NCBI GenBank assembly: GCA_028284225.1
Contig: JANQSD010000013.1
Span: 62,001-126,000 of the forward strand
Source: Arenicellales bacterium
Lineage (GTDB): Bacteria; Pseudomonadota; Gammaproteobacteria; Arenicellales; JAHEKD01
Direction of reading: 5' to 3'
Length of the DNA stretch: 64,000 nt
The position numbers were made by a program, and so were the translations under genes. Positions within the stretch are counted from its first letter, which is position 1. Each line of letters starts with the position of its first letter. Shown in pieces: positions 1 to 64,000 of the stretch. The notes under the pieces were generated by a model that was not told the DNA's origin, ran no database searches, and saw only the letters and a program-made list of their open reading frames with translations.

Positions 1-937
1 TTTCATCGTTAAGTTCAGCCAGTTGCATATTTAGCGTTCGATGAGATGCCGCATGTAAATCATAAAGATGCCTGTCCAATGCTAATTCACTATGATAACT
101 ACTAGCTACTTTTCCTGCTCCTAGACATTGCGAAACACTGTAAAAAAGCGTTGAATATAGGTCCATGCTATTAAGAGGTAACGGATTATTATACAGGCCT
201 TGTTTTTGATACCTTGAAAACCGTGACCAAGCAGCTAAAGGGTTTGTCCTATCATCCGGTTGATTGAAGCCAGGTATATTTTTAGGATTCCTGATTTCTT
301 TTGAAAAATTTTCTAAATTAATATTGTTATTTAAAAAATACATAACATCTTTAAAATCAGAAAATACTAAACCTGTTATCTCGGAAAGTAAACGTCTTGA
401 GACTGACTCGATTATTTGAGTGTCTGCATATCTTGTATCGTGCTCTGCAATAACTACTGCTAATGGGAAACCATCTTGAGGGCAAAGAGCAGATTCTCCA
501 TTTGCAATGCCGAGGTAGTTAATTAAAATTTCGGAGACCCGTCCAAAATTTAACGCTAGTCCAGAATTTAACGTTACCATTGTCTGATCTGGAATTAATA
601 TAATATCTGTAAAACAACCAATCCTTGATGCCATTTGTTGAAATGTCCATGGGGCTGGAATAAGAAATTTTTGATTTTGCTGGTTTACTAATAAATTTTT
701 GAGGTCTGAATCAACGTCACTCCAAATCTTGGATATCTCTTGTCTGGTTTTATCACATTCGGCTATGTAGTAGCTAAGTTGATCAGAAGTAGCCAATAGT
801 TTCTCATTGACAAAAAAATGAATCGGGTCATTAGAATTTTTAAACTCTTGAGCTTCCGGACCAAACCTACTTTTTAGTATTTGTAAAATATGATTATTGT
901 GTTCATAGATTTGTTTTGCGAAATCTCGATTAAGCAT
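1..937 (-). CDS. Hypothetical protein, 3' end beyond the window
   Basis: Reading the minus strand from ATG at 935-937 gives about 312 codons with no stop up to the window edge, so the C-terminus is missing. The protein begins MLNRDFAKQIYEHNN and continues with a Lys/Glu/Gln-rich helical N-terminus (a motif near residue 25 reads RFGPEAQEF) followed by mixed segments such as IPAPWTFQQMASRIG. I see no signal peptide, membrane segment or catalytic motif I recognise. The gene is noticeably AT-rich against the housekeeping genes further in. The 69 bases before the next gene are AT-rich and could hold its promoter. Confidence is for this being a real gene; the function is unknown. Confidence 0.7.
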   Translation of the reverse strand, partial: MLNRDFAKQIYEHNNHILQILKSRFGPEAQEFKNSNDPIHFFVNEKLLATSDQLSYYIAECDKTRQEISKIWSDVDSDLKNLLVNQQNQKFLIPAPWTFQQMASRIGCFTDIILIPDQTMVTLNSGLALNFGRVSEILINYLGIANGESALCPQDGFPLAVVIAEHDTRYADTQIIESVSRRLLSEITGLVFSDFKDVMYFLNNNINLENFSKEIRNPKNIPGFNQPDDRTNPLAAWSRFSRYQKQGLYNNPLPLNSMDLYSTLFYSVSQCLGAGKVASSYHSELALDRHLYDLHAASHRTLNMQLAELNDE

Positions 938-1006
938 TTATTGTTACTAATAATTATTGAATTTGCTTCTTGTTTAAACTAAATATAACTAGAAATTTTA
1001 ACCTAA

Positions 1007-1831
1007 TCAATCCTTAGATATCGCATTCAGCACATCTATTTGACTGAGCAATTTGTCTTTTTTGTTGTTGTGATGAAGGTCGAGGATATCTTTGAAACGT
1101 TCTGTTAGTTGCTGAATGGTTTTCTTTAGATGTGCGCCTTCTTCTTTGTCGAGTTTGATGCCGCCGTCTAGTTTTTGGAAAACTTCTATAGATTGTGGCA
1201 GGTAGGAGTGATAAAACGCGGAGCGTTCAAAATTGAAATCCGGTTTGCGAGCATACAGCTCATGGACTTGCTTGAACAGTTGTAATAATTCCGGGTATCG
1301 TCTTGCACTTTTTAAACTTAAAAGGATAGAAAACTGATGTTGTACGGCATCCGGGCTTTCTTGAACTGGGCTGACGTCATAAGGTGCATCAGCTGCAATA
1401 ACTTTTAGCTCGGTGCTGGATGTTTGATCGATGACACGAACTTCAGTGCCGATTTTGAATAATTCAGGATTATCACTGCGAACCCGCCAGAGGGTATCGC
1501 CAATCTGTACTTTGGCAGAATCGTCAGCAAATACATCAACGACCTTGTAGAGCTTGCCAATATAGCGAGCACTCATAGTATTGAGATTTTCAACATCGGG
1601 GATATCAGGTCGATAATGTTTCCAGATTCGATAAGCGCCGATTGCCACAACCGATAGCCCGGTAAAAATCACGGCTACTGCGGCAAAGCTGAGGCCCGGA
1701 ATAAAATAGCTTAATAAGGCTGTTGCCAAGCCGGCAAAACCCAGCCATAGAAAATAGCCGTCGATGGCGAGCATGGCCTCAAGGGCAAAGAATAAAATGC
1801 CAAGCAGCAGGAATATGATCGAATTACTCAT
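1007..1831 (-). CDS. NfeD-family membrane protein with an XpaC-like C-terminal extension
   Basis: Residues 1-70 hold two to three hydrophobic helices. Residues about 87-148 fit the small OB-fold domain of NfeD proteins (IGKLYKVVDVF, AKVQIGDTLWRV). NfeD proteins are membrane partners of SPFH/stomatin proteins, and the SPFH gene lies just upstream on the same strand. A typical short NfeD of this type has roughly 150 residues; this one has 274. The extra residues (about 163-274) are helical and read like the C-terminal half of XpaC proteins: YHSYLPQSIEVFQKL, then LKKTIQQLTERF and SQIDVLNAI. A true xpaC gene is at 39356-40219. The NfeD call is firm; the XpaC resemblance is by eye only. Confidence 0.85.
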   Translation of the reverse strand: MSNSIIFLLLGILFFALEAMLAIDGYFLWLGFAGLATALLSYFIPGLSFAAVAVIFTGLSVVAIGAYRIWKHYRPDIPDVENLNTMSARYIGKLYKVVDVFADDSAKVQIGDTLWRVRSDNPELFKIGTEVRVIDQTSSTELKVIAADAPYDVSPVQESPDAVQHQFSILLSLKSARRYPELLQLFKQVHELYARKPDFNFERSAFYHSYLPQSIEVFQKLDGGIKLDKEEGAHLKKTIQQLTERFKDILDLHHNNKKDKLLSQIDVLNAISKD

Positions 1832-1856
1832 TTACTTTTGCACCTTGGGACTTATA

Positions 1857-1934
1857 TGGAGATCCCGTGACAAGCACGGGAAATTTTCCCTGGATACCGG
1901 ATCGAATCCGGCACAAGTTCATTCCGGGGTCTCC
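1857..1934. repeat. Palindromic intergenic element
   Basis: The element starts GGAGATCCCG and ends CGGGGTCTCC, so its ends are inverted copies. Inside are two hairpins, CCCGTG-ACAAG-CACGGG and CCGGAT-CGA-ATCCGG. Similar elements sit at 3705-3755 and 33568-33700. It reaches into the SPFH gene: the last codons and the TGA stop (1919-1921) lie inside it. Confidence 0.65.
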
Positions 1935-2875
1935 TGTTTTGCAGTATTGTCTTCAGTTTTTGTCTGCTCAAACAATTCCTTAATTCCAGCCAGAGAACCG
2001 ATTATGTTGGTAGCCTCAACCGGGAGGATCAGCGTTTTTTGATTGCTTGATGTAGCCATGGCCTCCAGAGCCTCAACATATTTATTGGCGACAAAGTAGT
2101 TTATTGCTTTACCATCACCTTGGGCAATCGCTTCTGATACCACGCGAGTGGCTTCTGCCTCTGCCTGAGCGGCACGCTCACGACCTTCGGCCTCCTGAAA
2201 TGCTGCTTCTTTCATAGCTTCTGCACGTAATACCTGGGCCTGCTTTTGACCCTCTGCTCGCAGGATTTCAGCTTGTCTTGAACCTTCAGCTTCCAAAATT
2301 TCAGCTCGTTTATCGCGTTCAGCTTTCATTTGTCTGGCCATGGATTCAACCAGATCAGCAGGTGGGGTAATATCTTTGATTTCGATTCGGGTGATTTTTA
2401 CTCCCCAGGGCTCAACGGCCTCATCGACAACAGACATAAGACTGTTATTAATTTTATTACGTTCCGACAAACATTCATCCAACGTCATTGATCCCAGAAC
2501 TGTGCGAATGTTAGTCATGGCCAGATTTAAGATCGAGTTGAATAAATCGGCAACTTCATAGCTGGATTTGGCCGCATCAATGACCTGGTAAAACACGACA
2601 CCATCAACTTGTACTAAAGCATTATCACGTGTAATAACTTCTTGTGAAGGTACATCTATAACTTGCTCACGCATATCTTTTTTGCTGCCTATTGCATCGA
2701 GCAAGGGTATTAGTATTGAAATGCCGGGTTTTAACGTTTTTGTATAGCGGCCTAATCGTTCAACCGTCCATTCATAACCTTGCGGCACGATTCTGATTGC
2801 CTTGAACAGCATAAACAGAATTAATAAAACGATGACAATAGGAACTACTGCGAATTCATTTACGAAATCAAACAT
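1919..2875 (-). CDS. qmcA: SPFH/Band 7 (stomatin/paraslipin) family protein, QmcA-like
   Basis: Single-pass membrane scaffold of the stomatin/prohibitin superfamily, 318 residues, the usual family length. One hydrophobic helix (about residues 9-26) precedes the conserved start of the domain, QGYEWTVERLGRYTKTLKPG. The SPFH core follows (DVPSQEVITRDNALVQVDGV), then an Ala/Glu-rich coiled coil (about 180-240, repeated ILEAEGSRQAEILRAEG), and the C-terminal motif LILPVEATNIIGSL. These proteins oligomerise in membrane microdomains, usually with an NfeD partner, which is the next gene downstream (gap 87 bases). The stop codon lies within a palindromic repeat, which may have replaced the original C-terminus. 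Confidence 0.93.
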   Translation of the reverse strand: MFDFVNEFAVVPIVIVLLILFMLFKAIRIVPQGYEWTVERLGRYTKTLKPGISILIPLLDAIGSKKDMREQVIDVPSQEVITRDNALVQVDGVVFYQVIDAAKSSYEVADLFNSILNLAMTNIRTVLGSMTLDECLSERNKINNSLMSVVDEAVEPWGVKITRIEIKDITPPADLVESMARQMKAERDKRAEILEAEGSRQAEILRAEGQKQAQVLRAEAMKEAAFQEAEGRERAAQAEAEATRVVSEAIAQGDGKAINYFVANKYVEALEAMATSSNQKTLILPVEATNIIGSLAGIKELFEQTKTEDNTAKQETPE

Positions 2876-3002
2876 GCTTAATACTCAATATTGTTATAAC
2901 TATAATATGGCGGTTATAGACGCCAAATTCAATTACATGATCATATAGTATCTTGTTAGACTAGATGGCAATATTTTAACGTGCTTTAAAAAGGAACTCT
3001 AA

Positions 3003-3704
3003 GTGATTGATTTATATTATTGGACTACACCAAACGGACATAAAATAACCATTTTTATGGAAGAAGCGGGTTTAGACTACAAAGTCCATCCGATTAATAT
3101 TGGTCAGGGAGATCAATTTAGCCCGGAATTTTTGGAAATTGCACCGAACAACCGAATTCCGGCCATAATCGATCATCAACCCTTAGAAGGTGATGAGCCG
3201 ATTTCAATATTTGAGTCAGGTGCAATTCTGATATATCTATCCGACAAAATAGGGCGGTTCAATTATTCTGATTTGCGTGGCCGCACACGGGTCATGCAAT
3301 GGCTAATGTGGCAAATGGGTGGCCTGGGCCCAATGGCGGGGCAAAATCATCATTTTTCTGTGTATGCACCTAAAAAGATTCCCTATGCGATTGATCGATA
3401 TGTGAATGAAACTGCCCGGTTGTACGCTGTCTTAAATAAGCAACTGTGTAATTCTGAGTTTATTGCTGGAGACAAATATACGATTGCGGACATGGCCAGC
3501 TATCCCTGGGTGGTTTCGCATGAAAGGCAATCACAGGATTTAAATGATTTTCCCCATTTAAAACGCTGGTTTGAAACTATTCAAGCGCGTCCAGCCACAA
3601 TTAGAGCATATGAAATAGTCGATAAAATAAATCCGCCTAAAACCTTTAGTGATGAAGAGAAGGCGATATTGTTTCAGCAGGATGCATCGACAATTAAGGA
3701 TTAA
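3003..3704 (+). CDS. yfcG: Glutathione S-transferase family, disulfide-bond oxidoreductase YfcG-like
   Basis: 233 residues. The N-terminal thioredoxin-fold domain opens MIDLYYWTTPNGHKITIF; TTPNGHK (residues 8-14) is the Nu-class (YfcG/YghU) active-site loop, which lacks a catalytic cysteine and uses Thr/Asn to bind glutathione. The cis-proline motif NRIPAI and a helical C-terminal domain (TIADMASYPWVV) follow. Enzymes of this type have glutathione-dependent disulfide reductase activity in the cytosol. The start is GTG at 3003, with AAGGA about nine bases upstream. Divergent from the SPFH gene; no operon partner. A palindromic element follows the stop. Confidence 0.9.
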   Translation: MIDLYYWTTPNGHKITIFMEEAGLDYKVHPINIGQGDQFSPEFLEIAPNNRIPAIIDHQPLEGDEPISIFESGAILIYLSDKIGRFNYSDLRGRTRVMQWLMWQMGGLGPMAGQNHHFSVYAPKKIPYAIDRYVNETARLYAVLNKQLCNSEFIAGDKYTIADMASYPWVVSHERQSQDLNDFPHLKRWFETIQARPATIRAYEIVDKINPPKTFSDEEKAILFQQDASTIKD

Positions 3705-3755
3705 TATGGAGATACCGGGTAATCCCTTTCAGGGATTTCCGGCATGACAGGCATG
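3705..3755. repeat. Palindromic intergenic element
   Basis: Starts TATGGAGATACCGG directly after the preceding stop codon. It contains the hairpin AATCCC-TTTCA-GGGATT nested inside CCGG...CCGG, then GCATGACA. It resembles the element at 1857-1934 and lies between two convergent genes, so it may also act as a 3'-end structure. Confidence 0.55.
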
Positions 3756-3759
3756 AGAT

Positions 3760-4770
3760 TTATCGATTCAAAAAATAAATTACTAACAATAGACTAATTA
3801 ATAAGATTGCCCAGATAGTAATTGCTATGACAGAGGTTTTTCGAGCTTTGTCAGCCTGCCACCAATCTTGCGGACCGATGCCTTGAAAGACAAAGGTTAA
3901 TACTGCAGCAAGATTAACACCAATGAAGTTGACGACATATAAAAGGCCAGCCCCGATTGCTTGCTGGATTTCACCGTTTCCAAGTTTTAATCCAAACACC
4001 AGTAAAGGAGGTAATAACGCTACGGCCACCATTACTCCAATTAGTGTACCGGAACCCCCGGTAGTAAATGCCAGTGTGCCGGCTGCACCGGCAGCAAGGG
4101 CCAGGACAAAATCACCGTAACTAATACGTGTACGATTAAGAATTTCAACGCTACTGAGCGTTTCATCCGGCAACGTATAACCCAAACCAATAGCGATAGC
4201 CAAAGCTATCGCTGCGCCACAACTACCGACCAGAACTGCACGGCCGGCCAGATCAAAATCAACCAGGCTGGTCGCCAGGGCCAATGTGATGTTAGGCCCT
4301 AATAGCGGCGCAATGACCATTGCAGCAATAACTACCGCAACATTGTCATTAATCAATCCTACAATTGCGACGGCTACTGAAAGCAACAGCATGAGGATAT
4401 ATGTTGAGTTAAGCTTAGTGCTTGAGGAAAGGGTGGCCATTAACTCCTGCCTGCTTACTGTGCGGCTACCCGGTTTCTTAGTCTTTTTACCGTTTGTGAC
4501 TTGTTCAGGTGGTTCCTCATTTATTGCTGGTTCCGGCAAGCTGATACCTAATTTGGTCATCATCAGGCGGTATTCCTGATGATGCCGATAACGGTCATCC
4601 AACTTATCGATAATCTGCTCAACCATATTGCTGGGTGTCACAATATTATGCTGGACATGCTCATCATCCAGTTGCACTGTCCAAAAATCGACGATGTCTT
4701 TTTTCAGCCATTGTGACAGGCTTTTACCAACACCGGTTGGCACGATGAGTTGAATAAGGCAGGTATCCAT
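3760..4770 (-). CDS. DUF389 (TIGR00341) membrane protein
   Basis: 336 residues: a cytosolic N-terminal region of about 120 residues (MDTCLIQLIVPTGVGKSLSQ opening) and then about six hydrophobic helices. The family motif is visible at the first of these: YILMLLLSVAVAIVGLINDN, followed by VVIAAMVIAPLLGPN, then the small-residue-rich ALAAGAAGTLAFTTGGSGTLIG. The family is widespread and its biochemical function is not established. The gene stands alone, convergent with the glutathione transferase. The length is normal and nothing suggests truncation. Confidence 0.88.
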   Translation of the reverse strand: MDTCLIQLIVPTGVGKSLSQWLKKDIVDFWTVQLDDEHVQHNIVTPSNMVEQIIDKLDDRYRHHQEYRLMMTKLGISLPEPAINEEPPEQVTNGKKTKKPGSRTVSRQELMATLSSSTKLNSTYILMLLLSVAVAIVGLINDNVAVVIAAMVIAPLLGPNITLALATSLVDFDLAGRAVLVGSCGAAIALAIAIGLGYTLPDETLSSVEILNRTRISYGDFVLALAAGAAGTLAFTTGGSGTLIGVMVAVALLPPLLVFGLKLGNGEIQQAIGAGLLYVVNFIGVNLAAVLTFVFQGIGPQDWWQADKARKTSVIAITIWAILLISLLLVIYFLNR

Positions 4771-4821
4771 AGTAGCTAACTTTTTTATTGGCTAGATTAT
4801 AGCAGTACCAAGCCTGTGGAT

Positions 4822-5637
4822 TTATTGCCTGCTGGTATCCTCTCTGAACGGTTGAGTCAGAAGTTTATCAATATATTGTTCTCGGTCATCGCGAAATCTG
4901 TTAATGCCTATTTGCATTTTTTCATGGGTGTCTTTGGGTTGATCGATATAAGTGCCAAATAATCTGTCCCATAGTGAAAAATTAAACCCATAGTTACTGT
5001 CCGTTTCATTGCGGTGGACTGAATGATGAACCCTGTGCATATCCGGTGTAACAAAAATGATCCGCAATAATTTGTCTAACCAAGCCGGAATACTCAAATT
5101 ACTATGTGTGATCATCGCGGTAGCATTTAAAATGATTTCAAATAATAAAATAGCAAGTGCGGGGACACCTAAAATTAGAATTGCCGCAAACTTGATCAGT
5201 AATGAGAGAATAATTTCTACGGGATGAAACCGAATACCTGTGGTGACATCAATATGTACATCGCTGTGATGCATGCGATGGAAGCGCCAAAGCCACGAGA
5301 TTTTATGAAAAACGACATGCTGCCCGTAAATTAATAAATCAAGAACTAAAATTGACAGCACTATCGCCAACCACGAATCCTGGAATATTATGTTAAACAA
5401 ACCTAAGCCTTTGGCATCTGCATATAAGGCCACAGCTATAGTTGTTGTCGGCAAAATAATACGGGCAACAATAGAATCTAAGACAACAATACCAATATTA
5501 CTGCTCCAGCGAATCCCTCGTTTGGCATTAACCTTGCGTTTTGGTAACAGGAACTCCAGTATTGCCATGATGAGTAGCACTGCAAAAAAGATGATTAATC
5601 TGGATTGATCGGGGTGTTGGGTTAAGAGGTTGAGCAT
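4822..5637 (-). CDS. Sterol desaturase / fatty acid hydroxylase family protein
   Basis: 271 residues, integral membrane di-iron enzyme family. The histidine clusters that bind the metal are present: FHKISWLWRFHRMHHSD, FHPVE, THSNL and MHRVHHSVHRNETDSNYGF. Four or so hydrophobic helices surround them. Members hydroxylate or desaturate lipid substrates, but the substrate cannot be told from sequence. The C-terminus carries the usual DRLFGTY motif. The 51 bases upstream of DUF389 contain no obvious terminator, so co-transcription is possible. The fold assignment is firm; the substrate is unknown. Confidence 0.88.
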   Translation of the reverse strand: MLNLLTQHPDQSRLIIFFAVLLIMAILEFLLPKRKVNAKRGIRWSSNIGIVVLDSIVARIILPTTTIAVALYADAKGLGLFNIIFQDSWLAIVLSILVLDLLIYGQHVVFHKISWLWRFHRMHHSDVHIDVTTGIRFHPVEIILSLLIKFAAILILGVPALAILLFEIILNATAMITHSNLSIPAWLDKLLRIIFVTPDMHRVHHSVHRNETDSNYGFNFSLWDRLFGTYIDQPKDTHEKMQIGINRFRDDREQYIDKLLTQPFREDTSRQ

Positions 5638-5821
5638 CTTCTAAGGTTTATTGGTTCCTTGAAACTCAAGTTGGCCTTTTCACTTGGAAGTTAGAGTACA
5701 GATTAAAAAATGTTGTTTAGTGCTCGTTTCATTTCCCGATGAAATAGAGCCATACAAGGCCGCAGACATTGAGTTTTTATCATTGCCCATGGAGGGGTAA
5801 TATACTGGAGCTCCCGCAAGC

Positions 5822-6643
5822 TTAAGCATTCTCCTTGTCTTTTTCCAGCAAGTGATCCATTTCCAGTGCCGGGATTTGTTGGCAAGGTTTACCGACACCA
5901 ATTGCCGGCACACCAACTACTGTGCAGTGAGGAATGACGTCGTCAAGCACAACACTGCCTGCACCAACTTTAGCGCCTTCTCCAATTTTGACGTTGCCGA
6001 GGATCTTTGCACCTGCGCCGATTAACACACCATCCCCGACTTTGGGATGTCTGTCTCCAGTATCTTTGCCGGTTCCACCCAGGGTGACTTCGTGCAACAT
6101 AGAAACATTATTGCCCACTACCGAGGTTTCGCCAATCACTAGGCTGGTGGCATGGTCGATCAAAATGCCATGGCCAATTTGGGCAGCAGGATGGATGTCA
6201 ACTGCGAAACGTTCACTGATGCGGTTTTGTAAAAACAATGCTAAGTCTCTTCGGTTGTTATTCCATAGCCAGTGTGTGACCCGGTAAGCTGTTAATGCGT
6301 GAAAACCCTTGAAATATAACAGCGGCATAATGAATTTGTCGCAAGCTGGGTCACGTTCATAAAATGCCCTGATATCTGCACGGATTGCGGTACTGATCTC
6401 GGCTGAGCTTTTAATTGCCTGGCCCAGTACTTTGCAAATAGTCATATCCTTTAAGGTTTCGCAACCTAGCTTGTCGGCCAGGATGCAGATGACAGAGTCT
6501 TCCAGTGAATCATGATCCAGAATGGTCGAATTCAGATAACCCGATAATAAGGGTTCGTTATTAACCGACTCTCTGGCTTCATTGAGTATTTGCTGCCAGA
6601 TTGGGTCTTTATCGTATATAGAGGCGATATTTGTTTGACTCAT
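5822..6643 (-). CDS. cysE: Serine O-acetyltransferase
   Basis: Cytosolic enzyme making O-acetylserine from serine and acetyl-CoA, the first step of cysteine synthesis. 273 residues, the long gammaproteobacterial form. The N-terminal helical domain (DPIWQQILNEARESVNNEP) precedes the left-handed beta-helix of hexapeptide repeats, with HPAAQIGHGILIDHATSLV, ETSVVGNNVSMLHEVTLGG and VVGVPA. The catalytic His/Asp of IDHAT and the GTGKD loop are present. The 184 bases after it hold no gene I can support. Alone here; no iscR or cysK nearby. Confidence 0.96.
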   Translation of the reverse strand: MSQTNIASIYDKDPIWQQILNEARESVNNEPLLSGYLNSTILDHDSLEDSVICILADKLGCETLKDMTICKVLGQAIKSSAEISTAIRADIRAFYERDPACDKFIMPLLYFKGFHALTAYRVTHWLWNNNRRDLALFLQNRISERFAVDIHPAAQIGHGILIDHATSLVIGETSVVGNNVSMLHEVTLGGTGKDTGDRHPKVGDGVLIGAGAKILGNVKIGEGAKVGAGSVVLDDVIPHCTVVGVPAIGVGKPCQQIPALEMDHLLEKDKENA

Positions 6644-6828
6644 ACTATTATGTCCTTTGGCTTGCGCATACTAAATATTATATCTTATCGAAGTGAATCT
6701 TTTTCAAGTTCATCTACCAAAGTTAACAGACAACCATCAACTTTAGAGTGCATTCTTTACCTTGGTCTGGATTTCATTCAATTCGTTGAAATGCTATTTG
6801 AAGAGTGTGAGATCCTCAAAACGAAAAG

Positions 6829-7788
6829 CTAACTTGCATCAATTGGTGAGCACATCTGACCCCGGTAAAGTGGATAATCCAGTAAAGAAGAGCAGGGTTG
6901 GAGATGTGTACACAATACTATTTTACGCCTCTGGTCAAAATACTTTGGGGAACAAATTTCATACCACGGTCCAATATTGCTCTCGAATTTATAGCGCTTG
7001 AATTTAGGTGAAGTACTTAATTCTAAATCGAATAGCTTCCAGTTCAGTAGAACTTCTTTACCCTTTTCTATGGTGGTTTTCATGAAAGCATAAAATCCGC
7101 CTGGCAGTGTTTGTACAGAAATATCCGAGGTATTCGTATAGTTATCGGGAATTGGGATACAGGCATCATAACGGCATAATGTGTCCGGTGTCATTGAAGA
7201 ACAATCCCAACTCACCTCTATAATCCTTTCACTTTCTGCCCACAGACCATGAGATTTTGCCCACTTGATGATAGATTCCACTGCCATACGTGTTCCAGCG
7301 TTGCCACCGCTACCAAAATAACTTCCAATATTCCTAACATAAGCCACACGAGTTGGTGCAACCTTTACAATACCTATCTGATCGTAAGTAATACCTTTAG
7401 CTTGAAATAGCTGACGCAGAGATTTTTCCCGCAAATTGAATTTATAAACTGATCTATATTCACGAGGACAATGCCCAAACTTATCGGTAAATGATCGGGA
7501 AAAAAGCTGGCTGGATGAAAAACCGCAATTTAATGCAACATCGAGAATTGGCCATTTATGGGCATAACTTAATAGACAAGCTGACCGTTCTAATCGGATG
7601 CGTTTCAGAAAACTAATCGGAGATTCTCCTACTTGATCATTAAAGAGTCGTAAGAAGTGATATTTTGATAAGCAGGCCGCGTCGGCAAGTGACTCGAGTT
7701 TTAGGTTGGTATGAAAATTCGAATGGGCGAAATTTAGCACTGCATTGATTCGATGTGTGTTTTTGTTTTCAGGTAAAAGTACAGGCAT
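6829..7788 (-). CDS. AraC-family regulator with GyrI-like effector domain
   Basis: 319 residues. The first ~110 residues form a double helix-turn-helix of AraC/XylS type (LKLESLADAACLSKYHFLRLF; second helix region LDVALNCGFSSSQLFSRSF). The rest looks like a GyrI/SOUL-type ligand-binding domain as in the Rob/SoxS-like effector-binding regulators (VKVAPTRVAYVRNIGSYFG, then WDCSSMTPDTLCRYDACI and FYAFMKTT). Such proteins sense small hydrophobic compounds and activate efflux or detoxification genes. The next gene is divergent (intergenic 7789-7968) and may be a target, but I see no clear operator. Confidence 0.88.
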   Translation of the reverse strand: MPVLLPENKNTHRINAVLNFAHSNFHTNLKLESLADAACLSKYHFLRLFNDQVGESPISFLKRIRLERSACLLSYAHKWPILDVALNCGFSSSQLFSRSFTDKFGHCPREYRSVYKFNLREKSLRQLFQAKGITYDQIGIVKVAPTRVAYVRNIGSYFGSGGNAGTRMAVESIIKWAKSHGLWAESERIIEVSWDCSSMTPDTLCRYDACIPIPDNYTNTSDISVQTLPGGFYAFMKTTIEKGKEVLLNWKLFDLELSTSPKFKRYKFESNIGPWYEICSPKYFDQRRKIVLCTHLQPCSSLLDYPLYRGQMCSPIDAS

Positions 7789-7968
7789 AAATTACCTTTA
7801 TATCATTATAGAAGTTCATTCACGAACATTAATGAGGCTATTATATGATTCCTGATTATCGGGAGATACACAGGTTTCCATATAGAGAATAGCAATAATA
7901 GACAAGTTTCATCTAATGGTAACTTATATCATCCTAAAACATCTATCCAATAAAATAGAGATTGAACA

Positions 7969-8511
7969 ATGAGAAAAGCAATATTAGTATCAGCATTTTG
8001 TGCAATTGTATCAACCTCATGTGCTTCACAGTACAGTTTAACTGAAGACATACAGCGATTGGATATCAGCTTTACAGACCCAATATGGGGTGGTAAGGAT
8101 GTTCCGGATGGGCAACAGTGCCGCAGATTCGGAGGCAAGAAAGCCAGAACACCGGAATTGATGGTCATGGGAATTCCCATGACAGCTGATGCATTAGTAG
8201 TCGAATATGGCGATAAGTCATGGGGTTCAATTGGTGCGCATGGGAAAATCGGTTATAACATTAAACTCGGAACAGAGACAATTGTAATTCCTTCCGTGCC
8301 AGCGCATACATTCAATTTACCAGAAGATTTTTTTCTTGTTGATGAACATTTAGCACCTCATTGGGACATTGCCGGCGCATACCTTCCACCTTGTTCCGGA
8401 GGCTTGGGACATAGATACTATGCAGTTGTTAAAGCAATAGTAAGAGCAAAATCAGAAAACGAAGTGCCCAAGTTGATGGCTAAAGGTGCAATTGATATGG
8501 GCAGGTTTTAA
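7969..8511 (+). CDS. PEBP-like secreted or lipid-anchored protein
   Basis: 180 residues. A hydrophobic signal sequence ends at STSC (Cys18), a possible but non-canonical lipobox. The body resembles the phosphatidylethanolamine-binding (YbhB/Raf kinase inhibitor-like) family: GKIGYNIKLG, the Pro/Gly-rich PPCSGGLGHRYYAVVKAI, where GHRYY-hydrophobic is the usual PEBP core strand, and a short C-terminal helix. The resemblance is weak at the N-terminus and the ligand pocket cannot be confirmed. Divergent from the AraC/GyrI-like regulator, which might control it. Function unknown. Confidence 0.65.
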   Translation: MRKAILVSAFCAIVSTSCASQYSLTEDIQRLDISFTDPIWGGKDVPDGQQCRRFGGKKARTPELMVMGIPMTADALVVEYGDKSWGSIGAHGKIGYNIKLGTETIVIPSVPAHTFNLPEDFFLVDEHLAPHWDIAGAYLPPCSGGLGHRYYAVVKAIVRAKSENEVPKLMAKGAIDMGRF

Positions 8512-8752
8512 TCACATCTAACTGTGATCTACTCAAATTGATTGTAAATTTGCCAGCGTATTTAGAATGTATTGGATCTATACACGCAATAGCTTAATAG
8601 TTTTATGCGGCTTCGTCGACATTGCCCTTGCGATCATCGTAGTTTCCTATTTTTAAAACCACATTCTGGCTGATTACAGCTCAGCTGAAAATCCTGTCCT
8701 CAATTCGTTGCTTACATATATAATAGAGCATTGTCAGCTATATAAAATCAAT

Positions 8753-9451
8753 ATGAATCAAACAGTTACACAACAACCTCGTAAAGGTTTCAGTGGTAAG
8801 CAAGTATTCTTGTTTATCATTGTTGCCATACTAGCAACCATGTTGCTGACTTACTTTGTAGTCAGAACCTACATATTTCCCTCTGAGTTCAAACCCGTCA
8901 CTCTGAGTGAGAAAGAAGAACGCCAGCTCAATGAAAAATTGTCAGAATTGGATATTCTGCAATCCACAGGTTCGGATGGAAAAATTGAGATCAGCGGTAA
9001 CGTTGTTGAAACGGAAAACGGACGTCTGATTCCAGAAAAATACTCCGAACAGGGGGCAAGTCGTGAGATTGTTTTTAATGAACGTGAACTCAACTCACTA
9101 TTAGCCAGTAACACCGATATGGCCAAACGGCTTGCCGTTGATTTGTCTGACGACTTGGCCAGTGCCAAATTATTGATACCGTTGGATCCGGATTTTCCCA
9201 TTATGGGCGGTAAAACCTTGAGGCTTAATGCCGGGGTACAATTGTCATTTGCCAACGACAGGCCTGTGGTTGTTTTAAAAGGGGTGAGTGTCATGGGTGT
9301 GCCTATACCTAACGCCTGGCTTGGAAACTTGAAAAACGTCGATCTGGTACGGGAATTCGGTGCTGATGAAGGATTCTGGAAGGCCTTTGCAGCCGGCGTT
9401 GAGTTAATAGAAGTTGCTGACGGTCGGCTGCGTATTAGACTAAAGGAGTAG
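8753..9451 (+). CDS. Membrane-anchored protein of unknown function
   Basis: I place the start at ATG 8753 (MNQTVTQQPRKGF), not an in-frame TTG at 8708. The protein has 232 residues: a short basic N-terminus, one membrane helix (about residues 16-40, VFLFIIVAILATMLLTYFVV) and a periplasmic domain. Motifs are VFNERELNSLL, DDLASAKLLIPLDPDFP and GKTLRLNAGVQLSF, ending GRLRIRLKE. This architecture is common among gammaproteobacterial conserved proteins and recalls lipid-binding beta-rich domains, but I do not recognise a named family. Its 3' end overlaps the convergent acetyltransferase gene by 17 bases. Confidence 0.75.
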   Translation: MNQTVTQQPRKGFSGKQVFLFIIVAILATMLLTYFVVRTYIFPSEFKPVTLSEKEERQLNEKLSELDILQSTGSDGKIEISGNVVETENGRLIPEKYSEQGASREIVFNERELNSLLASNTDMAKRLAVDLSDDLASAKLLIPLDPDFPIMGGKTLRLNAGVQLSFANDRPVVVLKGVSVMGVPIPNAWLGNLKNVDLVREFGADEGFWKAFAAGVELIEVADGRLRIRLKE

Positions 9452-9887
9452 CGATTTGTTTGTGCATTACAGCGGCGCTATCCGGGCACAAGGAGCTAAA
9501 TTGCGGGGTTAGCTTGATTACATTTGGCACATTATCACGCTTAAGAGTCTCAAAGCCTCTATGAGCAAAAAACAGTTCTGCTGTCTCTGTTAACAAATAG
9601 AGCTCGGTGACATTCGCAGCTAATGCCAGTTGCTCCAATTTTTCACATATTTGGTTGGCATAACCCTTTTTTGAGTGACCGGGTTTAACCGCAATTGATC
9701 TGAGCAATCCATATGGGAGATGTAGTTCCAGTCCTCCTATAGCTACTATTTCATTATCTGCAACCAGCTTGACATAAACTTGTTTATTTAAATCAATATC
9801 TTGAGTAACTAATTTGTAGTGATTTAGCAGGTTATTGATCTTGTCCAAATCATCTGCTTCACATAACGTTGTATCGATGCAATTCAT
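9435..9887 (-). CDS. GNAT acetyltransferase, ArsN2-like
   Basis: 150 residues of the GCN5-related N-acetyltransferase fold. The acetyl-CoA loop region reads LLRSIAVKPGHSKKGYANQIC, followed by LYLLTETAELFFAHRGFE and the C-terminal LCPDSAAVMHK. This ending, with LLTETA and CPDSAA, is characteristic of the ArsN2 group, linked in some bacteria to resistance to organoarsenicals, though no other ars gene is in the window. Its ATG overlaps the stop of the upstream Ada-type gene by four bases, so the two are translationally coupled. A role in detoxifying reactive compounds is inferred from that coupling. Confidence 0.8.
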   Translation of the reverse strand: MNCIDTTLCEADDLDKINNLLNHYKLVTQDIDLNKQVYVKLVADNEIVAIGGLELHLPYGLLRSIAVKPGHSKKGYANQICEKLEQLALAANVTELYLLTETAELFFAHRGFETLKRDNVPNVIKLTPQFSSLCPDSAAVMHKQIATPLV

Positions 9888-10711
9888 GCACTAAGTTGAC
9901 ACGTTTCCCAGGTTAGTATGGCTTTTTTGCGTTCGCTACCCCAATGGTATTCTCCAACAACACCTGTTGATTTAATTACCCGATGGCAGGGGATTAGTAT
10001 TGCAACAGGATTTTTACTTATTGCTGTTCCAACCGCCCGAGCTGCGCCCGGAGCATCAATCGACTTGGCTATTTGGGCATAATTTCTAGTTTCACCAAAG
10101 GGTATATCCAACAGTGCTTGCCAGACTTTAACTTGAAAATTGGTACCGCCAACAAGCAAATTAAGTGGTTTATCTGAACTTGGTGCGAATATGTTGCCAA
10201 TAGTTTGCCTGGTTGATTGTGGTTGGTAACTCAAGTCTGCATTAGGCCAATATTGCACCAATTCGTTTTCAGATTGCTCCGCATCAGTGGCTGTCGAAAA
10301 AAACAGACTGCAAATGCCTTTGTCTGTTTGCCCTATTGTGGCATTCCCAAAGGGCGTTTGATGAAGTCCATATTCAATTTTAAGCCCCTGGCCTTTATTT
10401 CTATACTGAGCCGGGGTCATGGCATGAAAGTTAATGTACAAATCATGCAGTCGGCTACTGCTTGATAAGCCTACTTCTTCAGAAGCAGACAACATCGTTG
10501 CACCGTTCCTGAGAGCATTGTTGGCATGTTTTAGTGTTACACATTGCAAAAATTGCTTGGGACTGACGCCTGCCCAACGTTTAAACAGTCGCTGCAGGTG
10601 ATAGGGACTAACATGAATGGCATTAGCAAGTTCTGTTAATCCAGGCTGATTGGCGTAGTTCTGTTCTAGGAAATGAATCGCTTTTTCAATGCGCTGATAA
10701 TCTTTATTCAT
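9884..10711 (-). CDS. AraC-type HTH fused to O6-methylguanine-DNA methyltransferase (Ada-type, no zinc domain)
   Basis: 275 residues. Residues about 1-90 are an AraC helix-turn-helix pair (LTELANAIHVSPYHLQRLFKR). Residues about 190-270 are the suicide methyltransferase domain (FQVKVWQALLDIPFGETRNY, then ILIPCHRV with the acceptor Cys242). It transfers alkyl groups from O6-alkylguanine to itself and probably regulates alkylation-response genes. Unlike E. coli Ada it lacks the N-terminal zinc-cysteine phosphotriester-repair domain, so the usual methylation switch is missing; how it would sense damage is unclear. Forms an operon with the ArsN2-like gene (overlap 9884-9887). Confidence 0.92.
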   Translation of the reverse strand: MNKDYQRIEKAIHFLEQNYANQPGLTELANAIHVSPYHLQRLFKRWAGVSPKQFLQCVTLKHANNALRNGATMLSASEEVGLSSSSRLHDLYINFHAMTPAQYRNKGQGLKIEYGLHQTPFGNATIGQTDKGICSLFFSTATDAEQSENELVQYWPNADLSYQPQSTRQTIGNIFAPSSDKPLNLLVGGTNFQVKVWQALLDIPFGETRNYAQIAKSIDAPGAARAVGTAISKNPVAILIPCHRVIKSTGVVGEYHWGSERKKAILTWETCQLSA

Positions 10712-10837
10712 GGGTTAATCCTAACTTATTTATGCTTATTTTTGTCGTCTAAGCCAAAAACTACAATCCGAATCTTGCTGAATCAAAAACTATTTATTGA
10801 TTAAGCGGTCAAAGAATAAATCTAATCCGCATAGGTA

Positions 10838-11389
10838 ATGACGATGAAAAACTTTTTTATAGTAATTATTTTATCAATCATATTATCCGGCTGCTCGGCT
10901 CTTAATAACAATCCTTACTACCCTCAAAACGCTTATCAATTTAATCTAAATCAACCTATAACAGTATCTGCAGGCAGTAGTTACGCCTATGTCCTTGAAG
11001 GCCAGGTCGTCAAACGCGATGAAATTAATACCTTTGATGTTTATTGCAAATTGTCTGTTCCCAGGGCTAAAGATAGCAGTGAACTTATTATCGAACCGGA
11101 TGTTTTTAAAATCAAAAACACGTATCAGCGCTACTATTCTCACAACTTCGAAGTTCCCAGAGACGGTTTGCAAGTTGCCAGTACTCAATTGGCATCATTC
11201 GCTGGTGGTGGAAATGGAGGCAGTTCAAGAAGGGATTTAACGTTGTTTTTTGAATTAGCGTCAGAAACCCAGGCTTATGTGAAATCCATATCATGTATCC
11301 GTTTTGCTGACCCAAGGCCTTATAACTTACTTAAGCTTGAAGAGGCTCAAAATGTTTTCAAAGATCTGGGTGAGTTTTCAACTCGATAG
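10838..11389 (+). CDS. Putative lipoprotein, first of a tandem pair
   Basis: 183 residues with a type II signal peptide ending LSGC (Cys19), so an exported lipoprotein is likely. The mature part is closely similar to the next gene: QPITVSAGSSYAYVLEGQVV, then VYCKLSVPRAKDSSELIIEPD and a C-terminal SCIRFADP. Together the pair is a local duplication. No known domain is evident; four cysteines including the lipobox remain. The start could also be ATG 10844, two codons in. The pair is separated by 110 bases containing no obvious terminator. Function unknown. Confidence 0.8.
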   Translation: MTMKNFFIVIILSIILSGCSALNNNPYYPQNAYQFNLNQPITVSAGSSYAYVLEGQVVKRDEINTFDVYCKLSVPRAKDSSELIIEPDVFKIKNTYQRYYSHNFEVPRDGLQVASTQLASFAGGGNGGSSRRDLTLFFELASETQAYVKSISCIRFADPRPYNLLKLEEAQNVFKDLGEFSTR

Positions 11390-11499
11390 CTGATACAAAC
11401 CAGTCTTTATGACTCAATATTCACTGACTGGTCAGTATCTAGTTGTTAAACTATTGCGAATTTTGCTGTGAGCAAATTAATGAAAGTAGGTAATCTTAA

Positions 11500-12039
11500 A
11501 TGAAACACTATTTATTTATTACCCTATTAGTTCTTTTTATTTCCGGTTGTGCTTCGACAGGCTATCGCTCACCCCATAATCAGGTTTTAGAATTAGAACT
11601 CAAGCAACCTATAACCGTGCCTGCGGGCAGTAGTTTTGTTTACATTAAAGCGCCCGGGCAGGTGGTTAAACCGAATAAAATCGGTACTTATGAAGTCTAT
11701 TGCAAATTTTCCGTTCCGCGGCCAAAAGCAAGTGACGAGTTGATTATTTCGCCGGACGTTTTTCATATTAACAATATTTATCGCCGTATATCCGGCTTTC
11801 AGCATTATCCCTATAAGACTCAATTAGCCTTTAATAACGGATTTGATGCACTGTTTCGCCATCATGATGCCTCAAAGCAGGATTTGGAGCTATTCTTGAG
11901 TTTGAGCTCAGTTAATCAACCTGGCGTAAAATCTTTATCCTGTATTCGCTTTGCGGACCCTTTTTTCGGTTATTCACCCACAGTTGCAGACATGAAGCAG
12001 GTGCTGGGTAGATTGGCCAGGTTTTCTCATGCAGAGTAG
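11500..12039 (+). CDS. Putative lipoprotein, second of a tandem pair
   Basis: 179 residues, signal peptide and lipobox ISGC (Cys17). It parallels the upstream gene along its length: QPITVPAGSSFVYIKAPGQV, VYCKFSVPRPKASDELIISP and LSCIRFADP, with the same paired Cys positions around the VYCK and SCIRF motifs. The middle third is most diverged (poly-aromatic YRRISGFQHYPYKT). A duplication followed by divergence is the simple explanation. I do not recognise the family; an envelope location is inferred from the signal peptide. Confidence 0.8.
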   Translation: MKHYLFITLLVLFISGCASTGYRSPHNQVLELELKQPITVPAGSSFVYIKAPGQVVKPNKIGTYEVYCKFSVPRPKASDELIISPDVFHINNIYRRISGFQHYPYKTQLAFNNGFDALFRHHDASKQDLELFLSLSSVNQPGVKSLSCIRFADPFFGYSPTVADMKQVLGRLARFSHAE

Positions 12040-12129
12040 CAGCCTGTAATCTTAGTCGGAATAAGGTAAAGCGTCCTTTAATTAAAATAGAACTATTTCG
12101 ACAGAGCTATTAAAAACCTTAAAGAATAT

Positions 12130-12158
12130 TTGACATATTATAAGCAATTGATTATTAT
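12130..12158 (+). promoter_or_regulatory. Sigma-70-type promoter of the TetR gene
   Basis: Perfect -35 TTGACA (12130-12135), 17-base spacer, -10 TATTAT (12153-12158). The -10 box runs into the operator palindrome at 12156-12175, so repressor binding would block RNA polymerase. Confidence 0.75.
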
Positions 12159-12175
12159 CTATCTATTAGTAGATA
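12156..12175. promoter_or_regulatory. TetR operator, copy 1
   Basis: TATCTATCTATTAGTAGATA, an imperfect palindrome with arms TATCTA and TAGATA. A near-identical copy (one base different) lies at 12815-12834 before the next operon. It overlaps the -10 box and lies 12 bases before the TetR start codon, the expected place for autorepression. Confidence 0.75.
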
Positions 12176-12187
12176 AATTTACTTCTT

Positions 12188-12760
12188 ATGAAAGAATTTA
12201 ACGATACAGCAAATCAACTGCTTGATGCGGCAGAGCGTTATACGCAAATGCACGGATTTAATGCATTTAGTTATAAGGATCTTCAAGAGCAAGTAGGTGT
12301 CAAAACGTCAAGTATTCACTACTATTTTCCAACTAAACAGGATTTAGCCTTGAGTATGACAGAGCGTTATATAGAACGGTTTCGTGTCAATTTGCAGGCA
12401 ATTGCACAAGAACAAAGCGGTGGTCTTAAACGATTAGAATACCTTGCCAAGCTCTACGTTGATGTTGTGAGCAAACAAAAGTTCTGTATGTGTGGCATGT
12501 TAGCCAGTGACATGCTGTCATTATCTAATGCTGTGACTGTCAAGCTTTGTGAATTTTTTCAATTACTCGAGGATTGGATTGCAGAAGCAATCGAATTAGG
12601 CAAGAAACAAAAAACTATAAAAACGTCAGTGAATACTACATGGGCGGCTAGTAGTTTTTTGGCAGTTTTGGAGGGTGGAATGTTGATTGCGCGCACTCAA
12701 AACCGCCCTGATTATTTAGAAAATATTATGCAAGGGACATTAGATGAACTATCAGTTTAG
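12188..12760 (+). CDS. TetR-family transcriptional repressor
   Basis: 190 residues. The N-terminal helix-turn-helix is typical (GFNAFSYKDLQEQVGVKTSS then IHYYFPTKQDLALSM). The remaining ~130 residues form the variable ligand-binding domain, with a CMCGMLASDML segment at about residues 98-108. It probably represses itself and the following four-gene operon, since both have the same palindrome in the promoter. The inducer is unknown; the SDR, epoxide hydrolase-like and flavoprotein genes suggest an electrophilic or aromatic compound. An intrinsic terminator follows the stop. Confidence 0.93.
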   Translation: MKEFNDTANQLLDAAERYTQMHGFNAFSYKDLQEQVGVKTSSIHYYFPTKQDLALSMTERYIERFRVNLQAIAQEQSGGLKRLEYLAKLYVDVVSKQKFCMCGMLASDMLSLSNAVTVKLCEFFQLLEDWIAEAIELGKKQKTIKTSVNTTWAASSFLAVLEGGMLIARTQNRPDYLENIMQGTLDELSV

Positions 12761-12782
12761 CGATTAAGCCTAGCGAAGTTTT

Positions 12783-12803
12783 AGATGCGAAAGCATCTTT
12801 TTT
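12783..12803 (+). terminator. Rho-independent terminator of the TetR gene
   Basis: AGATGC-GAAA-GCATCT stem-loop with a stable GNRA tetraloop followed by five T residues, 22 bases after the TetR stop. It separates the TetR transcript from the SDR operon promoter. Confidence 0.8.
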
Positions 12804-12808
12804 ATTAA

Positions 12809-12814
12809 TATAAT
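12809..12814 (+). promoter_or_regulatory. -10 box of the SDR operon promoter
   Basis: Consensus TATAAT directly adjoining the operator at 12815. The -35 region at the expected distance falls in the upstream terminator stem and is a poor match, so this promoter may need help or be weak. Confidence 0.5.
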
Positions 12815-12834
12815 TATCTACCTATTAGTAGATA
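12815..12834. promoter_or_regulatory. TetR operator, copy 2
   Basis: TATCTACCTATTAGTAGATA, matching copy 1 at 19 of 20 bases and somewhat more symmetric (TATCTAC/GTAGATA arms). It covers the likely transcription start just after the TATAAT box and lies 20 bases before the SDR start codon. Confidence 0.75.
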
Positions 12835-12854
12835 TATTTAAACAGGAAAATATC

Positions 12855-13625
12855 ATGGTAACAACACAAACAGCACTATTACTCGGCGGTTCAAAAGGTA
12901 TGGCGTTGGATACAGCCAAACTTTTGGCAAATCGCGGCGTAAACCTAATATTAGTAGCGCGAAATGAGCGTGATCTTGAAAATGCAAAACAAGTCATCAG
13001 CGAATCAAGTAATGTCAAAGTCGAGATCATTTCTACAGACCTGTACGATCAAGCAGCAGTCAATAAGCTCATTGAACGAATCAATGCTGAAGACCGACAT
13101 ATCAACTATCTGATAAACGCTGCTGGTTATTTTAAGCCTGTACCTTTTCTTGAGCACACACGTGAAGATTACCATGCTCAATTGGATGTCAATGAATCTG
13201 TGTTTTTCATTACTCAGGCTGTTGCAAAAAACATGAAAGCAAACGGCGGTGGCTCGATTGTCAATATAGGTTCGATGTGGGCAAAGCAGGCGATCAAGGC
13301 CACACCATCTTCAGCCTATTCGATGGCAAAAGCCGGCCTCCATTCCTTTACACAGCATCTGGCAATGGAACTGGCAGACGATAATATTCGTGTCAATGCC
13401 GTCTCACCGGCTGTGGTATTAACCACGATCTATAAAGCGTTTATTGAAGAAGACCAGATTGGTGAAACCTTAGCGGGTTTTAATAGTTTTCATCCAATCG
13501 GGCGAATTGGGCAGCCTAAGGATGTTGCATCAGTGATTGACTTTTTACTATCAGAACATGCCGCTTGGGTAACCGGTGCGGTTTGGGATGTCGATGGTGG
13601 CGTGATCGCTGGACGTAACAATTAA
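12855..13625 (+). CDS. Short-chain dehydrogenase/reductase
   Basis: 256 residues, classical SDR size. The cofactor loop near the N-terminus is [15 protein letters not shown], in which the usual TGxxxGIG is [18 protein letters not shown] corresponds to the NAG motif, and the catalytic Ser and Tyr-Lys are in NIGSMWAKQ and [11 protein letters not shown]. The C-terminus has the common [14 protein letters not shown]. It is an NAD(P)-dependent oxidoreductase, substrate not predictable. First gene of the TetR-controlled operon, with AGGA eight to ten bases before ATG. Confidence 0.92.
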
Positions 13626-13650
13626 TTTTTACTTCGATGGAGATACAATC

Positions 13651-14598
13651 ATGAAACAGCTTCTACTATCAATCCTCATTTATGTCTTCAGTGTTACGAG
13701 TCTGTCCGCATATGCCGACTCGAACAACTTTAATCAGGTACGTTATGGTACAGAGAAAGTAGACAATGTCGATATTTTTTATCGCGAAGCGGGAGATCCT
13801 GATAAGCTGCCAGTAGTGTTATTGCACGGTTTCCCAACATCATCACATATGTATCGGGACGTATTAGCGACTCTAGGCGATGAGTTTTATCTTATCGCTC
13901 CAGACTACCCGGGTTTTGGCGACAGCAGCTTTCCCAGCATCGAACAATACACTTATAGCTTCGACAATATTGCACAAACCATGGACAAATTTCTGCTTCA
14001 GCGCAACATAGATCATTATGTGCTAATGATTCAGGATTACGGGGCCCCTATTGGTTTCCGGATAGCGGTTAAACACCCAGAAAAAGTAAAGGGATTTATT
14101 GTGATGAACGGTAATGCTTATGAAGAAGGTTTATCACCGGAAGGTTGGGCACCTATCATGCAATACTGGAAAAATAAGGATAACCCGGAGTTGGAACAAA
14201 CAATTGCTGATAACGTGTTTTCTTTGCAAGGATTGAAGTGGCAATACACTCACGGTACCCGTAATCCGGAAGGCATTTTGCCGGACAACTGGAATCTGGA
14301 TTTCATGAAGTTTTCTCGCCCTGGTCAGCATCGGATACAACTGGATTTGTTCTTTGACTACCAAAACAATGTCAAGCTTTATCCCCAGTGGCAACAGTAT
14401 TTACGTGATACACAACCGGCAATGTTGCTGGTTTGGGGCAAAAATGATGCCTTTTTCCCTGAAAATGGTGCACAAGCCTACAAACGTGATGTGAAGCAAA
14501 TAGATTTTAACATCCTCGACACAGGCCACTTTGCGCTGGAGGAAGAAGGTGAATTTATTATTACTAAAATGCGCGAATTTTTGCGCCAGTTAAATTAA
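13651..14598 (+). CDS. Exported alpha/beta hydrolase, epoxide hydrolase / dehalogenase-like
   Basis: 315 residues with an N-terminal signal peptide (MKQLLLSILIYVFSVTSLSA, cleavage likely near ADS). The hydrolase fold shows the oxyanion motif LLHGFPTSSHMYRD, the nucleophile elbow MIQDYGAP with Asp129, acid-loop LLVWGKNDAFFP and the base in DTGHFALEEEG. An Asp nucleophile rather than Ser points to epoxide hydrolase or haloalkane dehalogenase chemistry. It follows the SDR by 25 bases in the same operon. Periplasmic location is odd for these enzymes but is seen in some close relatives. Confidence 0.9.
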   Translation: MKQLLLSILIYVFSVTSLSAYADSNNFNQVRYGTEKVDNVDIFYREAGDPDKLPVVLLHGFPTSSHMYRDVLATLGDEFYLIAPDYPGFGDSSFPSIEQYTYSFDNIAQTMDKFLLQRNIDHYVLMIQDYGAPIGFRIAVKHPEKVKGFIVMNGNAYEEGLSPEGWAPIMQYWKNKDNPELEQTIADNVFSLQGLKWQYTHGTRNPEGILPDNWNLDFMKFSRPGQHRIQLDLFFDYQNNVKLYPQWQQYLRDTQPAMLLVWGKNDAFFPENGAQAYKRDVKQIDFNILDTGHFALEEEGEFIITKMREFLRQLN

Positions 14599-14609
14599 AG
14601 GAGAGCGCT

Positions 14610-15293
14610 ATGCAATCAACAAACTCGATAACTCGTTATAACGCTGACTTTAATCAGCGCATTGTCATCCGACCTGATGATTATCAGTGGGTACCGTCAC
14701 CCATGCCCAATGTTGAGCGAATGATGCTGGATCGTATCGGTGATGAAGTAGCACGTGCAACCACAATTGTCCGTTACTCGCCTAATAGCACATTCTCATC
14801 CCATACTCATGGAGGTGGTGAAGAATTTCTGGTGCTGGAAGGCGTTTTTAAAGATGAACATGGGGATTATCCCAAGGGCAGTTATGTCCGTAATCCGATT
14901 GGCACATCACATACTCCACGTGTTGGGCCTGAGGGAGCGATCATCTTTGTTAAACTAGATCAGTTTGCAGAAGCTGACAGTAAGCAATTTGTTATCGACA
15001 CAAACAACACTGAGTGGCACCCTGGTACAGCCAAAGGTTTAAGTGTGATGCCTTTGCATGATTACCAACACGAGCATATTGCCCTGGTGAAGTGGGAGCC
15101 AAATACTCAGTTCAATTCACATCAACACTGGGGCGGTGAAGAAATTCTGGTTTTGGAAGGTACTTTCTATGATGAACACGGGATCTATCCTAAAGGGTCG
15201 TGGTTACGCAGTCCGCATTTAAGCCGACATAAACCATACACCAAGGATGATGGCGCGTTGATTTATGTGAAAGTCGGACATTTATTAGATTGA
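14610..15293 (+). CDS. Double-cupin protein, ChrR-like
   Basis: 227 residues made of two homologous cupin domains, each ~100 residues. Domain 1 has FSSHTHGGGEEFLVLEGVF and the second metal motif RNPIGTSHTP; domain 2 has FNSHQHWGGEEILVLEGTF and RSPHLSRHKP. The sequence matches the cupin part of ChrR, the zinc anti-sigma factor, but the N-terminal sigma-binding ASD domain is absent, so an anti-sigma role is unlikely. It is more likely a metal-dependent enzyme or sensor of reactive compounds. Third gene of the TetR operon, 11 bases after the hydrolase and 10 before the flavoprotein. Confidence 0.9.
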   Translation: MQSTNSITRYNADFNQRIVIRPDDYQWVPSPMPNVERMMLDRIGDEVARATTIVRYSPNSTFSSHTHGGGEEFLVLEGVFKDEHGDYPKGSYVRNPIGTSHTPRVGPEGAIIFVKLDQFAEADSKQFVIDTNNTEWHPGTAKGLSVMPLHDYQHEHIALVKWEPNTQFNSHQHWGGEEILVLEGTFYDEHGIYPKGSWLRSPHLSRHKPYTKDDGALIYVKVGHLLD

Positions 15294-15303
15294 GTGAGAA
15301 AAA

Positions 15304-16743
15304 ATGAATACTGTCAAGAAAGTAGAAGTGGCCATTATCGGTGCAGGCAGTGCCGGAATGCGGGCTTATCGTGAAGTTACCAAGTTTACAAATTCTGTTG
15401 TTCTGATTGAGTCAGGTGATTACGGCACCACTTGTGCACGAGTTGGGTGTATGCCGTCTAAATTGCTCATTGCGGCTGCTGAAGCGGCACATGCAGGCAA
15501 GCATTCGCATGAATTTGGCGTAAAGTACGCTGACCCGCAAATTGATGGTCAAGCTGTAATGAGGCGGGTAAAACAAGAACGTGACAGATTTGTCGGTTTT
15601 GTGATCGAAGATGTTGAAAGCTGGTCTGTTGAACAGCGTATTAAAGGTTATGCTCGATTCATAGCGGACCATCGCTTGTTAATTAATGAAGATACCGAAA
15701 TTGAAGCTGATCGTATAATAATTGCAACCGGATCACGTCCCAATATTATTCCTCCACTTAAAGAATTTGAAGATCGTATCATCATTAACGATGATATTTT
15801 TGAGTGGGATGATTTGCCTGATTCTGTCGCTGTATTTGGTGCCGGGGTGATCGGTCTCGAACTGGGCCAGGCACTGCATCGTTTGGGGGTACGAGTAACC
15901 TTGTTTGGTCGAGATCACCTGGTCGGACCATTAACTGACCCGGCCGTATTGAATAAAGCGACTGAGATTTTTACAAACGAATTTGCTGTCCATCCCCATG
16001 CAGAAGTCATCCGCAGAGCTAAAATCAAAAATGGTGTGGAAGTTGAATATCTCGACCAGGGTAAAACGAAAATTGAGCAATTTGAGTATGTATTAGCAGC
16101 AACAGGCCGTATTCCGAATCTGGATAATCTTGGTCTGGAAAACACGTCCCTGACACTCAATGACAGAGGTATACCGAAAATTGATATACACACCGGGCGC
16201 ATTGAAGACAGTCATATTTTTATCGCAGGTGATGCGAATAATATCATTCCTCTATTGCACGAGGCTGCCGATGAAGGGCAAATTGCCGGTTATAACGCTG
16301 CCCATTACCCAGACATTCGACGCTTCAAGAAAAGTTCGTCATTAAGTGTGGTTTTTTCAGATCCGCAGCTCATGATGGTAGGGAAAACCCACCGCGAACT
16401 CGAGCAAGCCGGTGTTGATTTTGAGGTTGGTGAACTGGATTGGCAGGGACAGGGACGATCTCGTGTCATGTTGGTCAATCAAGGATTATTAAGAGTTTAT
16501 GGTGAGCGAAATAGTGGACGTTTCCTTGGTGCAGAAATGATTGGGCCCGGTGCCGAACATATTGCTCATTTGCTTGCGTGGGCACATCAATCTAATTTAA
16601 CTGTTACTGAAATATTAGAACGGCCTTTTTACCATCCTGTAATAGAAGAAGGGGTTCGTACCGCTATGCGCAACCTTAATTATGCACTGCAAATGGGTAG
16701 TAAACCGCCTGCACGCTGTATCGATTGTGGTCCGGGAGGTTAG
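15304..16743 (+). CDS. Dihydrolipoamide dehydrogenase-like pyridine nucleotide-disulfide oxidoreductase
   Basis: 479 residues. FAD-binding GAGSAGMRAYRE opens the chain; the redox pair is TTCARVGCMPSK (Cys44, Cys49); NAD-binding is GAGVIGLELGQALHRLG; the second FAD motif is IFIAGDAN; the C-terminal base is HPVIEEG. It resembles the class of Lpd with CARVGCMPSK rather than the usual CLNVGCIPSK. The extreme C-terminus is PPARCIDCGPGG, a Cys472/Cys475 pair not found in ordinary Lpd and reminiscent of the extra cysteines of mercuric reductases. It ends the TetR operon and faces sucAB convergently. Whether it serves sucAB or the operon's own chemistry is open. Confidence 0.9.
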   Translation: MNTVKKVEVAIIGAGSAGMRAYREVTKFTNSVVLIESGDYGTTCARVGCMPSKLLIAAAEAAHAGKHSHEFGVKYADPQIDGQAVMRRVKQERDRFVGFVIEDVESWSVEQRIKGYARFIADHRLLINEDTEIEADRIIIATGSRPNIIPPLKEFEDRIIINDDIFEWDDLPDSVAVFGAGVIGLELGQALHRLGVRVTLFGRDHLVGPLTDPAVLNKATEIFTNEFAVHPHAEVIRRAKIKNGVEVEYLDQGKTKIEQFEYVLAATGRIPNLDNLGLENTSLTLNDRGIPKIDIHTGRIEDSHIFIAGDANNIIPLLHEAADEGQIAGYNAAHYPDIRRFKKSSSLSVVFSDPQLMMVGKTHRELEQAGVDFEVGELDWQGQGRSRVMLVNQGLLRVYGERNSGRFLGAEMIGPGAEHIAHLLAWAHQSNLTVTEILERPFYHPVIEEGVRTAMRNLNYALQMGSKPPARCIDCGPGG

Positions 16744-16798
16744 TGTCTTTTTTATTGTTAATGCAATTGAGTATGATAAAACACTAGAAGTATTCCCG

Positions 16799-16827
16799 GT
16801 GACCAAAGCCAATATGGCTTTGGTCAC
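16799..16827. other. Perfect 12-bp inverted repeat between convergent genes
   Basis: GTGACCAAAGCC-AATAT-GGCTTTGGTCAC. It lies between the flavoprotein gene and sucB. The A7 tract is on the plus-strand downstream side, so neither direction has the usual U-tract after the stem. It may be a processed or Rho-dependent 3' end structure. Confidence 0.55.
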
Positions 16828-16856
16828 AAAAAAACCAAACAAAACCAGTGCTTTTG

Positions 16857-18074
16857 TCAGACCGATAGCAGCAATCGACCCGGATCTTCCAAGCAATCCT
16901 TGATTGTGACCAGGAAACGGACTGCTTCTGCACCATCAATAATGCGGTGGTCATAGGATAGTGCCAGGTACATCATTGGCCGTATTTTAACTTCACCGTT
17001 TACAGCCATGGGTCGTTGCACAATATTATGCATACCCAGGATACCGCTTTGCGGCGGATTAATAATCGGTGTAGACATCATCGAGCCAAATGTTCCGCCG
17101 TTAGTGATAGTAAATGTACCGCCGGTCATTTCGTCCATGGTGATGGCGCCTTTTTGGGCTTTTTGACCGTAATTAACGATTGCCTGCTCGATTTCGGCAA
17201 AACTTTTTTCATCGCAGTTACGAACAACCGGCACCACAAGGCCGCGAGGAGAAGATACAGCAATACCGATATCGTGGTAATCATGATAGATGATGTCGGT
17301 TCCCTCCACGGCCGCATTAATCACAGGATAGCGCTTTAAGGCTTCAACACTGGCTTTAACAAAGAACGACATAAAGCCCAATTTTGCCCCATGTTTATCG
17401 GCAAAAGCCTGTTTGTATCTGGAGCGTAACGCCATCACCTCAGTCAAATCAACTTCATTGAAGGTAGTCAAAATTGCTGCTGTTTGTTGAGATTGCACCA
17501 ATCGGTTAGCTATAGTTTGACGCAAACGTGTCATTGGCTCACGTCTTTGCTCACGACCTCCAGCTGATGTGGCAGCGGTTGGAGCTGCAGGAGTTTCAGG
17601 TTCCGGAGCCGCTGCTGACTGTGCTTGATTTAAATGATTCTGCACATCCTCTTTAGTGATACGTCCATCTTTGCCTGTGCCGCTGATTTGCGAGGCATCA
17701 AGATTATGCTCAGCAAGCAGGGCAGTAACGGCAGGACCATGTCTATCATCGTCTGTGGAGGTTGTACTTTGCTCTGCAGCAGGTTCTGCAACTTCCTCGG
17801 TAGATTCAGTTGCGGCAGGCGCTGCATCAGCAACCGCGCCGGGTGTTAAAATTGCGATAATCTCCTGGGCAGTCACTGTATCACCGGATTCACGTTTTAA
17901 TTCAGTAATCACACCATCTTCTGGAGCCGGTACTTCAAGTACTACCTTATCGGTTTCTATATCGACTATATTTTCGTCACGTTTAACACTGTCACCGACA
18001 TTTTTGTGCCAGTCCAAAAGTGTTGCTTCTGCGACAGATTCAGGTAGAACGGGTACTTTAACTTCAATGGTCAT
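16857..18074 (-). CDS. sucB: 2-oxoglutarate dehydrogenase E2, dihydrolipoyllysine succinyltransferase
   Basis: 405 residues, standard length. One lipoyl domain with [13 protein letters not shown] (lipoyl Lys43), an Ala/Pro/Glu-rich linker, the E1/E3-binding domain ([20 protein letters not shown]), a second linker and the catalytic domain ending in [19 protein letters not shown] (His376, Asp380). It passes succinyl groups to CoA in the TCA cycle. Lies 12 bases downstream of sucA in the same operon. No lpd gene follows on this strand, although sucA-sucB-lpd is a frequent order; the nearest E3-like gene is convergent at 15304-16743. Confidence 0.98.
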
Positions 18075-18086
18075 TGGGGTCTCCTT

Positions 18087-20897
18087 TTAACTATTCAGCG
18101 CCTGTTCTACCAGGGCTGCTTGCTGTATGTTGTGTGTGCCGTAATAGCCGACTGCCGGTGAAGCTGAAGAAGGCCGGCCGGCATAGCGTAAAACTCGATC
18201 TGGATCTGAAGAGTCGCGAACACAGCCATATATCCGGTCGCGAATCTGTCGATAACAACCCTGGTTTTGCGGCTCTTCCTGACACCAGACCAGATCAGTT
18301 GCGTTTGTGTATTGGGCCAAAATTTCTTTTACATCATCGTAAGGGAAGGGATAAAGCTGTTCGATACGCACAATTGCAACATCTTCACGATTATCTGCAT
18401 CACGTTTTCCAACCAAATCGTAATAAACTTTTCCGGCGCAAAATAATATGGATTTGATTTTTTCCGGTGACTGGGCCGCAACCGCATCATCGATAACATT
18501 TAAGAACTGGCCGTTGGCTAAATCATCTAGTGTCGATACGGCTGCTTTATGTCGCAATAAACTTTTGGGCGACATGATGATCAACGGATGCCGATAGTTG
18601 CGAATCTGTTGCCGGCGCAATAAATGAAAAATTTGTGACGGATTGCTGGGGACGCATACCTGCATATTATTACCGGCACAAAGCTGCATAAATCTTTCCA
18701 ACCTGGCCGAGGAGTGTTCAGGTCCCTGGCCCTCGTAGCCGTGAGGTAATAACATCACCAATCCTGACAGGCGTGACCACTTGGTTTCGCCACTGCTGAT
18801 GAATTGGTCAATGACTACCTGGGCACCATTGGCAAAATCACCAAATTGCGCCTCCCAGATAACCAGCGTTCGGGGCTCGGTTGTGCAATAACCATATTCA
18901 AAGGCCAGTACTGCTTCTTCAGATAATAAAGAATTAATAACAGTGTAAGCATGTGGTCGATCAGTTAAATTCTCCAAAGGGGTATAAGTAGAACGGTCAT
19001 TTTGATTATGCAGTACTGCATGTCTATGGAAAAACGTACCACGACCACAATCCTGACCGGATAAACGTACACTATGGCCCTCATCAACTAATGTGGCATA
19101 AGCCATGATCTCGGCGAAACCCCAATCCATGGGTTGTTCTCCATTGGCCATTTTGGTGCGGTCATCCATGATTTTCTTAACTCGTGGATGTAGCGTAAAA
19201 CCTTCAGGCAATTGTTGCAGCTGGTTATTAAGTCTTGCAATATTGGCGGGGGCAACTGCTGTATAAGCAGGTGATTGCCAAGTATTGCCAATATAGGTTG
19301 ACCAATCAACCATCAATACTGCTTTGTTTGGATCAATAACCTGACCGGCTACCACTCGGCCATCATCCAGTGCATCTCTATAATTATCAACCAGTTGTTG
19401 CGCTTCACCGGGGCTGATCACGCCTTCGGTTTCAAGCTTTTCCGCGTAAAGCTGACGTGTTGTTGGATGTTTTTTAATGGTTTTGTACATGATCGGCTGT
19501 GTTACCATGGGCTCATCTGCTTCGTTATGACCATGACGCCGATAGCAAATTAAATCAATCACCACATCGCGTTTGAATTTGATTTTAAACTCCAAGGCCA
19601 ATTTCCCTGCGAAAATAACAGCATCCGGATCATCAGCATTGACATGAAGAATAGGTGACTGCACCAGCTTGGCCACCTCGGTACAGTAGAGCGTTGAGCG
19701 TGAATCCAAAGGATTGCTGGTCGTAAATCCGATCTGATTATTCACTACGATATGGATAGTGCCACCCGTTCGATAACCACGGGTCTGGGCCATGTTAAGT
19801 GTTTCCATGTTCACACCCTGACCAGCAAACGCTGCATCGCCATGTATCAGAATAGGGATATTCTGATTCATTTCAACATCATGACGCCTGTCTTGTCTGG
19901 CACGAACTGAGCCGATCACAACAGGATTGATGATCTCCAGATGTGAAGGATTAAACGACAAAGCCAAATGCACAGGGCCGCCTGGAGTCATAATATCTGA
20001 AGAAAATCCCATGTGATATTTAACATCACCCATATTGGTGTCTTCAGTAATATGTTTGCCCTCGAATTCATCAAATAAGCTGGCTGGTGCTTTGCCAAGG
20101 ATATTGACGAGCACATTCAAGCGGCCCCGGTGCGCCATGCCGATGACAATTTCTTTGGCCTGCATTTCACCTGAACGCTGAATTAAATCGTTCAATAATG
20201 GAATTAGAGAATCGCCACCTTCCAGTGAAAAGCGTTTTTGCCCCACATATTTAGTGTGCAAATAACGCTCCATACCCTCAGCCATGGTCAAACGTTGCAG
20301 AACATTTTTCCTTAATTCCGGTGACTCTTTGAATCGACCCGATACTGTTTCAATACGTTCATGCAACCATTGCAGTTCCTCGGCATCGGTGATATGGGAA
20401 AATTCAATCCCAAGGCTACCGCAGTAAGCATCATTAAGAATCGACAATAGTTGCCTTAACGACATTTCACTGCCAGCAGCGAAATCGCCTGTCTGAAATA
20501 CAGTATCCAGATCATTTTCAGACAGATTGTTATAGGCTAACTCCAGGTCAGGAGCATTAGGTTTTACTGTCAAATCCAACGGGTCGAGATCAGCCATCAA
20601 ATGGCCGCGGTTTCGGTAAGCCTCAATCAGTTTTAGTACTCCGATTTGTTTAGTTAAGGCTTGTGGTGCAGCATGGCCATTGGTATATGTTGCTCTCTTG
20701 CTAGTATAGTGGCTGGCAGGTTTTGCCGGTGGAAGTTCACCTGTGCTCTTGAATTTCTCGAACGCTATTTGCCAGGATAAATCAACTGAAGAAGGATCTT
20801 CCAGATATTGCTTATAGAGTTCATCTAAAAAAGGGGCGTTTCCGCCACAAAGAATAGAAATATCGCCATTAGAGGAAGATTGATCAAACTCGCTCAT
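18087..20897 (-). CDS. sucA: 2-oxoglutarate dehydrogenase E1
   Basis: 936 residues, the full proteobacterial length. Thiamine-diphosphate-dependent decarboxylase of the oxoglutarate complex. The N-terminal targeting-type helix (FLDELYKQYLEDPSSVDLSW) engages E2; core motifs include GMAHRGRLNVL, LSFNPSHLEII, HGDAAFAGQGVNMETL, CYRRHGHNEADEP, GQDCGRGTFFHRHAV and the C-terminal GYYGTHNIQQ. Operon with sucB. The upstream 68 bases before dut are the likely promoter region, with no sdh genes nearby. Confidence 0.98.
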   Translation of the reverse strand: MSEFDQSSSNGDISILCGGNAPFLDELYKQYLEDPSSVDLSWQIAFEKFKSTGELPPAKPASHYTSKRATYTNGHAAPQALTKQIGVLKLIEAYRNRGHLMADLDPLDLTVKPNAPDLELAYNNLSENDLDTVFQTGDFAAGSEMSLRQLLSILNDAYCGSLGIEFSHITDAEELQWLHERIETVSGRFKESPELRKNVLQRLTMAEGMERYLHTKYVGQKRFSLEGGDSLIPLLNDLIQRSGEMQAKEIVIGMAHRGRLNVLVNILGKAPASLFDEFEGKHITEDTNMGDVKYHMGFSSDIMTPGGPVHLALSFNPSHLEIINPVVIGSVRARQDRRHDVEMNQNIPILIHGDAAFAGQGVNMETLNMAQTRGYRTGGTIHIVVNNQIGFTTSNPLDSRSTLYCTEVAKLVQSPILHVNADDPDAVIFAGKLALEFKIKFKRDVVIDLICYRRHGHNEADEPMVTQPIMYKTIKKHPTTRQLYAEKLETEGVISPGEAQQLVDNYRDALDDGRVVAGQVIDPNKAVLMVDWSTYIGNTWQSPAYTAVAPANIARLNNQLQQLPEGFTLHPRVKKIMDDRTKMANGEQPMDWGFAEIMAYATLVDEGHSVRLSGQDCGRGTFFHRHAVLHNQNDRSTYTPLENLTDRPHAYTVINSLLSEEAVLAFEYGYCTTEPRTLVIWEAQFGDFANGAQVVIDQFISSGETKWSRLSGLVMLLPHGYEGQGPEHSSARLERFMQLCAGNNMQVCVPSNPSQIFHLLRRQQIRNYRHPLIIMSPKSLLRHKAAVSTLDDLANGQFLNVIDDAVAAQSPEKIKSILFCAGKVYYDLVGKRDADNREDVAIVRIEQLYPFPYDDVKEILAQYTNATDLVWCQEEPQNQGCYRQIRDRIYGCVRDSSDPDRVLRYAGRPSSASPAVGYYGTHNIQQAALVEQALNS

Positions 20898-20965
20898 ACT
20901 CTGCTTTCCGTTATCTTGTCTGTGGTGTAATTATATGTGAATTTCTAAAGCGCTGGCTACTTTGT

Positions 20966-21433
20966 TTATTGCTGTTTGGTGATACCTGTGTGTCCAAAAC
21001 CGCCTTCGCCTCGCTCAGTTGAAATAAAGTCATCGACTTGTTCGAAATCACATTGAAGTACGGGTATGAAAACCATCTGAGCAATGCGGTCACCAGGCTC
21101 GATGCTGTAACTGGTCTGTGATCGATTCCAGACAGATATAAACACCTGTCCCTGATAATCAGAATCAATCAGACCGGTTAGATTTCCGAGCACAATGCCA
21201 TGCTTGTGACCCAGGCCAGAGCGCGGCCATAAAACCGCGGCGATATTAGGATCACCGATATTGATCGCCATCCCTGAGGGAATTAACTCCGTTTGCCCCG
21301 GTTCAATAACAATCGCTTGTTCAACACAGGCTCGTAAATCCAAACCTGCCGAGCCCTGGGTTGCATAATGAGGCAAACCAAATTCGGTTTTTAATCGTTC
21401 ATCAAGAATTTTGAGTTGAATTTTTTTGTTCAT
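20966..21433 (-). CDS. dut: dUTP diphosphatase
   Basis: I choose ATG 21433 ([14 protein letters not shown]), as in other Dut proteins, over an upstream ATG at 21457 that adds eight residues. 155 residues, the usual trimeric dUTPase size. All five family motifs are visible: [19 protein letters not shown] (motif 2), [15 protein letters not shown] (motif 3), [11 protein letters not shown] (motif 4) and [10 protein letters not shown] (motif 5). It hydrolyses dUTP to dUMP, preventing uracil incorporation. Its start overlaps the end of coaBC by 32 bases, so the two are coupled. Confidence 0.97.
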
Positions 21434-22625
21434 ACTGATTGGTAATAATGGAAACAAGTTGACTGGATAAATTTGTTTTTGAATCAGGTCCGATATTAAG
21501 CATTTGATTATTGTCGATAACTAGTAGCTGGTTTTCATCTTGTCCGAATGCTTTGCCGTGACCCACTTCATTAGCAATAATCATATCGAGGTTTTTGTTT
21601 TTAAGCTTTTGCTTGGCATAATCAGCAACATCATTAGTTTCTGCTGCAAAACCAACCGCAAAAGGTGGCTGGGCTAATTGAGTAACACTTTGCAAAATAT
21701 CAGGATTACGTATTAATTTGACATGCAATTCATCGTTGTTTTTCTTGATTTTTTGATCGGCAACCAGCTCAGGCCGATAATCAGCAACAGCAGCAACACT
21801 AATGAAAATATCAGTCTGTTCGATATGCGCATGAACAGCTTGATACATATCTTGTGCAGATTGCACTGAAACAAAATCTACATTTGCTGGTTTGGCTAAA
21901 GCTGTTGGACCGCTGATCAGTGTTGTTGGGAATTTCTTGTTGGCAAATGCAGCAGCAATACTGTAGCCCATTTTACCTGAGCTGTGATTAGTTAAACCTC
22001 TGACCGGGTCGAGCGCCTCCCAGGTTGGGCCGGCAGTGATGAGAATTTTGGGTTTGTTGGGGGCGGAGTCGGTATTCGTTATTGGTTTAATCTGAGAAGC
22101 CAGGGCTTCGATAATGGCACTTGGTTCCAACATCCTCCCGGGGCCTGTTTCACCACATGCCTGATCGCCTGAATCCGGCCCTAGAAGCTTGATACCGCGT
22201 TTGCTGATTACAGCAAGATTGTCCTGTGTTGCTTGATTTTGCCACATTTGATGATTCATGGCCGAAGCAATATATATGGGTGCAGTTGTTGCCAGGCAAA
22301 GTGTAGTTAGCAGGTCATCTGCCAGCCCATGAGCCAGCTTAGCAATAAAATCGGCACTGGCCGGTGCAATAATAACTTTGTCAGCCCAACGAGCCAGATC
22401 GATATGATCCATGCCTGATTCGGCTTCTGCATCGAGTAGTGTATCGCGGACTTGATGGCCGCTAACCGCCTGTAAGGTTAATGGCGTAATAAAATGCTTG
22501 GCTCCATTGGTCATTACCACCCTGACATCGGCACCTTGCTCTCGAAGGCGACGGATCAAAATAGGGGCCTTGTAGGCAGCGATTCCGCCTGTGACCCCAA
22601 CAATTATGTTGCATTGTATACTCAT
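21402..22625 (-). CDS. coaBC: Bifunctional phosphopantothenoylcysteine decarboxylase/synthetase
   Basis: 407 residues. The N-terminal CoaC flavodoxin-like half opens [20 protein letters not shown] and has the ASAMNHQMW motif with its active-site His region and GETGPGRM. The C-terminal CoaB half begins [20 protein letters not shown] and contains AAVADYRP and KLIRNPDIL. It carries out two steps of coenzyme A synthesis from 4'-phosphopantothenate. Followed by dut; divergent from radC (40 bases between). panC, an upstream pathway enzyme, is at 40.5 kb. Confidence 0.98.
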
Positions 22626-22665
22626 GGGGGGTAAAGTTTACTGTAGTTACACATGGAGGTGTTAG

Positions 22666-23343
22666 ATGATTACACTAAATAAATGGCCCAAGGAAGAGCG
22701 CCCGAGAGAGAAACTACTTAGGTTTGGACCACGAAGTCTGAGCGATGCAGAGCTTATCGCAATTTTATTGCGAGTCGGGACGAAGGGAAAAACAGCCATT
22801 GATGTAGCTCGCTTATTGCTAAAATCACATGGCAGCCTGCGTTCAATATTCAATTCTTCAGTCGATTCGCTTTGTCAGCATCAGGGCATTGGCGAGTCTA
22901 AGGCCGTACAGCTTTATGCAGCCCTGGAATTAGGTCAGCGATTACAAAAAGAAAAACTCTTGCGGCAAGAAGGCCTGACATCGCCAAGGGATTGTGAAGA
23001 CTATTTAAGATCCTGGCTTAATGACAAGCCTTATGAATGTTTTGTCTGTATATTTTTGGATAACAAAAATCGGGTAATCAGTTGTGAGGAGCTATTTCGC
23101 GGTACTATAGACCAGGTCAGTGTTTATCCTCGTGAAGTGCTGAGAACAGCCCTGGAGAAACAATCCAGCGCAATTATTGTGGCCCATAATCACCCTTCAG
23201 GTGTAGCCGAACCCAGTGTTGCAGATGTTGAAATAACAGAAAGACTCAAAAAATCACTTGAGTTGCTCAATATCCGATTATTAGATCATTTGATTATGGG
23301 GGAGCAGGGTGCAGTTTCACTGGCAGAAAGAGGATATTTGTAG
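22666..23343 (+). CDS. radC: RadC-family JAB/MPN-domain protein
   Basis: 225 residues, full length. Helix-hairpin-helix-like N-terminus (RPREKLLRFGPRSLSDAELI) and a C-terminal JAB metalloprotease-type domain with the zinc signature AHNHPSGVAEPSVADVEIT near residue 174 (H-x-H-P-S-G ... D). Despite the name, a DNA-repair role is not established for this family. Divergent from coaBC, the usual gammaproteobacterial arrangement radC / coaBC-dut. Confidence 0.97.
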   Translation: MITLNKWPKEERPREKLLRFGPRSLSDAELIAILLRVGTKGKTAIDVARLLLKSHGSLRSIFNSSVDSLCQHQGIGESKAVQLYAALELGQRLQKEKLLRQEGLTSPRDCEDYLRSWLNDKPYECFVCIFLDNKNRVISCEELFRGTIDQVSVYPREVLRTALEKQSSAIIVAHNHPSGVAEPSVADVEITERLKKSLELLNIRLLDHLIMGEQGAVSLAERGYL

Positions 23344-23409
23344 ATTTTTCAGCGTTTTAGGCTACCAAATTCAATCATTTTTTGGTATAAATGCCAACCT
23401 TTGTGAAAA

Positions 23410-23423
23410 GGCCGTTAACGGCC
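23410..23423. other. 14-bp palindrome in the rpmB leader
   Basis: GGCCGTTAACGGCC, a perfect palindrome, 31 bases before the rpmB start. It could form a leader hairpin. No evidence separates regulation by a protein from chance. Confidence 0.4.
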
Positions 23424-23454
23424 GGATAAATAATCGTAATTGACGGATTAAATC

Positions 23455-23691
23455 ATGTCTAGAGTATGTCAGGTAACCGGTAAGCGAACAGTACGTGGAA
23501 ATAATGTTTCGCACGCGAATAATAAAACGCGTCGCAGCTTTTTGCCCAATCTGCATTATCGCCGTTTTTGGGTTGAAGATGAACAACGCTGGGTGAAACT
23601 GCGAGTTTCGCACGCCGGTCTTCGTATTATTGATAAAAAGGGCATTGACGTAGTGCTTAAAGAACTGCGTGCCCGTGGCGAAAAAGTTTAA
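23455..23691 (+). CDS. rpmB: Large ribosomal subunit protein bL28
   Basis: 78 residues, the standard bL28 size. Opens [20 protein letters not shown] and contains [12 protein letters not shown] and [16 protein letters not shown]. It carries one Cys (CQVTGK) and lacks the CxxC zinc site of C+ paralogues. 17 bases upstream of rpmG, the usual pair. Confidence 0.99.
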
Positions 23692-23708
23692 GACTTAAGG
23701 AGATAATC

Positions 23709-23864
23709 ATGCGCGATAAAATCAAATTAGTCTCATCGGCAGGAACAGGTCATTATTATACAACGACCAAAAACAAGCGTAATATGCCGGAAAAAATGCA
23801 AATCAAGAAATATGACCCGGTTGTACGCAAACATGTGGTCTATAAAGAAGCCAAGATTAAATAA
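23709..23864 (+). CDS. rpmG: Large ribosomal subunit protein bL33
   Basis: A 51-codon ORF too short for common ORF listings: [20 protein letters not shown], then [20 protein letters not shown] and ending KEAKIK. It is a zinc-free (C-) bL33 with no cysteine. AAGGAGAT sits eight bases before ATG. Same transcript as rpmB; an intrinsic terminator follows. Confidence 0.98.
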
Positions 23865-23885
23865 TTCAAGGCTAGAGTTCAGAAT

Positions 23886-23913
23886 AAAAAAGGCTCCATA
23901 AGGAGCCTTTTTT
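23886..23913. terminator. Bidirectional rho-independent terminator
   Basis: A6-GGCTCC-ATAA-GGAGCC-T6. A six-base GC stem flanked by A and T tracts, so it works in both directions: for rpmBG on plus and for the desaturase gene (ends 23936) on minus. Confidence 0.9.
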
Positions 23914-23935
23914 AGTTAATTTATCGCAAATTCGT

Positions 23936-25147
23936 TTACTGGATGACTGAATAACGCTTTAGTCTAAGCGAAAATTCCTCCAAGGCAGCAATTCCAGACT
24001 CTTCAGCGTGCTTACACCATTCCTGTAATGCCCCCAATGACGATTGGTGACTTTTGTCATGCCTGGCAGAGCAAATTTCCTGCAATTTGGTTTTCATCTG
24101 ATAAACCAATTGTAAATTATGATTTTGGTTTAATATCGACTGCAGTTTATTGCGGGCAGAATCATCCAGTGATGAAAATTCCTTGCGCATTAATAAATGC
24201 GCTTTTTTCAGGAGTTTAAATTCCTGTGGCTGGGCAGATTTGATTTTGTAAGATTCTTCACGACAGACTGTTTGAAGCACTTCACGGGTAAAATTGGACA
24301 TCACTTGAATTCGGTTATTTAACAGAGTTTTAACCGTGTCAAGATCGCAAATGTCCTTTACTTGCGGAGTTGTCTGAATTTTTGGAGCTATTTTTTTGAC
24401 TTTGGCCAGCCCAAATAATGCCAACAAGCGTATATATAACCAACCAATATCAAATTCATAAGGCCTTGCGGAAAATTTTGCCGAGCTGGCGTATGCATGA
24501 TGGTTATTATGTAATTCCTCACCACCGACAATTATCCCCCAGGGCACAATATTGCGGCTTGCATCAGGGGTCTCGTAATTGCGATAGCCGCTATGATGAC
24601 CAACACCATTAATCACTCCGGCCGCCCAAAAAGGTATCCAGAAAATTTCAACCAACCACATGGCAATACCGATTAAACCAAATAATGCCAAATTAATGGC
24701 TAAAAGTATAAATACGCCTATAAAAGACAAAGGGGTGTAAAGATTGCGTTCAATCCAGTCGTTAGGCGTACCATGGCGATACTGATCCAGATCGTTGGGT
24801 TCATTAGTGGCATCCCGGTACAATTTGACTCCACCTGTAAGGGCCGGTGGTAGTAACAGTTTGAAAAAATACTTTAACCCATGGATTTGCGGGCTATGTG
24901 GGTCATCTTCCGTTTCAACTTTGGCATGGTGTTTACGGTGTATGGCGACCCACTCCCAGGTAACCATTCCTGTTGTTAGCCACAGCCAGAACCTGAAAAA
25001 ATGACTGGCAAGCGGATGTAATTCAATCGCTCTGTGTGCTTGATGCCGATGCAGATAAAGTGTGACGCTAATAATTGTCAGGTGTGTGACAACCATAGTA
25101 ATCAGCAGATAAGCCCACCATGGTAACTCAAATAGGGGTAAATCCAT
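23936..25147 (-). CDS. Acyl-CoA / fatty acid desaturase
   Basis: 403 residues, membrane di-iron delta-9-type desaturase. The three histidine boxes are HRHQAH, HRKHH and HNNHH, separated by pairs of hydrophobic helices. The C-terminal ~150 residues (from about residue 255) are a hydrophilic helical region (FTREVLQTVCREESYKIKSA), longer than in the minimal desaturases. It makes unsaturated fatty acyl chains for membrane fluidity. Convergent with rpmBG, sharing the bidirectional terminator. Confidence 0.93.
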   Translation of the reverse strand: MDLPLFELPWWAYLLITMVVTHLTIISVTLYLHRHQAHRAIELHPLASHFFRFWLWLTTGMVTWEWVAIHRKHHAKVETEDDPHSPQIHGLKYFFKLLLPPALTGGVKLYRDATNEPNDLDQYRHGTPNDWIERNLYTPLSFIGVFILLAINLALFGLIGIAMWLVEIFWIPFWAAGVINGVGHHSGYRNYETPDASRNIVPWGIIVGGEELHNNHHAYASSAKFSARPYEFDIGWLYIRLLALFGLAKVKKIAPKIQTTPQVKDICDLDTVKTLLNNRIQVMSNFTREVLQTVCREESYKIKSAQPQEFKLLKKAHLLMRKEFSSLDDSARNKLQSILNQNHNLQLVYQMKTKLQEICSARHDKSHQSSLGALQEWCKHAEESGIAALEEFSLRLKRYSVIQ

Positions 25148-25242
25148 TTTGTACGATAACCTTGTGTACCTTTTGTGTGAGCCGTAAGACTAGCAGAGCT
25201 TAGCAGAAATTTATAGTTTCAATTTGAATATGACAGTCATAT

Positions 25243-25641
25243 TCAGGAGGAGGATAAATCCAGCTTATATTTATTGCTGCTGGTGCCATGAACAGAGTCA
25301 TGAGCTTCTATCCACACTGTTTTGACTGTAGCAGGAATTTTTACACCGGATAAACTGCGGGTAAATGGTTGTTCATTGACATGAGGGTGCATTAATACAC
25401 GATTGCCTAATTCTTGACCGTCTTCAGTAATGACTCGCCAGCCATCCGCATAATGCTCCCAACCAGTGTCTGCATGACTTAAAGTCACATCAAAACGACA
25501 CACATTATTGTCACAGTCAGCTTTGGCATCGACTATTTCAACATCTCCTGCAAAACCAGGGGAAGAAAAAACAAATAAAAAGAAGAATAAAAAACGCGGA
25601 TTAACGTTGTCGGAATGAAATGCGGCCTTTGGATAAATCAT
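25243..25641 (-). CDS. Small exported protein of unknown function
   Basis: 132 residues. The signal peptide is [16 protein letters not shown], after which a mature domain begins [12 protein letters not shown]. The rest, with a Cys pair at [10 protein letters not shown], is typical of a conserved small periplasmic family I cannot name. It overlaps the 3' end of infA by 41 bases. The N-terminus in front of the signal is longer than usual ([15 protein letters not shown]), but no other start codon exists in frame. Confidence 0.75.
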
Positions 25642-25819
25642 AGGGTGTTAATTGTACGGTAACTTTGTCACCTTTCATAATACGGATATAGTTTTTGCGC
25701 ATTTTCCCGGAAATATGCGCAGTTACAACATGTCCGTTTTCAAGTTCCACCCTGAATTGGGTGTTAGGAAGGTTTTCAATAACGGTGCCTTCCATTTCAA
25801 TATAATCTTCTTTGGCCAT
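25601..25819 (-). CDS. infA: Translation initiation factor IF-1
   Basis: 72 residues, the exact usual length. S1-like OB fold: [20 protein letters not shown], then [20 protein letters not shown] and [12 protein letters not shown]. Binds the 30S A site during initiation. Downstream of the bpt and aat genes on the same strand, the gammaproteobacterial arrangement. Its end is overlapped by the small exported protein. Confidence 0.99.
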
Positions 25820-25881
25820 ATATGTCCTAGGTTTATTACAGGGATCGCTAGTGTGCCTGATTTTTATCTAAAATCAAAGCA

Positions 25882-26577
25882 TTAAAGATCCGTCCATTTA
25901 CCATTTTTTAATATTTGTGCCGCATTAAATCTTGATTTATAGGCCATTTTTTGTGAGTTATGAATCCAGTAACCAAGATAGAGCCAGCCTCTGTTCATGG
26001 ATTTGGCCAATTCTATTTGCTTGATAATAGCAAACACCCCAAGACTTAATTTTTTCGATAGTTGTGGATCAAAAAAAGTATAAACCGCTGACAAACCATT
26101 ATTGAGAACATCCGTTATAGAAACGGCGACCAGTTGCCGGTTCAAACTGAATTCAATAATCATGGTCCGTACTTCCGTGGCTATCATGGATTCGAAATAA
26201 TCAAGTTTAGTATGCTTTTCCATGCCGCCATCGGGATGCCGTGCCTGCAAGTAGCGCTTGTAGAGTTCGAAGTGCTTTTCACTGAACCCACAATTCAATA
26301 ATTGATACTGAACGGCCTTGTTCTTATTCAATATACGTTTATGAGAGCGGTTCGGTGTAAATTTTGTGGTTGAAATTCGCAGAGGAATGCATTGGTTACA
26401 TTTCTGACAATGAGGGCGATATATAAGTTTGCCGCTACGTCTAAAACCGATATTTAATAGTTGGCTATATGTCGGCAGATTGACTTTTTCTTTGGGGTCC
26501 AGAAATAAAGTTGAAGCCTGACGATCTCTAAAATAGCCACAATCATGGGGACTTGAAAGATGTAATGAAACTTTCAT
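25882..26577 (-). CDS. bpt: Aspartate/glutamate leucyltransferase (arginyltransferase family)
   Basis: 231 residues. Transfers Leu from tRNA to N-terminal Asp or Glu of proteins, marking them for ClpSAP degradation. The N-terminal domain has the cysteine motif CGYFRDRQASTLFLDPKE and then RPHCQKCNQCIPLRI; the C-terminal catalytic part includes YLQARHPDGGM and YTFFDP, LGYWI. Its ATG overlaps the aat stop by four bases. No clpS or clpA in the window. Bpt versus Ate (arginine) specificity is inferred from the bacterial context. Confidence 0.95.
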   Translation of the reverse strand: MKVSLHLSSPHDCGYFRDRQASTLFLDPKEKVNLPTYSQLLNIGFRRSGKLIYRPHCQKCNQCIPLRISTTKFTPNRSHKRILNKNKAVQYQLLNCGFSEKHFELYKRYLQARHPDGGMEKHTKLDYFESMIATEVRTMIIEFSLNRQLVAVSITDVLNNGLSAVYTFFDPQLSKKLSLGVFAIIKQIELAKSMNRGWLYLGYWIHNSQKMAYKSRFNAAQILKNGKWTDL

Positions 26578-27269
26578 TTTAATTTTATCGGATCATAGTT
26601 CGACCAATTTTCTGCGTTTATTCGCTGGGTAGATACTTTAACTAATTTAGTAAATTTTTTCCTGCAAACATTACGGGCACCCAATCGCTCAACCAGGTCA
26701 CTGGGCAATTGACAGTCCAGCAAGTCATAATTCCAGACGTTGAGTTGTTTGACCAAGGTAATCAGTGCAAGTTTGGAGGATTCGCTAACCTTGCTGAACA
26801 TGCTTTCACCGAAAAATATTGACCCCAGTGCAACACCATAAACACCTCCACAAAGCTCATCGTTGTGCCAGCATTCAACCGAATGTGCAAAGCCGGCCTG
26901 ATGCAAGCGAATATATGCGTCCACCATGTCATCAGTGATCCAGGTGCCGTGTTCTGTGACCTGGTTTTTCCTCGGGGCTGAGCAATTAATAATGACCTGT
27001 TCAAAACAATGGTCGAAAGTAAATTTAAACTGATGCCGCTTGATTACTTTTTTAACACTACGTGGAATATGAAGTTGCTCTGGATAAATAACCATACGTG
27101 GTTCCGGTGACCACCACAATATTGGATCACCCGGATTGAACCAGGGGAAAATACCATTCTTATACGCACTGAGTAAGCATTCGATGGATAAATTACCGCC
27201 AACTGCTACTAAGCCATCCTTGTCTGCTTCTGTCGGATCGGGAAATTGATAACGAATCGCTGAGTCCAT
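26574..27269 (-). CDS. aat: Leucyl/phenylalanyl-tRNA--protein transferase
   Basis: 231 residues, typical size. Adds Leu or Phe to N-terminal Arg or Lys of substrates of the N-end rule. Motifs: FPDPTEADKDGLVAVGGNLS, YKNGIFPWFNPGDPILWWSP, EPRMVI and the active-site region CWHNDELCGGVYGVALGSIF. Coupled to bpt (4-base overlap); the GNAT-fold gene upstream ends one base before its ATG, so all three form an operon. Confidence 0.98.
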   Translation of the reverse strand: MDSAIRYQFPDPTEADKDGLVAVGGNLSIECLLSAYKNGIFPWFNPGDPILWWSPEPRMVIYPEQLHIPRSVKKVIKRHQFKFTFDHCFEQVIINCSAPRKNQVTEHGTWITDDMVDAYIRLHQAGFAHSVECWHNDELCGGVYGVALGSIFFGESMFSKVSESSKLALITLVKQLNVWNYDLLDCQLPSDLVERLGARNVCRKKFTKLVKVSTQRINAENWSNYDPIKLK

Positions 27270-28406
27270 TTAAGAGGTATCTTTAAAGGGCGAATGTTGC
27301 TGTAACTGCTGCAGGTAGTGCTCAACATGATCACCTTCGATTTCAATATGATCCTTGATGGCCTGGTAAAACTGCGGATGATTAAGCCAATGCGCTGATA
27401 GTATTTTTACCGGCAACAAGCCACGTGATAGTTTATGTTCCCCCTGAGCACCGGCCTCAAAATACTGAATTCTATTTTTAATACAATAATCTATCGCTTG
27501 ATAGTAGCATGTCTCAAAATGTAGATTATTGATTTCAATATCGCACCCCCAATAGCGACCAAATAACGTACTGTGGCTTTCAAAAAACAATGCCGAAGCG
27601 ATATTTCTTTGATTTAAGTAAACAGCTATCAGCATAATCTGATCAGGCATAGATCGTCCGATACTCAGAAAAAAATCCAGGTTCAGATAGGCCATCGCAC
27701 CATGGAGCCTAATGGTATTTTTATAAAAACGGTAAAAATCTCGCCAATTTTGTTCGCTTATTTCCGCTCCCTTGAGCACTTTAAATTCAATATCATCAGA
27801 TTTTAGTGATTTACGTTGTTGGCGAATTTTTTTACGCTTGCTTGAAGTAAATTTGCCCAGATAATCGTCAAAACTTGAATAATTATCATTGTTCCAGTGA
27901 AACTGATAACTGCTACGAGATGTAAATTGCTGCGCAGTCCATGCTGTTAATTCAGTCTGAGCCAAAAACAATGAGTGAACTGACGATAACTCAAGTTCAT
28001 CAGCCTTTTTTAAAACATGTTTGATAATTGCAGCCTGGGCTTTGTCAGTCTGAACTCCTGCTTTGACCAGTATTTTTGTTGCTGAAGCCGGGGTATATGG
28101 AATCGCGCATACGCCTTTGGGATAATAATCATAACCATGCCGATGATAGGCATCGGCCCAAGCCCAATCAAAAATATATTCCCCGTAAGAATGACCCTTA
28201 ATATAAAACGGCATGGCAGCAAGTAATTCATTGCTTTCCATGTATAGCACATGGTGAGGCAGCCAGCCATTATCAGGGTTTACAGAGTTAGACAGCTCCA
28301 GCGCTGCAAGAAATTCGTGGCGGGTAAATGGTGAATGATCACGAATCAAAGCATTCCAATCTTGGCGTGAAACCTCGCTAATACTTGTGATGCACTCACA
28401 ACCCAT
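27270..28406 (-). CDS. FemAB/GNAT-like protein (COG3146, DUF482)
   Basis: 378 residues. The family is conserved in proteobacteria and described as a peptidoglycan or acyltransferase-like protein without a proven activity. Motifs are LPHHVLYMESNELLAAMPFY, EYIFDWAWADAYHRHGYDYY, KKIRQQRKSLK and YFEAGAQGEHKLSRGL. The repeated GNAT folds resemble FemAB aminoacyl transferases, which use aminoacyl-tRNA; adjacency to aat and bpt fits that idea. It ends one base before the aat ATG. Confidence 0.9.
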   Translation of the reverse strand: MGCECITSISEVSRQDWNALIRDHSPFTRHEFLAALELSNSVNPDNGWLPHHVLYMESNELLAAMPFYIKGHSYGEYIFDWAWADAYHRHGYDYYPKGVCAIPYTPASATKILVKAGVQTDKAQAAIIKHVLKKADELELSSVHSLFLAQTELTAWTAQQFTSRSSYQFHWNNDNYSSFDDYLGKFTSSKRKKIRQQRKSLKSDDIEFKVLKGAEISEQNWRDFYRFYKNTIRLHGAMAYLNLDFFLSIGRSMPDQIMLIAVYLNQRNIASALFFESHSTLFGRYWGCDIEINNLHFETCYYQAIDYCIKNRIQYFEAGAQGEHKLSRGLLPVKILSAHWLNHPQFYQAIKDHIEIEGDHVEHYLQQLQQHSPFKDTS

Positions 28407-28483
28407 TTGTTCATCATAAATAGCAATAAATGTATCGATTTACCAGCGCTGAGTTAATCCGACGCCAGACCTGAGTAACCGAG

Positions 28484-29251
28484 CTACCCCTGTAACTCGG
28501 TCAAGTATCGGCTGTTGGGGAAATTTGTTCTCAATACACGCCATGAATCTTCAGCCAAATCCGGCAACCCCATTTCACGATAAGCAATTACCATCATTCC
28601 CAACGCATCTTCTACAGCCGGTGTATCCTGATAATGTTCAACAACATATTTGCAGCGATTTACCACGGCAACATATGCACCTCGCTCCAGATAGAATTTG
28701 GCTATGTTAGTATCATGCTTGGCAATTGTATTGAGTAAAGTGACCATACGTTCTCTGGCATCAGTGCTGTAAACACTGCTTGGAAATCTCGTAACTAATT
28801 CACTAAATGCTTCAAATGAGTCACGTGCAGGTTGCGGATCGCGATCACTGAAATCACGGGCACCTGTCCAGCGGGATATAAAGTTCTTGTGCCGGGTAAA
28901 ATTAGCCAGTCCTTTTAAATAATAAGCGTAATCAACATTTTGATGAGTAGGATAGGTGTATATAAACCTGTCAGCAGAAGCAACAGTTAGTTCCTCATCG
29001 CCACGTTTATAGTACAAATAGGCCGTCTCCAGCATGGCCTGCTGAGCATACACGCTATATGGGAACCGGGCTTCTATTTCACGCAAATGATTTAAGGCTT
29101 TTACATATTCGGCATCCTCAATCGATTCTTTGGCAATAGCAAGTAACTCAGGTGCCGGAATACCGGATAAATCATTTACATCTTTAAGGTTGCATCCTGC
29201 TGCAACTAACATTACTAATACGGTTGAAACTAAGCGTTGGTAAAAATTCAT
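28484..29251 (-). CDS. bamD: Outer membrane assembly lipoprotein BamD
   Basis: 255 residues. Signal peptide with lipobox VAAGC (Cys20) and then TPR repeats: KESIEDAEYVKALNHLREIE, RFPYSVYAQQAMLETAYLYY, YPTHQNVDYAYYLKGLANF. Part of the BAM complex inserting beta-barrel proteins. Divergent from rluD, the common gammaproteobacterial bamD/rluD/pgeF arrangement. Confidence 0.98.
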   Translation of the reverse strand: MNFYQRLVSTVLVMLVAAGCNLKDVNDLSGIPAPELLAIAKESIEDAEYVKALNHLREIEARFPYSVYAQQAMLETAYLYYKRGDEELTVASADRFIYTYPTHQNVDYAYYLKGLANFTRHKNFISRWTGARDFSDRDPQPARDSFEAFSELVTRFPSSVYSTDARERMVTLLNTIAKHDTNIAKFYLERGAYVAVVNRCKYVVEHYQDTPAVEDALGMMVIAYREMGLPDLAEDSWRVLRTNFPNSRYLTELQG

Positions 29252-29301
29252 TATTTAATTGAATATGGGATAATGGATTAGGTATTATTTTAACCAATCA
29301 T

Positions 29302-30279
29302 TTGGGTTTACGCATCTACCACGTGTCTATCAGTCAAAAAATTACCGGGCAGATTCCATCCGACTACAACGGCCTGCGTCTGGACAAGGCTTTATCCTTG
29401 TTATTCCCTGATTACTCGCGCAGCACTATTCAGAAGTGGTTGAAAACAGCCTTGGTCAGCGTTGATGATGAAATTCTTGCGCAAAAACAAAAGGTTCACG
29501 GCGGTGAGTTCATTGAAATTCAGCTTCCTGAACAAGTCAATGATCAAAACCTGGCCGAAGCTATAGAGTTGAACGTCATTTACCAAGATGAGGATGTTAT
29601 TGTAATCAATAAACCGGCAGGCTTGATTGTGCACCCCGGCGCCGGCAACCCAAATGGTACATTAATGAATGGGCTGCTTTATTTTGATTCCGCTTTATTT
29701 GATCTACCACGTGCCGGGATAGTGCATAGACTGGATAAAGATACTTCAGGTTTAATGGTAGTGGCGCGAAATGAAATAAGCCGGTTAAATCTGATTGAAC
29801 AATTACAACTGCGCACTGTTTCACGCCAATATTTGACCGTTGTTTGCGGTTTGCCGATTAGCGGCGGCACAGTTGATGCTGCTATCAAGCGTCACAGTAC
29901 AGATCGTAAGAAAATGACGGTCAATTCAGCCGGCAAAGAAGCTATAACTCATTATCGTATAGTCGAGAAGTATTCGAATCACACATTGTTGAAAGTAAAG
30001 CTTGAAACCGGCCGCACACACCAAATAAGAGTGCATATGCAGCACCTTGGCTTTGCGGTTTTAGGTGATCCTGTTTATGGGCAGCGTATACACTATCCTA
30101 AAGGCGCGAGCGAGAACTTGATACGTTTACTTAACAATTTCAAACGGCAAGCGCTTCATGCACAACAGCTAGCTTTTATCCATCCGACAACCAGGCAAAC
30201 TATGACGTTCAAACAGGACTTGCCCGCCGATATGCAAGCATTAATTGAAGCTTTACAACATGAAATACAGACTCCATGA
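29302..30279 (+). CDS. rluD: 23S rRNA pseudouridine synthase RluD
   Basis: 325 residues as listed from TTG 29302; the better start may be GTG 29323, giving VSISQKITGQIPSDY, since homologues begin just before the S4 domain. The S4 RNA-binding domain (DYNGLRLDKALSLLFPDYSR) precedes the catalytic domain with GIVHRLDKDTSGLMVVAR (catalytic Asp) and LETGRTHQIRVHMQHLGF. It modifies 23S rRNA helix 69. Overlaps pgeF by four bases. Confidence 0.97.
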   Translation: MGLRIYHVSISQKITGQIPSDYNGLRLDKALSLLFPDYSRSTIQKWLKTALVSVDDEILAQKQKVHGGEFIEIQLPEQVNDQNLAEAIELNVIYQDEDVIVINKPAGLIVHPGAGNPNGTLMNGLLYFDSALFDLPRAGIVHRLDKDTSGLMVVARNEISRLNLIEQLQLRTVSRQYLTVVCGLPISGGTVDAAIKRHSTDRKKMTVNSAGKEAITHYRIVEKYSNHTLLKVKLETGRTHQIRVHMQHLGFAVLGDPVYGQRIHYPKGASENLIRLLNNFKRQALHAQQLAFIHPTTRQTMTFKQDLPADMQALIEALQHEIQTP

Positions 30280-31016
30280 TCGATATTTTTAAAATTAACT
30301 GGCCGGCCCGATCAAATGTGCATGCTTTAACGACTACTCGCATCGGTGGGGTGAGCCGGAGCATGTATTCAGGTTTGAATCTGGGTGATCACGTCAATGA
30401 TAATCCCGATCATGTTAAGCAAAATCGATCATTATTAGCCCAGCAATTAAATCTTGCTGCCGAGCCAAAATGGTTAAATCAAACTCATAGCACTAATATT
30501 GTGGCGGCTGATCAGGTCGATGTGCCAGTTGATGCCGACGGCAGTTACAGCATGCAACCTGGGACGATTTGTGCTGTGCTTACTGCTGATTGCTTGCCGG
30601 TTTTTATTTGCGATACCGAAGCCCGTTGTGTCGGTGTTTTTCATGCCGGGTGGCGAGGACTATTGAACGGCATTCTCGAGCAAGCAGTGCAGGCTATGCA
30701 ACCTGTTTCTAATCAACTGATGGCTGCGATTGGTCCATCCATTAGTCAACCCTCGTTTGAAGTCGGCGCTGAAGTCCGTGATGTATTTATCGAGCGATAT
30801 AACAATGTTGAATCATTTTTCGTCGTATCAAACAATCCGGATCATTTTTACGCAGATTTATACGGGTTGGCTAAAAAACAATTGATAGACTTGGGCATCC
30901 AGTCAGTATGGCTACCTGAATCTGTTTGCACTTATAAGGATTCGGCAAGATTCTATTCATACAGGCGTGATGGCCAGACCGGGCGTATGGCATCTTTAAT
31001 CTGGATCAGTCACTAA
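30276..31016 (+). CDS. pgeF: Peptidoglycan editing factor PgeF (laccase-domain, YfiH-like)
   Basis: 246 residues. The metal-binding family motifs are CAVLTADCLPVFICD and GVFHAGWRGLLNGILEQAV, with IGPSI and YSYRRDGQTGRMASLIW. PgeF trims wrong amino acids from peptidoglycan precursors and belongs to a family first called polyphenol oxidases. Its ATG overlaps the rluD stop by four bases; its end overlaps convergent nadC by 11 bases. Confidence 0.96.
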   Translation: MIDIFKINWPARSNVHALTTTRIGGVSRSMYSGLNLGDHVNDNPDHVKQNRSLLAQQLNLAAEPKWLNQTHSTNIVAADQVDVPVDADGSYSMQPGTICAVLTADCLPVFICDTEARCVGVFHAGWRGLLNGILEQAVQAMQPVSNQLMAAIGPSISQPSFEVGAEVRDVFIERYNNVESFFVVSNNPDHFYADLYGLAKKQLIDLGIQSVWLPESVCTYKDSARFYSYRRDGQTGRMASLIWISH

Positions 31017-31854
31017 ATTCAAATAACAAAGACAGGTCAACGGCTTGTATATGTTTGGTTAAAGCACCTGATGAAACATAATCCACACCTGTTAATGCTA
31101 TTGCTCTAATCGTTTGCTTGGTTATATTGCCAGATGCCTCAAGCTCTGCACGTGACTGGTTAAGTTTGACTGCTTGTTGCAATTGTTCAATAGTAAAATT
31201 GTCCAGCATAATATGTTTAGCACCGATGGATAAGGCCTGTTCCAGTTCATCGAGTGATTCAACTTCGACTTCAATTTTAACTGAGTCACCGTGTCGTGCG
31301 AACGCAGTTTCGACAGCCGCCTGGAGTGACCCAGCCGAGCGTATGTGATTCTCTTTAATCAAAACGGCGTCAAATAAACCTAGGCGATGATTTTTACCGC
31401 CACCCACCGTGACGGCATACTTTTGTGCCAAGCGCAGACCAGGAATGGTTTTACGGGTATCCAGAATACGGCACGGCGTATCTTCGATTAATTCAGCATA
31501 ATGCTTGGTGATGGTTGCCGTTGAACATAATGTTTGCAAAAAATTTAATGCACAGCGTTCAGCAGTCAGGATATTTCTTGCATTACCCTGGATTTTACAT
31601 ATAACCTGGTTCGGTTCAATTTGTGCGCCTTCAGCAAGCAACCATTCTAAGTCGATAGAATTGTCGACCTGCTTAAAAACCTCTTCAACCCAGGGTATAC
31701 CGCACAAAATTGCAGACTCACGGCTGATAATTTTGGCGTTTGCCTGTTGCTCTTGTTTAATTAAATCAGCGGTCAAATCACCACTGCCTATGTCTTCAGC
31801 AAGGGCTGTTTTTACTGTCTGTTTTATGTTGGCCTGTAAATTTTTAAGCATCAT
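31006..31854 (-). CDS. nadC: Nicotinate-nucleotide diphosphorylase (carboxylating)
   Basis: 282 residues. Quinolinate phosphoribosyltransferase of NAD synthesis. Motifs are LAEDIGSGDLTADLI, RTIPGLR-type DTRKTIPGLRLAQKYAV, VGGGKNHRLGLFD and KEVEVE-like KIEVEVESLDEL, IMLDNF and TGVDYVSSGALTKH. Complete and normal length. Convergent overlap with pgeF; divergent from the acyl-CoA ligase gene. Confidence 0.98.
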   Translation of the reverse strand: MMLKNLQANIKQTVKTALAEDIGSGDLTADLIKQEQQANAKIISRESAILCGIPWVEEVFKQVDNSIDLEWLLAEGAQIEPNQVICKIQGNARNILTAERCALNFLQTLCSTATITKHYAELIEDTPCRILDTRKTIPGLRLAQKYAVTVGGGKNHRLGLFDAVLIKENHIRSAGSLQAAVETAFARHGDSVKIEVEVESLDELEQALSIGAKHIMLDNFTIEQLQQAVKLNQSRAELEASGNITKQTIRAIALTGVDYVSSGALTKHIQAVDLSLLFEFSD

Positions 31855-31962
31855 AGTGGGTTGTGTTTGTCCAGGGTTTAAGTTTAATACGGTTTGCTGA
31901 ATAATCGAGAAGGATTATAATTTCTAACTTAAAGAGCACAACATACACAGGGAAAAGAATTC

Positions 31963-33567
31963 ATGGCTGAAAATATCTGGGATTTAGTGAGTGGAACCGT
32001 CAATGAATCCAACCGAAATACGGCCTGGACCCGGCGTATAGATAAAAAAACGCGTGAGCATTTTAGCTATAAGCTGGTTTATCAAAATGCATTGTTAATT
32101 GCCAAACAGTTACGTGAGACAGGCGTTGCAAAAGGTGACTTGATCGGCATTATTGCCCCCAATGGTCCGGAATGGGGGGCAACCGCACTGGCGATTTGGA
32201 AACTCGGCGCGATTGTTTGTCCGATTCACATCGGCAACAGCCACAAAGAAATAGATGAACAAGTGGACGTTGTAAAACCCAAGTTAATCCTCAGTTACAA
32301 ATCTCCCATCACTTTTGCTAATGAAGTACCTATACAGTTACGTGAACCTGATGCCGAAGAAATATCTGCTGAGGCAGAAATTTCACCTGATGTAGATGAA
32401 AATGACGAAGCTGTGCGTGTATATACTTCCGGCAGTACCGGCAGTGCTAAAATGGTTAGATTATCTCATCGGAATATTTGTTCTAATGTCAGGGCGGCTG
32501 TTGCATTTTCGCCGCCATTAAATTCAACTGACAAATTTCTGTCACTGTTACCACTTTCACACGCGATGGAATTGACCGGTGGGATGCTGTTCCCATTAAG
32601 AAACGGCTGTTCTATCGTTTTGCCCAGAGTATTAGCCGCGAATGAAATCTTAGCAGCGATGGTTGAGGAAAAGATAACCATGCTAATTGCCGTACCCAGG
32701 CTCTATCGAAACATTATCTTGGGACTGGACAAAAAGTTTAATGATGCCGGCGCAGCATTAAAGTGTTATCGCAGCCTGTTGAAAAATATGCCGCTAAGCC
32801 TACGTAAGCGATTTAATTTACCAATCAGAAAGCAACTGGGTACCAATATCAAAGCCTGGATCAGCGGCGGTTCTCGCCTTGATCCCGAAATCACCAAAGC
32901 ATTTCATGATTTAGGGCTACCGTTACGACAAGGTTATGGCCTAACAGAAACATCACCGGTGGCCGCTGTACAAGATGAATTTGACCCGGTATTGGAATCA
33001 GTGGGCAAACCATTGGAACATATAGAAATAAAGATTCACGAAGCTGATGAGAATGGGGTCGGTGAAGTTTGGATAAAAGGTCCCAATGTTATGCTGGGAT
33101 ATACGGATGAAGCACTGACTAAAGAAGCAATTGAAGATGGATGGTTTAAAACCGGAGACCTGGGACGGCTGGATCAAAATGGCAAACTCATTCTCACCGG
33201 GCGTAGCAAACGCCTGATTGTCACCGAAGCCGGTAAAAATGTTTATCCGGAGGACTTGGAAATTAGACTGGAGCGTTTTCCAGGTGTGAAAGAGGCGGGT
33301 GTATTAGAAGTGGAAATGAAACCCGCAGCAATCCTGGCACTGGATACGGGAGAACCGGTCAGTGCTGCGGTGATAGCCATGGACGAAAAAGATAAAGAGG
33401 TGGCAATTGAAAATGCCAAAAGAGTTTTGCGTGAATATAATTCGACAGCATCCGGACATAATCAGATTACTCGCTTTGCCGTTGTTAATGAATTGCCCAG
33501 AACCCCGTTAGGTAAAATTGCAATTAAACAATTGCCCGAAATTTTTGAAACCCATGAAGTAATTTAA
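31963..33567 (+). CDS. AMP-binding long-chain acyl-CoA ligase family protein
   Basis: 534 residues. ANL adenylation fold: nucleotide motif VYTSGSTGSAKMV, LPLSHAMELTGGML, GYGLTETSP, KTGDLGRLD and the C-terminal hinge GRSKRLIVTEAGKNVYPEDL; the catalytic C-terminal Lys is in TPLGKIAIKQL. Closest in style to FadD-like synthetases acting on long acyl chains. The upstream 108 bases are shared with divergent nadC. A PlsC-like acyltransferase follows 153 bases later, with a repeat between, so joint transcription is uncertain. Confidence 0.92.
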   Translation: MAENIWDLVSGTVNESNRNTAWTRRIDKKTREHFSYKLVYQNALLIAKQLRETGVAKGDLIGIIAPNGPEWGATALAIWKLGAIVCPIHIGNSHKEIDEQVDVVKPKLILSYKSPITFANEVPIQLREPDAEEISAEAEISPDVDENDEAVRVYTSGSTGSAKMVRLSHRNICSNVRAAVAFSPPLNSTDKFLSLLPLSHAMELTGGMLFPLRNGCSIVLPRVLAANEILAAMVEEKITMLIAVPRLYRNIILGLDKKFNDAGAALKCYRSLLKNMPLSLRKRFNLPIRKQLGTNIKAWISGGSRLDPEITKAFHDLGLPLRQGYGLTETSPVAAVQDEFDPVLESVGKPLEHIEIKIHEADENGVGEVWIKGPNVMLGYTDEALTKEAIEDGWFKTGDLGRLDQNGKLILTGRSKRLIVTEAGKNVYPEDLEIRLERFPGVKEAGVLEVEMKPAAILALDTGEPVSAAVIAMDEKDKEVAIENAKRVLREYNSTASGHNQITRFAVVNELPRTPLGKIAIKQLPEIFETHEVI

Positions 33568-33700
33568 GCGGATGTCGTCACCCTGGATTTTCAATATCAA
33601 CAGCATTTTAAGAAGATACTGGCATTCGCCAGTATGACGATATATTATTTTCTATCCGTCATCCTGAATTTGATTCAGGATTTCCATAAGCAGGCTCCAA
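33568..33700. repeat. Palindromic intergenic element(s)
   Basis: Two hairpin motifs: TACTGGC-ATTC-GCCAGTA followed by TGACG, and ATCCTGAAT-TTG-ATTCAGGAT preceded by CGTC, the common CGTCATCC-type intergenic repeat. It fills the gap between the acyl-CoA ligase and PlsC genes. It resembles the elements near 1.9 and 3.7 kb. Confidence 0.6.
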
Positions 33701-33720
33701 TTTCTAAAAGCCTATAGACT

Positions 33721-34389
33721 ATGTTGATAACGCTAACAATAATTGTAGTTGTCGTACTACTCTATTTAATCCATGTAGGCAAAAAACACAATAAAACCGA
33801 TTGGGGCTCTAAAGGTTTGAACATCCTGGACGGTGTAAATCGCTGGTTTTGTCTTAACTATCACCGCCTACCGCCAGACATGCTTAAGTTACCTGACAAA
33901 GGGCCTGCCATTTTGGTTTCAAATCATGTTTCAGGTCTGGATCCATTACTATTGATTGCAGCATCAACCCGACCGCTACGTTTTATGATTGCACAAGAAG
34001 AATATGATCGCTGGTGGCTGAGATGGTTGTTCAAACGAATAGGCTGCATTCCGGTTAAAAGAGATAAAAACCCGAAAAAAGCGCTTAACCATAGTATTTC
34101 CTCCTTAAAAAAGGGAGAAATACTGGTTGTATTTCCACAAGGAGGGATCGTTGTTAAAGATAATAATAAGCCGCTTAAACAGGGCGCTTTTATGCTGGCA
34201 AAACTGGTTAATGTGCCTGTTTACAGTGTCCGTATACAAGGAGTGACGGCTAAAGGCTTTACAATAATATCAGTATTCGTACCTTCAAAAATTAAGCTAA
34301 TTCAAAATACTAATATTCTACATATTGACGAACTAAACCTAAAACAAACGCAGAGTGATTTAAAAGAATTTTTCTTTTTCATTTCTTGA
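33721..34389 (+). CDS. PlsC-type 1-acylglycerol-3-phosphate acyltransferase
   Basis: 222 residues. One N-terminal membrane helix (LTIIVVVVLLYLIHV) and the acyltransferase core with NHVSGLDPLL (HX4D catalytic pair) and RIGCIPVKRD. The second motif is VVFPQGGIVVKD, where most PlsC enzymes have FPEG; the Glu-to-Gln change is seen in some subfamilies. It would transfer an acyl chain to a lysophospholipid in the inner membrane, perhaps the acyl-CoA supplied by the upstream ligase. Substrate untested. Confidence 0.85.
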   Translation: MLITLTIIVVVVLLYLIHVGKKHNKTDWGSKGLNILDGVNRWFCLNYHRLPPDMLKLPDKGPAILVSNHVSGLDPLLLIAASTRPLRFMIAQEEYDRWWLRWLFKRIGCIPVKRDKNPKKALNHSISSLKKGEILVVFPQGGIVVKDNNKPLKQGAFMLAKLVNVPVYSVRIQGVTAKGFTIISVFVPSKIKLIQNTNILHIDELNLKQTQSDLKEFFFFIS

Positions 34390-34576
34390 GATTAACTGTA
34401 AGCAGCTATTTCAAGACAGGCTATTCAATTGATATTTGATTTAGCAGCGTCTAATTTTCAATTAAAAGTGCACAGAAAAAATTAGTCAAAATATTAGATT
34501 TTCCATAATGCTGGAAAAATCTATCTATATAAATGCTAGTATAACCATTCCTTAATTTTATTTAATTTGATTAAAA

Positions 34577-35650
34577 ATGAAAAATACTACTAAAAAACTT
34601 ATAGCTAGTTGCGTCTTAGCAACAACTAGTTCAGCATTTTGCTTATCAGCTTATAGTGATACGATTTGGGTGGGCTGGCCATCTCCAGACAAAACAGATG
34701 AACGTTTTATTTCGATGTCAGGAACACAAACAAACACAGAATATAATGATATCGTTATCAAAATAGGTATCCCTATTAGCGCTACGAGTTTTGATCTTGA
34801 ATTTTTTGATGGAGATGCAAGCGGTATTGGGTTGCCAGGATTTGATCCTGATTCTCGATATGATTCTCATTTCAATGCAGCGGCTTACTCTTATACTCTA
34901 TATGAAGACCAGAATCAAACCGGAAACACTACAAACACAATTCAAGTCAAAACAGATGCTGATTTCGTGAATAATGAATGGTCGACGTTTTTAGTGGGTC
35001 AAACAGCTTCTCATGGAGTAGCCGTCAATCCAGGAGATGAATTTTACTATTATCGGTTAGTGCTAAGCTACACTGGAGACACAGAAAATGATATCTTTTT
35101 GAATGGTTTGAAAGTTCGAGTTAGAAGTGATGGTGATAGTTTGCCCGAGCTTTCTATCCTAGACAAAATATCTGTAGTAGCTTCTCCGATAAATCAGTTT
35201 AATGACCCAGATCCAACCACTTCAGGTTATCCATATGACGGTAGTTGGTCTTTCCCTGTTCGTGTAGGTAGTGGATTTAATGCACCATTATTATTCACTG
35301 ATATTGATGCAGATCATAAAACTGACAATTCTTCTCCTGATAATACAAATACTATTATACCAGGAGACCCCGCAGATGATTTTAGCGGAACAGCAAGTAT
35401 TCCAAAGGAGGCGAGATTAATATCTCCGAATATTCGATACACTATATTCGATCCCTCAGGTAATTTATTACTTAGTAATAATGACCCGTCTGGCGATGCA
35501 CCAGATGAAGAAACCTTTTCCTATACAGCAGCCGGTGGAGCAGTACCTGAAGGCATCTATCGCTGGAATTGGATTGGTGTAGACGCAGGCAATACAATTA
35601 TTCTTGAAACTAACGGAGAATTATTACCGCCTTGTGTTTGCCGGTACTAA
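34577..35650 (+). CDS. AT-rich secreted protein of unknown function
   Basis: 357 residues. A Sec signal peptide (MKNTTKKLIASCVLATTSSA, cleavage near AYSD) and then a mature region of about 330 residues dominated by Asp, Asn, Ser, Thr and Gly, with few Lys/Arg. It contains beta-like stretches such as YNDIVIKIGIPISATSFDLE, a middle part rich in SGDPxDD patterns, and ends GELLPPCVCRY with a Cys pair. No repeat unit or anchoring motif. More AT-rich than its neighbours and alone, which suggests acquisition. Not recognised. Confidence 0.75.
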   Translation: MKNTTKKLIASCVLATTSSAFCLSAYSDTIWVGWPSPDKTDERFISMSGTQTNTEYNDIVIKIGIPISATSFDLEFFDGDASGIGLPGFDPDSRYDSHFNAAAYSYTLYEDQNQTGNTTNTIQVKTDADFVNNEWSTFLVGQTASHGVAVNPGDEFYYYRLVLSYTGDTENDIFLNGLKVRVRSDGDSLPELSILDKISVVASPINQFNDPDPTTSGYPYDGSWSFPVRVGSGFNAPLLFTDIDADHKTDNSSPDNTNTIIPGDPADDFSGTASIPKEARLISPNIRYTIFDPSGNLLLSNNDPSGDAPDEETFSYTAAGGAVPEGIYRWNWIGVDAGNTIILETNGELLPPCVCRY

Positions 35651-35703
35651 AGTAAGAAAAAATCAGATAATTCTACTGTAGTTTATAAGCAAATTACTTA
35701 GCG

Positions 35704-35733
35704 AAGATGGGCAGTTAAATAACTGTCCATCTT
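35704..35733. terminator. Likely bidirectional 3'-end hairpin
   Basis: AAGATGGGCAGTTA-AA-TAACTGTCCATCTT, a 14-base stem with one G-T pair, 53 bases after the secreted protein and 14 bases from the end of the convergent zinc-ribbon gene. There is no T tract, so termination is inferred from position. Confidence 0.5.
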
Positions 35734-35747
35734 AGAAAATGTAACAC

Positions 35748-36905
35748 TTATTGGAAATCAGGCAAAATATAAATTAAATCTTCAAAAATAGGCGTGTCTA
35801 AAGGCGCATTATGAATTTGGCTAAGTCCAAAGAACCCAAGCAATAATACCACTAAGATTAAAAAAAGCAGTGCAGTAAAGAATATCTTCCATTTGCTGTA
35901 GGGTCGTTCACCCTGAACTTCTCCAGTTCTGGCATTGACAATAAATTGGTAGGATTTTTTTCCAAACCGAAATCCGGCTACCCAGAAGGGCAATAAAAGA
36001 TGCTTGAACTGAATATTGCCGTATTCAGTTTCTGCATTGTGTATACGTTGCTGATCACCGCCAATATCGGCACTGATGTCCGACTTGATGACCGGATGCA
36101 TGCGTTGCCGGGCGATATCAAACCCCTGCTGCAGGTCGGTCTGATACATTTCACTACGAAACCCGCTTAAAAATTCTTCTTGATAAGGCACTGCGTGTTG
36201 CAGGTCCCAGGGCGCAAGCTCTCTGGCCATATTACGGGGTAATGAATTGCTGGCAAATATCAGTATGTCATCAAAATGCCGGCCAACCCGCCCGGAAACC
36301 TTTTGCCAGCGGATTTTAGTCACCATTCTGGTTTGCGTGGTCCAGCGTCCGTTTACCCGCACACGCACACGTTGTGGAACTTGATAAAAGGTGCCCCGTT
36401 CGCCGACATAGCGTGTTCTGGTGGCACAATCATAGGTCCAGTAAGGAATGTACATGCCATTGAGTTTCTGATTCTTACGTGCATATTTTTTTAATTTACT
36501 CGGTGCAAACCAAAGTCGCTTTAGCCATTTCTTGTAAGCAGTTGTTGCCTCATCCGCAGTTATCTTAAAGGGTAAAACTCCCCATGGCTTAATATGCCTG
36601 TACTCATGGGAATCATTAACTATTTTTGTACCGCAATACGGGCATTCATCAGCATGGATGTTTTTATCAAATTCAAACTCTGCCGCACAATTGTGGCATT
36701 TAACGGCCAGGCTGACGATTTGAGTTTGCGTATCTTGAATCTGGTCAAGAGCGCTGTAGAAATCGACCTCATCAATGCCGCGATTGTCGATAGAGATTTG
36801 ATGTTGATGCCCGCAATGCCCACAAACCATGTGTTGGGTGCCCGGCTGATAACTTAGCTGGGCACCACATTGCTGGCAGGGAAAAGAATGTCTTTCTTCT
36901 GCCAT
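35748..36905 (-). CDS. Double zinc-ribbon membrane protein (YdjG-like)
   Basis: 385 residues. Two zinc ribbons at the N-terminus: C10/C13/C28/C31 (PCQQCG, MVCGHCG) and C70/C73/C88/C91 (KCHNCA, ECPYCG). A basic middle region (QRVRVRVNGRWTTQTR) follows, then conserved KHLLLPFWVAGFRF, FIVNARTGEVQGERPYSKWK, and a hydrophobic helix near residues 345-367. It resembles the Bacillus YdjG/primosomal-N'-like zinc-ribbon family found next to SPFH and PspA genes. Last gene of the operon xpaC-telA-SPFH-zinc ribbon; 51 bases after the SPFH gene. Function unproven. Confidence 0.85.
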   Translation of the reverse strand: MAEERHSFPCQQCGAQLSYQPGTQHMVCGHCGHQHQISIDNRGIDEVDFYSALDQIQDTQTQIVSLAVKCHNCAAEFEFDKNIHADECPYCGTKIVNDSHEYRHIKPWGVLPFKITADEATTAYKKWLKRLWFAPSKLKKYARKNQKLNGMYIPYWTYDCATRTRYVGERGTFYQVPQRVRVRVNGRWTTQTRMVTKIRWQKVSGRVGRHFDDILIFASNSLPRNMARELAPWDLQHAVPYQEEFLSGFRSEMYQTDLQQGFDIARQRMHPVIKSDISADIGGDQQRIHNAETEYGNIQFKHLLLPFWVAGFRFGKKSYQFIVNARTGEVQGERPYSKWKIFFTALLFLILVVLLLGFFGLSQIHNAPLDTPIFEDLIYILPDFQ

Positions 36906-36956
36906 CAGCTGGCGTTCTCGCTCCCAGTCATTGCTGCCCAGGTCTATTAGTTTAGA

Positions 36957-38099
36957 TCAGGCATTCTCAGGTAAGGGCGGGGGGGTTTGAGCCAGTAACA
37001 CTGAAAGTGCACCGATTTGTGAAGCCGCTGCCCAATTAGCCATTCCCGGAGTCCAAATTAAAGTCGACAGTGTCAAGCTGCCGTCATCGGCTTTTGTCCT
37101 AAGCTGCTCCAGCGTAAATGGTCCCTGTCTTTGCCCATCATTAGCCATATAGAATTCCGTCGCGCTGGGCAGCGGCGGCGGTTCTTGCCTTGCAGAAGAG
37201 GGGATAACCGTACGATACCCTCTAGGGTATGCAGCGGCCGGTTCCATGGTCAAGGTTTGACCCAGGCGATTTGCAACCGCAATGCCTAATCCGAGGCCAA
37301 TACCACTGGCACCGGCTCCACCTGGATTGGCGGCGGCAATTGCTGTTGCCTGACCACTTTCAAATTGTACGTACTTGCCTAAGTCACCAACTATTCCCAT
37401 ACTGGTTTTCTTATCCAATGCCTTTTCAACTTCTTCAGGCAGAGAAATATTTTCAACCAGCAGTTTGGTTAAGCCTAAACCATATTCTTTAAACTCAGGG
37501 CTGATCACTGCTGTTATGTATTCGCCCAAGTCATCATAATTGGCAGCCAGATCAAGAATCGGAATATTGCTTTCACCCAGGGCAGAGGAGAAACGCGAAA
37601 CAATCATGTTGCGTAATTGATCAGTTATTTCTGCTGTAGTGAAATAACCATCAGTACCGGCTATCTCCTGTAAAAACCTCACCGGGTCTGAAATTCGCAT
37701 CGAGTAGGTGCCAAAAGCACGCAATCTCACCGCCGTGAATTCCGGGTCGCGTAACATAACCGGATTTTTAGTTCCCCATTTTTGATCAGTAAACTGCTTG
37801 GTACTGACAAAATAGACTTCAGCTTTAAACGGACTATTGAATCCAGCCGGCCAGGATTGCAGGGTTGTTAAAACAGGGAGGTTATTCGTTTCCAGCTGAT
37901 AAAGACCCGGCGGAAAAACATCAGCGATTTGGCCTTCATTGATGAACACTGCAACCTGAGACTCACGCACTGTCAGCATGGCACCGTATTTTATTGCATT
38001 GTCTTCGCGTTCATAGCGATAAACCATTGTATCGCCACTATCATCCAGCCATTCGATGACATCAATTAACTCACTGGTGAAGCGTTCCCAAAGTCCCAT
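36957..38099 (-). CDS. SPFH-domain protein with C-terminal GYF_2 domain (YdjI-like)
   Basis: 380 residues. An SPFH/virion-core-like domain (MLTVRESQVAVFINEGQIAD, VFPPGLYQLETNNLP, YGLGLTKLLVENISLPEEV) fills about residues 1-245. A Gly/Ala-rich linker (ANPGGAGASGIGLGLGIA) leads to a GYF_2-like domain near residues 315-375 (EFYMANDGQRQGPFTLEQLR, TLIWTPGMANWAAA). GYF_2 domains bind Pro-rich peptides. It has no strong membrane helix, unlike the QmcA-type SPFH at 1919. Starts two bases after telA. It resembles YdjI of Bacillus, which links PspA to membranes; no pspA is in this window. Confidence 0.88.
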   Translation of the reverse strand: MGLWERFTSELIDVIEWLDDSGDTMVYRYEREDNAIKYGAMLTVRESQVAVFINEGQIADVFPPGLYQLETNNLPVLTTLQSWPAGFNSPFKAEVYFVSTKQFTDQKWGTKNPVMLRDPEFTAVRLRAFGTYSMRISDPVRFLQEIAGTDGYFTTAEITDQLRNMIVSRFSSALGESNIPILDLAANYDDLGEYITAVISPEFKEYGLGLTKLLVENISLPEEVEKALDKKTSMGIVGDLGKYVQFESGQATAIAAANPGGAGASGIGLGLGIAVANRLGQTLTMEPAAAYPRGYRTVIPSSARQEPPPLPSATEFYMANDGQRQGPFTLEQLRTKADDGSLTLSTLIWTPGMANWAAASQIGALSVLLAQTPPPLPENA

Positions 38100-38101
38100 A
38101 A

Positions 38102-39277
38102 TTATGCTCCTGCTTGCGGTTCGGCACCTGATGCACGTGAATGAGCTGCTGCCAGTTTTTCTTTAAGTGCTGTTTCCGCTTCTTGAAGCTGAGTCAGGGC
38201 AGAAGCACGCATGCGCTTGCCTTCATCTGCAATCTTCAGGCTTTCCTCAATGGTATCGATAAGTTTTTGGTTGGCTCGTTTGACAACATCAATATCAAAC
38301 ACACCCCGTTCGATTTGCTCACGTACTTCACGATTAGCTTCCTGCAGATTTTCTGCATTAGACTCGAGTAACTCATTGGTTAAATCCGTTGCAGCTTTAA
38401 CTGTTTTAGCCGCTTCACCTGAACGATATATAGTTACAGCCTGAGCTAATTGTTGACGCCATAGTGGAATGGTGTTGGCCATGGTTGACTGAATTTTTCG
38501 AACTAGGCCTTTATCATTTTCCTGTACCAATCTGATACTGGGTAAACTTTGCATAGTAACTTGCCGCGTCAAGCGCAAATCATGAACACGGCGTTCCAGA
38601 TCGTCACGTGCGGTTCTTAAATCACGCAGTTCCTGTGCCTTAATCATGTCATTCGTGTCTTTGGCTTCTTGAGCCAGGGCAGGAATAACTTCGCTGTCGA
38701 GCAGCTCCAATTTTTTCTCGCCTGCCAATATGTAATCTTCAAGTTCATGGAAATAATCCAGATTAGCTTCGTAAAGACGGTCCAGTGAGGCAACATCCTT
38801 GAGCAATGTGGTTTTATGACCTTCCAGCTTATCGGAAACAGTATCGATTTGTTTGCGAACATCCTCATAGCGCTGGATAAATTTGACTACTGGTTTGGTA
38901 CCGCCAAAGATTTTGGCGAAAATACGAGCAAAAAACCCTTGATTATTCGGATCAAGCTTGTCGATATCAAAACCTCTTAAAGTGGCAACCATTTCATTTA
39001 ATGATGCCGAAGCCGGGCCGATATCTTTGTTACGCACACCTTCCAACATGTTGTCGGATATGGTGGTCAGTTTTTGTTGCGCCTTGGTACCAAAAAAGAT
39101 GATGGAATTACTATCACTCATGTCAATTTCATCAATCAATGTTTCAACAGCAGCAACTCTATCTGGCGGCATATCAGATATAGGCGCAAGTTCCTGCTTG
39201 ACCTCGGGAAGTGTTTTACTGGTTAATTCTTCCAATAATGGATCGATGCCAGTTACAGTTTCTGTTGTAGTTGCCAT
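38102..39277 (-). CDS. telA: TelA-family toxic anion resistance protein
   Basis: 391 residues, mainly helical. Family motifs: IIFFGTKAQQKLTTISDNML, FARIFGGTK-like FAKIFGGTKPVVKFIQRYED and RTARDDLERRVHDLRLTRQV, then VKAATDLTNELLESNAENLQ and DVVKRANQKLIDTIEESLKI. TelA (KlaA) is linked to tellurite resistance and cell-envelope stress; its mechanism is not known. Encoded between xpaC and the SPFH gene (78 and 2 bases), the usual xpaC-telA pairing. Normal length. Confidence 0.93.
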   Translation of the reverse strand: MATTTETVTGIDPLLEELTSKTLPEVKQELAPISDMPPDRVAAVETLIDEIDMSDSNSIIFFGTKAQQKLTTISDNMLEGVRNKDIGPASASLNEMVATLRGFDIDKLDPNNQGFFARIFAKIFGGTKPVVKFIQRYEDVRKQIDTVSDKLEGHKTTLLKDVASLDRLYEANLDYFHELEDYILAGEKKLELLDSEVIPALAQEAKDTNDMIKAQELRDLRTARDDLERRVHDLRLTRQVTMQSLPSIRLVQENDKGLVRKIQSTMANTIPLWRQQLAQAVTIYRSGEAAKTVKAATDLTNELLESNAENLQEANREVREQIERGVFDIDVVKRANQKLIDTIEESLKIADEGKRMRASALTQLQEAETALKEKLAAAHSRASGAEPQAGA

Positions 39278-39355
39278 TTATGTTCTCCGTATAAATGTTT
39301 ATTCAGTTACGCTTAACTCGCAATGCCATGACAAATCTTATTACACATTGCCGGG

Positions 39356-40219
39356 TTAAATTACACCTTCGTGCTTAAGTTGCGCTTGTAATACTTCTAT
39401 TTGTATATCAAGGTCCAGCACGTCGTTTTCCATTAACTTTTTATGTTGTTCCGTAAACACGTCTTCAATTGTTTTCAGAACATTGCGGAAATTATCTTCA
39501 AGTTTTGCATCTTGTGCACCGGGATGCATTTTTACATAACCTTGAGTGACTTTTTCGGCGCCCTCAAGATAAACCTTCATGAACTTTCGGGCCCGCCGCA
39601 AATCTCTAGGGTCCTGTTCGATCACGTCAAGTATTTCACGAGCTTTACCGGCAATCCGGTTCAGCCTGTCTTTTAGTTCAAATTCACGGATAGATTTGGT
39701 CGCATTTTCAATGCTGACGATTTTTGCTTCGGCTTCTTCAAGTGCTTCAATCACCTCATCGGTTGTAACACCCAGGGTACTGACAGCATCAGGATTAGAA
39801 TATTGAGGGTCCAAGCCATATGACAACAGGCAACCGACCAGTGCTCCAACACCGGTACCAACAGCGATAATTATCGGCTGACCAACCATAAATGATGAGG
39901 CGATTGCTGTAGAAACACCTACCAGAACAGCTCCGGTAACTTTCCAGGGGACGCGGGTTGACCGATTCCATTTACGTACTGCTGCTTCGGCTTCATAAAA
40001 CAGTCCTTTTCTGACACACCAGGCCCCGCCCAACATTGTTAGAAAGCTGATTAATCCCGCCAAAAAGTTCACAATCTGATCTGAATTCAGAGTCTTGATC
40101 AGGGCAATGAGCAATATTGCTGCAAATAAATAAAGCAGAAACCCTCCAGTCAAAGGACGTCTTGCCGCTGTTTTGTGATTACGACTATAAGGTCTGGGAT
40201 ATGTTTTGTTTTTTCGCAT
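39356..40219 (-). CDS. xpaC: XpaC-family (5-bromo-4-chloroindolyl phosphate hydrolysis) protein
   Basis: 287 residues. A basic N-terminus and two membrane segments (GFLLYLFAAILLIALIKTL and an Ala/Gly-rich pair near ASSFMVGQPIIIAVGTGVGA) precede a C-terminal helical domain with RKFMKVYLEGAEKVTQGYVK, NVLKTIEDVFTEQHKKLMEN and LDIQIEVLQAQLKHEGVI. The name comes from a phenotype in Bacillus; the molecular role is unknown. Head of the stress operon, with TelA next. The same C-terminal pattern appears in the NfeD extension at 1007-1831. Confidence 0.9.
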   Translation of the reverse strand: MRKNKTYPRPYSRNHKTAARRPLTGGFLLYLFAAILLIALIKTLNSDQIVNFLAGLISFLTMLGGAWCVRKGLFYEAEAAVRKWNRSTRVPWKVTGAVLVGVSTAIASSFMVGQPIIIAVGTGVGALVGCLLSYGLDPQYSNPDAVSTLGVTTDEVIEALEEAEAKIVSIENATKSIREFELKDRLNRIAGKAREILDVIEQDPRDLRRARKFMKVYLEGAEKVTQGYVKMHPGAQDAKLEDNFRNVLKTIEDVFTEQHKKLMENDVLDLDIQIEVLQAQLKHEGVI

Positions 40220-40229
40220 TTGTATGGAC

Positions 40230-40346
40230 TTAAAATAAAGCCTGCAAACTCGTTAATCCTGCCGTGCCTAGTAATAAAAAAAGGCCAATAAATTTTGCCA
40301 TTACTTTGGGGAAGGCGGCTTTTCTAATTTCTTTATGCTGTGTCAT
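40230..40346 (-). CDS. Possible small membrane peptide before xpaC
   Basis: 38 codons on the minus strand, MTQHKEIRKAAFPKVMAKFI then GLFLLLGTAGLTSLQALF, a basic start and one hydrophobic helix. It ends 10 bases before the xpaC ATG and begins about 23 bases after a predicted promoter start. No clear ribosome-binding site is seen, which keeps this tentative. Real small single-pass peptides look like this; so can chance ORFs. Confidence 0.3.
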   Translation of the reverse strand: MTQHKEIRKAAFPKVMAKFIGLFLLLGTAGLTSLQALF

Positions 40347-40375
40347 GGCGGCGCTTTTACTTACAGAGATAGGAT

Positions 40376-40405
40376 TTTATACTGAATTTTGTTGTGTGAG
40401 TACAA
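40376..40405 (-). promoter_or_regulatory. Predicted promoter of the xpaC-telA operon
   Basis: On the minus strand: -35 TTGTAC (40405-40400), 18-base spacer, -10 TATAAA (40381-40376). It lies between the panC stop and the xpaC start. A stress regulator site is not evident. Confidence 0.4.
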
Positions 40406-40487
40406 AGATTGTGAACATTCATGTCGCTGTCTACCAGCACATAGATATGGTCAAATGCTAAATTTTCAAGAATGAATCGGCTATTAG

Positions 40488-41372
40488 CTAGGAAAATTCT
40501 TCACCTAGAAATGCATTATCAATTAAGCGTACCCCACCAATGCTTGCCGCAATTAAGGCCTGGGGCGGGTTTTTCAATAAGCTTGCCTGAGATTGGCTAT
40601 GCCAGGCTTGAGGATCTCTTAATTCGACATATTCAACATCCACAGCAGGGTGGTCTAATTCCTCCAACATTAAATGCTTTAATCTGCTCGCATCACGCTG
40701 GCCTTGTTGCCAGGCAGCCCTGGCCTTGGTCAGAGCCTGGAATATTTTCCCTGCAATCTGTTTTTGCTCAGCTGTCAGCAGTTGATTTCGTGATGACATG
40801 GCCAACCCGTTTACTTCACGCTGAGTTGGGCAAACAATAATTTCAGGATATCCCATTTCTTGCGCCAATGATTTAATAACCAGGGTCTGCTGAAAATCTT
40901 TAGTACCAAAATAGGCTTTACAATTACCTACGGTCTCAAATAATCGTTTGACGATTGTTTTTACCCCGTCAAAATGTCCGGGCCTGAATTCGCCTTCCAA
41001 ACCTTGAGCGAACGCTCCGGGGTCCTCTAGAGGAATTTTAGATAAGTCATGAATTTCCGGGAAAAAAGTTTCCAATGTACCGGTGAACACCATGTCACAG
41101 CCGACAGTTTCTAACATCTTTACATCCAGATCAAAATCCCGGGGATATTTATCTAAGTCATCCGGATTATTGAATTGAAGCGGATTAACAAAAATACTCA
41201 CACAAACAATTTCATTATCTTTTCTGGCCTGTTTAACCAGGCTTAAGTGACCGTCATGCAGCGCGCCCATTGTCGGCACGAATCCAATTGAACGATTATT
41301 ATGATGCTGCTGTTGCAGCCAATGCCGGGCTTGTTGAGGGGTATCAAATAGAACGCAAGCTGTTGAATTCAT
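40488..41372 (-). CDS. panC: Pantothenate synthetase
   Basis: 294 residues. Joins pantoate and beta-alanine with ATP. Nucleotidyltransferase motifs are FVPTMGALHDGHLSLVKQAR (HxGH equivalent), IFVNPLQFNNPDDLDKYPRD, KDFQQTLVIKSLA and SRNQLLTAEQ. Complete. Eleven bases upstream is the carbonic anhydrase-like gene on the same strand. panB is not in the window. Confidence 0.98.
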   Translation of the reverse strand: MNSTACVLFDTPQQARHWLQQQHHNNRSIGFVPTMGALHDGHLSLVKQARKDNEIVCVSIFVNPLQFNNPDDLDKYPRDFDLDVKMLETVGCDMVFTGTLETFFPEIHDLSKIPLEDPGAFAQGLEGEFRPGHFDGVKTIVKRLFETVGNCKAYFGTKDFQQTLVIKSLAQEMGYPEIIVCPTQREVNGLAMSSRNQLLTAEQKQIAGKIFQALTKARAAWQQGQRDASRLKHLMLEELDHPAVDVEYVELRDPQAWHSQSQASLLKNPPQALIAASIGGVRLIDNAFLGEEFS

Positions 41373-41383
41373 TGTAACCGTAA

Positions 41384-41908
41384 TTAATCGAGCTGCGGTC
41401 TTAGTTGCCGTAAGTATTGCTTACCTCTATCCACGTATATTTGAGCATTAATGCGATTACGTTCTATTTCTTCCGGTTTAAGTGTACGGACAATTTTCCC
41501 CGGTACGCCCATCACTAATGAGTTATCTGGAATTTCCATGCCTTGCGTGATTAGCGCATGGGCGCCAATGATGCAGTTGGCACCAATCCTGGCCTTATTG
41601 AGAATAGTGCAGCCCATGCCAATCAGGGTGTTATCACCAATATTACAGCCATGAACAATACAACCATGGCCGATAGTGACACCTGCGCCAATAGTTACCG
41701 CAATGCCTGCATCAGTATGAATGACAGAATTATCCTGGATATTACTGCGGGCTCCGATTGTTAAGGTATCGGTGTCGCCACGTATTACAGCGCTAAACCA
41801 GACGCTGGTATCCTGCGCTAAATTAACATCACCGATCACGGCCGCATTGGGCGCAATAAAGCATTCATCAGCGCAGCTAACTTTTACGTCATCAAGTGAA
41901 TAAATCAT
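41384..41908 (-). CDS. Gamma carbonic anhydrase-like hexapeptide protein (YrdA/CaiE type)
   Basis: 174 residues of left-handed beta helix: IAPNAAVIGDVNLAQDTSVW, IHTDAGIAVTIGAGVTIGHG and CIVHGCNIGDNTLIGMGC. The histidines that bind zinc in gamma carbonic anhydrases are present (IHTDAG, GHGCIVHGC). Many YrdA-type proteins lack measurable anhydrase activity, so the enzymatic role is uncertain. Starts two bases after sohB ends; likely co-transcribed with sohB and panC. Confidence 0.93.
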   Translation of the reverse strand: MIYSLDDVKVSCADECFIAPNAAVIGDVNLAQDTSVWFSAVIRGDTDTLTIGARSNIQDNSVIHTDAGIAVTIGAGVTIGHGCIVHGCNIGDNTLIGMGCTILNKARIGANCIIGAHALITQGMEIPDNSLVMGVPGKIVRTLKPEEIERNRINAQIYVDRGKQYLRQLRPQLD

Positions 41909-41910
41909 GA

Positions 41911-42936
41911 CTAACGTAAATGTAAGTAAGTTTCATTAGAGTTGGAACGATCCGTTTGATTCAGAATAGCCGCCAAAAGAGGTATTTTATCTTTAAGTTT
42001 TTTCTTGGCCTGAAAACTGACCTCCAGGATATCAGCCTGCTGCGCCTGATCCATAAGGTAATCATCACTGGTTTGTATTTTATCCACTAACCCCAGCTCC
42101 AGCGCTTCGGTTCCAAACCAGTGCTCGCCGGTAGCAACTTTTTCAATATCCAGGCTTGGACGCTGTTGTTTGACAAAATCCTTGAATAGAAAATGGGTTT
42201 GCTCAATTTCTGATTGCATTTTTTGGCGATCTTCATCGGTAGTCTCGCCGAAAAAGGTTACCGTGCGCTTATACTGTCCGGCTTTAAACTGCTCGAAATC
42301 AATATTCTTATCTTTAAGTACTTTGCTGAAATTAGGAATTTGTGCCAATACACCAATTGAACCAATGATCGCAAAAGGTGCACTGACAATTTTATTGCCG
42401 ACACACGCCATCATATAACCGCCACTGGCCGCTATTTTGTCGACACAAACCGTTAACGGTATATCTTTGTCTCGAATGCGTTTTAGCTGTGAAGCCGCCA
42501 GACCATAGCCGTGAACCATACCGCCACCGCTTTCAAGTTTTACGACCACTTCATCACTTGCTGTGGCAGTGGTTAAGATTGCCGAAATTTCCTCGCGTAG
42601 ATCATCTACGGAGCTGGCCTTGATGTCTCCATCAAAATTCAACACGTAAATGTGTTTTTTAGTGTCTTTGGATTTGGCAGCCTTTTTGTCCTGTTTTTGT
42701 TTTTTCTTTTGTGCTTTCTGCTCTTGTTTGAAGTCATGTTTACTCAACAGTGCTGACTTAAGCGACAAAGCCATGTTTTGGTAATGAATATTTAATTTTT
42801 TGACTTCAATTTTATCCTCATGAGCTAGTTTTTGCCGCATTACCAGCCCGCCTATAGCACCAATGATAATTAATAAAGCAATAACGAATGTTGCAGTTTT
42901 AGCAAGAAATAAACCGTATTCAGTTAAAAATTCCAT
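41911..42936 (-). CDS. sohB: Inner-membrane protease SohB (family S49)
   Basis: 341 residues. N-terminal membrane helix (FVIALLIIIGAIGGLVMR), a Lys/Gln-rich linker (QEQKAQKKKQKQDKKAAK) and the S49 domain: LNFDGDIKASSVDDLREEIS, ESGGGMVHGYGLA, the nucleophile Ser in IAASGGYMMACV and the base Lys in GQYKRTVTFFGE. It digests membrane-associated peptides, including cleaved signal peptides. Follows glnS by 20 bases on the same strand. Confidence 0.97.
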   Translation of the reverse strand: MEFLTEYGLFLAKTATFVIALLIIIGAIGGLVMRQKLAHEDKIEVKKLNIHYQNMALSLKSALLSKHDFKQEQKAQKKKQKQDKKAAKSKDTKKHIYVLNFDGDIKASSVDDLREEISAILTTATASDEVVVKLESGGGMVHGYGLAASQLKRIRDKDIPLTVCVDKIAASGGYMMACVGNKIVSAPFAIIGSIGVLAQIPNFSKVLKDKNIDFEQFKAGQYKRTVTFFGETTDEDRQKMQSEIEQTHFLFKDFVKQQRPSLDIEKVATGEHWFGTEALELGLVDKIQTSDDYLMDQAQQADILEVSFQAKKKLKDKIPLLAAILNQTDRSNSNETYLHLR

Positions 42937-42956
42937 GTTATTTAATCTAGTTAGTT

Positions 42957-44642
42957 TTAATGTTTTTTGTCCCAGGTATCACGCAAGCCTACTACTTTGT
43001 TATAGACAGGTTTATCAGGATTATGGTCTTCATAATCCGGGTAAAAATAACCCAAACGCTCAAATTGATAACGTACTTCTTGCGCAGGTGTTGCCAGTGA
43101 TGATTCGACTTTGGCATTATGTTCAATAATCAACGATTCCGAATTAATAAACTCAATAAATGATTTATCTTTATCAGCATCCGGATTAGCTACGGTGAAC
43201 AGCCTATCATAAATTCTAACTTCTGCGTCCAACGCATGTTTTGCGCTCAGCCAATGTAACGTGCCTTTAACTTTTCGCCTGTCAGCCGTGCCGCCACCTC
43301 TAGATTCCGGATCATAGCTGCAATGTAACTCGATAATTTCACCATTAGCATCTTTAACTACATTGTTGCAGGTAACATAGTAAGCGTATTTGAGCCGGAC
43401 TTCCCGGCCAGGTCCTAAGCGAAAAAATTTCCTTGGCGGGTCCTCCATGAAATCATCACGTTCAATATAGATCTCCCGACTGAAGGGTATTTTTCTAGTG
43501 CCAAAAGAAGGATCATTAGGGTGATTAGGCACTTCAAACTCTTCTGTTTGTTGTTCCGGGTAATTTTCAATAATAAGCTTCAGCGGCTTTAGCACAGCTA
43601 ATGCTCTTGGAGCCTTATGCTCGAGATATTGGCGTATTGCATTTTCCAGCAAACTCATCTCAATAGTATTACTACTGCGGGTAACACCAATACGTTCACA
43701 AAAATCCCTGATGGATTCCGGTGTATATCCGCGTCGGCGCAGGCCACTAATAGTCGGCATGCGCGGATCATCCCAGCTTGCAACCAAACCGGCGCTGACT
43801 AACTGAGTTAGCTTGCGTTTGCTCATGACGGTATATTCAAGATTTAAACGTGAAAACTCGTACTGTTTTGGCTGTGAGGGAACCGACAAATTTTCGATAA
43901 ACCAGTCGTAAAGCGGACGGTGATCTTCAAATTCCAATGAACACAATGAGTGAGTAACACCTTCAATTGCATCTGATTGCCCATGGGTGAAATCATAAAG
44001 TGGATAAATACACCATCTGTCAGCCGTCATGGGGTGGTCGGCATGAACGATTCGGTAAAGCACGGGATCACGCATATTAATATTTGCCGAACCCATATCA
44101 ATTTTGGCACGCAAAACATGTTCACCCTCGGCAAATTCTTTGTTTTTCATACGTTCGAATAACTCTTTATTCTCACTAATGGTGCGATCTCGATAAGGGC
44201 TGTTTTCCCCCGGTCGTGTCAATGTTCCCCGATTCTCTCTAATTTCATCAGCTGACTGGCTGTCAACATAGGCCAACCCTTTGTCGATAAGCTCAAGTGC
44301 ATACTGATAAAGTTGGTCGAAATAGTCAGAGGCATGATAGAGCCGCTCACCCCAGTCATAACCCAGCCAGCGTACATCCTGTTTGATTGATTCAATATAT
44401 TCAACGTCCTCCTTAACTGGATTGGTATCATCAAATCGCAGCGAACACAGGCCGTCATAATCCTGGGCTATACCAAAATTCAGACATATCGACTTGGCAT
44501 GGCCAATATGCAAATAACCATTCGGTTCAGGTGGAAAACGAGTAATGACCTTGCCTTGGATTTGATTTTCGGCAATATCCCGGTCAATTATCTGGCGGAT
44601 AAAGTTTTTAGGTTTGTCGTCCTGGGTCGTCATTCGCTTCAC
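42957..44642 (-). CDS. glnS: Glutaminyl-tRNA synthetase
   Basis: 561 residues, standard length. Class I signature [20 protein letters not shown] and the KMSKS equivalent VMSKRKL. Further motifs: [40 protein letters not shown] and [20 protein letters not shown] in the anticodon-binding domain. Charges tRNA-Gln directly, as in gammaproteobacteria. Upstream, 64 bases from the divergent acyltransferase gene. Confidence 0.99.
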
Positions 44643-44706
44643 TGCAGCGCATAAATAGGCAGCGAAGTATAGCTTGAATTAACCGCTTCTGCTATCGTCC
44701 CAATCC

Positions 44707-45798
44707 ATGTCAACAGATCAAAGATATGATTACATTGATGCCTTACGTGGCTGGGCTATTTTGGGCGTCTTGCTGGTTCATGTCTGGATCTGGATGGGTG
44801 CTGATAACAATTTTTTAACTCATTTGGCCTCTAAAGGTGCTTATGGTGTTCAATTATTCTATCTGATCAGTGCGTTTACACTATTACTGTCTATCCAAAG
44901 ACACCGTTTGGCGGGCCATGTTAGCTGGAGAGATTACTTTATCAGGCGGTTTTTTCGTGTGGCACCGTTATTCTACGTTGCAATGTTAACTTATGGGCCG
45001 ATGTGGCAATTTGTACCGAGGTACTGGATGCCGGAAGGTATCCAGTTCTGGCATGTATTAACATCACTGAGTTTCACACATGGTTGGCACCCGAAATCAG
45101 TTAATGCGATTGTTCCCGGCGGTTGGTCCATGTCGGTTGAAATGACATTCTACCTATTGTTCCCGCTGTTATGCTTATGGCTGACAACACTGACACGCGC
45201 GTTAATTTTTTTACTTATTTCACTATTAGTTGGGATGGCGATTAGTGAATTAGCCTATCAATACTATCTTGATGAAGTGCCAGAGCGGTTTTCATACGTT
45301 ATAAAAAACTTTGCTTACACCTATATACCGACTGCACAGCTATGCGTGTTTGCACTGGGCTTTGTAACTTTTTATTTATTTAAATATGATTTTTTTAGTC
45401 AGCCCTCAAAAACGAAAGGGATAATCATAACCTTGATTGGGATTTTAATATTAATTATGTTTTTGTATTGGGTGCCCCCAAAAATCCCGGAATTTTTTAT
45501 GTTCTCAATAGGTTTTGTTGTGCTGCTGACAGGGCTTAAATTTTACCCTATGAAGCTGCTTGTCAACCCGATCATCAATACAATCGGTAAGTTAAGTTAT
45601 AGCCTTTACTTGACCCACTTCGGAGTAATTTTTATTTTTAAAACATTGCTAAGCCAATATTTCCAAACTTTAAACAAAGATCTGGCCTTGATTATTGCTT
45701 TTATTTTAGTTGTACTAACCAGTACTTTAATATCAGCTGTCTCATATCGTTTAATTGAACAGCCGGGTATTAGACTAGCCAAAAAACTTATTAAATAG
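44707..45798 (+). CDS. Acyltransferase 3 family (OafA/YrhL-type) membrane protein
   Basis: 363 residues, about ten hydrophobic helices. Starts DYIDALRGWAILGVLLVHVW with the catalytic-His-like position, followed by YFIRRFFRVAPLFYVAMLTY, GGWSMSVEMTFYLLFPLLCL and SLYLTHFGVIFIF. Members O-acylate extracellular or membrane polysaccharides. The start is ATG at 44707. The next gene starts three bases after this stop, so the pair is an operon; neither substrate nor partner role is known. Confidence 0.92.
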   Translation: MSTDQRYDYIDALRGWAILGVLLVHVWIWMGADNNFLTHLASKGAYGVQLFYLISAFTLLLSIQRHRLAGHVSWRDYFIRRFFRVAPLFYVAMLTYGPMWQFVPRYWMPEGIQFWHVLTSLSFTHGWHPKSVNAIVPGGWSMSVEMTFYLLFPLLCLWLTTLTRALIFLLISLLVGMAISELAYQYYLDEVPERFSYVIKNFAYTYIPTAQLCVFALGFVTFYLFKYDFFSQPSKTKGIIITLIGILILIMFLYWVPPKIPEFFMFSIGFVVLLTGLKFYPMKLLVNPIINTIGKLSYSLYLTHFGVIFIFKTLLSQYFQTLNKDLALIIAFILVVLTSTLISAVSYRLIEQPGIRLAKKLIK

Positions 45799-45800
45799 TC

Positions 45801-46409
45801 ATGACTGAAGAATTCAAGCAACTTATAGCTCAGTTAAACCATAGAGGACTTAGCATTTTCCCATTGGCCAAATTGAATGCGGTCTCAGTTTACACAACTG
45901 ACTATTATGAGAATTATGATTATGACATTGTTATGCCGAGCCAGCGTGATAAGTTGGTTAAACTACTAGCTAAACAAGGATTTAAACAGACATCCGGCCG
46001 AGTTATCTGTAATTCAGATAAATCAATAGTTTTTGAATTTCCCAAGCCTAATTTTACCTTGGGTGATGATCCGGCCAGTCAAGCTGAAAAATTAATTAAC
46101 CGATCTAATTCCCATATTATTATCACTCCGACACAAGCCTTGTTAATCTATTTAAAGCGGTTTTACGACCAGATTCAAATCGAGCTGAATAATCCCGACC
46201 CAAAGCCAATTATTTCTGAACTGCTTGACTTGCTTTATGAACAACCGGCTAATTTGGATAAAGTCAGGGAATGGTTAGGTCCAACCAATCAAACTGAGGC
46301 GTTTATATTACTTAAGCAGGAATTCCGAGCTCAGCAACAAGCAGGGATTAATGATCGCCGTAAACACACGTTTAAACCCAGAGTTTTAAGCCGCCTTGCT
46401 AGTGAGTAA
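45801..46409 (+). CDS. Hypothetical protein, partner of the acyltransferase
   Basis: 202 residues, cytosolic, no membrane segment. It carries NYDYDIVMPSQRDKLVKLLA, reminiscent of the D-x-D region of nucleotidyltransferase-like folds, then GFKQTSGRVICNSDKSIVFE and IIITPTQALLIYLKRFYDQI. The C-terminus is basic (RRKHTFKPRVLSRL). I do not recognise a family. Translated just after the acyltransferase, so likely in the same process or simply co-transcribed. Confidence 0.7.
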   Translation: MTEEFKQLIAQLNHRGLSIFPLAKLNAVSVYTTDYYENYDYDIVMPSQRDKLVKLLAKQGFKQTSGRVICNSDKSIVFEFPKPNFTLGDDPASQAEKLINRSNSHIIITPTQALLIYLKRFYDQIQIELNNPDPKPIISELLDLLYEQPANLDKVREWLGPTNQTEAFILLKQEFRAQQQAGINDRRKHTFKPRVLSRLASE

Positions 46410-46440
46410 ATTTACTAGCATTAGCAAAATTTACATGTAA

Positions 46441-46462
46441 AATATAAAGAAATCTTTATATT
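46441..46462. promoter_or_regulatory. Perfect palindrome, likely operator for bmt
   Basis: Arms AATATAAAGA and TCTTTATATT around a two-base AA centre, three bases before the bmt ATG. It lies in the only regulatory region of bmt. It resembles operators of ArsR-type methionine-cycle regulators (SahR), as I recall their motif; this link is inference. Confidence 0.6.
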
Positions 46463-46465
46463 GTT

Positions 46466-47497
46466 ATGTACATGAATATTCTGCAACAACAAATCGCTGA
46501 AAAAGGCTGTCTGCTAGCCGATGGAGCCACTGGCACGAATTTATTTGAAATGGGCTTGATATCAGGCGATGCGCCTGAGCTATGGAACCAGGATCAGCCG
46601 GAAAAAATCCGCAGTCTTTATCAGTCATTTATCGACGCTGGTTCTGACATCGTTCTAACAAATAGCTTTGGTGCCAACCGGTACCGACTTAAATTACATA
46701 ACGCTGAGCATAGAGTTGCAGAACTAAATACGGCAGCAGCGAGTATTGCCAGGGAACAAGCCGATAAAACAACAAGAAAAGTGATTGTTGCCGGTTCAAT
46801 GGGGCCTACCGGAGAGCTGATTCAACCTTTAGGTGAACTGACAATCGAAGATTGCGAACAAGCTTTTTTTGAACAGGCTCAAGCATTAGTAGAGGGCGGT
46901 GCAGACGTGCTGTGGATAGAAACAATGTCGGCTCAGGATGAGTTAGAAGCAGCGATTCGCGGCGCCGCTAAAACAGGTTATCCTGTCGCTGCAACATTAA
47001 GCCTGGATACCAATGGCAACACCATGATGGGCATTTCACCCAGGGATTTAGTTAAGATCTGTAATCAGCATAACTTAGCTGCTTTCGGTACTAATTGCGG
47101 GGTAGGTGCTTCTGAAGTTGTGGCCAGTGTTATTTCTTGCAGCCAGGAACAACCAAATGCTCCGCTGATTGCCAAGGCAAATTGTGGCATTCCCGAGTTT
47201 ATTGACGGCAAGGTCACTTACAACGGTACTCCTGAGTTAATGGCAGATTACGCGGTGATGGTTCGTAATGCCGGAGCCAAGATTATTGGCGGATGCTGCG
47301 GGACTACACCAGCACATATCGCCAGTATGCGCGCTGCACTGGATGCTGATTCTGATTCACAAGTACCTACATTGGCACACATTGAGGAAAAACTAGGCGA
47401 AGTGAGTGCCGGTGCAAAGTCCTGCTACCACGGGCAAGCAGCAGCTTCAGAAAACACATCAGCCAGAACAAATAGAAGGCGACGTCGCAGCGCATAA
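46466..47497 (+). CDS. bmt: Betaine--homocysteine S-methyltransferase
   Basis: 343 residues from ATG 46466; ATG 46472 (MNILQQQ) is equally possible. Zinc/homocysteine methyltransferase barrel with CLLADGATGTNLFEMGLISG, VLTNSFGANRYRLKLHNAEH, the GTNCGVG Cys and the Cys pair IIGGCCGTTPAH; these bind zinc. The Arg-rich tail NRRRRRSA is shared with alphaproteobacterial Bmt. It makes methionine from homocysteine with betaine as donor. A perfect palindrome immediately upstream may control it. Confidence 0.9.
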   Translation: MYMNILQQQIAEKGCLLADGATGTNLFEMGLISGDAPELWNQDQPEKIRSLYQSFIDAGSDIVLTNSFGANRYRLKLHNAEHRVAELNTAAASIAREQADKTTRKVIVAGSMGPTGELIQPLGELTIEDCEQAFFEQAQALVEGGADVLWIETMSAQDELEAAIRGAAKTGYPVAATLSLDTNGNTMMGISPRDLVKICNQHNLAAFGTNCGVGASEVVASVISCSQEQPNAPLIAKANCGIPEFIDGKVTYNGTPELMADYAVMVRNAGAKIIGGCCGTTPAHIASMRAALDADSDSQVPTLAHIEEKLGEVSAGAKSCYHGQAAASENTSARTNRRRRRSA

Positions 47498-47567
47498 ACA
47501 GTTTAGCTGACGCAATCTGAACTCTGTGCCAAAATACCGAATCTTTTCGGATTGGTAGATTTTACTT

Positions 47568-48491
47568 ATGAAATTCGTATTTATTATGGACCCGCTTGAT
47601 GGGGTTAAAGCGCATAAAGATACTTCCTATTTTTTAATGCTGGCGGCTCATCAGCGAGGACATGTTGTTCATCATCTTGATCAAAATAATGTATTTATTC
47701 AGCACGATCAGGTGATGGCCACAGTGACTACTGTGGACGTACACGAGAATCACGAACAACCTTTTACTCAAAGTCATAAGCAGAAAATCAATCTGGCTGA
47801 TGTTGATGCAATTTTTATTCGTACTGATCCACCGTTTGATCGGCGTTATTTTTACTTGACACTGTTGCTCGAATATTTACCTGCAAAAGTCAAAATCATC
47901 AATAGGCCCCAGACTCTGCGTGACTGGAATGAAAAGCTCGCGGCATTGTTTTATCCTGAATTTACTCCGCAAACGCTGATTAGCAATTCTGTTACAGAAA
48001 TCGGAGCTATGTTAGCTAAATTTGAACGACTCACTATTAAACCCGTTGATGGGCACGGTGGAGAGGGCATTATATTTGTAGATAATTCTCAAGCAGATTG
48101 GCAGCAACAAGTCAGTGAGGCTACCCAGAATCAAACCCACTGGGTTGTCGCCCAGGAATATCTGCCTGCTGCGTCGCAAGGTGACAAACGAATTCTGTTA
48201 GTAGAAGGTGAACCAATCGGGGGAATACTCAGGGTTCATGCACATGACCAAGAATTAAATAACCTTGATGCCGGTGGCACCGCACATGCTTGTGAACTTG
48301 ACCAGCACGATTTAGAGATTTGCAGAGCCTTAAAGAATAATTTCATCAACAAAGGCATATTTTTCTGCGGCATTGATGTGATCGGCGGCAAGCTTATTGA
48401 AATCAATGTCACCAGTCCAACCGGATTACGCGAATTAACCCAGTTTAGTGGTGTCGATCACCATTTAAATATTATCCGAAAATTGGAATAG
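47568..48491 (+). CDS. gshB: Glutathione synthetase
   Basis: 307 residues. ATP-grasp ligase joining gamma-glutamylcysteine and glycine. Motifs are FIMDPLDGVKAHKDTSYFLM, FIRTDPPFDRRYFYLTLLLE, INRPQTLRDWNEKLAALFYP, KPVDGHGGEGIIFVD and EINVTSPTGLRELTQFSG. gshA is not adjacent. A double-hairpin repeat follows 38 bases after the stop, at a convergent junction. Confidence 0.98.
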   Translation: MKFVFIMDPLDGVKAHKDTSYFLMLAAHQRGHVVHHLDQNNVFIQHDQVMATVTTVDVHENHEQPFTQSHKQKINLADVDAIFIRTDPPFDRRYFYLTLLLEYLPAKVKIINRPQTLRDWNEKLAALFYPEFTPQTLISNSVTEIGAMLAKFERLTIKPVDGHGGEGIIFVDNSQADWQQQVSEATQNQTHWVVAQEYLPAASQGDKRILLVEGEPIGGILRVHAHDQELNNLDAGGTAHACELDQHDLEICRALKNNFINKGIFFCGIDVIGGKLIEINVTSPTGLRELTQFSGVDHHLNIIRKLE

Positions 48492-48528
48492 GGCGTTGTG
48501 CATTTCGAACTTAGGGGCTTATCATTCT

Positions 48529-48597
48529 ACCCCTCCTAGCCTCCCCTGAGAGGGGAGGAATTAGTTCTCCCCCTTACAGGGGGAGTTAGAGGGGGTT
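48529..48597. repeat. 69-bp double-hairpin repeat, copy A
   Basis: Two hairpins CCTCCCCT-GAG-AGGGGAGG (48540-48558) and CTCCCCCT-TAC-AGGGGGAG (48567-48585), with outer ends ACCCCTC and GAGGGGGT that can also pair. Its inverted near-copy lies at 61526-61594. It sits between convergent gshB and the LysR gene. Confidence 0.8.
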
Positions 48598-48604
48598 AAA
48601 CAAA

Positions 48605-49549
48605 CTACTTAGATTTACCCTTGGCCTTAGCCTGCTGATCAAACAGCTCCTGTGAGGCCATGGCTTCGTCTTTAATCCAGGCGATAAAATCCAGCACAGC
48701 AGCCTGGTCGATTTTATCCTCCGGTACAATCAAGTTATAACTACTATCACTTTGAACATAAATATCGAGCAATTTAATCAGGCGGCCGGCTTTCAGATCA
48801 TCAGCAACATGGGAACTGCGTGCCAGAGCAATTCCCTGGCCGTCGATGGCAGCTTGTAAGGCCATACTTGAATTAGGGAAATGCAAACCTTTAGGGAGTG
48901 TATAGTCGGTGACACCGGCTGCTGCAAACCAGTCTCTCCAACGCGGCGCGGCGTCGATATTCAAACGCCTTAGAATGGGTAGTTTTAGTAAATCCTCCGG
49001 TTTCTTTACCTGCGTAATTTCAGTTTCAAAGAACTCCGGACTGCAAACAGGAAACGAATAGCCATGTAGCAATGGAATGACATTGTAATCCGGGTGCTGG
49101 CCATCGCTATAAAATACAGCAATATCTGCATCGTTGAATTCCAATTCATTGGCCACCGGCATGGTTATGATAGTGACATCGATATCCGGGTATTGTTGAC
49201 TGAAATCGCCTAGCCGGGGAACCATCCACTTAAGTGCAAAAGACTGGCTTAATGCAACCCGTAAATAGCCTTCATCAGCAGCTGATGCCTCCATATCGGC
49301 CAGGGTTTTGGTTAATGTGGAGAAAAACTCGCTGATGACCGGACTGACTTTTTGGGCCTGCTCAGTAAGCTGAATCCCACGGCCCTGACGCTCAAATAAC
49401 TTAAATCCCCACAGATCCTCGATATGTTTGATCTGGTGGCTGATCGCACTTTGAGTCACATGCAACTCTTCAGCGGCACGGGTATAGTTCAAGTGTCTGG
49501 CCGCCGCTTCAAAAGCTCTAAGTGCTGAAATGGGAGGGTATCTTGTCAT
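48605..49549 (-). CDS. gcvA: LysR-family regulator, GcvA-like
   Basis: I choose ATG 49549 (MTRYPPISALRAFEAAARHL), as GcvA starts, over the upstream ATG 49570 that adds seven residues. 314 residues. HTH: NYTRAAEELHVTQSAISHQI, then the effector domain with LRVALSQSFALKWMVPRLGD, and FPNSSMALQAAIDGQGIALA. GcvA-type proteins regulate glycine cleavage and, in enterobacteria, the divergent small RNA gcvB. Here a small-RNA candidate is divergent at 49683-49812. A palindrome before the start suggests autoregulation. Ends eight bases after the repeat. Confidence 0.85.
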   Translation of the reverse strand: MTRYPPISALRAFEAAARHLNYTRAAEELHVTQSAISHQIKHIEDLWGFKLFERQGRGIQLTEQAQKVSPVISEFFSTLTKTLADMEASAADEGYLRVALSQSFALKWMVPRLGDFSQQYPDIDVTIITMPVANELEFNDADIAVFYSDGQHPDYNVIPLLHGYSFPVCSPEFFETEITQVKKPEDLLKLPILRRLNIDAAPRWRDWFAAAGVTDYTLPKGLHFPNSSMALQAAIDGQGIALARSSHVADDLKAGRLIKLLDIYVQSDSSYNLIVPEDKIDQAAVLDFIAWIKDEAMASQELFDQQAKAKGKSK

Positions 49550-49564
49550 GTTTATAAAAAATTC

Positions 49565-49588
49565 ATACATGAGTAATTGCTCATGTAT
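49565..49588. promoter_or_regulatory. Palindrome upstream of gcvA-like gene
   Basis: ATACATGAG and CTCATGTAT around TAATTG, 16 to 39 bases before ATG 49549. A further ATTGTATGAG half-site follows at 49587. LysR proteins bind such dyads. The upstream alternative start (49570) would fall inside it. Confidence 0.55.
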
Positions 49589-49682
49589 TGTATGAGAATA
49601 TTTCGTTGGAAATCAATAGGCTCGAGCATTAATATCCTTATCAAGTTAATACATAAAACACTTACATTGTTTTATAGAGAAA

Positions 49683-49812
49683 GACTCTCCTCCTCTGTGT
49701 GAATGCTACGGCCGACAGGCTATCTGTCGGCCCTCTAGCAAAAGAGGAGAAGACTGCAAGACTCCTCCTCTGTGTGAACGTTTAGCCGGCCTTCTAGGGC
49801 CGGCTTTTTTTA
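49683..49812 (+). ncRNA. Small-RNA candidate with two CUCCUCCUCUGUGUGAA motifs, divergent from gcvA-like gene
   Basis: An identical 17-base motif CTCCTCCTCTGTGTGAA occurs at 49687-49703 and 49763-49779, each followed by a strong hairpin: GGCCGACAG-GCTAT-CTGTCGGCC (49710-49732) and AGCCGGCC-TTCTAG-GGCCGGCT with T7 (49785-49812). CUCCUCC complements the Shine-Dalgarno GGAGG, so it could pair with many mRNA starts. AGAGGAG (49744-49750) between the copies can pair with the motif. Promoter: TGT-TTTATA extended -10 (49668-49676). No ORF. Position matches gcvB next to gcvA in enterobacteria, though the sequence differs. Confidence 0.65.
49785..49812 (+). terminator. Rho-independent terminator of the small-RNA candidate
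   Basis: AGCCGGCC-TTCTAG-GGCCGGCT hairpin with seven T residues. It ends 38 bases before the convergent APH-type gene's stop at 49851 and could also serve the 3' side of that region. Confidence 0.85.
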
Positions 49813-49850
49813 TCTTAACCCGAATTTAATACCTGCAAAAGTTCTTTTTC

Positions 49851-50816
49851 TTATCCCTGGAGTATTTTGACCTTCTCCAGCCAGTTTTTAAGAGGCTTCA
49901 AATCCGCTTGGCTCAGGTGATTGATTAACAATTTTTCAACACGTGGCAGGTGCTGCAAATAATGATGTTTACCATCCCGAATCGAAAGCCGGGTAAAAAT
50001 GCCCAAAACCTTGCAGTGTCGTTGTGCACCTAATACTCGGTACCAGCGCATAAAGGTTTCTTTTTCAAAATTCATGGCTGCTAAATAATGATTTAACATT
50101 TCAGTCTGTAAGGCCTCGGGAATATCACGCCTGGCATCTTCAAGTAAGGAGACTAAGTCATAAGCTGGCGAACCGATAACTGCATCCTGAAAATCCAGTA
50201 ACCCGCAATCTCCCGAATCGAGTTTAATCAAGTTATCGACATGAAAATCACGTAATACTAACGTATCAGCAAGCGTCGGCAATTGGTCGAAGATGCAGTG
50301 CCACAGATCAACATAATCGGACCGGGCTTCGGTACCGAGCGGTTTCCCCATTTGCTTTGGATAATACCAATCAACTAGCAATAACGCTTCATTAACAAAC
50401 AATTCATTGGAATAGGGCGGTACAGCAACTTTCTTCGCCTCGGAGTGTTGTTGAAGATCAATTAAACAGTTAGCGGCAATTTGATAAAGTTCTTGTTGGT
50501 TGTATCCTTGATTTAAAAGCCTGGTGAACGTGTTATCACCAAAATCTTCCAATAAGATAAATCCATTATCCAAATCGCACTTAATTAGTGTCGGCGCTCT
50601 TAGTTTTAATGTTAATAAATGTTTTGCGACTAAAATAAATGGATTGACGTCTTCGTACTCAGGTGGCGCGTCCATTAGGATAAACGTTGCCGTATCGGTA
50701 TAGATTCGAAAATAGCGGCGAAAAGAAGCATCTTGAGCTAAGGGCTTGATGGTCATGTCCGTCAGTTGACAGGAATCCAAAAAATCATCAATTAACTTTT
50801 GCCGATTGTCATCCAT
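49851..50816 (-). CDS. Aminoglycoside phosphotransferase-family kinase (AmgK-like)
   Basis: 321 residues, APH fold. N-terminal lobe TIKPLAQDASFRRYFRIYTD, hinge with NGFILLEDFGDNTFTRLL, catalytic loop LVLRDFHVDNLIKLD and metal motif GLLDFQDAVIGSPAYDLVS. Closest in style to AmgK, which phosphorylates MurNAc/GlcNAc in cell-wall recycling and usually pairs with murU; no murU is here. Divergent from folE. The kinase family is firm; the sugar substrate is inferred. Confidence 0.87.
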   Translation of the reverse strand: MDDNRQKLIDDFLDSCQLTDMTIKPLAQDASFRRYFRIYTDTATFILMDAPPEYEDVNPFILVAKHLLTLKLRAPTLIKCDLDNGFILLEDFGDNTFTRLLNQGYNQQELYQIAANCLIDLQQHSEAKKVAVPPYSNELFVNEALLLVDWYYPKQMGKPLGTEARSDYVDLWHCIFDQLPTLADTLVLRDFHVDNLIKLDSGDCGLLDFQDAVIGSPAYDLVSLLEDARRDIPEALQTEMLNHYLAAMNFEKETFMRWYRVLGAQRHCKVLGIFTRLSIRDGKHHYLQHLPRVEKLLINHLSQADLKPLKNWLEKVKILQG

Positions 50817-50889
50817 TTATACCTCTCAAGAGATTGTTTATTACTACAGTTTATAAGATACTCAGCAGTAACTAATAGACGGCCTGAAA

Positions 50890-51447
50890 ATGACCGAACA
50901 AAAGCTTACTGAATTCTATGCGCAAATTCTCACCGAAATCGGTGAAAACGTAAACCGTGACGGGTTGATTAACACTCCCGGTCGTGCCGCCAGAGCACTG
51001 CAATATTTGACCCGGGGGTATAATTTAACTTTGGATGAGGTTGTCAACGGTGCAATATTTGAAACCGATAACGACCAGATGGTTATCGTCAAAGATATAG
51101 AACTATACTCGCTATGCGAGCACCATTTATTGCCATTCATAGGTAAATGCCATGTCGCATACCTGCCTAAGGGCAAAGTCATAGGTTTATCAAAAATTGC
51201 CAGAATTGTTGAGATGTATGCTCGCCGCCTGCAAATACAGGAAACTTTGACCAACCAGATTGCCCGGGCGATTCAAAAAGTCACTAAAAGCGTCGGAGTC
51301 GGGGTTATTATCGAAGCACAACATTTGTGTATGATGATGCGTGGGGTCGAAAAACAAAATTCTGTCATGAAAACTTCAATGATGCTTGGTGCATTCAAAT
51401 CCAGCGTCAATACCAGATCTGAGTTCTTGAATTTAATCAAGGACTAA
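50890..51447 (+). CDS. folE: GTP cyclohydrolase I
   Basis: 185 residues, normal for the type IA enzyme. First step of folate/tetrahydrobiopterin synthesis. [20 protein letters not shown], zinc-binding [40 protein letters not shown] and [17 protein letters not shown] are intact. The TAA stop overlaps an ATG (TAATG) of the bioY reading frame, but the likely bioY start is downstream. Head of the vitamin-related gene row. Confidence 0.98.
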
Positions 51448-51488
51448 TGAATGTTAATATATATCTCATATCCACAGGAGCAACAGCA

Positions 51489-52079
51489 GTGAGTGTAACG
51501 TCAAATCCAACCTTATTGGCCGATATCTTAATGCCCGGCAGAGAAAATTCTTTAGTCAAAAATATTATTTTGGCTGTAGTGGGCTCCATGATTTTATGGG
51601 CCTGTGCCAAAATACAGGTTCCATTTTATCCAGTTCCTGTCACCATGACGACATTTGCCGTATTGGTTATAGGCATGGCATACGGCTGGAAACTTGGTGC
51701 AGCAACAATTCTGCTGTATCTGGCAGAGGGTGCTGCAGGATTGCCCGTTTTCGCCGGTACACCGGAGAAAGGAATTGGCTTGGCGTATATGTTAGGTGGG
51801 ACTGGCGGCTATCTGATCGGTTATGTTTTAGCTGCTGCATTATGCGGCTGGCTGGCCGAAAAAGGTTGGGATAGAAATACTGTTACAACGGCATTAGCCA
51901 TGCTATTTGGGAATATTGTTTTATACATTCCAGGACTGCTCTGGTTAGGTATTTTATTCGGCTGGGATAAACCTATTCTTGAATGGGGCTTGATTCCTTT
52001 TATTCCGGGCGATTTATTGAAACTGGCATTAGCTGCAGTCACGTTGCCGTTAATTTGGAAAACCCTTAAAAAGAACTAG
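51489..52079 (+). CDS. bioY: Biotin transporter substrate-capturing protein BioY
   Basis: I choose GTG 51489, with AGGAG eight bases upstream (51476-51480), over the upstream ATG 51447 whose 14 extra residues are unlike BioY. 196 residues, six hydrophobic helices. Motifs are WACAKIQVPFYPVPVTMTTF, YLAEGAAGLPVFAG, MLGGTGGYLIGYVLAAALCG and IPFIPGDLLKLALAAVTLPL. An S component of ECF biotin uptake; bioMN are not adjacent, and BioY can act alone. The TPP riboswitch follows the stop, so it ends this unit. Confidence 0.94.
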   Translation: MSVTSNPTLLADILMPGRENSLVKNIILAVVGSMILWACAKIQVPFYPVPVTMTTFAVLVIGMAYGWKLGAATILLYLAEGAAGLPVFAGTPEKGIGLAYMLGGTGGYLIGYVLAAALCGWLAEKGWDRNTVTTALAMLFGNIVLYIPGLLWLGILFGWDKPILEWGLIPFIPGDLLKLALAAVTLPLIWKTLKKN

Positions 52080-52086
52080 TTAACAT

Positions 52087-52170
52087 CTCAACGGGGTGCC
52101 GTGAAAACATGGCTGAGAGGCGTTGCCAACCCGAGAACCTGAACCAGATAATACTGGCGTAGGAATTGAG
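52087..52170 (+). promoter_or_regulatory. TPP riboswitch (THI element)
   Basis: All conserved parts are present: CTCAA P1 (52087-52091) pairing with TTGAG (52166-52170), ACGGGGTGCC, GGCTGAGAGGC, CAACCCGAGAACCTGAACC and ATACTGGCGTAGG. The ligand thiamine diphosphate turns the downstream thiamine-transport operon off. It sits directly before thiBPQ. Confidence 0.96.
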
Positions 52171-52179
52171 CATCTTTGA

Positions 52180-52218
52180 TTCATACGCACGTTATCACAG
52201 ATCATGCAGGCGTATGAA
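52180..52218 (+). promoter_or_regulatory. Start-codon-sequestering hairpin of thiB
   Basis: TTCATACGC (52180-52188) is the exact complement of GCGTATGAA (52210-52218), which contains the thiB start ATG 52214-52216. The 9-base stem with a 21-base loop would hide the start, giving the riboswitch a translational off state. Confidence 0.7.
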
Positions 52219-53221
52219 AGTAGCTAAAATATATAAATTTATTTGCACAGTTTTAACACTGTCGGTCGTTACTCTGGCTGTACATGCCAATACTTTAACC
52301 GTCTACACCTACGATTCATTTGCTTCAGAATGGGGTCCCGGGCCCAAGCTAAAAGCACTGTTTGAAGATCAATGTGAGTGCCAGCTTAATTTTGTTGCTT
52401 TGGATGATGCTTTGGCAATGTTAGGGCGCTTGAAACTCGAAGGCAAAGATAGCCCCGCCGATGTCGTTGTAGGCTTGGATTTGAATACTTTGATCGTCGC
52501 CAAAGAAACTGGATTGTTTGGACCCCACGACGTATCTATAAGCGATTTAACTTTACCTATTGAATGGAATGATGATGTATTTGTTCCGTTTGATTACGGT
52601 TACTTCGCTTTTGTCTACAACTCAGAGGTAGTCAAGCAACCCCCACAAAGTTTAGCTGAGTTAATCAAAAATGACCCCGAACACAAGCTCGTCATTCAGG
52701 ACCCACGCAGCAGCACACCGGGGTTAGGCCTGTTACTGTGGATTAAACAGATTTACGGCAATCAGGCCCCGCAAATCTGGGAACAATTATCACCATCCAT
52801 TTTGACTGTAACACCGGGCTGGAGCGAAGCTTATGGATTATTTCTTGAGGGTGAGGCAGATCTGGTGCTCAGTTATACTACATCTCCTGCCTATCATTTA
52901 ATCGCTGAACAAAAAGACAATTATCATGCAGCTGAATTTAGCGAAGGCCACTATATTCAGGTGGAGACGGCTGCGATGGTTGAAAATAGTAAACATCCAG
53001 ATCTTGCCAGGCAATTTTTACAGTTTTTAATCAGTGAGCAGGCGCAAAATTCCATCCCCACCGGCAATTGGATGTATCCGAGCGCCTTACAAAATGACAA
53101 ATTACCTGACGAGTTCAGTCAACTAATTCAGCCACAAAAAACATTGATGATTAGCCCGCAAGATATCGCTCAGAACAAAAAACAGTGGATTAATGAAGTT
53201 GTTAATACCTTAGCTAAATAA
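52214..53221 (+). CDS. thiB: Thiamine ABC transporter, substrate-binding protein
   Basis: Start ATG 52214 (MKVAKIYKFICTVLTLSVVT) is chosen because it opens a proper Sec signal peptide and lies in the sequestering hairpin; a TTG at 52166 lies inside the riboswitch. 335 residues. Mature protein starts TLTVYTYDSFASEWGPGPKL, with PADVVVGLDLNTLIVAKETG and WMYPSAL near the end. A periplasmic thiamine/TPP-binding protein. One base separates it from thiP. Confidence 0.95.
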   Translation: MKVAKIYKFICTVLTLSVVTLAVHANTLTVYTYDSFASEWGPGPKLKALFEDQCECQLNFVALDDALAMLGRLKLEGKDSPADVVVGLDLNTLIVAKETGLFGPHDVSISDLTLPIEWNDDVFVPFDYGYFAFVYNSEVVKQPPQSLAELIKNDPEHKLVIQDPRSSTPGLGLLLWIKQIYGNQAPQIWEQLSPSILTVTPGWSEAYGLFLEGEADLVLSYTTSPAYHLIAEQKDNYHAAEFSEGHYIQVETAAMVENSKHPDLARQFLQFLISEQAQNSIPTGNWMYPSALQNDKLPDEFSQLIQPQKTLMISPQDIAQNKKQWINEVVNTLAK

Positions 53222-53222
53222 A

Positions 53223-54782
53223 ATGATTTACGGCGGCATTGCGCTAATTATTATCTGGTCAGTATATGTTATTGCAAGTATCGGTTTAATCAGCCAGTTT
53301 GAGTTCAGCTTTGCTGCAGATGTGCTTTCACAAACCTATCTTATTAGTGTCATTAAATTCACTTTTCTACAAGCGTTTTTATCCACATTAATCAGTATCG
53401 GCATGGCAATACCTATTGCCAGAGCTTTACACCGACAGAACTTCATAGGCAAACAATTGATACTTATTATCTCCGGTTTGTGTCTGGTGATTCCAGTGAT
53501 TGTGGCAGTACTGGGCATAGTTGCCGTTCATGGCGGCAAAGGATGGATTGCAAGCGCGTTTGATATTGAAGTTAATTACTTATATTCGCTGATCGGTATA
53601 TTAATCGCTCATGTGTTTTTCAATCTTCCATTAGCTGTGCGAGTGCTATTGCATAGCCTTTACACAGTACCCGAATCAAGCTGGCGCTTGGCTAGTCATC
53701 TGGGTATGAATAGTTGGCATATATTTAAATTGCTCGAATGGCCGTTGTTTCGCAACCAATTGCCCGCCACCTCAGGGTTGATTTTTCTATTGTGTTTCAC
53801 CTCATTTGCAGTAGTGCTTGTGTTTGGTGGCGGTTTGAAATACAGCACCCTCGAAGTTGCTATCTATCAGGCATTGCGCTTTGACTTCAATATTTCTGCA
53901 GCCGTAGTATTAGCAGCAGTCCAAATTCTGGTTTGTTTAATGTTGTTTTTGACTATGATCCGTTTTTCCAGACGTTTTGCATTGCAGGATTTATCTGTAA
54001 GACCCGTATTCAGACACGACGGTCAAACATTAAGCAATAAGCTAATCGATTACACTGTACTGAGTGTGTTTGCCTTATGGATTATATTGCCAATTCTGGC
54101 TATTTTAACCGGCAGTATTACAACATCCGGTTGGTCAGTTGTAAAAAACGAAAGTTTTTACAAAGCCGTAGTGGGTTCGATTTGCGTAAGCCTGGCTTCG
54201 GGCCTGTTAGCCAGTGTTTTTGTAATCAGCCTGGGATACTTATCAAAACAGTTTACCTATAGCTCAAACAGATCAAAATATAAAATGGGAATACTGGAAG
54301 TCTCTGTACAGCTTAGCCTCATTTTTCCGGCATTTGTATTAGCAACAGGCTTGTTTGTAGTCCTGAAAAAACACGCCGCAGTAGCGGGACCTATAATTGT
54401 AATAGTCATCAATGTATTAGCGATATTACCATTTATGGTGCGCATATTTTTACCTGCAATGCTTGCTACCTATAAACATGATCACCTTGCTAAGGCATTA
54501 GGCATTACCGGGTTGAATCGATTTAGGCTTATCGACTGGCCGATATTGCGAACGTCATTTGCCTGGGCGTTAGGGATCGGGTTGGCGCTGTCATTAGGTG
54601 ATTTTTCGGTAATTGCATTATTTGGAACGCAGGATTTTGTCACCTTGCCGCTTTATTTATATCGCTTGATGGGAGCCTACAAAATAGATCAGGCAACAGT
54701 AGTAGGCGTGTTAATTTGTATTTTGTGCCTGGCCACATTTTACAGCTGTAATCGATATATAGGACGCATTCGTAAATCATAA
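53223..54782 (+). CDS. thiP: Thiamine ABC transporter, permease
   Basis: 519 residues, about 12 hydrophobic helices, two homologous permease halves. Each half has an EAA-type loop: ESSWRLASHLGMNSWHIFKL in half one and DHLAKALGITGLNRFRLIDW in half two. GIGLALSLGDFSVIALFGTQ follows. It forms the transport channel with ThiB and ThiQ. Ends on the first base of thiQ (ATAATG overlap). Confidence 0.95.
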   Translation: MIYGGIALIIIWSVYVIASIGLISQFEFSFAADVLSQTYLISVIKFTFLQAFLSTLISIGMAIPIARALHRQNFIGKQLILIISGLCLVIPVIVAVLGIVAVHGGKGWIASAFDIEVNYLYSLIGILIAHVFFNLPLAVRVLLHSLYTVPESSWRLASHLGMNSWHIFKLLEWPLFRNQLPATSGLIFLLCFTSFAVVLVFGGGLKYSTLEVAIYQALRFDFNISAAVVLAAVQILVCLMLFLTMIRFSRRFALQDLSVRPVFRHDGQTLSNKLIDYTVLSVFALWIILPILAILTGSITTSGWSVVKNESFYKAVVGSICVSLASGLLASVFVISLGYLSKQFTYSSNRSKYKMGILEVSVQLSLIFPAFVLATGLFVVLKKHAAVAGPIIVIVINVLAILPFMVRIFLPAMLATYKHDHLAKALGITGLNRFRLIDWPILRTSFAWALGIGLALSLGDFSVIALFGTQDFVTLPLYLYRLMGAYKIDQATVVGVLICILCLATFYSCNRYIGRIRKS

Positions 54783-55420
54783 TGCTGGAAATCTCTGATC
54801 TTTACTTTGGTTATAATGATTCGCATTCATTCATTTTCGATTTCAAACTTCAGCCAGGCAAGTGTTTAGCAATCAAAGGAGCCAGTGGGTCGGGTAAATC
54901 AACACTATTAAACCTTATTGCCGGTTTTTTGACCCCGATTTCAGGGCAAATATTGTTTGAGGCACAGCGTATTGACAAGCTTGAACCTGCACAACGGCCG
55001 TTAACAATTTTATTTCAGGAACATAATTTATTTAATCATCTTACTGTTTTCCAGAATATTGCCCTGGGGTTAAGCCCGTCATTAAGATTGTCTCAAATAC
55101 AATCAGAAGTCGTTCTCCAGGCTCTTGAACAGTTAGGACTTGCCGATATGCAGCAACGCCTACCTGAGGATTTATCTGGTGGGCAACGTCAGCGGGTAGC
55201 TCTGGCTCGCTGTCTAGTCAGGTCGAAGCCTTTGCTACTACTGGACGAACCATTTACCGGCTTAAATGAAGAGCTGAAACTCGACGTTCAAAAGCTTATC
55301 GGCCAGTTACAACAGCAATTGAATCTGACAATTTTGTGGGTAACCCATGATCTAGATGATGTTGAACACATTGCTGATAAAGTTGCTGAGATTGAGAATA
55401 ATAAGTTGATATTCATTTAA
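54782..55420 (+). CDS. thiQ: Thiamine ABC transporter, ATP-binding protein
   Basis: 212 residues. Walker A GASGSGKST, Q-loop ILFQEHNLFNHL, signature LSGGQRQRVALARCLV, Walker B LLLLDEPFTG and H-loop LWVTHDLDDVEHI. Drives thiamine import. It overlaps thiP by one base. With thiB and thiP it forms the whole TPP-riboswitch operon; a convergent pseudopilin gene follows. Confidence 0.97.
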   Translation: MLEISDLYFGYNDSHSFIFDFKLQPGKCLAIKGASGSGKSTLLNLIAGFLTPISGQILFEAQRIDKLEPAQRPLTILFQEHNLFNHLTVFQNIALGLSPSLRLSQIQSEVVLQALEQLGLADMQQRLPEDLSGGQRQRVALARCLVRSKPLLLLDEPFTGLNEELKLDVQKLIGQLQQQLNLTILWVTHDLDDVEHIADKVAEIENNKLIFI

Positions 55421-55522
55421 GTTCCGGGCAATCCACAAACCAGCAGTGCTAATTATGAGTTGCCCTGGATACCTGCCTGCACAGATATGACAAGGTAAAA
55501 CCGGCACAACAGAACCAGGCAA

Positions 55523-56038
55523 CTAATCACAACTAAATTCTTCACTTTCTTCAATTCGAATTCGTCCACTGAGTGAGGTTGTGATTTTGTATTTTGTTGC
55601 AATGGCCTGATGGCAAACAACGAAGTTGCCGTTTGGCCATAAGCGTCCGTTGGAATAGAAGACGATCTTTTTACCCCTGTCTGCAGCATTAAACTTAATT
55701 GTAAGTTTATCATCTGTAATCCACCGAGCTAAGGTTATAGTTTCGCCAGGATCTAATTCTTTATTGTCATCAACATCTAGATATGTAATCCAGCCGTTTG
55801 ACCAATCAGAATTTGAATTGCAGTTTTTCGAGTCTGTCGAAGGGCAGGTAACTGAGGTAAAACCTGTATTTTGGCTGTTTGACTGAGCGCTATACAAACT
55901 GGTTTTTAGCAGGTGCAAAGTGTTTTTGTGCGCACGGTTCGCTAATAATTGCTGTGCGCCTAAGATCGAAAATCCACTAAGTATGCTGATAATGGCAAAC
56001 ACCAATAGCAGCTCAATAAGGCTGAATCCTTTTTTCAT
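55523..56038 (-). CDS. Type IV pilin-like protein, GspH/FimT family
   Basis: 171 residues. Prepilin leader MKKGFSLIELLLVFAIISIL, cleaved before FSLIE by PilD, and then a ~140-residue C-terminal domain with Cys pairs (TCPSTDSKNCN, VVCHQ, FSCD). A minor pseudopilin that may help pilus or secretion assembly. It stands alone with no other pilin genes near. Convergent with thiQ; upstream is bolA on the same strand. Confidence 0.9.
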   Translation of the reverse strand: MKKGFSLIELLLVFAIISILSGFSILGAQQLLANRAHKNTLHLLKTSLYSAQSNSQNTGFTSVTCPSTDSKNCNSNSDWSNGWITYLDVDDNKELDPGETITLARWITDDKLTIKFNAADRGKKIVFYSNGRLWPNGNFVVCHQAIATKYKITTSLSGRIRIEESEEFSCD

Positions 56039-56067
56039 GTTTTGACATCCTTGTCATGTGATTAAAA

Positions 56068-56343
56068 TTAACTATTCGCTTCTTCCGGGGTCAGCGCTTC
56101 AATGCTTAACGCATGAATTTCATGCGGCATTAAATCATCGACAGATCGATAAACGGCTTGATGGCGTTTAATCCGGTTTAGACCATTAAATTTGTCTGAA
56201 ACAATATGCACACTATAATGTCCTGCACCGCCTTGCGCACCCGCATGCCCCACATGTAGATGGCTGTCATCAGTGATCTCAAGTTTAACCGGTGTTAAGG
56301 CCGTTTCTATACGATTACGAATAATTTCGACACGGCTATTCAC
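56068..56343 (-). CDS. bolA: BolA-family protein
   Basis: 91 residues. Motifs are [19 protein letters not shown]-like [40 protein letters not shown] and [20 protein letters not shown]. The conserved H of [11 protein letters not shown] is present. BolA proteins partner with monothiol glutaredoxins in iron-sulfur handling. Overlaps yciI by four bases, in the common yciB-yciI-bolA row. Confidence 0.95.
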
Positions 56344-56639
56344 GGCAATACTTTTTTAAAAGGCTTTATTGACACGTTTTCATATACCCCGGCTTCAATA
56401 TAAGGATCTTGATTGGCCCATAATTGTGCCTGCTCCAGTGATTCAAATTCAGCAATGATTACGCTACCTGTAAAGCCAGCCTCGCCGGGATCTTCGTTAT
56501 CAATCGCAGGGCAAGGGCCGGCGATTAATAACCGGCCTTGATTTTTCAATTCGTTCAATCTGGCTAAATGTTTATCACGTACACTCAAGCGATCAGCCAA
56601 GCTGTTTTCGTAATCTTCGCCAACTATTACATACCACAT
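56340..56639 (-). CDS. yciI: YciI-like protein
   Basis: 99 residues, ferredoxin-like fold family of unknown activity. Shows [40 protein letters not shown] and [20 protein letters not shown], typical family segments. Its ATG overlaps the yciB stop by one base and its stop overlaps the bolA start by four; all three are coupled. Confidence 0.95.
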
Positions 56640-57211
56640 TACTGCGATTCCTCTTCTTCGGGTTTAATATACTTAGCAATCATCAGCGCCTGAACAATAG
56701 CAAATGCTAAAGTCAAAAGCATCAATCCAAAGACCTTAAAATTGACCCATAGCTCAGTGCGTGCCTGTTCAGTTATGTCGCTACCTCCATAGTAAAAAGC
56801 CATATAAATGTTGAGCAAACCGGTGATTAAAAAGAATAATCCCCAACTCAAATTGACTTTTGACCAGATCACTTTCGGCAAAGAAATTTGGCTACCCATC
56901 AGCCGCTCCATGACTGTTGATCGACCAATAAAATGTGATCCAAGGATAATGACACTAAATATCCAGTAGAGAATAGTGGGTTTCCATTTGATAAAGCTGT
57001 CATCCCTGAGGGCGAGGGTTAAACCGCCCATAACCAGGATAATAGCCAGGGTGATTAGATGCATTTTCTCGAAACTACGTGTTTTCAACCAATACAGACC
57101 AACCTGCAAGGCTGAACCAACAATTGCCGCAAAAGTCGCAGCGTAAATACCATATAGTTTAAAAACGCCGAAAAACAGCAATAATGGAAACAAATCAAAC
57201 AGAAATTTCAT
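56639..57211 (-). CDS. yciB: Inner membrane septation protein A
   Basis: 190 residues, five hydrophobic helices. Motifs: [58 protein letters not shown] and [14 protein letters not shown]. Also called ispZ; influences cell-envelope integrity and division. Heads the yciB-yciI-bolA operon. Divergent from the deoxynucleoside kinase gene. Confidence 0.96.
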
Positions 57212-57326
57212 TGAGAATTTTTAAGACATTTAAAGGTAAATATTAATAGTGCTTATTTTACCTAAAATCATTGCAGAGTTGGCTCCAAGATAAGGTAAAA
57301 TCTTGCAACGTAAAAGGAATAGCTGC

Positions 57327-57992
57327 TTGGATACTCAAACAACAAATTATGATTCGCCGCCGGGCTTTATGGTTGTTGAAGGCCCGATAGGGGTAGGCAA
57401 GACCAGTTTAACTAAGCGACTGGCTCAATCTTTTTCAGGTGAAATCATCTTGGAGCGCCCTGAATTAAACCCGTTTCTGGAGCGTTTTTATCGGGCTCCT
57501 AAACAATATGCCTTACCGACACAGCTTTCGTTTTTGTTTCAACGTTCAAAAATGCTCAAGAATGTGCGCCAACAAGACATGTTCTCCCGCACTCAAATTG
57601 CTGATTTTCTATTCGAAAAGGATATCTTATTTGCGCAACTAAATCTGGAAGAAGACGAGTATCGGTTATATCAGCAGGTTTACAACCATCTTTTACCCGA
57701 TGCACCTGTACCCGACCTGGTTATCTATTTACAGGCACCGGTGGATATTCTGTTGCAGCGGATTCGCCTTCGTGGCGTGGAATATGAGCAACTCATTGAG
57801 CGTGATTACTTGACTAAACTCTGTGATATTTATTCACGAATGTTCCTGGCTTATAACCAGTCACCGTTATTAGTTGTCAATGCTGAAAATATCAATTTTG
57901 TCGATAACGAGGCTGATTATCACACCTTGCTAGAGGAAATCGTTAACACCAAGAGTGGACGGCATTTTTTCAATCCGCTATCGGTGAGTTAA
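57327..57992 (+). CDS. Deoxynucleoside kinase
   Basis: I choose TTG 57327 (MDTQTTNYDSPPGFMVVEGP), with AAGGA nine bases upstream; an in-frame TTG at 57303 adds eight residues. 221 residues. P-loop EGPIGVGKTSLTKRLAQ, substrate site ERPELNPFLERFYRAPKQYA, ADFLFEKDILFA and the LID region LLQRIRLRGVEYEQLIERDY. Phosphorylates deoxyadenosine/deoxyguanosine for salvage. Start choice is uncertain. Confidence 0.88.
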   Translation: MDTQTTNYDSPPGFMVVEGPIGVGKTSLTKRLAQSFSGEIILERPELNPFLERFYRAPKQYALPTQLSFLFQRSKMLKNVRQQDMFSRTQIADFLFEKDILFAQLNLEEDEYRLYQQVYNHLLPDAPVPDLVIYLQAPVDILLQRIRLRGVEYEQLIERDYLTKLCDIYSRMFLAYNQSPLLVVNAENINFVDNEADYHTLLEEIVNTKSGRHFFNPLSVS

Positions 57993-58053
57993 TCTTTGCA
58001 ATTACAATAATAATTATTTTATAAAATATTTAACATGCTAGTTTAATCGACTG

Positions 58054-59520
58054 TCAGTCAGCATGAATGTCTGACCGACTGTCAAAGTAAACTGGATATA
58101 AGCAATCTGATTCAACCTTAACCAAGGGTTGTTCTAAAAAATCTTCTTTGAAATCTCTTGCACATCGGCTACCTGAAAAGTTGTGCGAAAGCTTTGGGAA
58201 AAGATACATTTGACCGTTTTGAAATTCAGGCAATATATTTTTCGCCCACTGATAGGGCGTAGTTGGGTCATTTTTACCTGACAGAAATAATACAGGATTA
58301 TCAAATGATGCTTTTTTATTTTCTAAAGCCGGCACATGGTTTTCGGTTAACCAAATTGTACAAACATCAGGGTAATTGACCCAAGAAGTCATCCATGTGG
58401 GTAAATTTTCCGATTGAAGTCCTTCGTAATCGAAAAAACCACCATCATTGCAAAAATAAGTGACTAATCCCGCCATAGAAAACCATTGAGGTAAAAAACT
58501 ATAAATATTTTCTCGAATTAGATTTATAACAGCCTCATGATTATTTGTATTTAAATTGCCGACTAATTTCGGTATGAATTCTTTCGGCTGAGCCTCATAT
58601 AACTCACTGAAAATCAAGTTTATCAAGGCTATGTCATCGAAAAAAATTTCATAAGATTCATCAAGCACTTCAATTTCAAAAGTTTTCGGGTGTTCGCGGA
58701 GATCAAGTATTAATTTTTCTAATCGATTAATATCATTTGGCGTAAGCATGCTTTCAATAAGGTCAGCAAAATATTTTACATAACTATTAGTGATAGCCAT
58801 GTATCTTGGCGGCGCTACGCCTTCAACAATAACCGATCGAACAGCTTGCTGTTCTTGCTGTGCCAATAATAAAGCTATTAAACTACCGTATGACTGCCCC
58901 CATAAATTCCATTTAGAAATTGAAAGTTGCTCACGCAAATAGATTAAATCACTGACAATATTAAGTGCATGATAGTTAGATAGTTCAATATTTTTTCTAG
59001 TAAGTTTTTTGTGGCATTTTTTATAAACACCTAAAAAATCGGCAGGTGAGTTAACTTCAACAATTTGCTTAAAGTAACTATTGCATTCAATTGCAGGCTT
59101 TGAAAAACCGAGGCCTCTATAGTCAGTAACAATTACATCGCGCGATTTTAACCAGCCTTCTTTGATATAGTTTTTATAAAGCCAACTTATATCTTGCGCT
59201 TCGATATAAGCAGGACCAGGACCACCCTGTAAATATAAAACAGGATCATCCTTGCGCTCAGCATCGATTGACTCAAAAATTACGACTGGAAGTCTTATTG
59301 TCCGGGAATCAGGATCATCAAAACTTTCAGGAACATATAAAAAAGCGCATCGAGTCGGTCGATCAAACCTGTAGTTAAACCAACAGTCAGTCCATTCAAG
59401 ACCCTTTTTTACCTGACCAAAAAGACTCTGAATCCAAACAGGATCATTTTTATGTTTTTGGTAAAGAAAACCACCAATTAGTATTACCAGAACTACCCAA
59501 ATTAATTTTTTTGGCATCAA
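58054..59520 (-). CDS. Exported alpha/beta hydrolase, S33 aminopeptidase-like
   Basis: 488 residues. An N-terminal membrane anchor (MMPKKLIWVVLVILIGGFLY) and hydrolase fold with the oxyanion motif LYLQGGPGPAYIEAQD, nucleophile WGQSYGSLIALLLAQQ, acid SGKNDPTTPYQWA and His in FPKLSHNFSG. The N-terminal GGPG and TAP-like C-terminal suggest a proline iminopeptidase or tripeptidyl-peptidase-like role in the periplasm. Noticeably AT-rich relative to its neighbours and not in an operon. Substrate unknown. Confidence 0.85.
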   Translation of the reverse strand: MMPKKLIWVVLVILIGGFLYQKHKNDPVWIQSLFGQVKKGLEWTDCWFNYRFDRPTRCAFLYVPESFDDPDSRTIRLPVVIFESIDAERKDDPVLYLQGGPGPAYIEAQDISWLYKNYIKEGWLKSRDVIVTDYRGLGFSKPAIECNSYFKQIVEVNSPADFLGVYKKCHKKLTRKNIELSNYHALNIVSDLIYLREQLSISKWNLWGQSYGSLIALLLAQQEQQAVRSVIVEGVAPPRYMAITNSYVKYFADLIESMLTPNDINRLEKLILDLREHPKTFEIEVLDESYEIFFDDIALINLIFSELYEAQPKEFIPKLVGNLNTNNHEAVINLIRENIYSFLPQWFSMAGLVTYFCNDGGFFDYEGLQSENLPTWMTSWVNYPDVCTIWLTENHVPALENKKASFDNPVLFLSGKNDPTTPYQWAKNILPEFQNGQMYLFPKLSHNFSGSRCARDFKEDFLEQPLVKVESDCLYPVYFDSRSDIHAD

Positions 59521-59670
59521 CTTATTTTTGGCTTATTTTTTTGGGTATTATGCCCTCCATTTGTTTGCTTATCTATAGCTTCAAATACAGCAAATGGAAG
59601 AACCAGAGCCAAGAGTGGAATAAGCGCATAGGATTTAGATTAGCGTCCCTGGTAATTGAAAATCTTAAAG

Positions 59671-60207
59671 CTACCTGGTAGCGGCTTTTGTAATTGCCGT
59701 CCAGACTAACCCTTTCCACTTTATTCCTGATGACTGATGGAGAATAAAATCAAGGGATGCTGTTCTTCGTAACCCAAGGCGCTCCATAACAGCTTGCGAT
59801 CTAAGATTGTCTGCACTTGTATATGACAGAATCTCTTTAAAATTCCTTTGAGTTATTGCATGATCTAGAGCAGCTCTAGCGCTTTCTGTTGCATAGCCAT
59901 TTCCCCAAAACTTCCGCATGAATCTCCAACCTATTTCGTAGTGCTTTCCCAACGGATGTTGTGAATCCATCCTGGGCATAATCCCCACATAACCAATAAA
60001 TTCTCCTTGCTTGGTCTCTACCGCCCACCTTGATATATTATGTTCTTTTTCAGCTTGGCAATAGCGATTGAACTTTTTGAAACTTTCGTCTCGATCTATT
60101 ACTCCTGCTAAGTCGGCCATTACTTCAGGATCGGCATGCATTTTGGCAAAAGGTAAGAAGTGATCTTGTCGCCACTTGTTTAAATTAAGACGTTTTGTTT
60201 CAATCAT
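59671..60207 (-). CDS. GNAT acetyltransferase, RimJ/RimL-like
   Basis: 178 residues. Starts MIETKRLNLNKWRQDHFLPF, the RimL-like form, followed by the acetyl-CoA loop RKFWGNGYATESARAALDHA and NLRSQAVMERLGLRRTASLD. These enzymes acetylate N-termini of ribosomal proteins or small molecules, and the substrate cannot be told here. Lies between the hydrolase and the tRNA gene, 60 bases before the tRNA end. Confidence 0.9.
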   Translation of the reverse strand: MIETKRLNLNKWRQDHFLPFAKMHADPEVMADLAGVIDRDESFKKFNRYCQAEKEHNISRWAVETKQGEFIGYVGIMPRMDSQHPLGKHYEIGWRFMRKFWGNGYATESARAALDHAITQRNFKEILSYTSADNLRSQAVMERLGLRRTASLDFILHQSSGIKWKGLVWTAITKAATR

Positions 60208-60267
60208 GAGATAAAATATACAAGTATAACGCTGGGTTTTCGTACCAAACCTTATTTACTATGTATG

Positions 60268-60354
<87 letters not shown>

Positions 60355-60443
60355 TCGCGGGATGTATAAACTATAAAATTTACAGGGCGATTGCAATCAG
60401 TTTTTCGTAAAATCACTGCTTTATTTGATTTTGCCATCAATAT

Positions 60444-61496
60444 ATGGATTTATCCCGTTTCGATTATCATTTGCCGGAATGCTTGATTGCTCAGACGCCT
60501 GCTGCTGACCGCAGCTGCTCGCGCCTGCTTTATGTTGCCGGCCCTCTGCAGGACATGCTGTTCACCCAATTTATTGATTTGCTCAATCCCGGCGACCTAG
60601 TGGTCATGAATAATACTAAAGTCATTCCGGCACGTTTGTTTGGGGCTAAACCCACTGGAGGAAAAGTAGAAATTATGCTGGAACGGATCACGGGCGAATT
60701 TACAGCCTTGGCCCAACTGAAATCCAGCAAATCGATAAAACCGAAACAGGAAATTATTGTTAGCGATGAAATCAGGCTCATTGTCAAAGATAAAAACGAA
60801 AGCTTTTATGAGCTGGAATCAAAACAGGAAAAGTTCGAAGATATTTTGAGCGAACATGGACAACTTCCGTTACCGCCTTATATCAAACGCATTCCTGATC
60901 AAGCAGACGATTCCCGTTATCAAACAGTTTATGCTAAACAATCAGGAGCCGTGGCGGCACCCACTGCAGGACTACACTTTGATCACAAAATGCTGAAAAC
61001 AATCAAAAAAAGCGGCATTGAAATACAGGAATTAACCTTACATGTGGGTGCCGGAACATTCCAACCTGTGAGAGTCGATGATGTCACTAAACATAAAATG
61101 CATCAGGAGTGGTTCGAGATTGGAGAGAATGTGATTGAAAAGATTAAGCAAACTCAAAATCGGGGCGGCAGAGTAATTGCGATAGGTACGACAACGGTGC
61201 GGGCGCTGGAAAGTGCGTTTTCAATCAACCAACTTGAAAAGCCATTACAGGCTGAAACCGATATTTTTATCTACCCGGGATTTGAATTTAAAGTAGTCGA
61301 TGCTTTATTGACGAATTTTCATTTGCCAAAATCAACCTTGCTGATGTTGGTCAGCGCTTTTGCCGGTTATGATAAGGTCATGCAAGCATATCGACATGCA
61401 GTTAAGTCAGAATATCGATTTTTTAGTTACGGTGATGCTATGTTTTTGGAAAAAGGGGCTCAAACTTATCGAAATGGTTTGACTGATGTTGATTAA
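60444..61496 (+). CDS. queA: S-adenosylmethionine:tRNA ribosyltransferase-isomerase
   Basis: 350 residues. Builds epoxyqueuosine at the tRNA wobble position. Motifs: FDYHLPECLIAQTPAADRSC, VMNNTKVIPARLFGAKPTGG, AAPTAGLHFDHKMLKTIKKS, LHVGAGTFQPVRVDDVTKHK and TNFHLPKSTLLMLVSAFAGY. Followed by tgt after a 284-base gap with a double-hairpin repeat. Confidence 0.98.
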   Translation: MDLSRFDYHLPECLIAQTPAADRSCSRLLYVAGPLQDMLFTQFIDLLNPGDLVVMNNTKVIPARLFGAKPTGGKVEIMLERITGEFTALAQLKSSKSIKPKQEIIVSDEIRLIVKDKNESFYELESKQEKFEDILSEHGQLPLPPYIKRIPDQADDSRYQTVYAKQSGAVAAPTAGLHFDHKMLKTIKKSGIEIQELTLHVGAGTFQPVRVDDVTKHKMHQEWFEIGENVIEKIKQTQNRGGRVIAIGTTTVRALESAFSINQLEKPLQAETDIFIYPGFEFKVVDALLTNFHLPKSTLLMLVSAFAGYDKVMQAYRHAVKSEYRFFSYGDAMFLEKGAQTYRNGLTDVD

Positions 61497-61525
61497 ATTG
61501 AGTTCCTTGATTTTAGACATGTTTA

Positions 61526-61594
61526 AACCCCCTCTAACTCCCCCTGAGAGGGGGAGAACTAGTTCCTCCCCTGTCAGGGGAGGTTAGGAGGGGT
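61526..61594. repeat. 69-bp double-hairpin repeat, copy B (inverted to copy A)
   Basis: CTCCCCCT-GAG-AGGGGGAG and CCTCCCCT-GTC-AGGGGAGG hairpins, ends AACCCCC and GGAGGGGT. Reverse-complementing gives near identity with 48529-48597. The rest of the 61497-61780 gap shows no gene; tgt's promoter is probably in 61600-61780. Confidence 0.8.
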
Positions 61595-61759
61595 ATTTTT
61601 TAATTCTCGTTTCATTCTCCTATGACTAGGATCAAGGGCAGCTCCGAATTATTGAACTCTGAATCGTTGTCCGTCCCCTAGAAGCAAGAGAAATACAACA
61701 AATAACATAACTATTAACTAATTAAGTAATATATGGCAATTGTAAGAATTACGATATGA

Positions 61760-62881
<1,122 letters not shown>

Positions 62882-62952
62882 GATGTTTAGAATTTAAAGC
62901 TTGTGGCATAATACCCCGTCCGAAGAACAGGGCCGAGGCCTAAGTAACAGTT

Positions 62953-63285
62953 ATGGAGAACCCGATGGAATTTATTGCAACAGCTTATGCACAATCAGGT
63001 GGCGGCGCAGGTGCTGCAGGCGGTTTTGTCAGCTTGCTACCGATGATTTTGATTTTTGTTTTGTTCTACTTTTTGCTCATCCGTCCTCAGCAAAAACGCG
63101 CCAAACAACACAAAGAAATGGTGGCAGCGCTTAAAGAAGGCGATGAGGTTGTCACTGCCGGTGGGTTTTATGGCACGATTACTCAAGTCGATGACAATAC
63201 TGCCAGTGTTCAAATAGCAGAAAACACTATTGTAAAAGTTCAACGAGCCTCTATTGCACAAATGCTACCCAAAGGCAGTGTTTAA
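62953..63285 (+). CDS. yajC: Sec translocon accessory protein YajC
   Basis: 110 residues. One membrane helix (SLLPMILIFVLFYFLLIRPQ) with the QQKRAKQHKEMVAALKEGD motif and a C-terminal SH3-like domain (DEVVTAGGFYGTITQVDDN). Start ATG 62953, after GGAG. Part of the SecDF-YajC complex. A second ORF here in another frame is not a gene. Confidence 0.97.
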   Translation: MENPMEFIATAYAQSGGGAGAAGGFVSLLPMILIFVLFYFLLIRPQQKRAKQHKEMVAALKEGDEVVTAGGFYGTITQVDDNTASVQIAENTIVKVQRASIAQMLPKGSV

Positions 63286-63346
63286 TTATCCAGTCATAAC
63301 CCCTATATAAGGTTATCAATCCGAGAATAAAGGTTCATAGAAGCTG

Positions 63347-64000
63347 ATGTTAAACCAAACCCCCTGGTGGAAATATTTACTGCTGATTGTCGTGATTATT
63401 CCCGGGCTCCTTTACGCCTTGCCGAATTTGTTTGGTGATGATCCGGGTATTCAAATCCGCGCAACACGGGGTTATGACCTTGATCCGGCTATTGTTGAGC
63501 AAATCCAGAATGATTTGTCCGGCAGCCAGATTGATTACAAATCAATTGCGCTGACAGAAACCGGTATTGAAGTACGTTTCAACGATACCGAGCAGCAGCT
63601 TAAGTCTCGCAATATACTGCAGCAAACTTTGGGCAATAGATATACACAGGCTTTAAGCCTTTTGCCTTCGACGCCATCATGGCTCAGCCAGATGCAGGCC
63701 AAACCCATGTATTTAGGCCTTGATTTGCGCGGCGGTGTTCATTTTTTGATGGAAGTCGACACGGATAGTATTTTTTCTCGTAAAACCGAGGAATTAACGA
63801 ACGAAATAAAATCGTTATTGCGTAAAGCAAGGGCGAGATACAAATCGGTTCGTGATACTAATCAAGGTACTCTTGCGGTTGAATTCAACTCACTGGACGC
63901 TAAGTCGTCGGGGCTTGCGACTATTGCTGAGAATCTGCCGGAACTCGAACGCACTTTTGTAGAGGAAGAAAACTCCTTAAGCGTTGAGTACAGGCTGCTC
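63347..64000 (+). CDS. secD: Protein translocase subunit SecD, 5' part
   Basis: ATG 63347; the frame runs to the window end (218 codons). MLNQTPWWKYLLLIVVIIPG is the first membrane helix, then YALPNLFGDDPGIQIRAT and the conserved YLGLDLRGGVHFLMEV. SecD with SecF pulls proteins across the inner membrane using the proton gradient. The C-terminus, with five more helices, lies outside the window. Confidence 0.96.
   Translation, partial: MLNQTPWWKYLLLIVVIIPGLLYALPNLFGDDPGIQIRATRGYDLDPAIVEQIQNDLSGSQIDYKSIALTETGIEVRFNDTEQQLKSRNILQQTLGNRYTQALSLLPSTPSWLSQMQAKPMYLGLDLRGGVHFLMEVDTDSIFSRKTEELTNEIKSLLRKARARYKSVRDTNQGTLAVEFNSLDAKSSGLATIAENLPELERTFVEEENSLSVEYRLL

Follow-up and report, generated by a model that had tools for sequence, protein, structure and literature searches.

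What is encoded at positions 49683-49812 of the window, by which we mean the whole 64,000-nt stretch of DNA that was analysed, and how does it relate to the LysR-type regulator gene from which it lies divergent? A sequence-only reading had proposed an anti-Shine-Dalgarno (SD) small RNA (sRNA), possibly of two fused units that arose by duplication, and had taken it for an analogue of the enterobacterial GcvB. The following features were located in the region:

49687..49703, + strand: anti-SD motif copy 1 (exact 17-nt match)
49705..49741, + strand: hairpin of unit 1, with a GCTA outer stem and a 9-bp inner stem and without a U-tract (fold; covariation over six units)
49743..49749, + strand: AGAGGAG spacer, complementary to either motif (pairing probabilities)
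49762..49778, + strand: anti-SD motif copy 2 (exact 17-nt match)
49784..49812, + strand: hairpin of unit 2 followed by T7, an intrinsic terminator (terminator scan)

Two exact copies of the 17-nt anti-SD motif CTCCTCCTCTGTGTGAA were present on the + strand as claimed, at a distance of 75 nt and not of 76 nt as first given. They were the only matches in the window at up to three mismatches, and shuffled sequences gave 0.06 matches on average and never two. A GC-rich hairpin follows each copy, in agreement with the earlier description: that of unit 1 reads GGCCGACAG-GCTAT-CTGTCGGCC and is enclosed by the outer stem GCTA/TAGC, and that of unit 2 reads AGCCGGCCT-TCTA-GGGCCGGCT and runs into the T7 tract. 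The reported absence of a reading frame also held, as no ORF of at least 80 aa was detected in the tandem region; on the sRNA strand, the 900 nt beyond gcvA contained none of at least 45 aa. Folding led to z = -4.4 for the 130-nt RNA and z = -5.5 for the predicted transcript of 171 nt. The spacer had been thought able to mask the motif, and pairing probabilities bore this out: it can pair with either copy and is paired almost always, mostly with motif 1 if the 5' end is assumed at ~49680 and mostly with motif 2 if it is assumed at ~49642. When each unit was folded alone, its motif was largely free. The spacer is also complementary to the seeds of sibling units described below, and the transcript could be imagined as a decoy or self-limiting RNA, that is, a sponge for sibling anti-SD RNAs; with the spacer nearly always paired within the RNA itself, and two seeds set against one spacer, we regard this as highly improbable.

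Upstream of the tandem, a putative promoter and operator lie between it and the regulator gene:

48608..49549, - strand: GcvA-subfamily LysR-type regulator (start codon probably the ATG at 49549; the longest ORF starts at 49570)
49565..49588, unstranded: palindrome ATACATGAGTAATTGCTCATGTAT, an inverted repeat and proposed LysR binding site; most gcvA loci of the order have a similar sequence equally far from the promoter
49603..49609, + strand: conserved promoter element TCGTTGG (TCGTTTG in the order)
49606-49611, + strand: -35-like TTGGAA
49630..49635, + strand: -10-like TAATAT (TATATT in the order), at conserved spacing

Transcription is predicted to start at about 49642, and the first anti-SD motif begins about 45 nt further on. 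The spacing of 27 nt from the TCGTTTG to the TATATT element is common to 17 orthologous loci and the window (49603 to 49630). Between the palindrome centre and the predicted start lie about 66 nt in the window and 66.5 nt in most of the measurable relatives, and LysR activator sites typically lie at about this distance before the start. Within three mismatches the palindrome is unique in the genome. The sister genome keeps both the palindrome and the promoter elements up to the end of its contig, 88 nt upstream of gcvA, and in L235, a relative from the same class, a similar palindrome was found but no anti-SD RNA was seen beside it. It is this position and spacing of the site that point to activation of the window RNA by the LysR protein.

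The regulator passed the NCBIfam model for GcvA (316 bits; cut-off 288), as expected from the GcvA-type neighbour first described. A tree of 43 proteins split the order's proteins, including the window regulator, from the GcvB-linked GcvA proteins with a branch support of 99/98; within the order, the window regulator grouped with the DUF1127-linked orthologues, yet branched as sister to the rest. As its clade is separate from that of the GcvB-linked proteins, the neighbour is, judged by its sequence, a GcvA-subfamily protein and not an orthologue of enteric GcvA. The Rfam covariance model suggested earlier as a check, RF00022 for GcvB, gave no match in the window at the gathering threshold, nor any in 49540-49860 when E values up to 10 were allowed, whereas Rfam GcvB was found beside six other gcvA genes. 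The R1 seed region of GcvB is G/U-rich, whereas the seed in the window is C/U-rich. Membership of the GcvB family was therefore rejected (no Rfam match, a regulator of a separate clade, no enteric GcvA orthologue beside the RNA), and what stands of the claimed analogy is a tandem anti-SD RNA that lies divergent from a regulator of the GcvA subfamily, while the relationship to GcvB does not stand. A strict analogue, with the same regulator and the same targets (amino-acid and peptide transporters), would share with GcvB its position divergent from a GcvA-subfamily gene and would have one candidate target in a BCCT transporter whose ribosome-binding site is CAGAGGAG; given a different clade, a different seed and no Rfam match in the window, when GcvB does turn up beside true GcvA genes, we consider it very unlikely. 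An ordinary TPP riboswitch (RF00059, 67 bits) was seen in the window at 52082-52182 (+), just before a gene pair for a substrate-binding protein and a permease.

Comparison at the genus level covered two genomes, that of the window, assembled in 25 contigs, and its sister. Outside the window, the window genome has the exact 17-mer on contig C8, downstream of a phasin gene (Pfam Phasin_2). A form with two mismatches lies on contig C10, where the preceding gene is transporter-like but has no match to any Pfam or NCBIfam model. The sister genome has the 17-mer after two phasin genes, so that the totals are three loci in the window genome and two in the sister. Repeats absent or unconserved beside gcvA had been named as evidence against the sequence-only reading; what we found is that both genomes contain units at further loci. 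Across 84,980 species, a scan yielded 11 additional exact matches, scattered over unrelated bacteria, which look like chance since their number is no higher than the ~30 that we estimate to be expected. Two of these were inspected, including one in Herbaspirillum, and are the antisense of likely ribosome-binding sites. A widespread mobile repeat was rejected, as outside the genus only such scattered matches to the exact 17-mer were found.

Alignment of six units gave 12 hairpin pairs, 6 of them changed on both sides, and 92.9% of the cells were paired; both-side changes were observed in 8 cells compared to 2.1 in shuffles, and the counts collapsed once the hairpin partner was slid by one base. 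The most constant part of the units is the unpaired 17-mer, not the hairpin alone. The window units fit model R1, a genus sRNA family defined by the 17-nt motif and a covarying hairpin, and are themselves part of that model. With the covariance model, three more units (E < 1e-3) were detected in the window genome on contigs C1, C12 and C6, the one on C12 following the BCCT transporter gene (PF02028) whose own ribosome-binding site is CAGAGGAG; together with an RF02278-like RNA on C15 they make up four weaker relatives. By type, unit 1 matches the outer-stem units behind the phasin genes of the sister, and unit 2 the terminator unit behind the phasin gene of the window genome. Two units are thus present as proposed, and their difference in type speaks against a plain duplication of one of them. 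The C10 unit (L010 2840-2989, -, G000) is followed by a phasin-promoter-like sequence, ATTGTGTAACACACAAT..TTAACCAAAG, with no phasin ORF seen, possibly the remnant of a lost phasin gene.

Phasin 3'UTRs carry such units across the order as well: judged by eye, the anti-SD motif and a hairpin occur in 11 of 20 (families f1, f2 and f6), a CCCTCTGG or CCCTCCGG variant in six and neither in three. The searched literature contained no earlier report of a link between anti-SD RNAs and phasin 3'UTRs or carbon storage. Some DUF1127 promoters (families f2 and f7) have a GTGCANTGCAC-like box resembling the box of phasin promoters, which may be a PhaR site. Another carbon-storage gene with the motif was noted at L058 (G009), where the stop of an acetoacetyl-CoA reductase-like gene is followed by CTCCTCC and then by a terminator.

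Beside gcvA, the order shows a recurrent arrangement. A DUF1127 gene (PF06568) is divergent from gcvA in 25 of the 36 gcvA loci examined. In the 130 nt past the stop codon, 19 of 27 DUF1127 genes have a TCCTCC or CTCCTC with a terminator behind it, compared to only 2 of 246 control ORFs taken from the fetched loci, mostly of the same order (Fisher 5e-21, treating related loci as independent; families f2, f5 and f8 account for the 19). The DUF1127 loci without the motif are G006, G007, G016, G022, G028, G029, G032 and G079. The usual form in f8 after the DUF1127 stop is ATTCCTCCATTGGTGTTTATT-hairpin-T7, and the best match to the model outside the genus, CTCTCCTCCTCTGTGACTT-hairpin-T8, lies in the DUF1127 3'UTR of G015 (E = 1.4e-5). 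Many loci (L139, L144, L147, L149, L153, L154, L157 and others) have, between promoter and DUF1127 gene, an ORF of ~28 aa that is mostly hydrophobic, like MNDMFIKVGVAYVGALTVFTLVLTQ; it is absent from the window. Unlike its relatives, the window also lacks a DUF1127 gene in the interval from gcvA to the sRNA. The search for the motif next to gcvA in related genomes, as proposed at the outset, thus led to a divergent CU-rich RNA with a terminator across the order, the flank of the sister ending too close to gcvA to include it. The two DUF1127 genes of the window genome (C21:202201 and C8:24816) were rejected as hosts of units, neither having the motif after its stop. Family f11 lacks the DUF1127 gene as well, and the one locus inspected there has a CU-rich stretch before a terminator. 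Three relatives of the regulator, taken as alphaproteobacterial because only the phylum is shared, likewise have a DUF1127-like ORF, recognised by its motif, on their divergent side.

As most copies lie downstream of coding genes, and hairpins of the unit 1 type have no U-tract, the units might instead be mainly 3'-end hairpins, mRNA stabilisers or terminators spread with phasin 3'UTRs, with the CU-rich stretch as a landing site for an RNase or another protein. The greater constancy of the 17-mer argues against this, as does the UCCUCC that is still kept with unrelated hairpins in other families; moreover, no coding gene precedes the window copy on its strand, and its promoter is conserved. 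We therefore hold this explanation to be unlikely.

On these data from DNA, the locus probably encodes a LysR-activated, stand-alone tandem anti-SD sRNA that blocks ribosome-binding sites and was left behind after loss of a DUF1127 gene. The divergent GcvA-subfamily regulator would bind the palindrome and activate transcription of an sRNA that acts in trans, is about 130-170 nt long and contains two anti-SD units, whose CUCCUCCUCUG seeds would pair with SD regions (AGAGGAG) of mRNAs and thereby block ribosome binding. At any moment one of the two motifs would be sequestered by the AGAGGAG spacer, and a cut within the spacer would set both units free in active form. Transcription of the sRNA, its activation by the regulator, the blocking of ribosome sites, the processing and the targets are what we infer from these features. 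A count of ribosome sites in the window genome gave 13 cases of CAGAGGAG-N-ATG compared to 1 in the reversed control; as most of the 13 open only short frames, we do not read this as an enrichment of targets.

The window locus would then be the ORF-less form of an order-wide module, in which a LysR regulator gene is divergent from a small ORF and a DUF1127 gene whose 3'UTR ends in an anti-SD RNA with a terminator, and sibling units would reside in the 3'UTRs of phasin and transporter genes. We infer that the coding part was lost and the RNA retained; the direction is taken from the alphaproteobacterial outgroups, three loci with DUF1127-like ORFs on long branches. Loss of the coding part is the simplest account, since regulator, operator and promoter are present in the window but the small ORF and the DUF1127 gene are not. 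Given family f11, such a loss may have occurred twice. Alternatively, a phasin 3'UTR unit was possibly copied into this place. A fuller version, which we put forward only tentatively and with less than even confidence, is that a protein gene became an RNA gene: an ancestral LysR-driven mRNA lost its coding part and kept promoter and RNA, and the RNA became a tandem, with siblings in phasin 3'UTRs. If true, making carbon-storage granule proteins would set free RNAs that lower the translation of other genes, and the locus is a candidate case of a 3'UTR-derived sRNA turned into a stand-alone gene.

Among known sRNAs, unit 2 scored best in Rfam with RF02278 (27.3 bits, against a gathering threshold of 50). 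These RNAs have CU-rich regions complementary to ribosome-binding sites (PMC5688073), the Burkholderia members and Bordetella S17 share a UCCUCC seed and a terminator, overexpression of ncS27 slows growth, and S17 represses its targets (PMC5688073, PMC11722255). Sequence and terminator scan revealed the CU-rich, ribosome-site-complementary motif with terminator of such double-hairpin sRNAs in the window, and the several sibling copies also recall the toxic sRNAs of Betaproteobacteria (ncS03/05/27/62, S17). However, the window units are without the first hairpin (a CCUCCA..UGGUGG-type stem), for which the alignment contained 8 non-standard pairs and an 8-nt gap, and a better RF02278-like RNA exists elsewhere in the genome; plain membership was rejected on the score and the missing hairpin. 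That other RNA lies at C15:6926-6983 (-) (G000, L129) downstream of an AhpC/TSA-family gene, with 48.1 bits against the gathering threshold of 50. Of 229 Gammaproteobacteria genomes, about 65 have RF02278-like RNAs that score below the threshold, some of these RNAs being in tandem, which indicates a family wider than the Rfam entry.

The AbcR family gave no window match at the gathering threshold, was absent from the matches at E up to 10, and was not found beside the alphaproteobacterial relatives of the regulator that were scanned. AbcR1 and AbcR2 are nevertheless similar as tandem or sibling CU-rich sRNAs beside the gene of an activating LysR protein (PMC8844928, PMC7486931, PMC12595884, PMC5461406), which in the window would be the presumed activator: the two form a tandem next to lsrB/vtlR, one of the pair is activated by LsrB or VtlR, and in Brucella VtlR switches on three DUF1127 genes as well (PMC8844928, PMC7486931, PMC12595884). 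They differ in their motifs, CUCCCA and GUUCCC, and in the VtlR box, GCAT-N3-TG-N3-T, compared to the palindrome in the window. CcsR1-4, CU-rich sRNAs from the 3'UTR of the DUF1127 mRNA ccaF1 in Rhodobacter (PMC8625941), have the same layout as the order-wide DUF1127 form, and the motif name CCUCCUCCC is that of Rfam RF02791. A location in a DUF1127 3'UTR was found in the relatives but not in the window, where the DUF1127 gene is missing, the motif lies 5' of the hairpin and the CcsR1 model reached 11 bits only. The Rfam test thus failed for AbcR, CcsR and RF02278 alike; by its anatomy the window RNA would work like all three, and the link between a LysR regulator, DUF1127 and an anti-SD sRNA, known from Alphaproteobacteria, would be extended to a gammaproteobacterial order.
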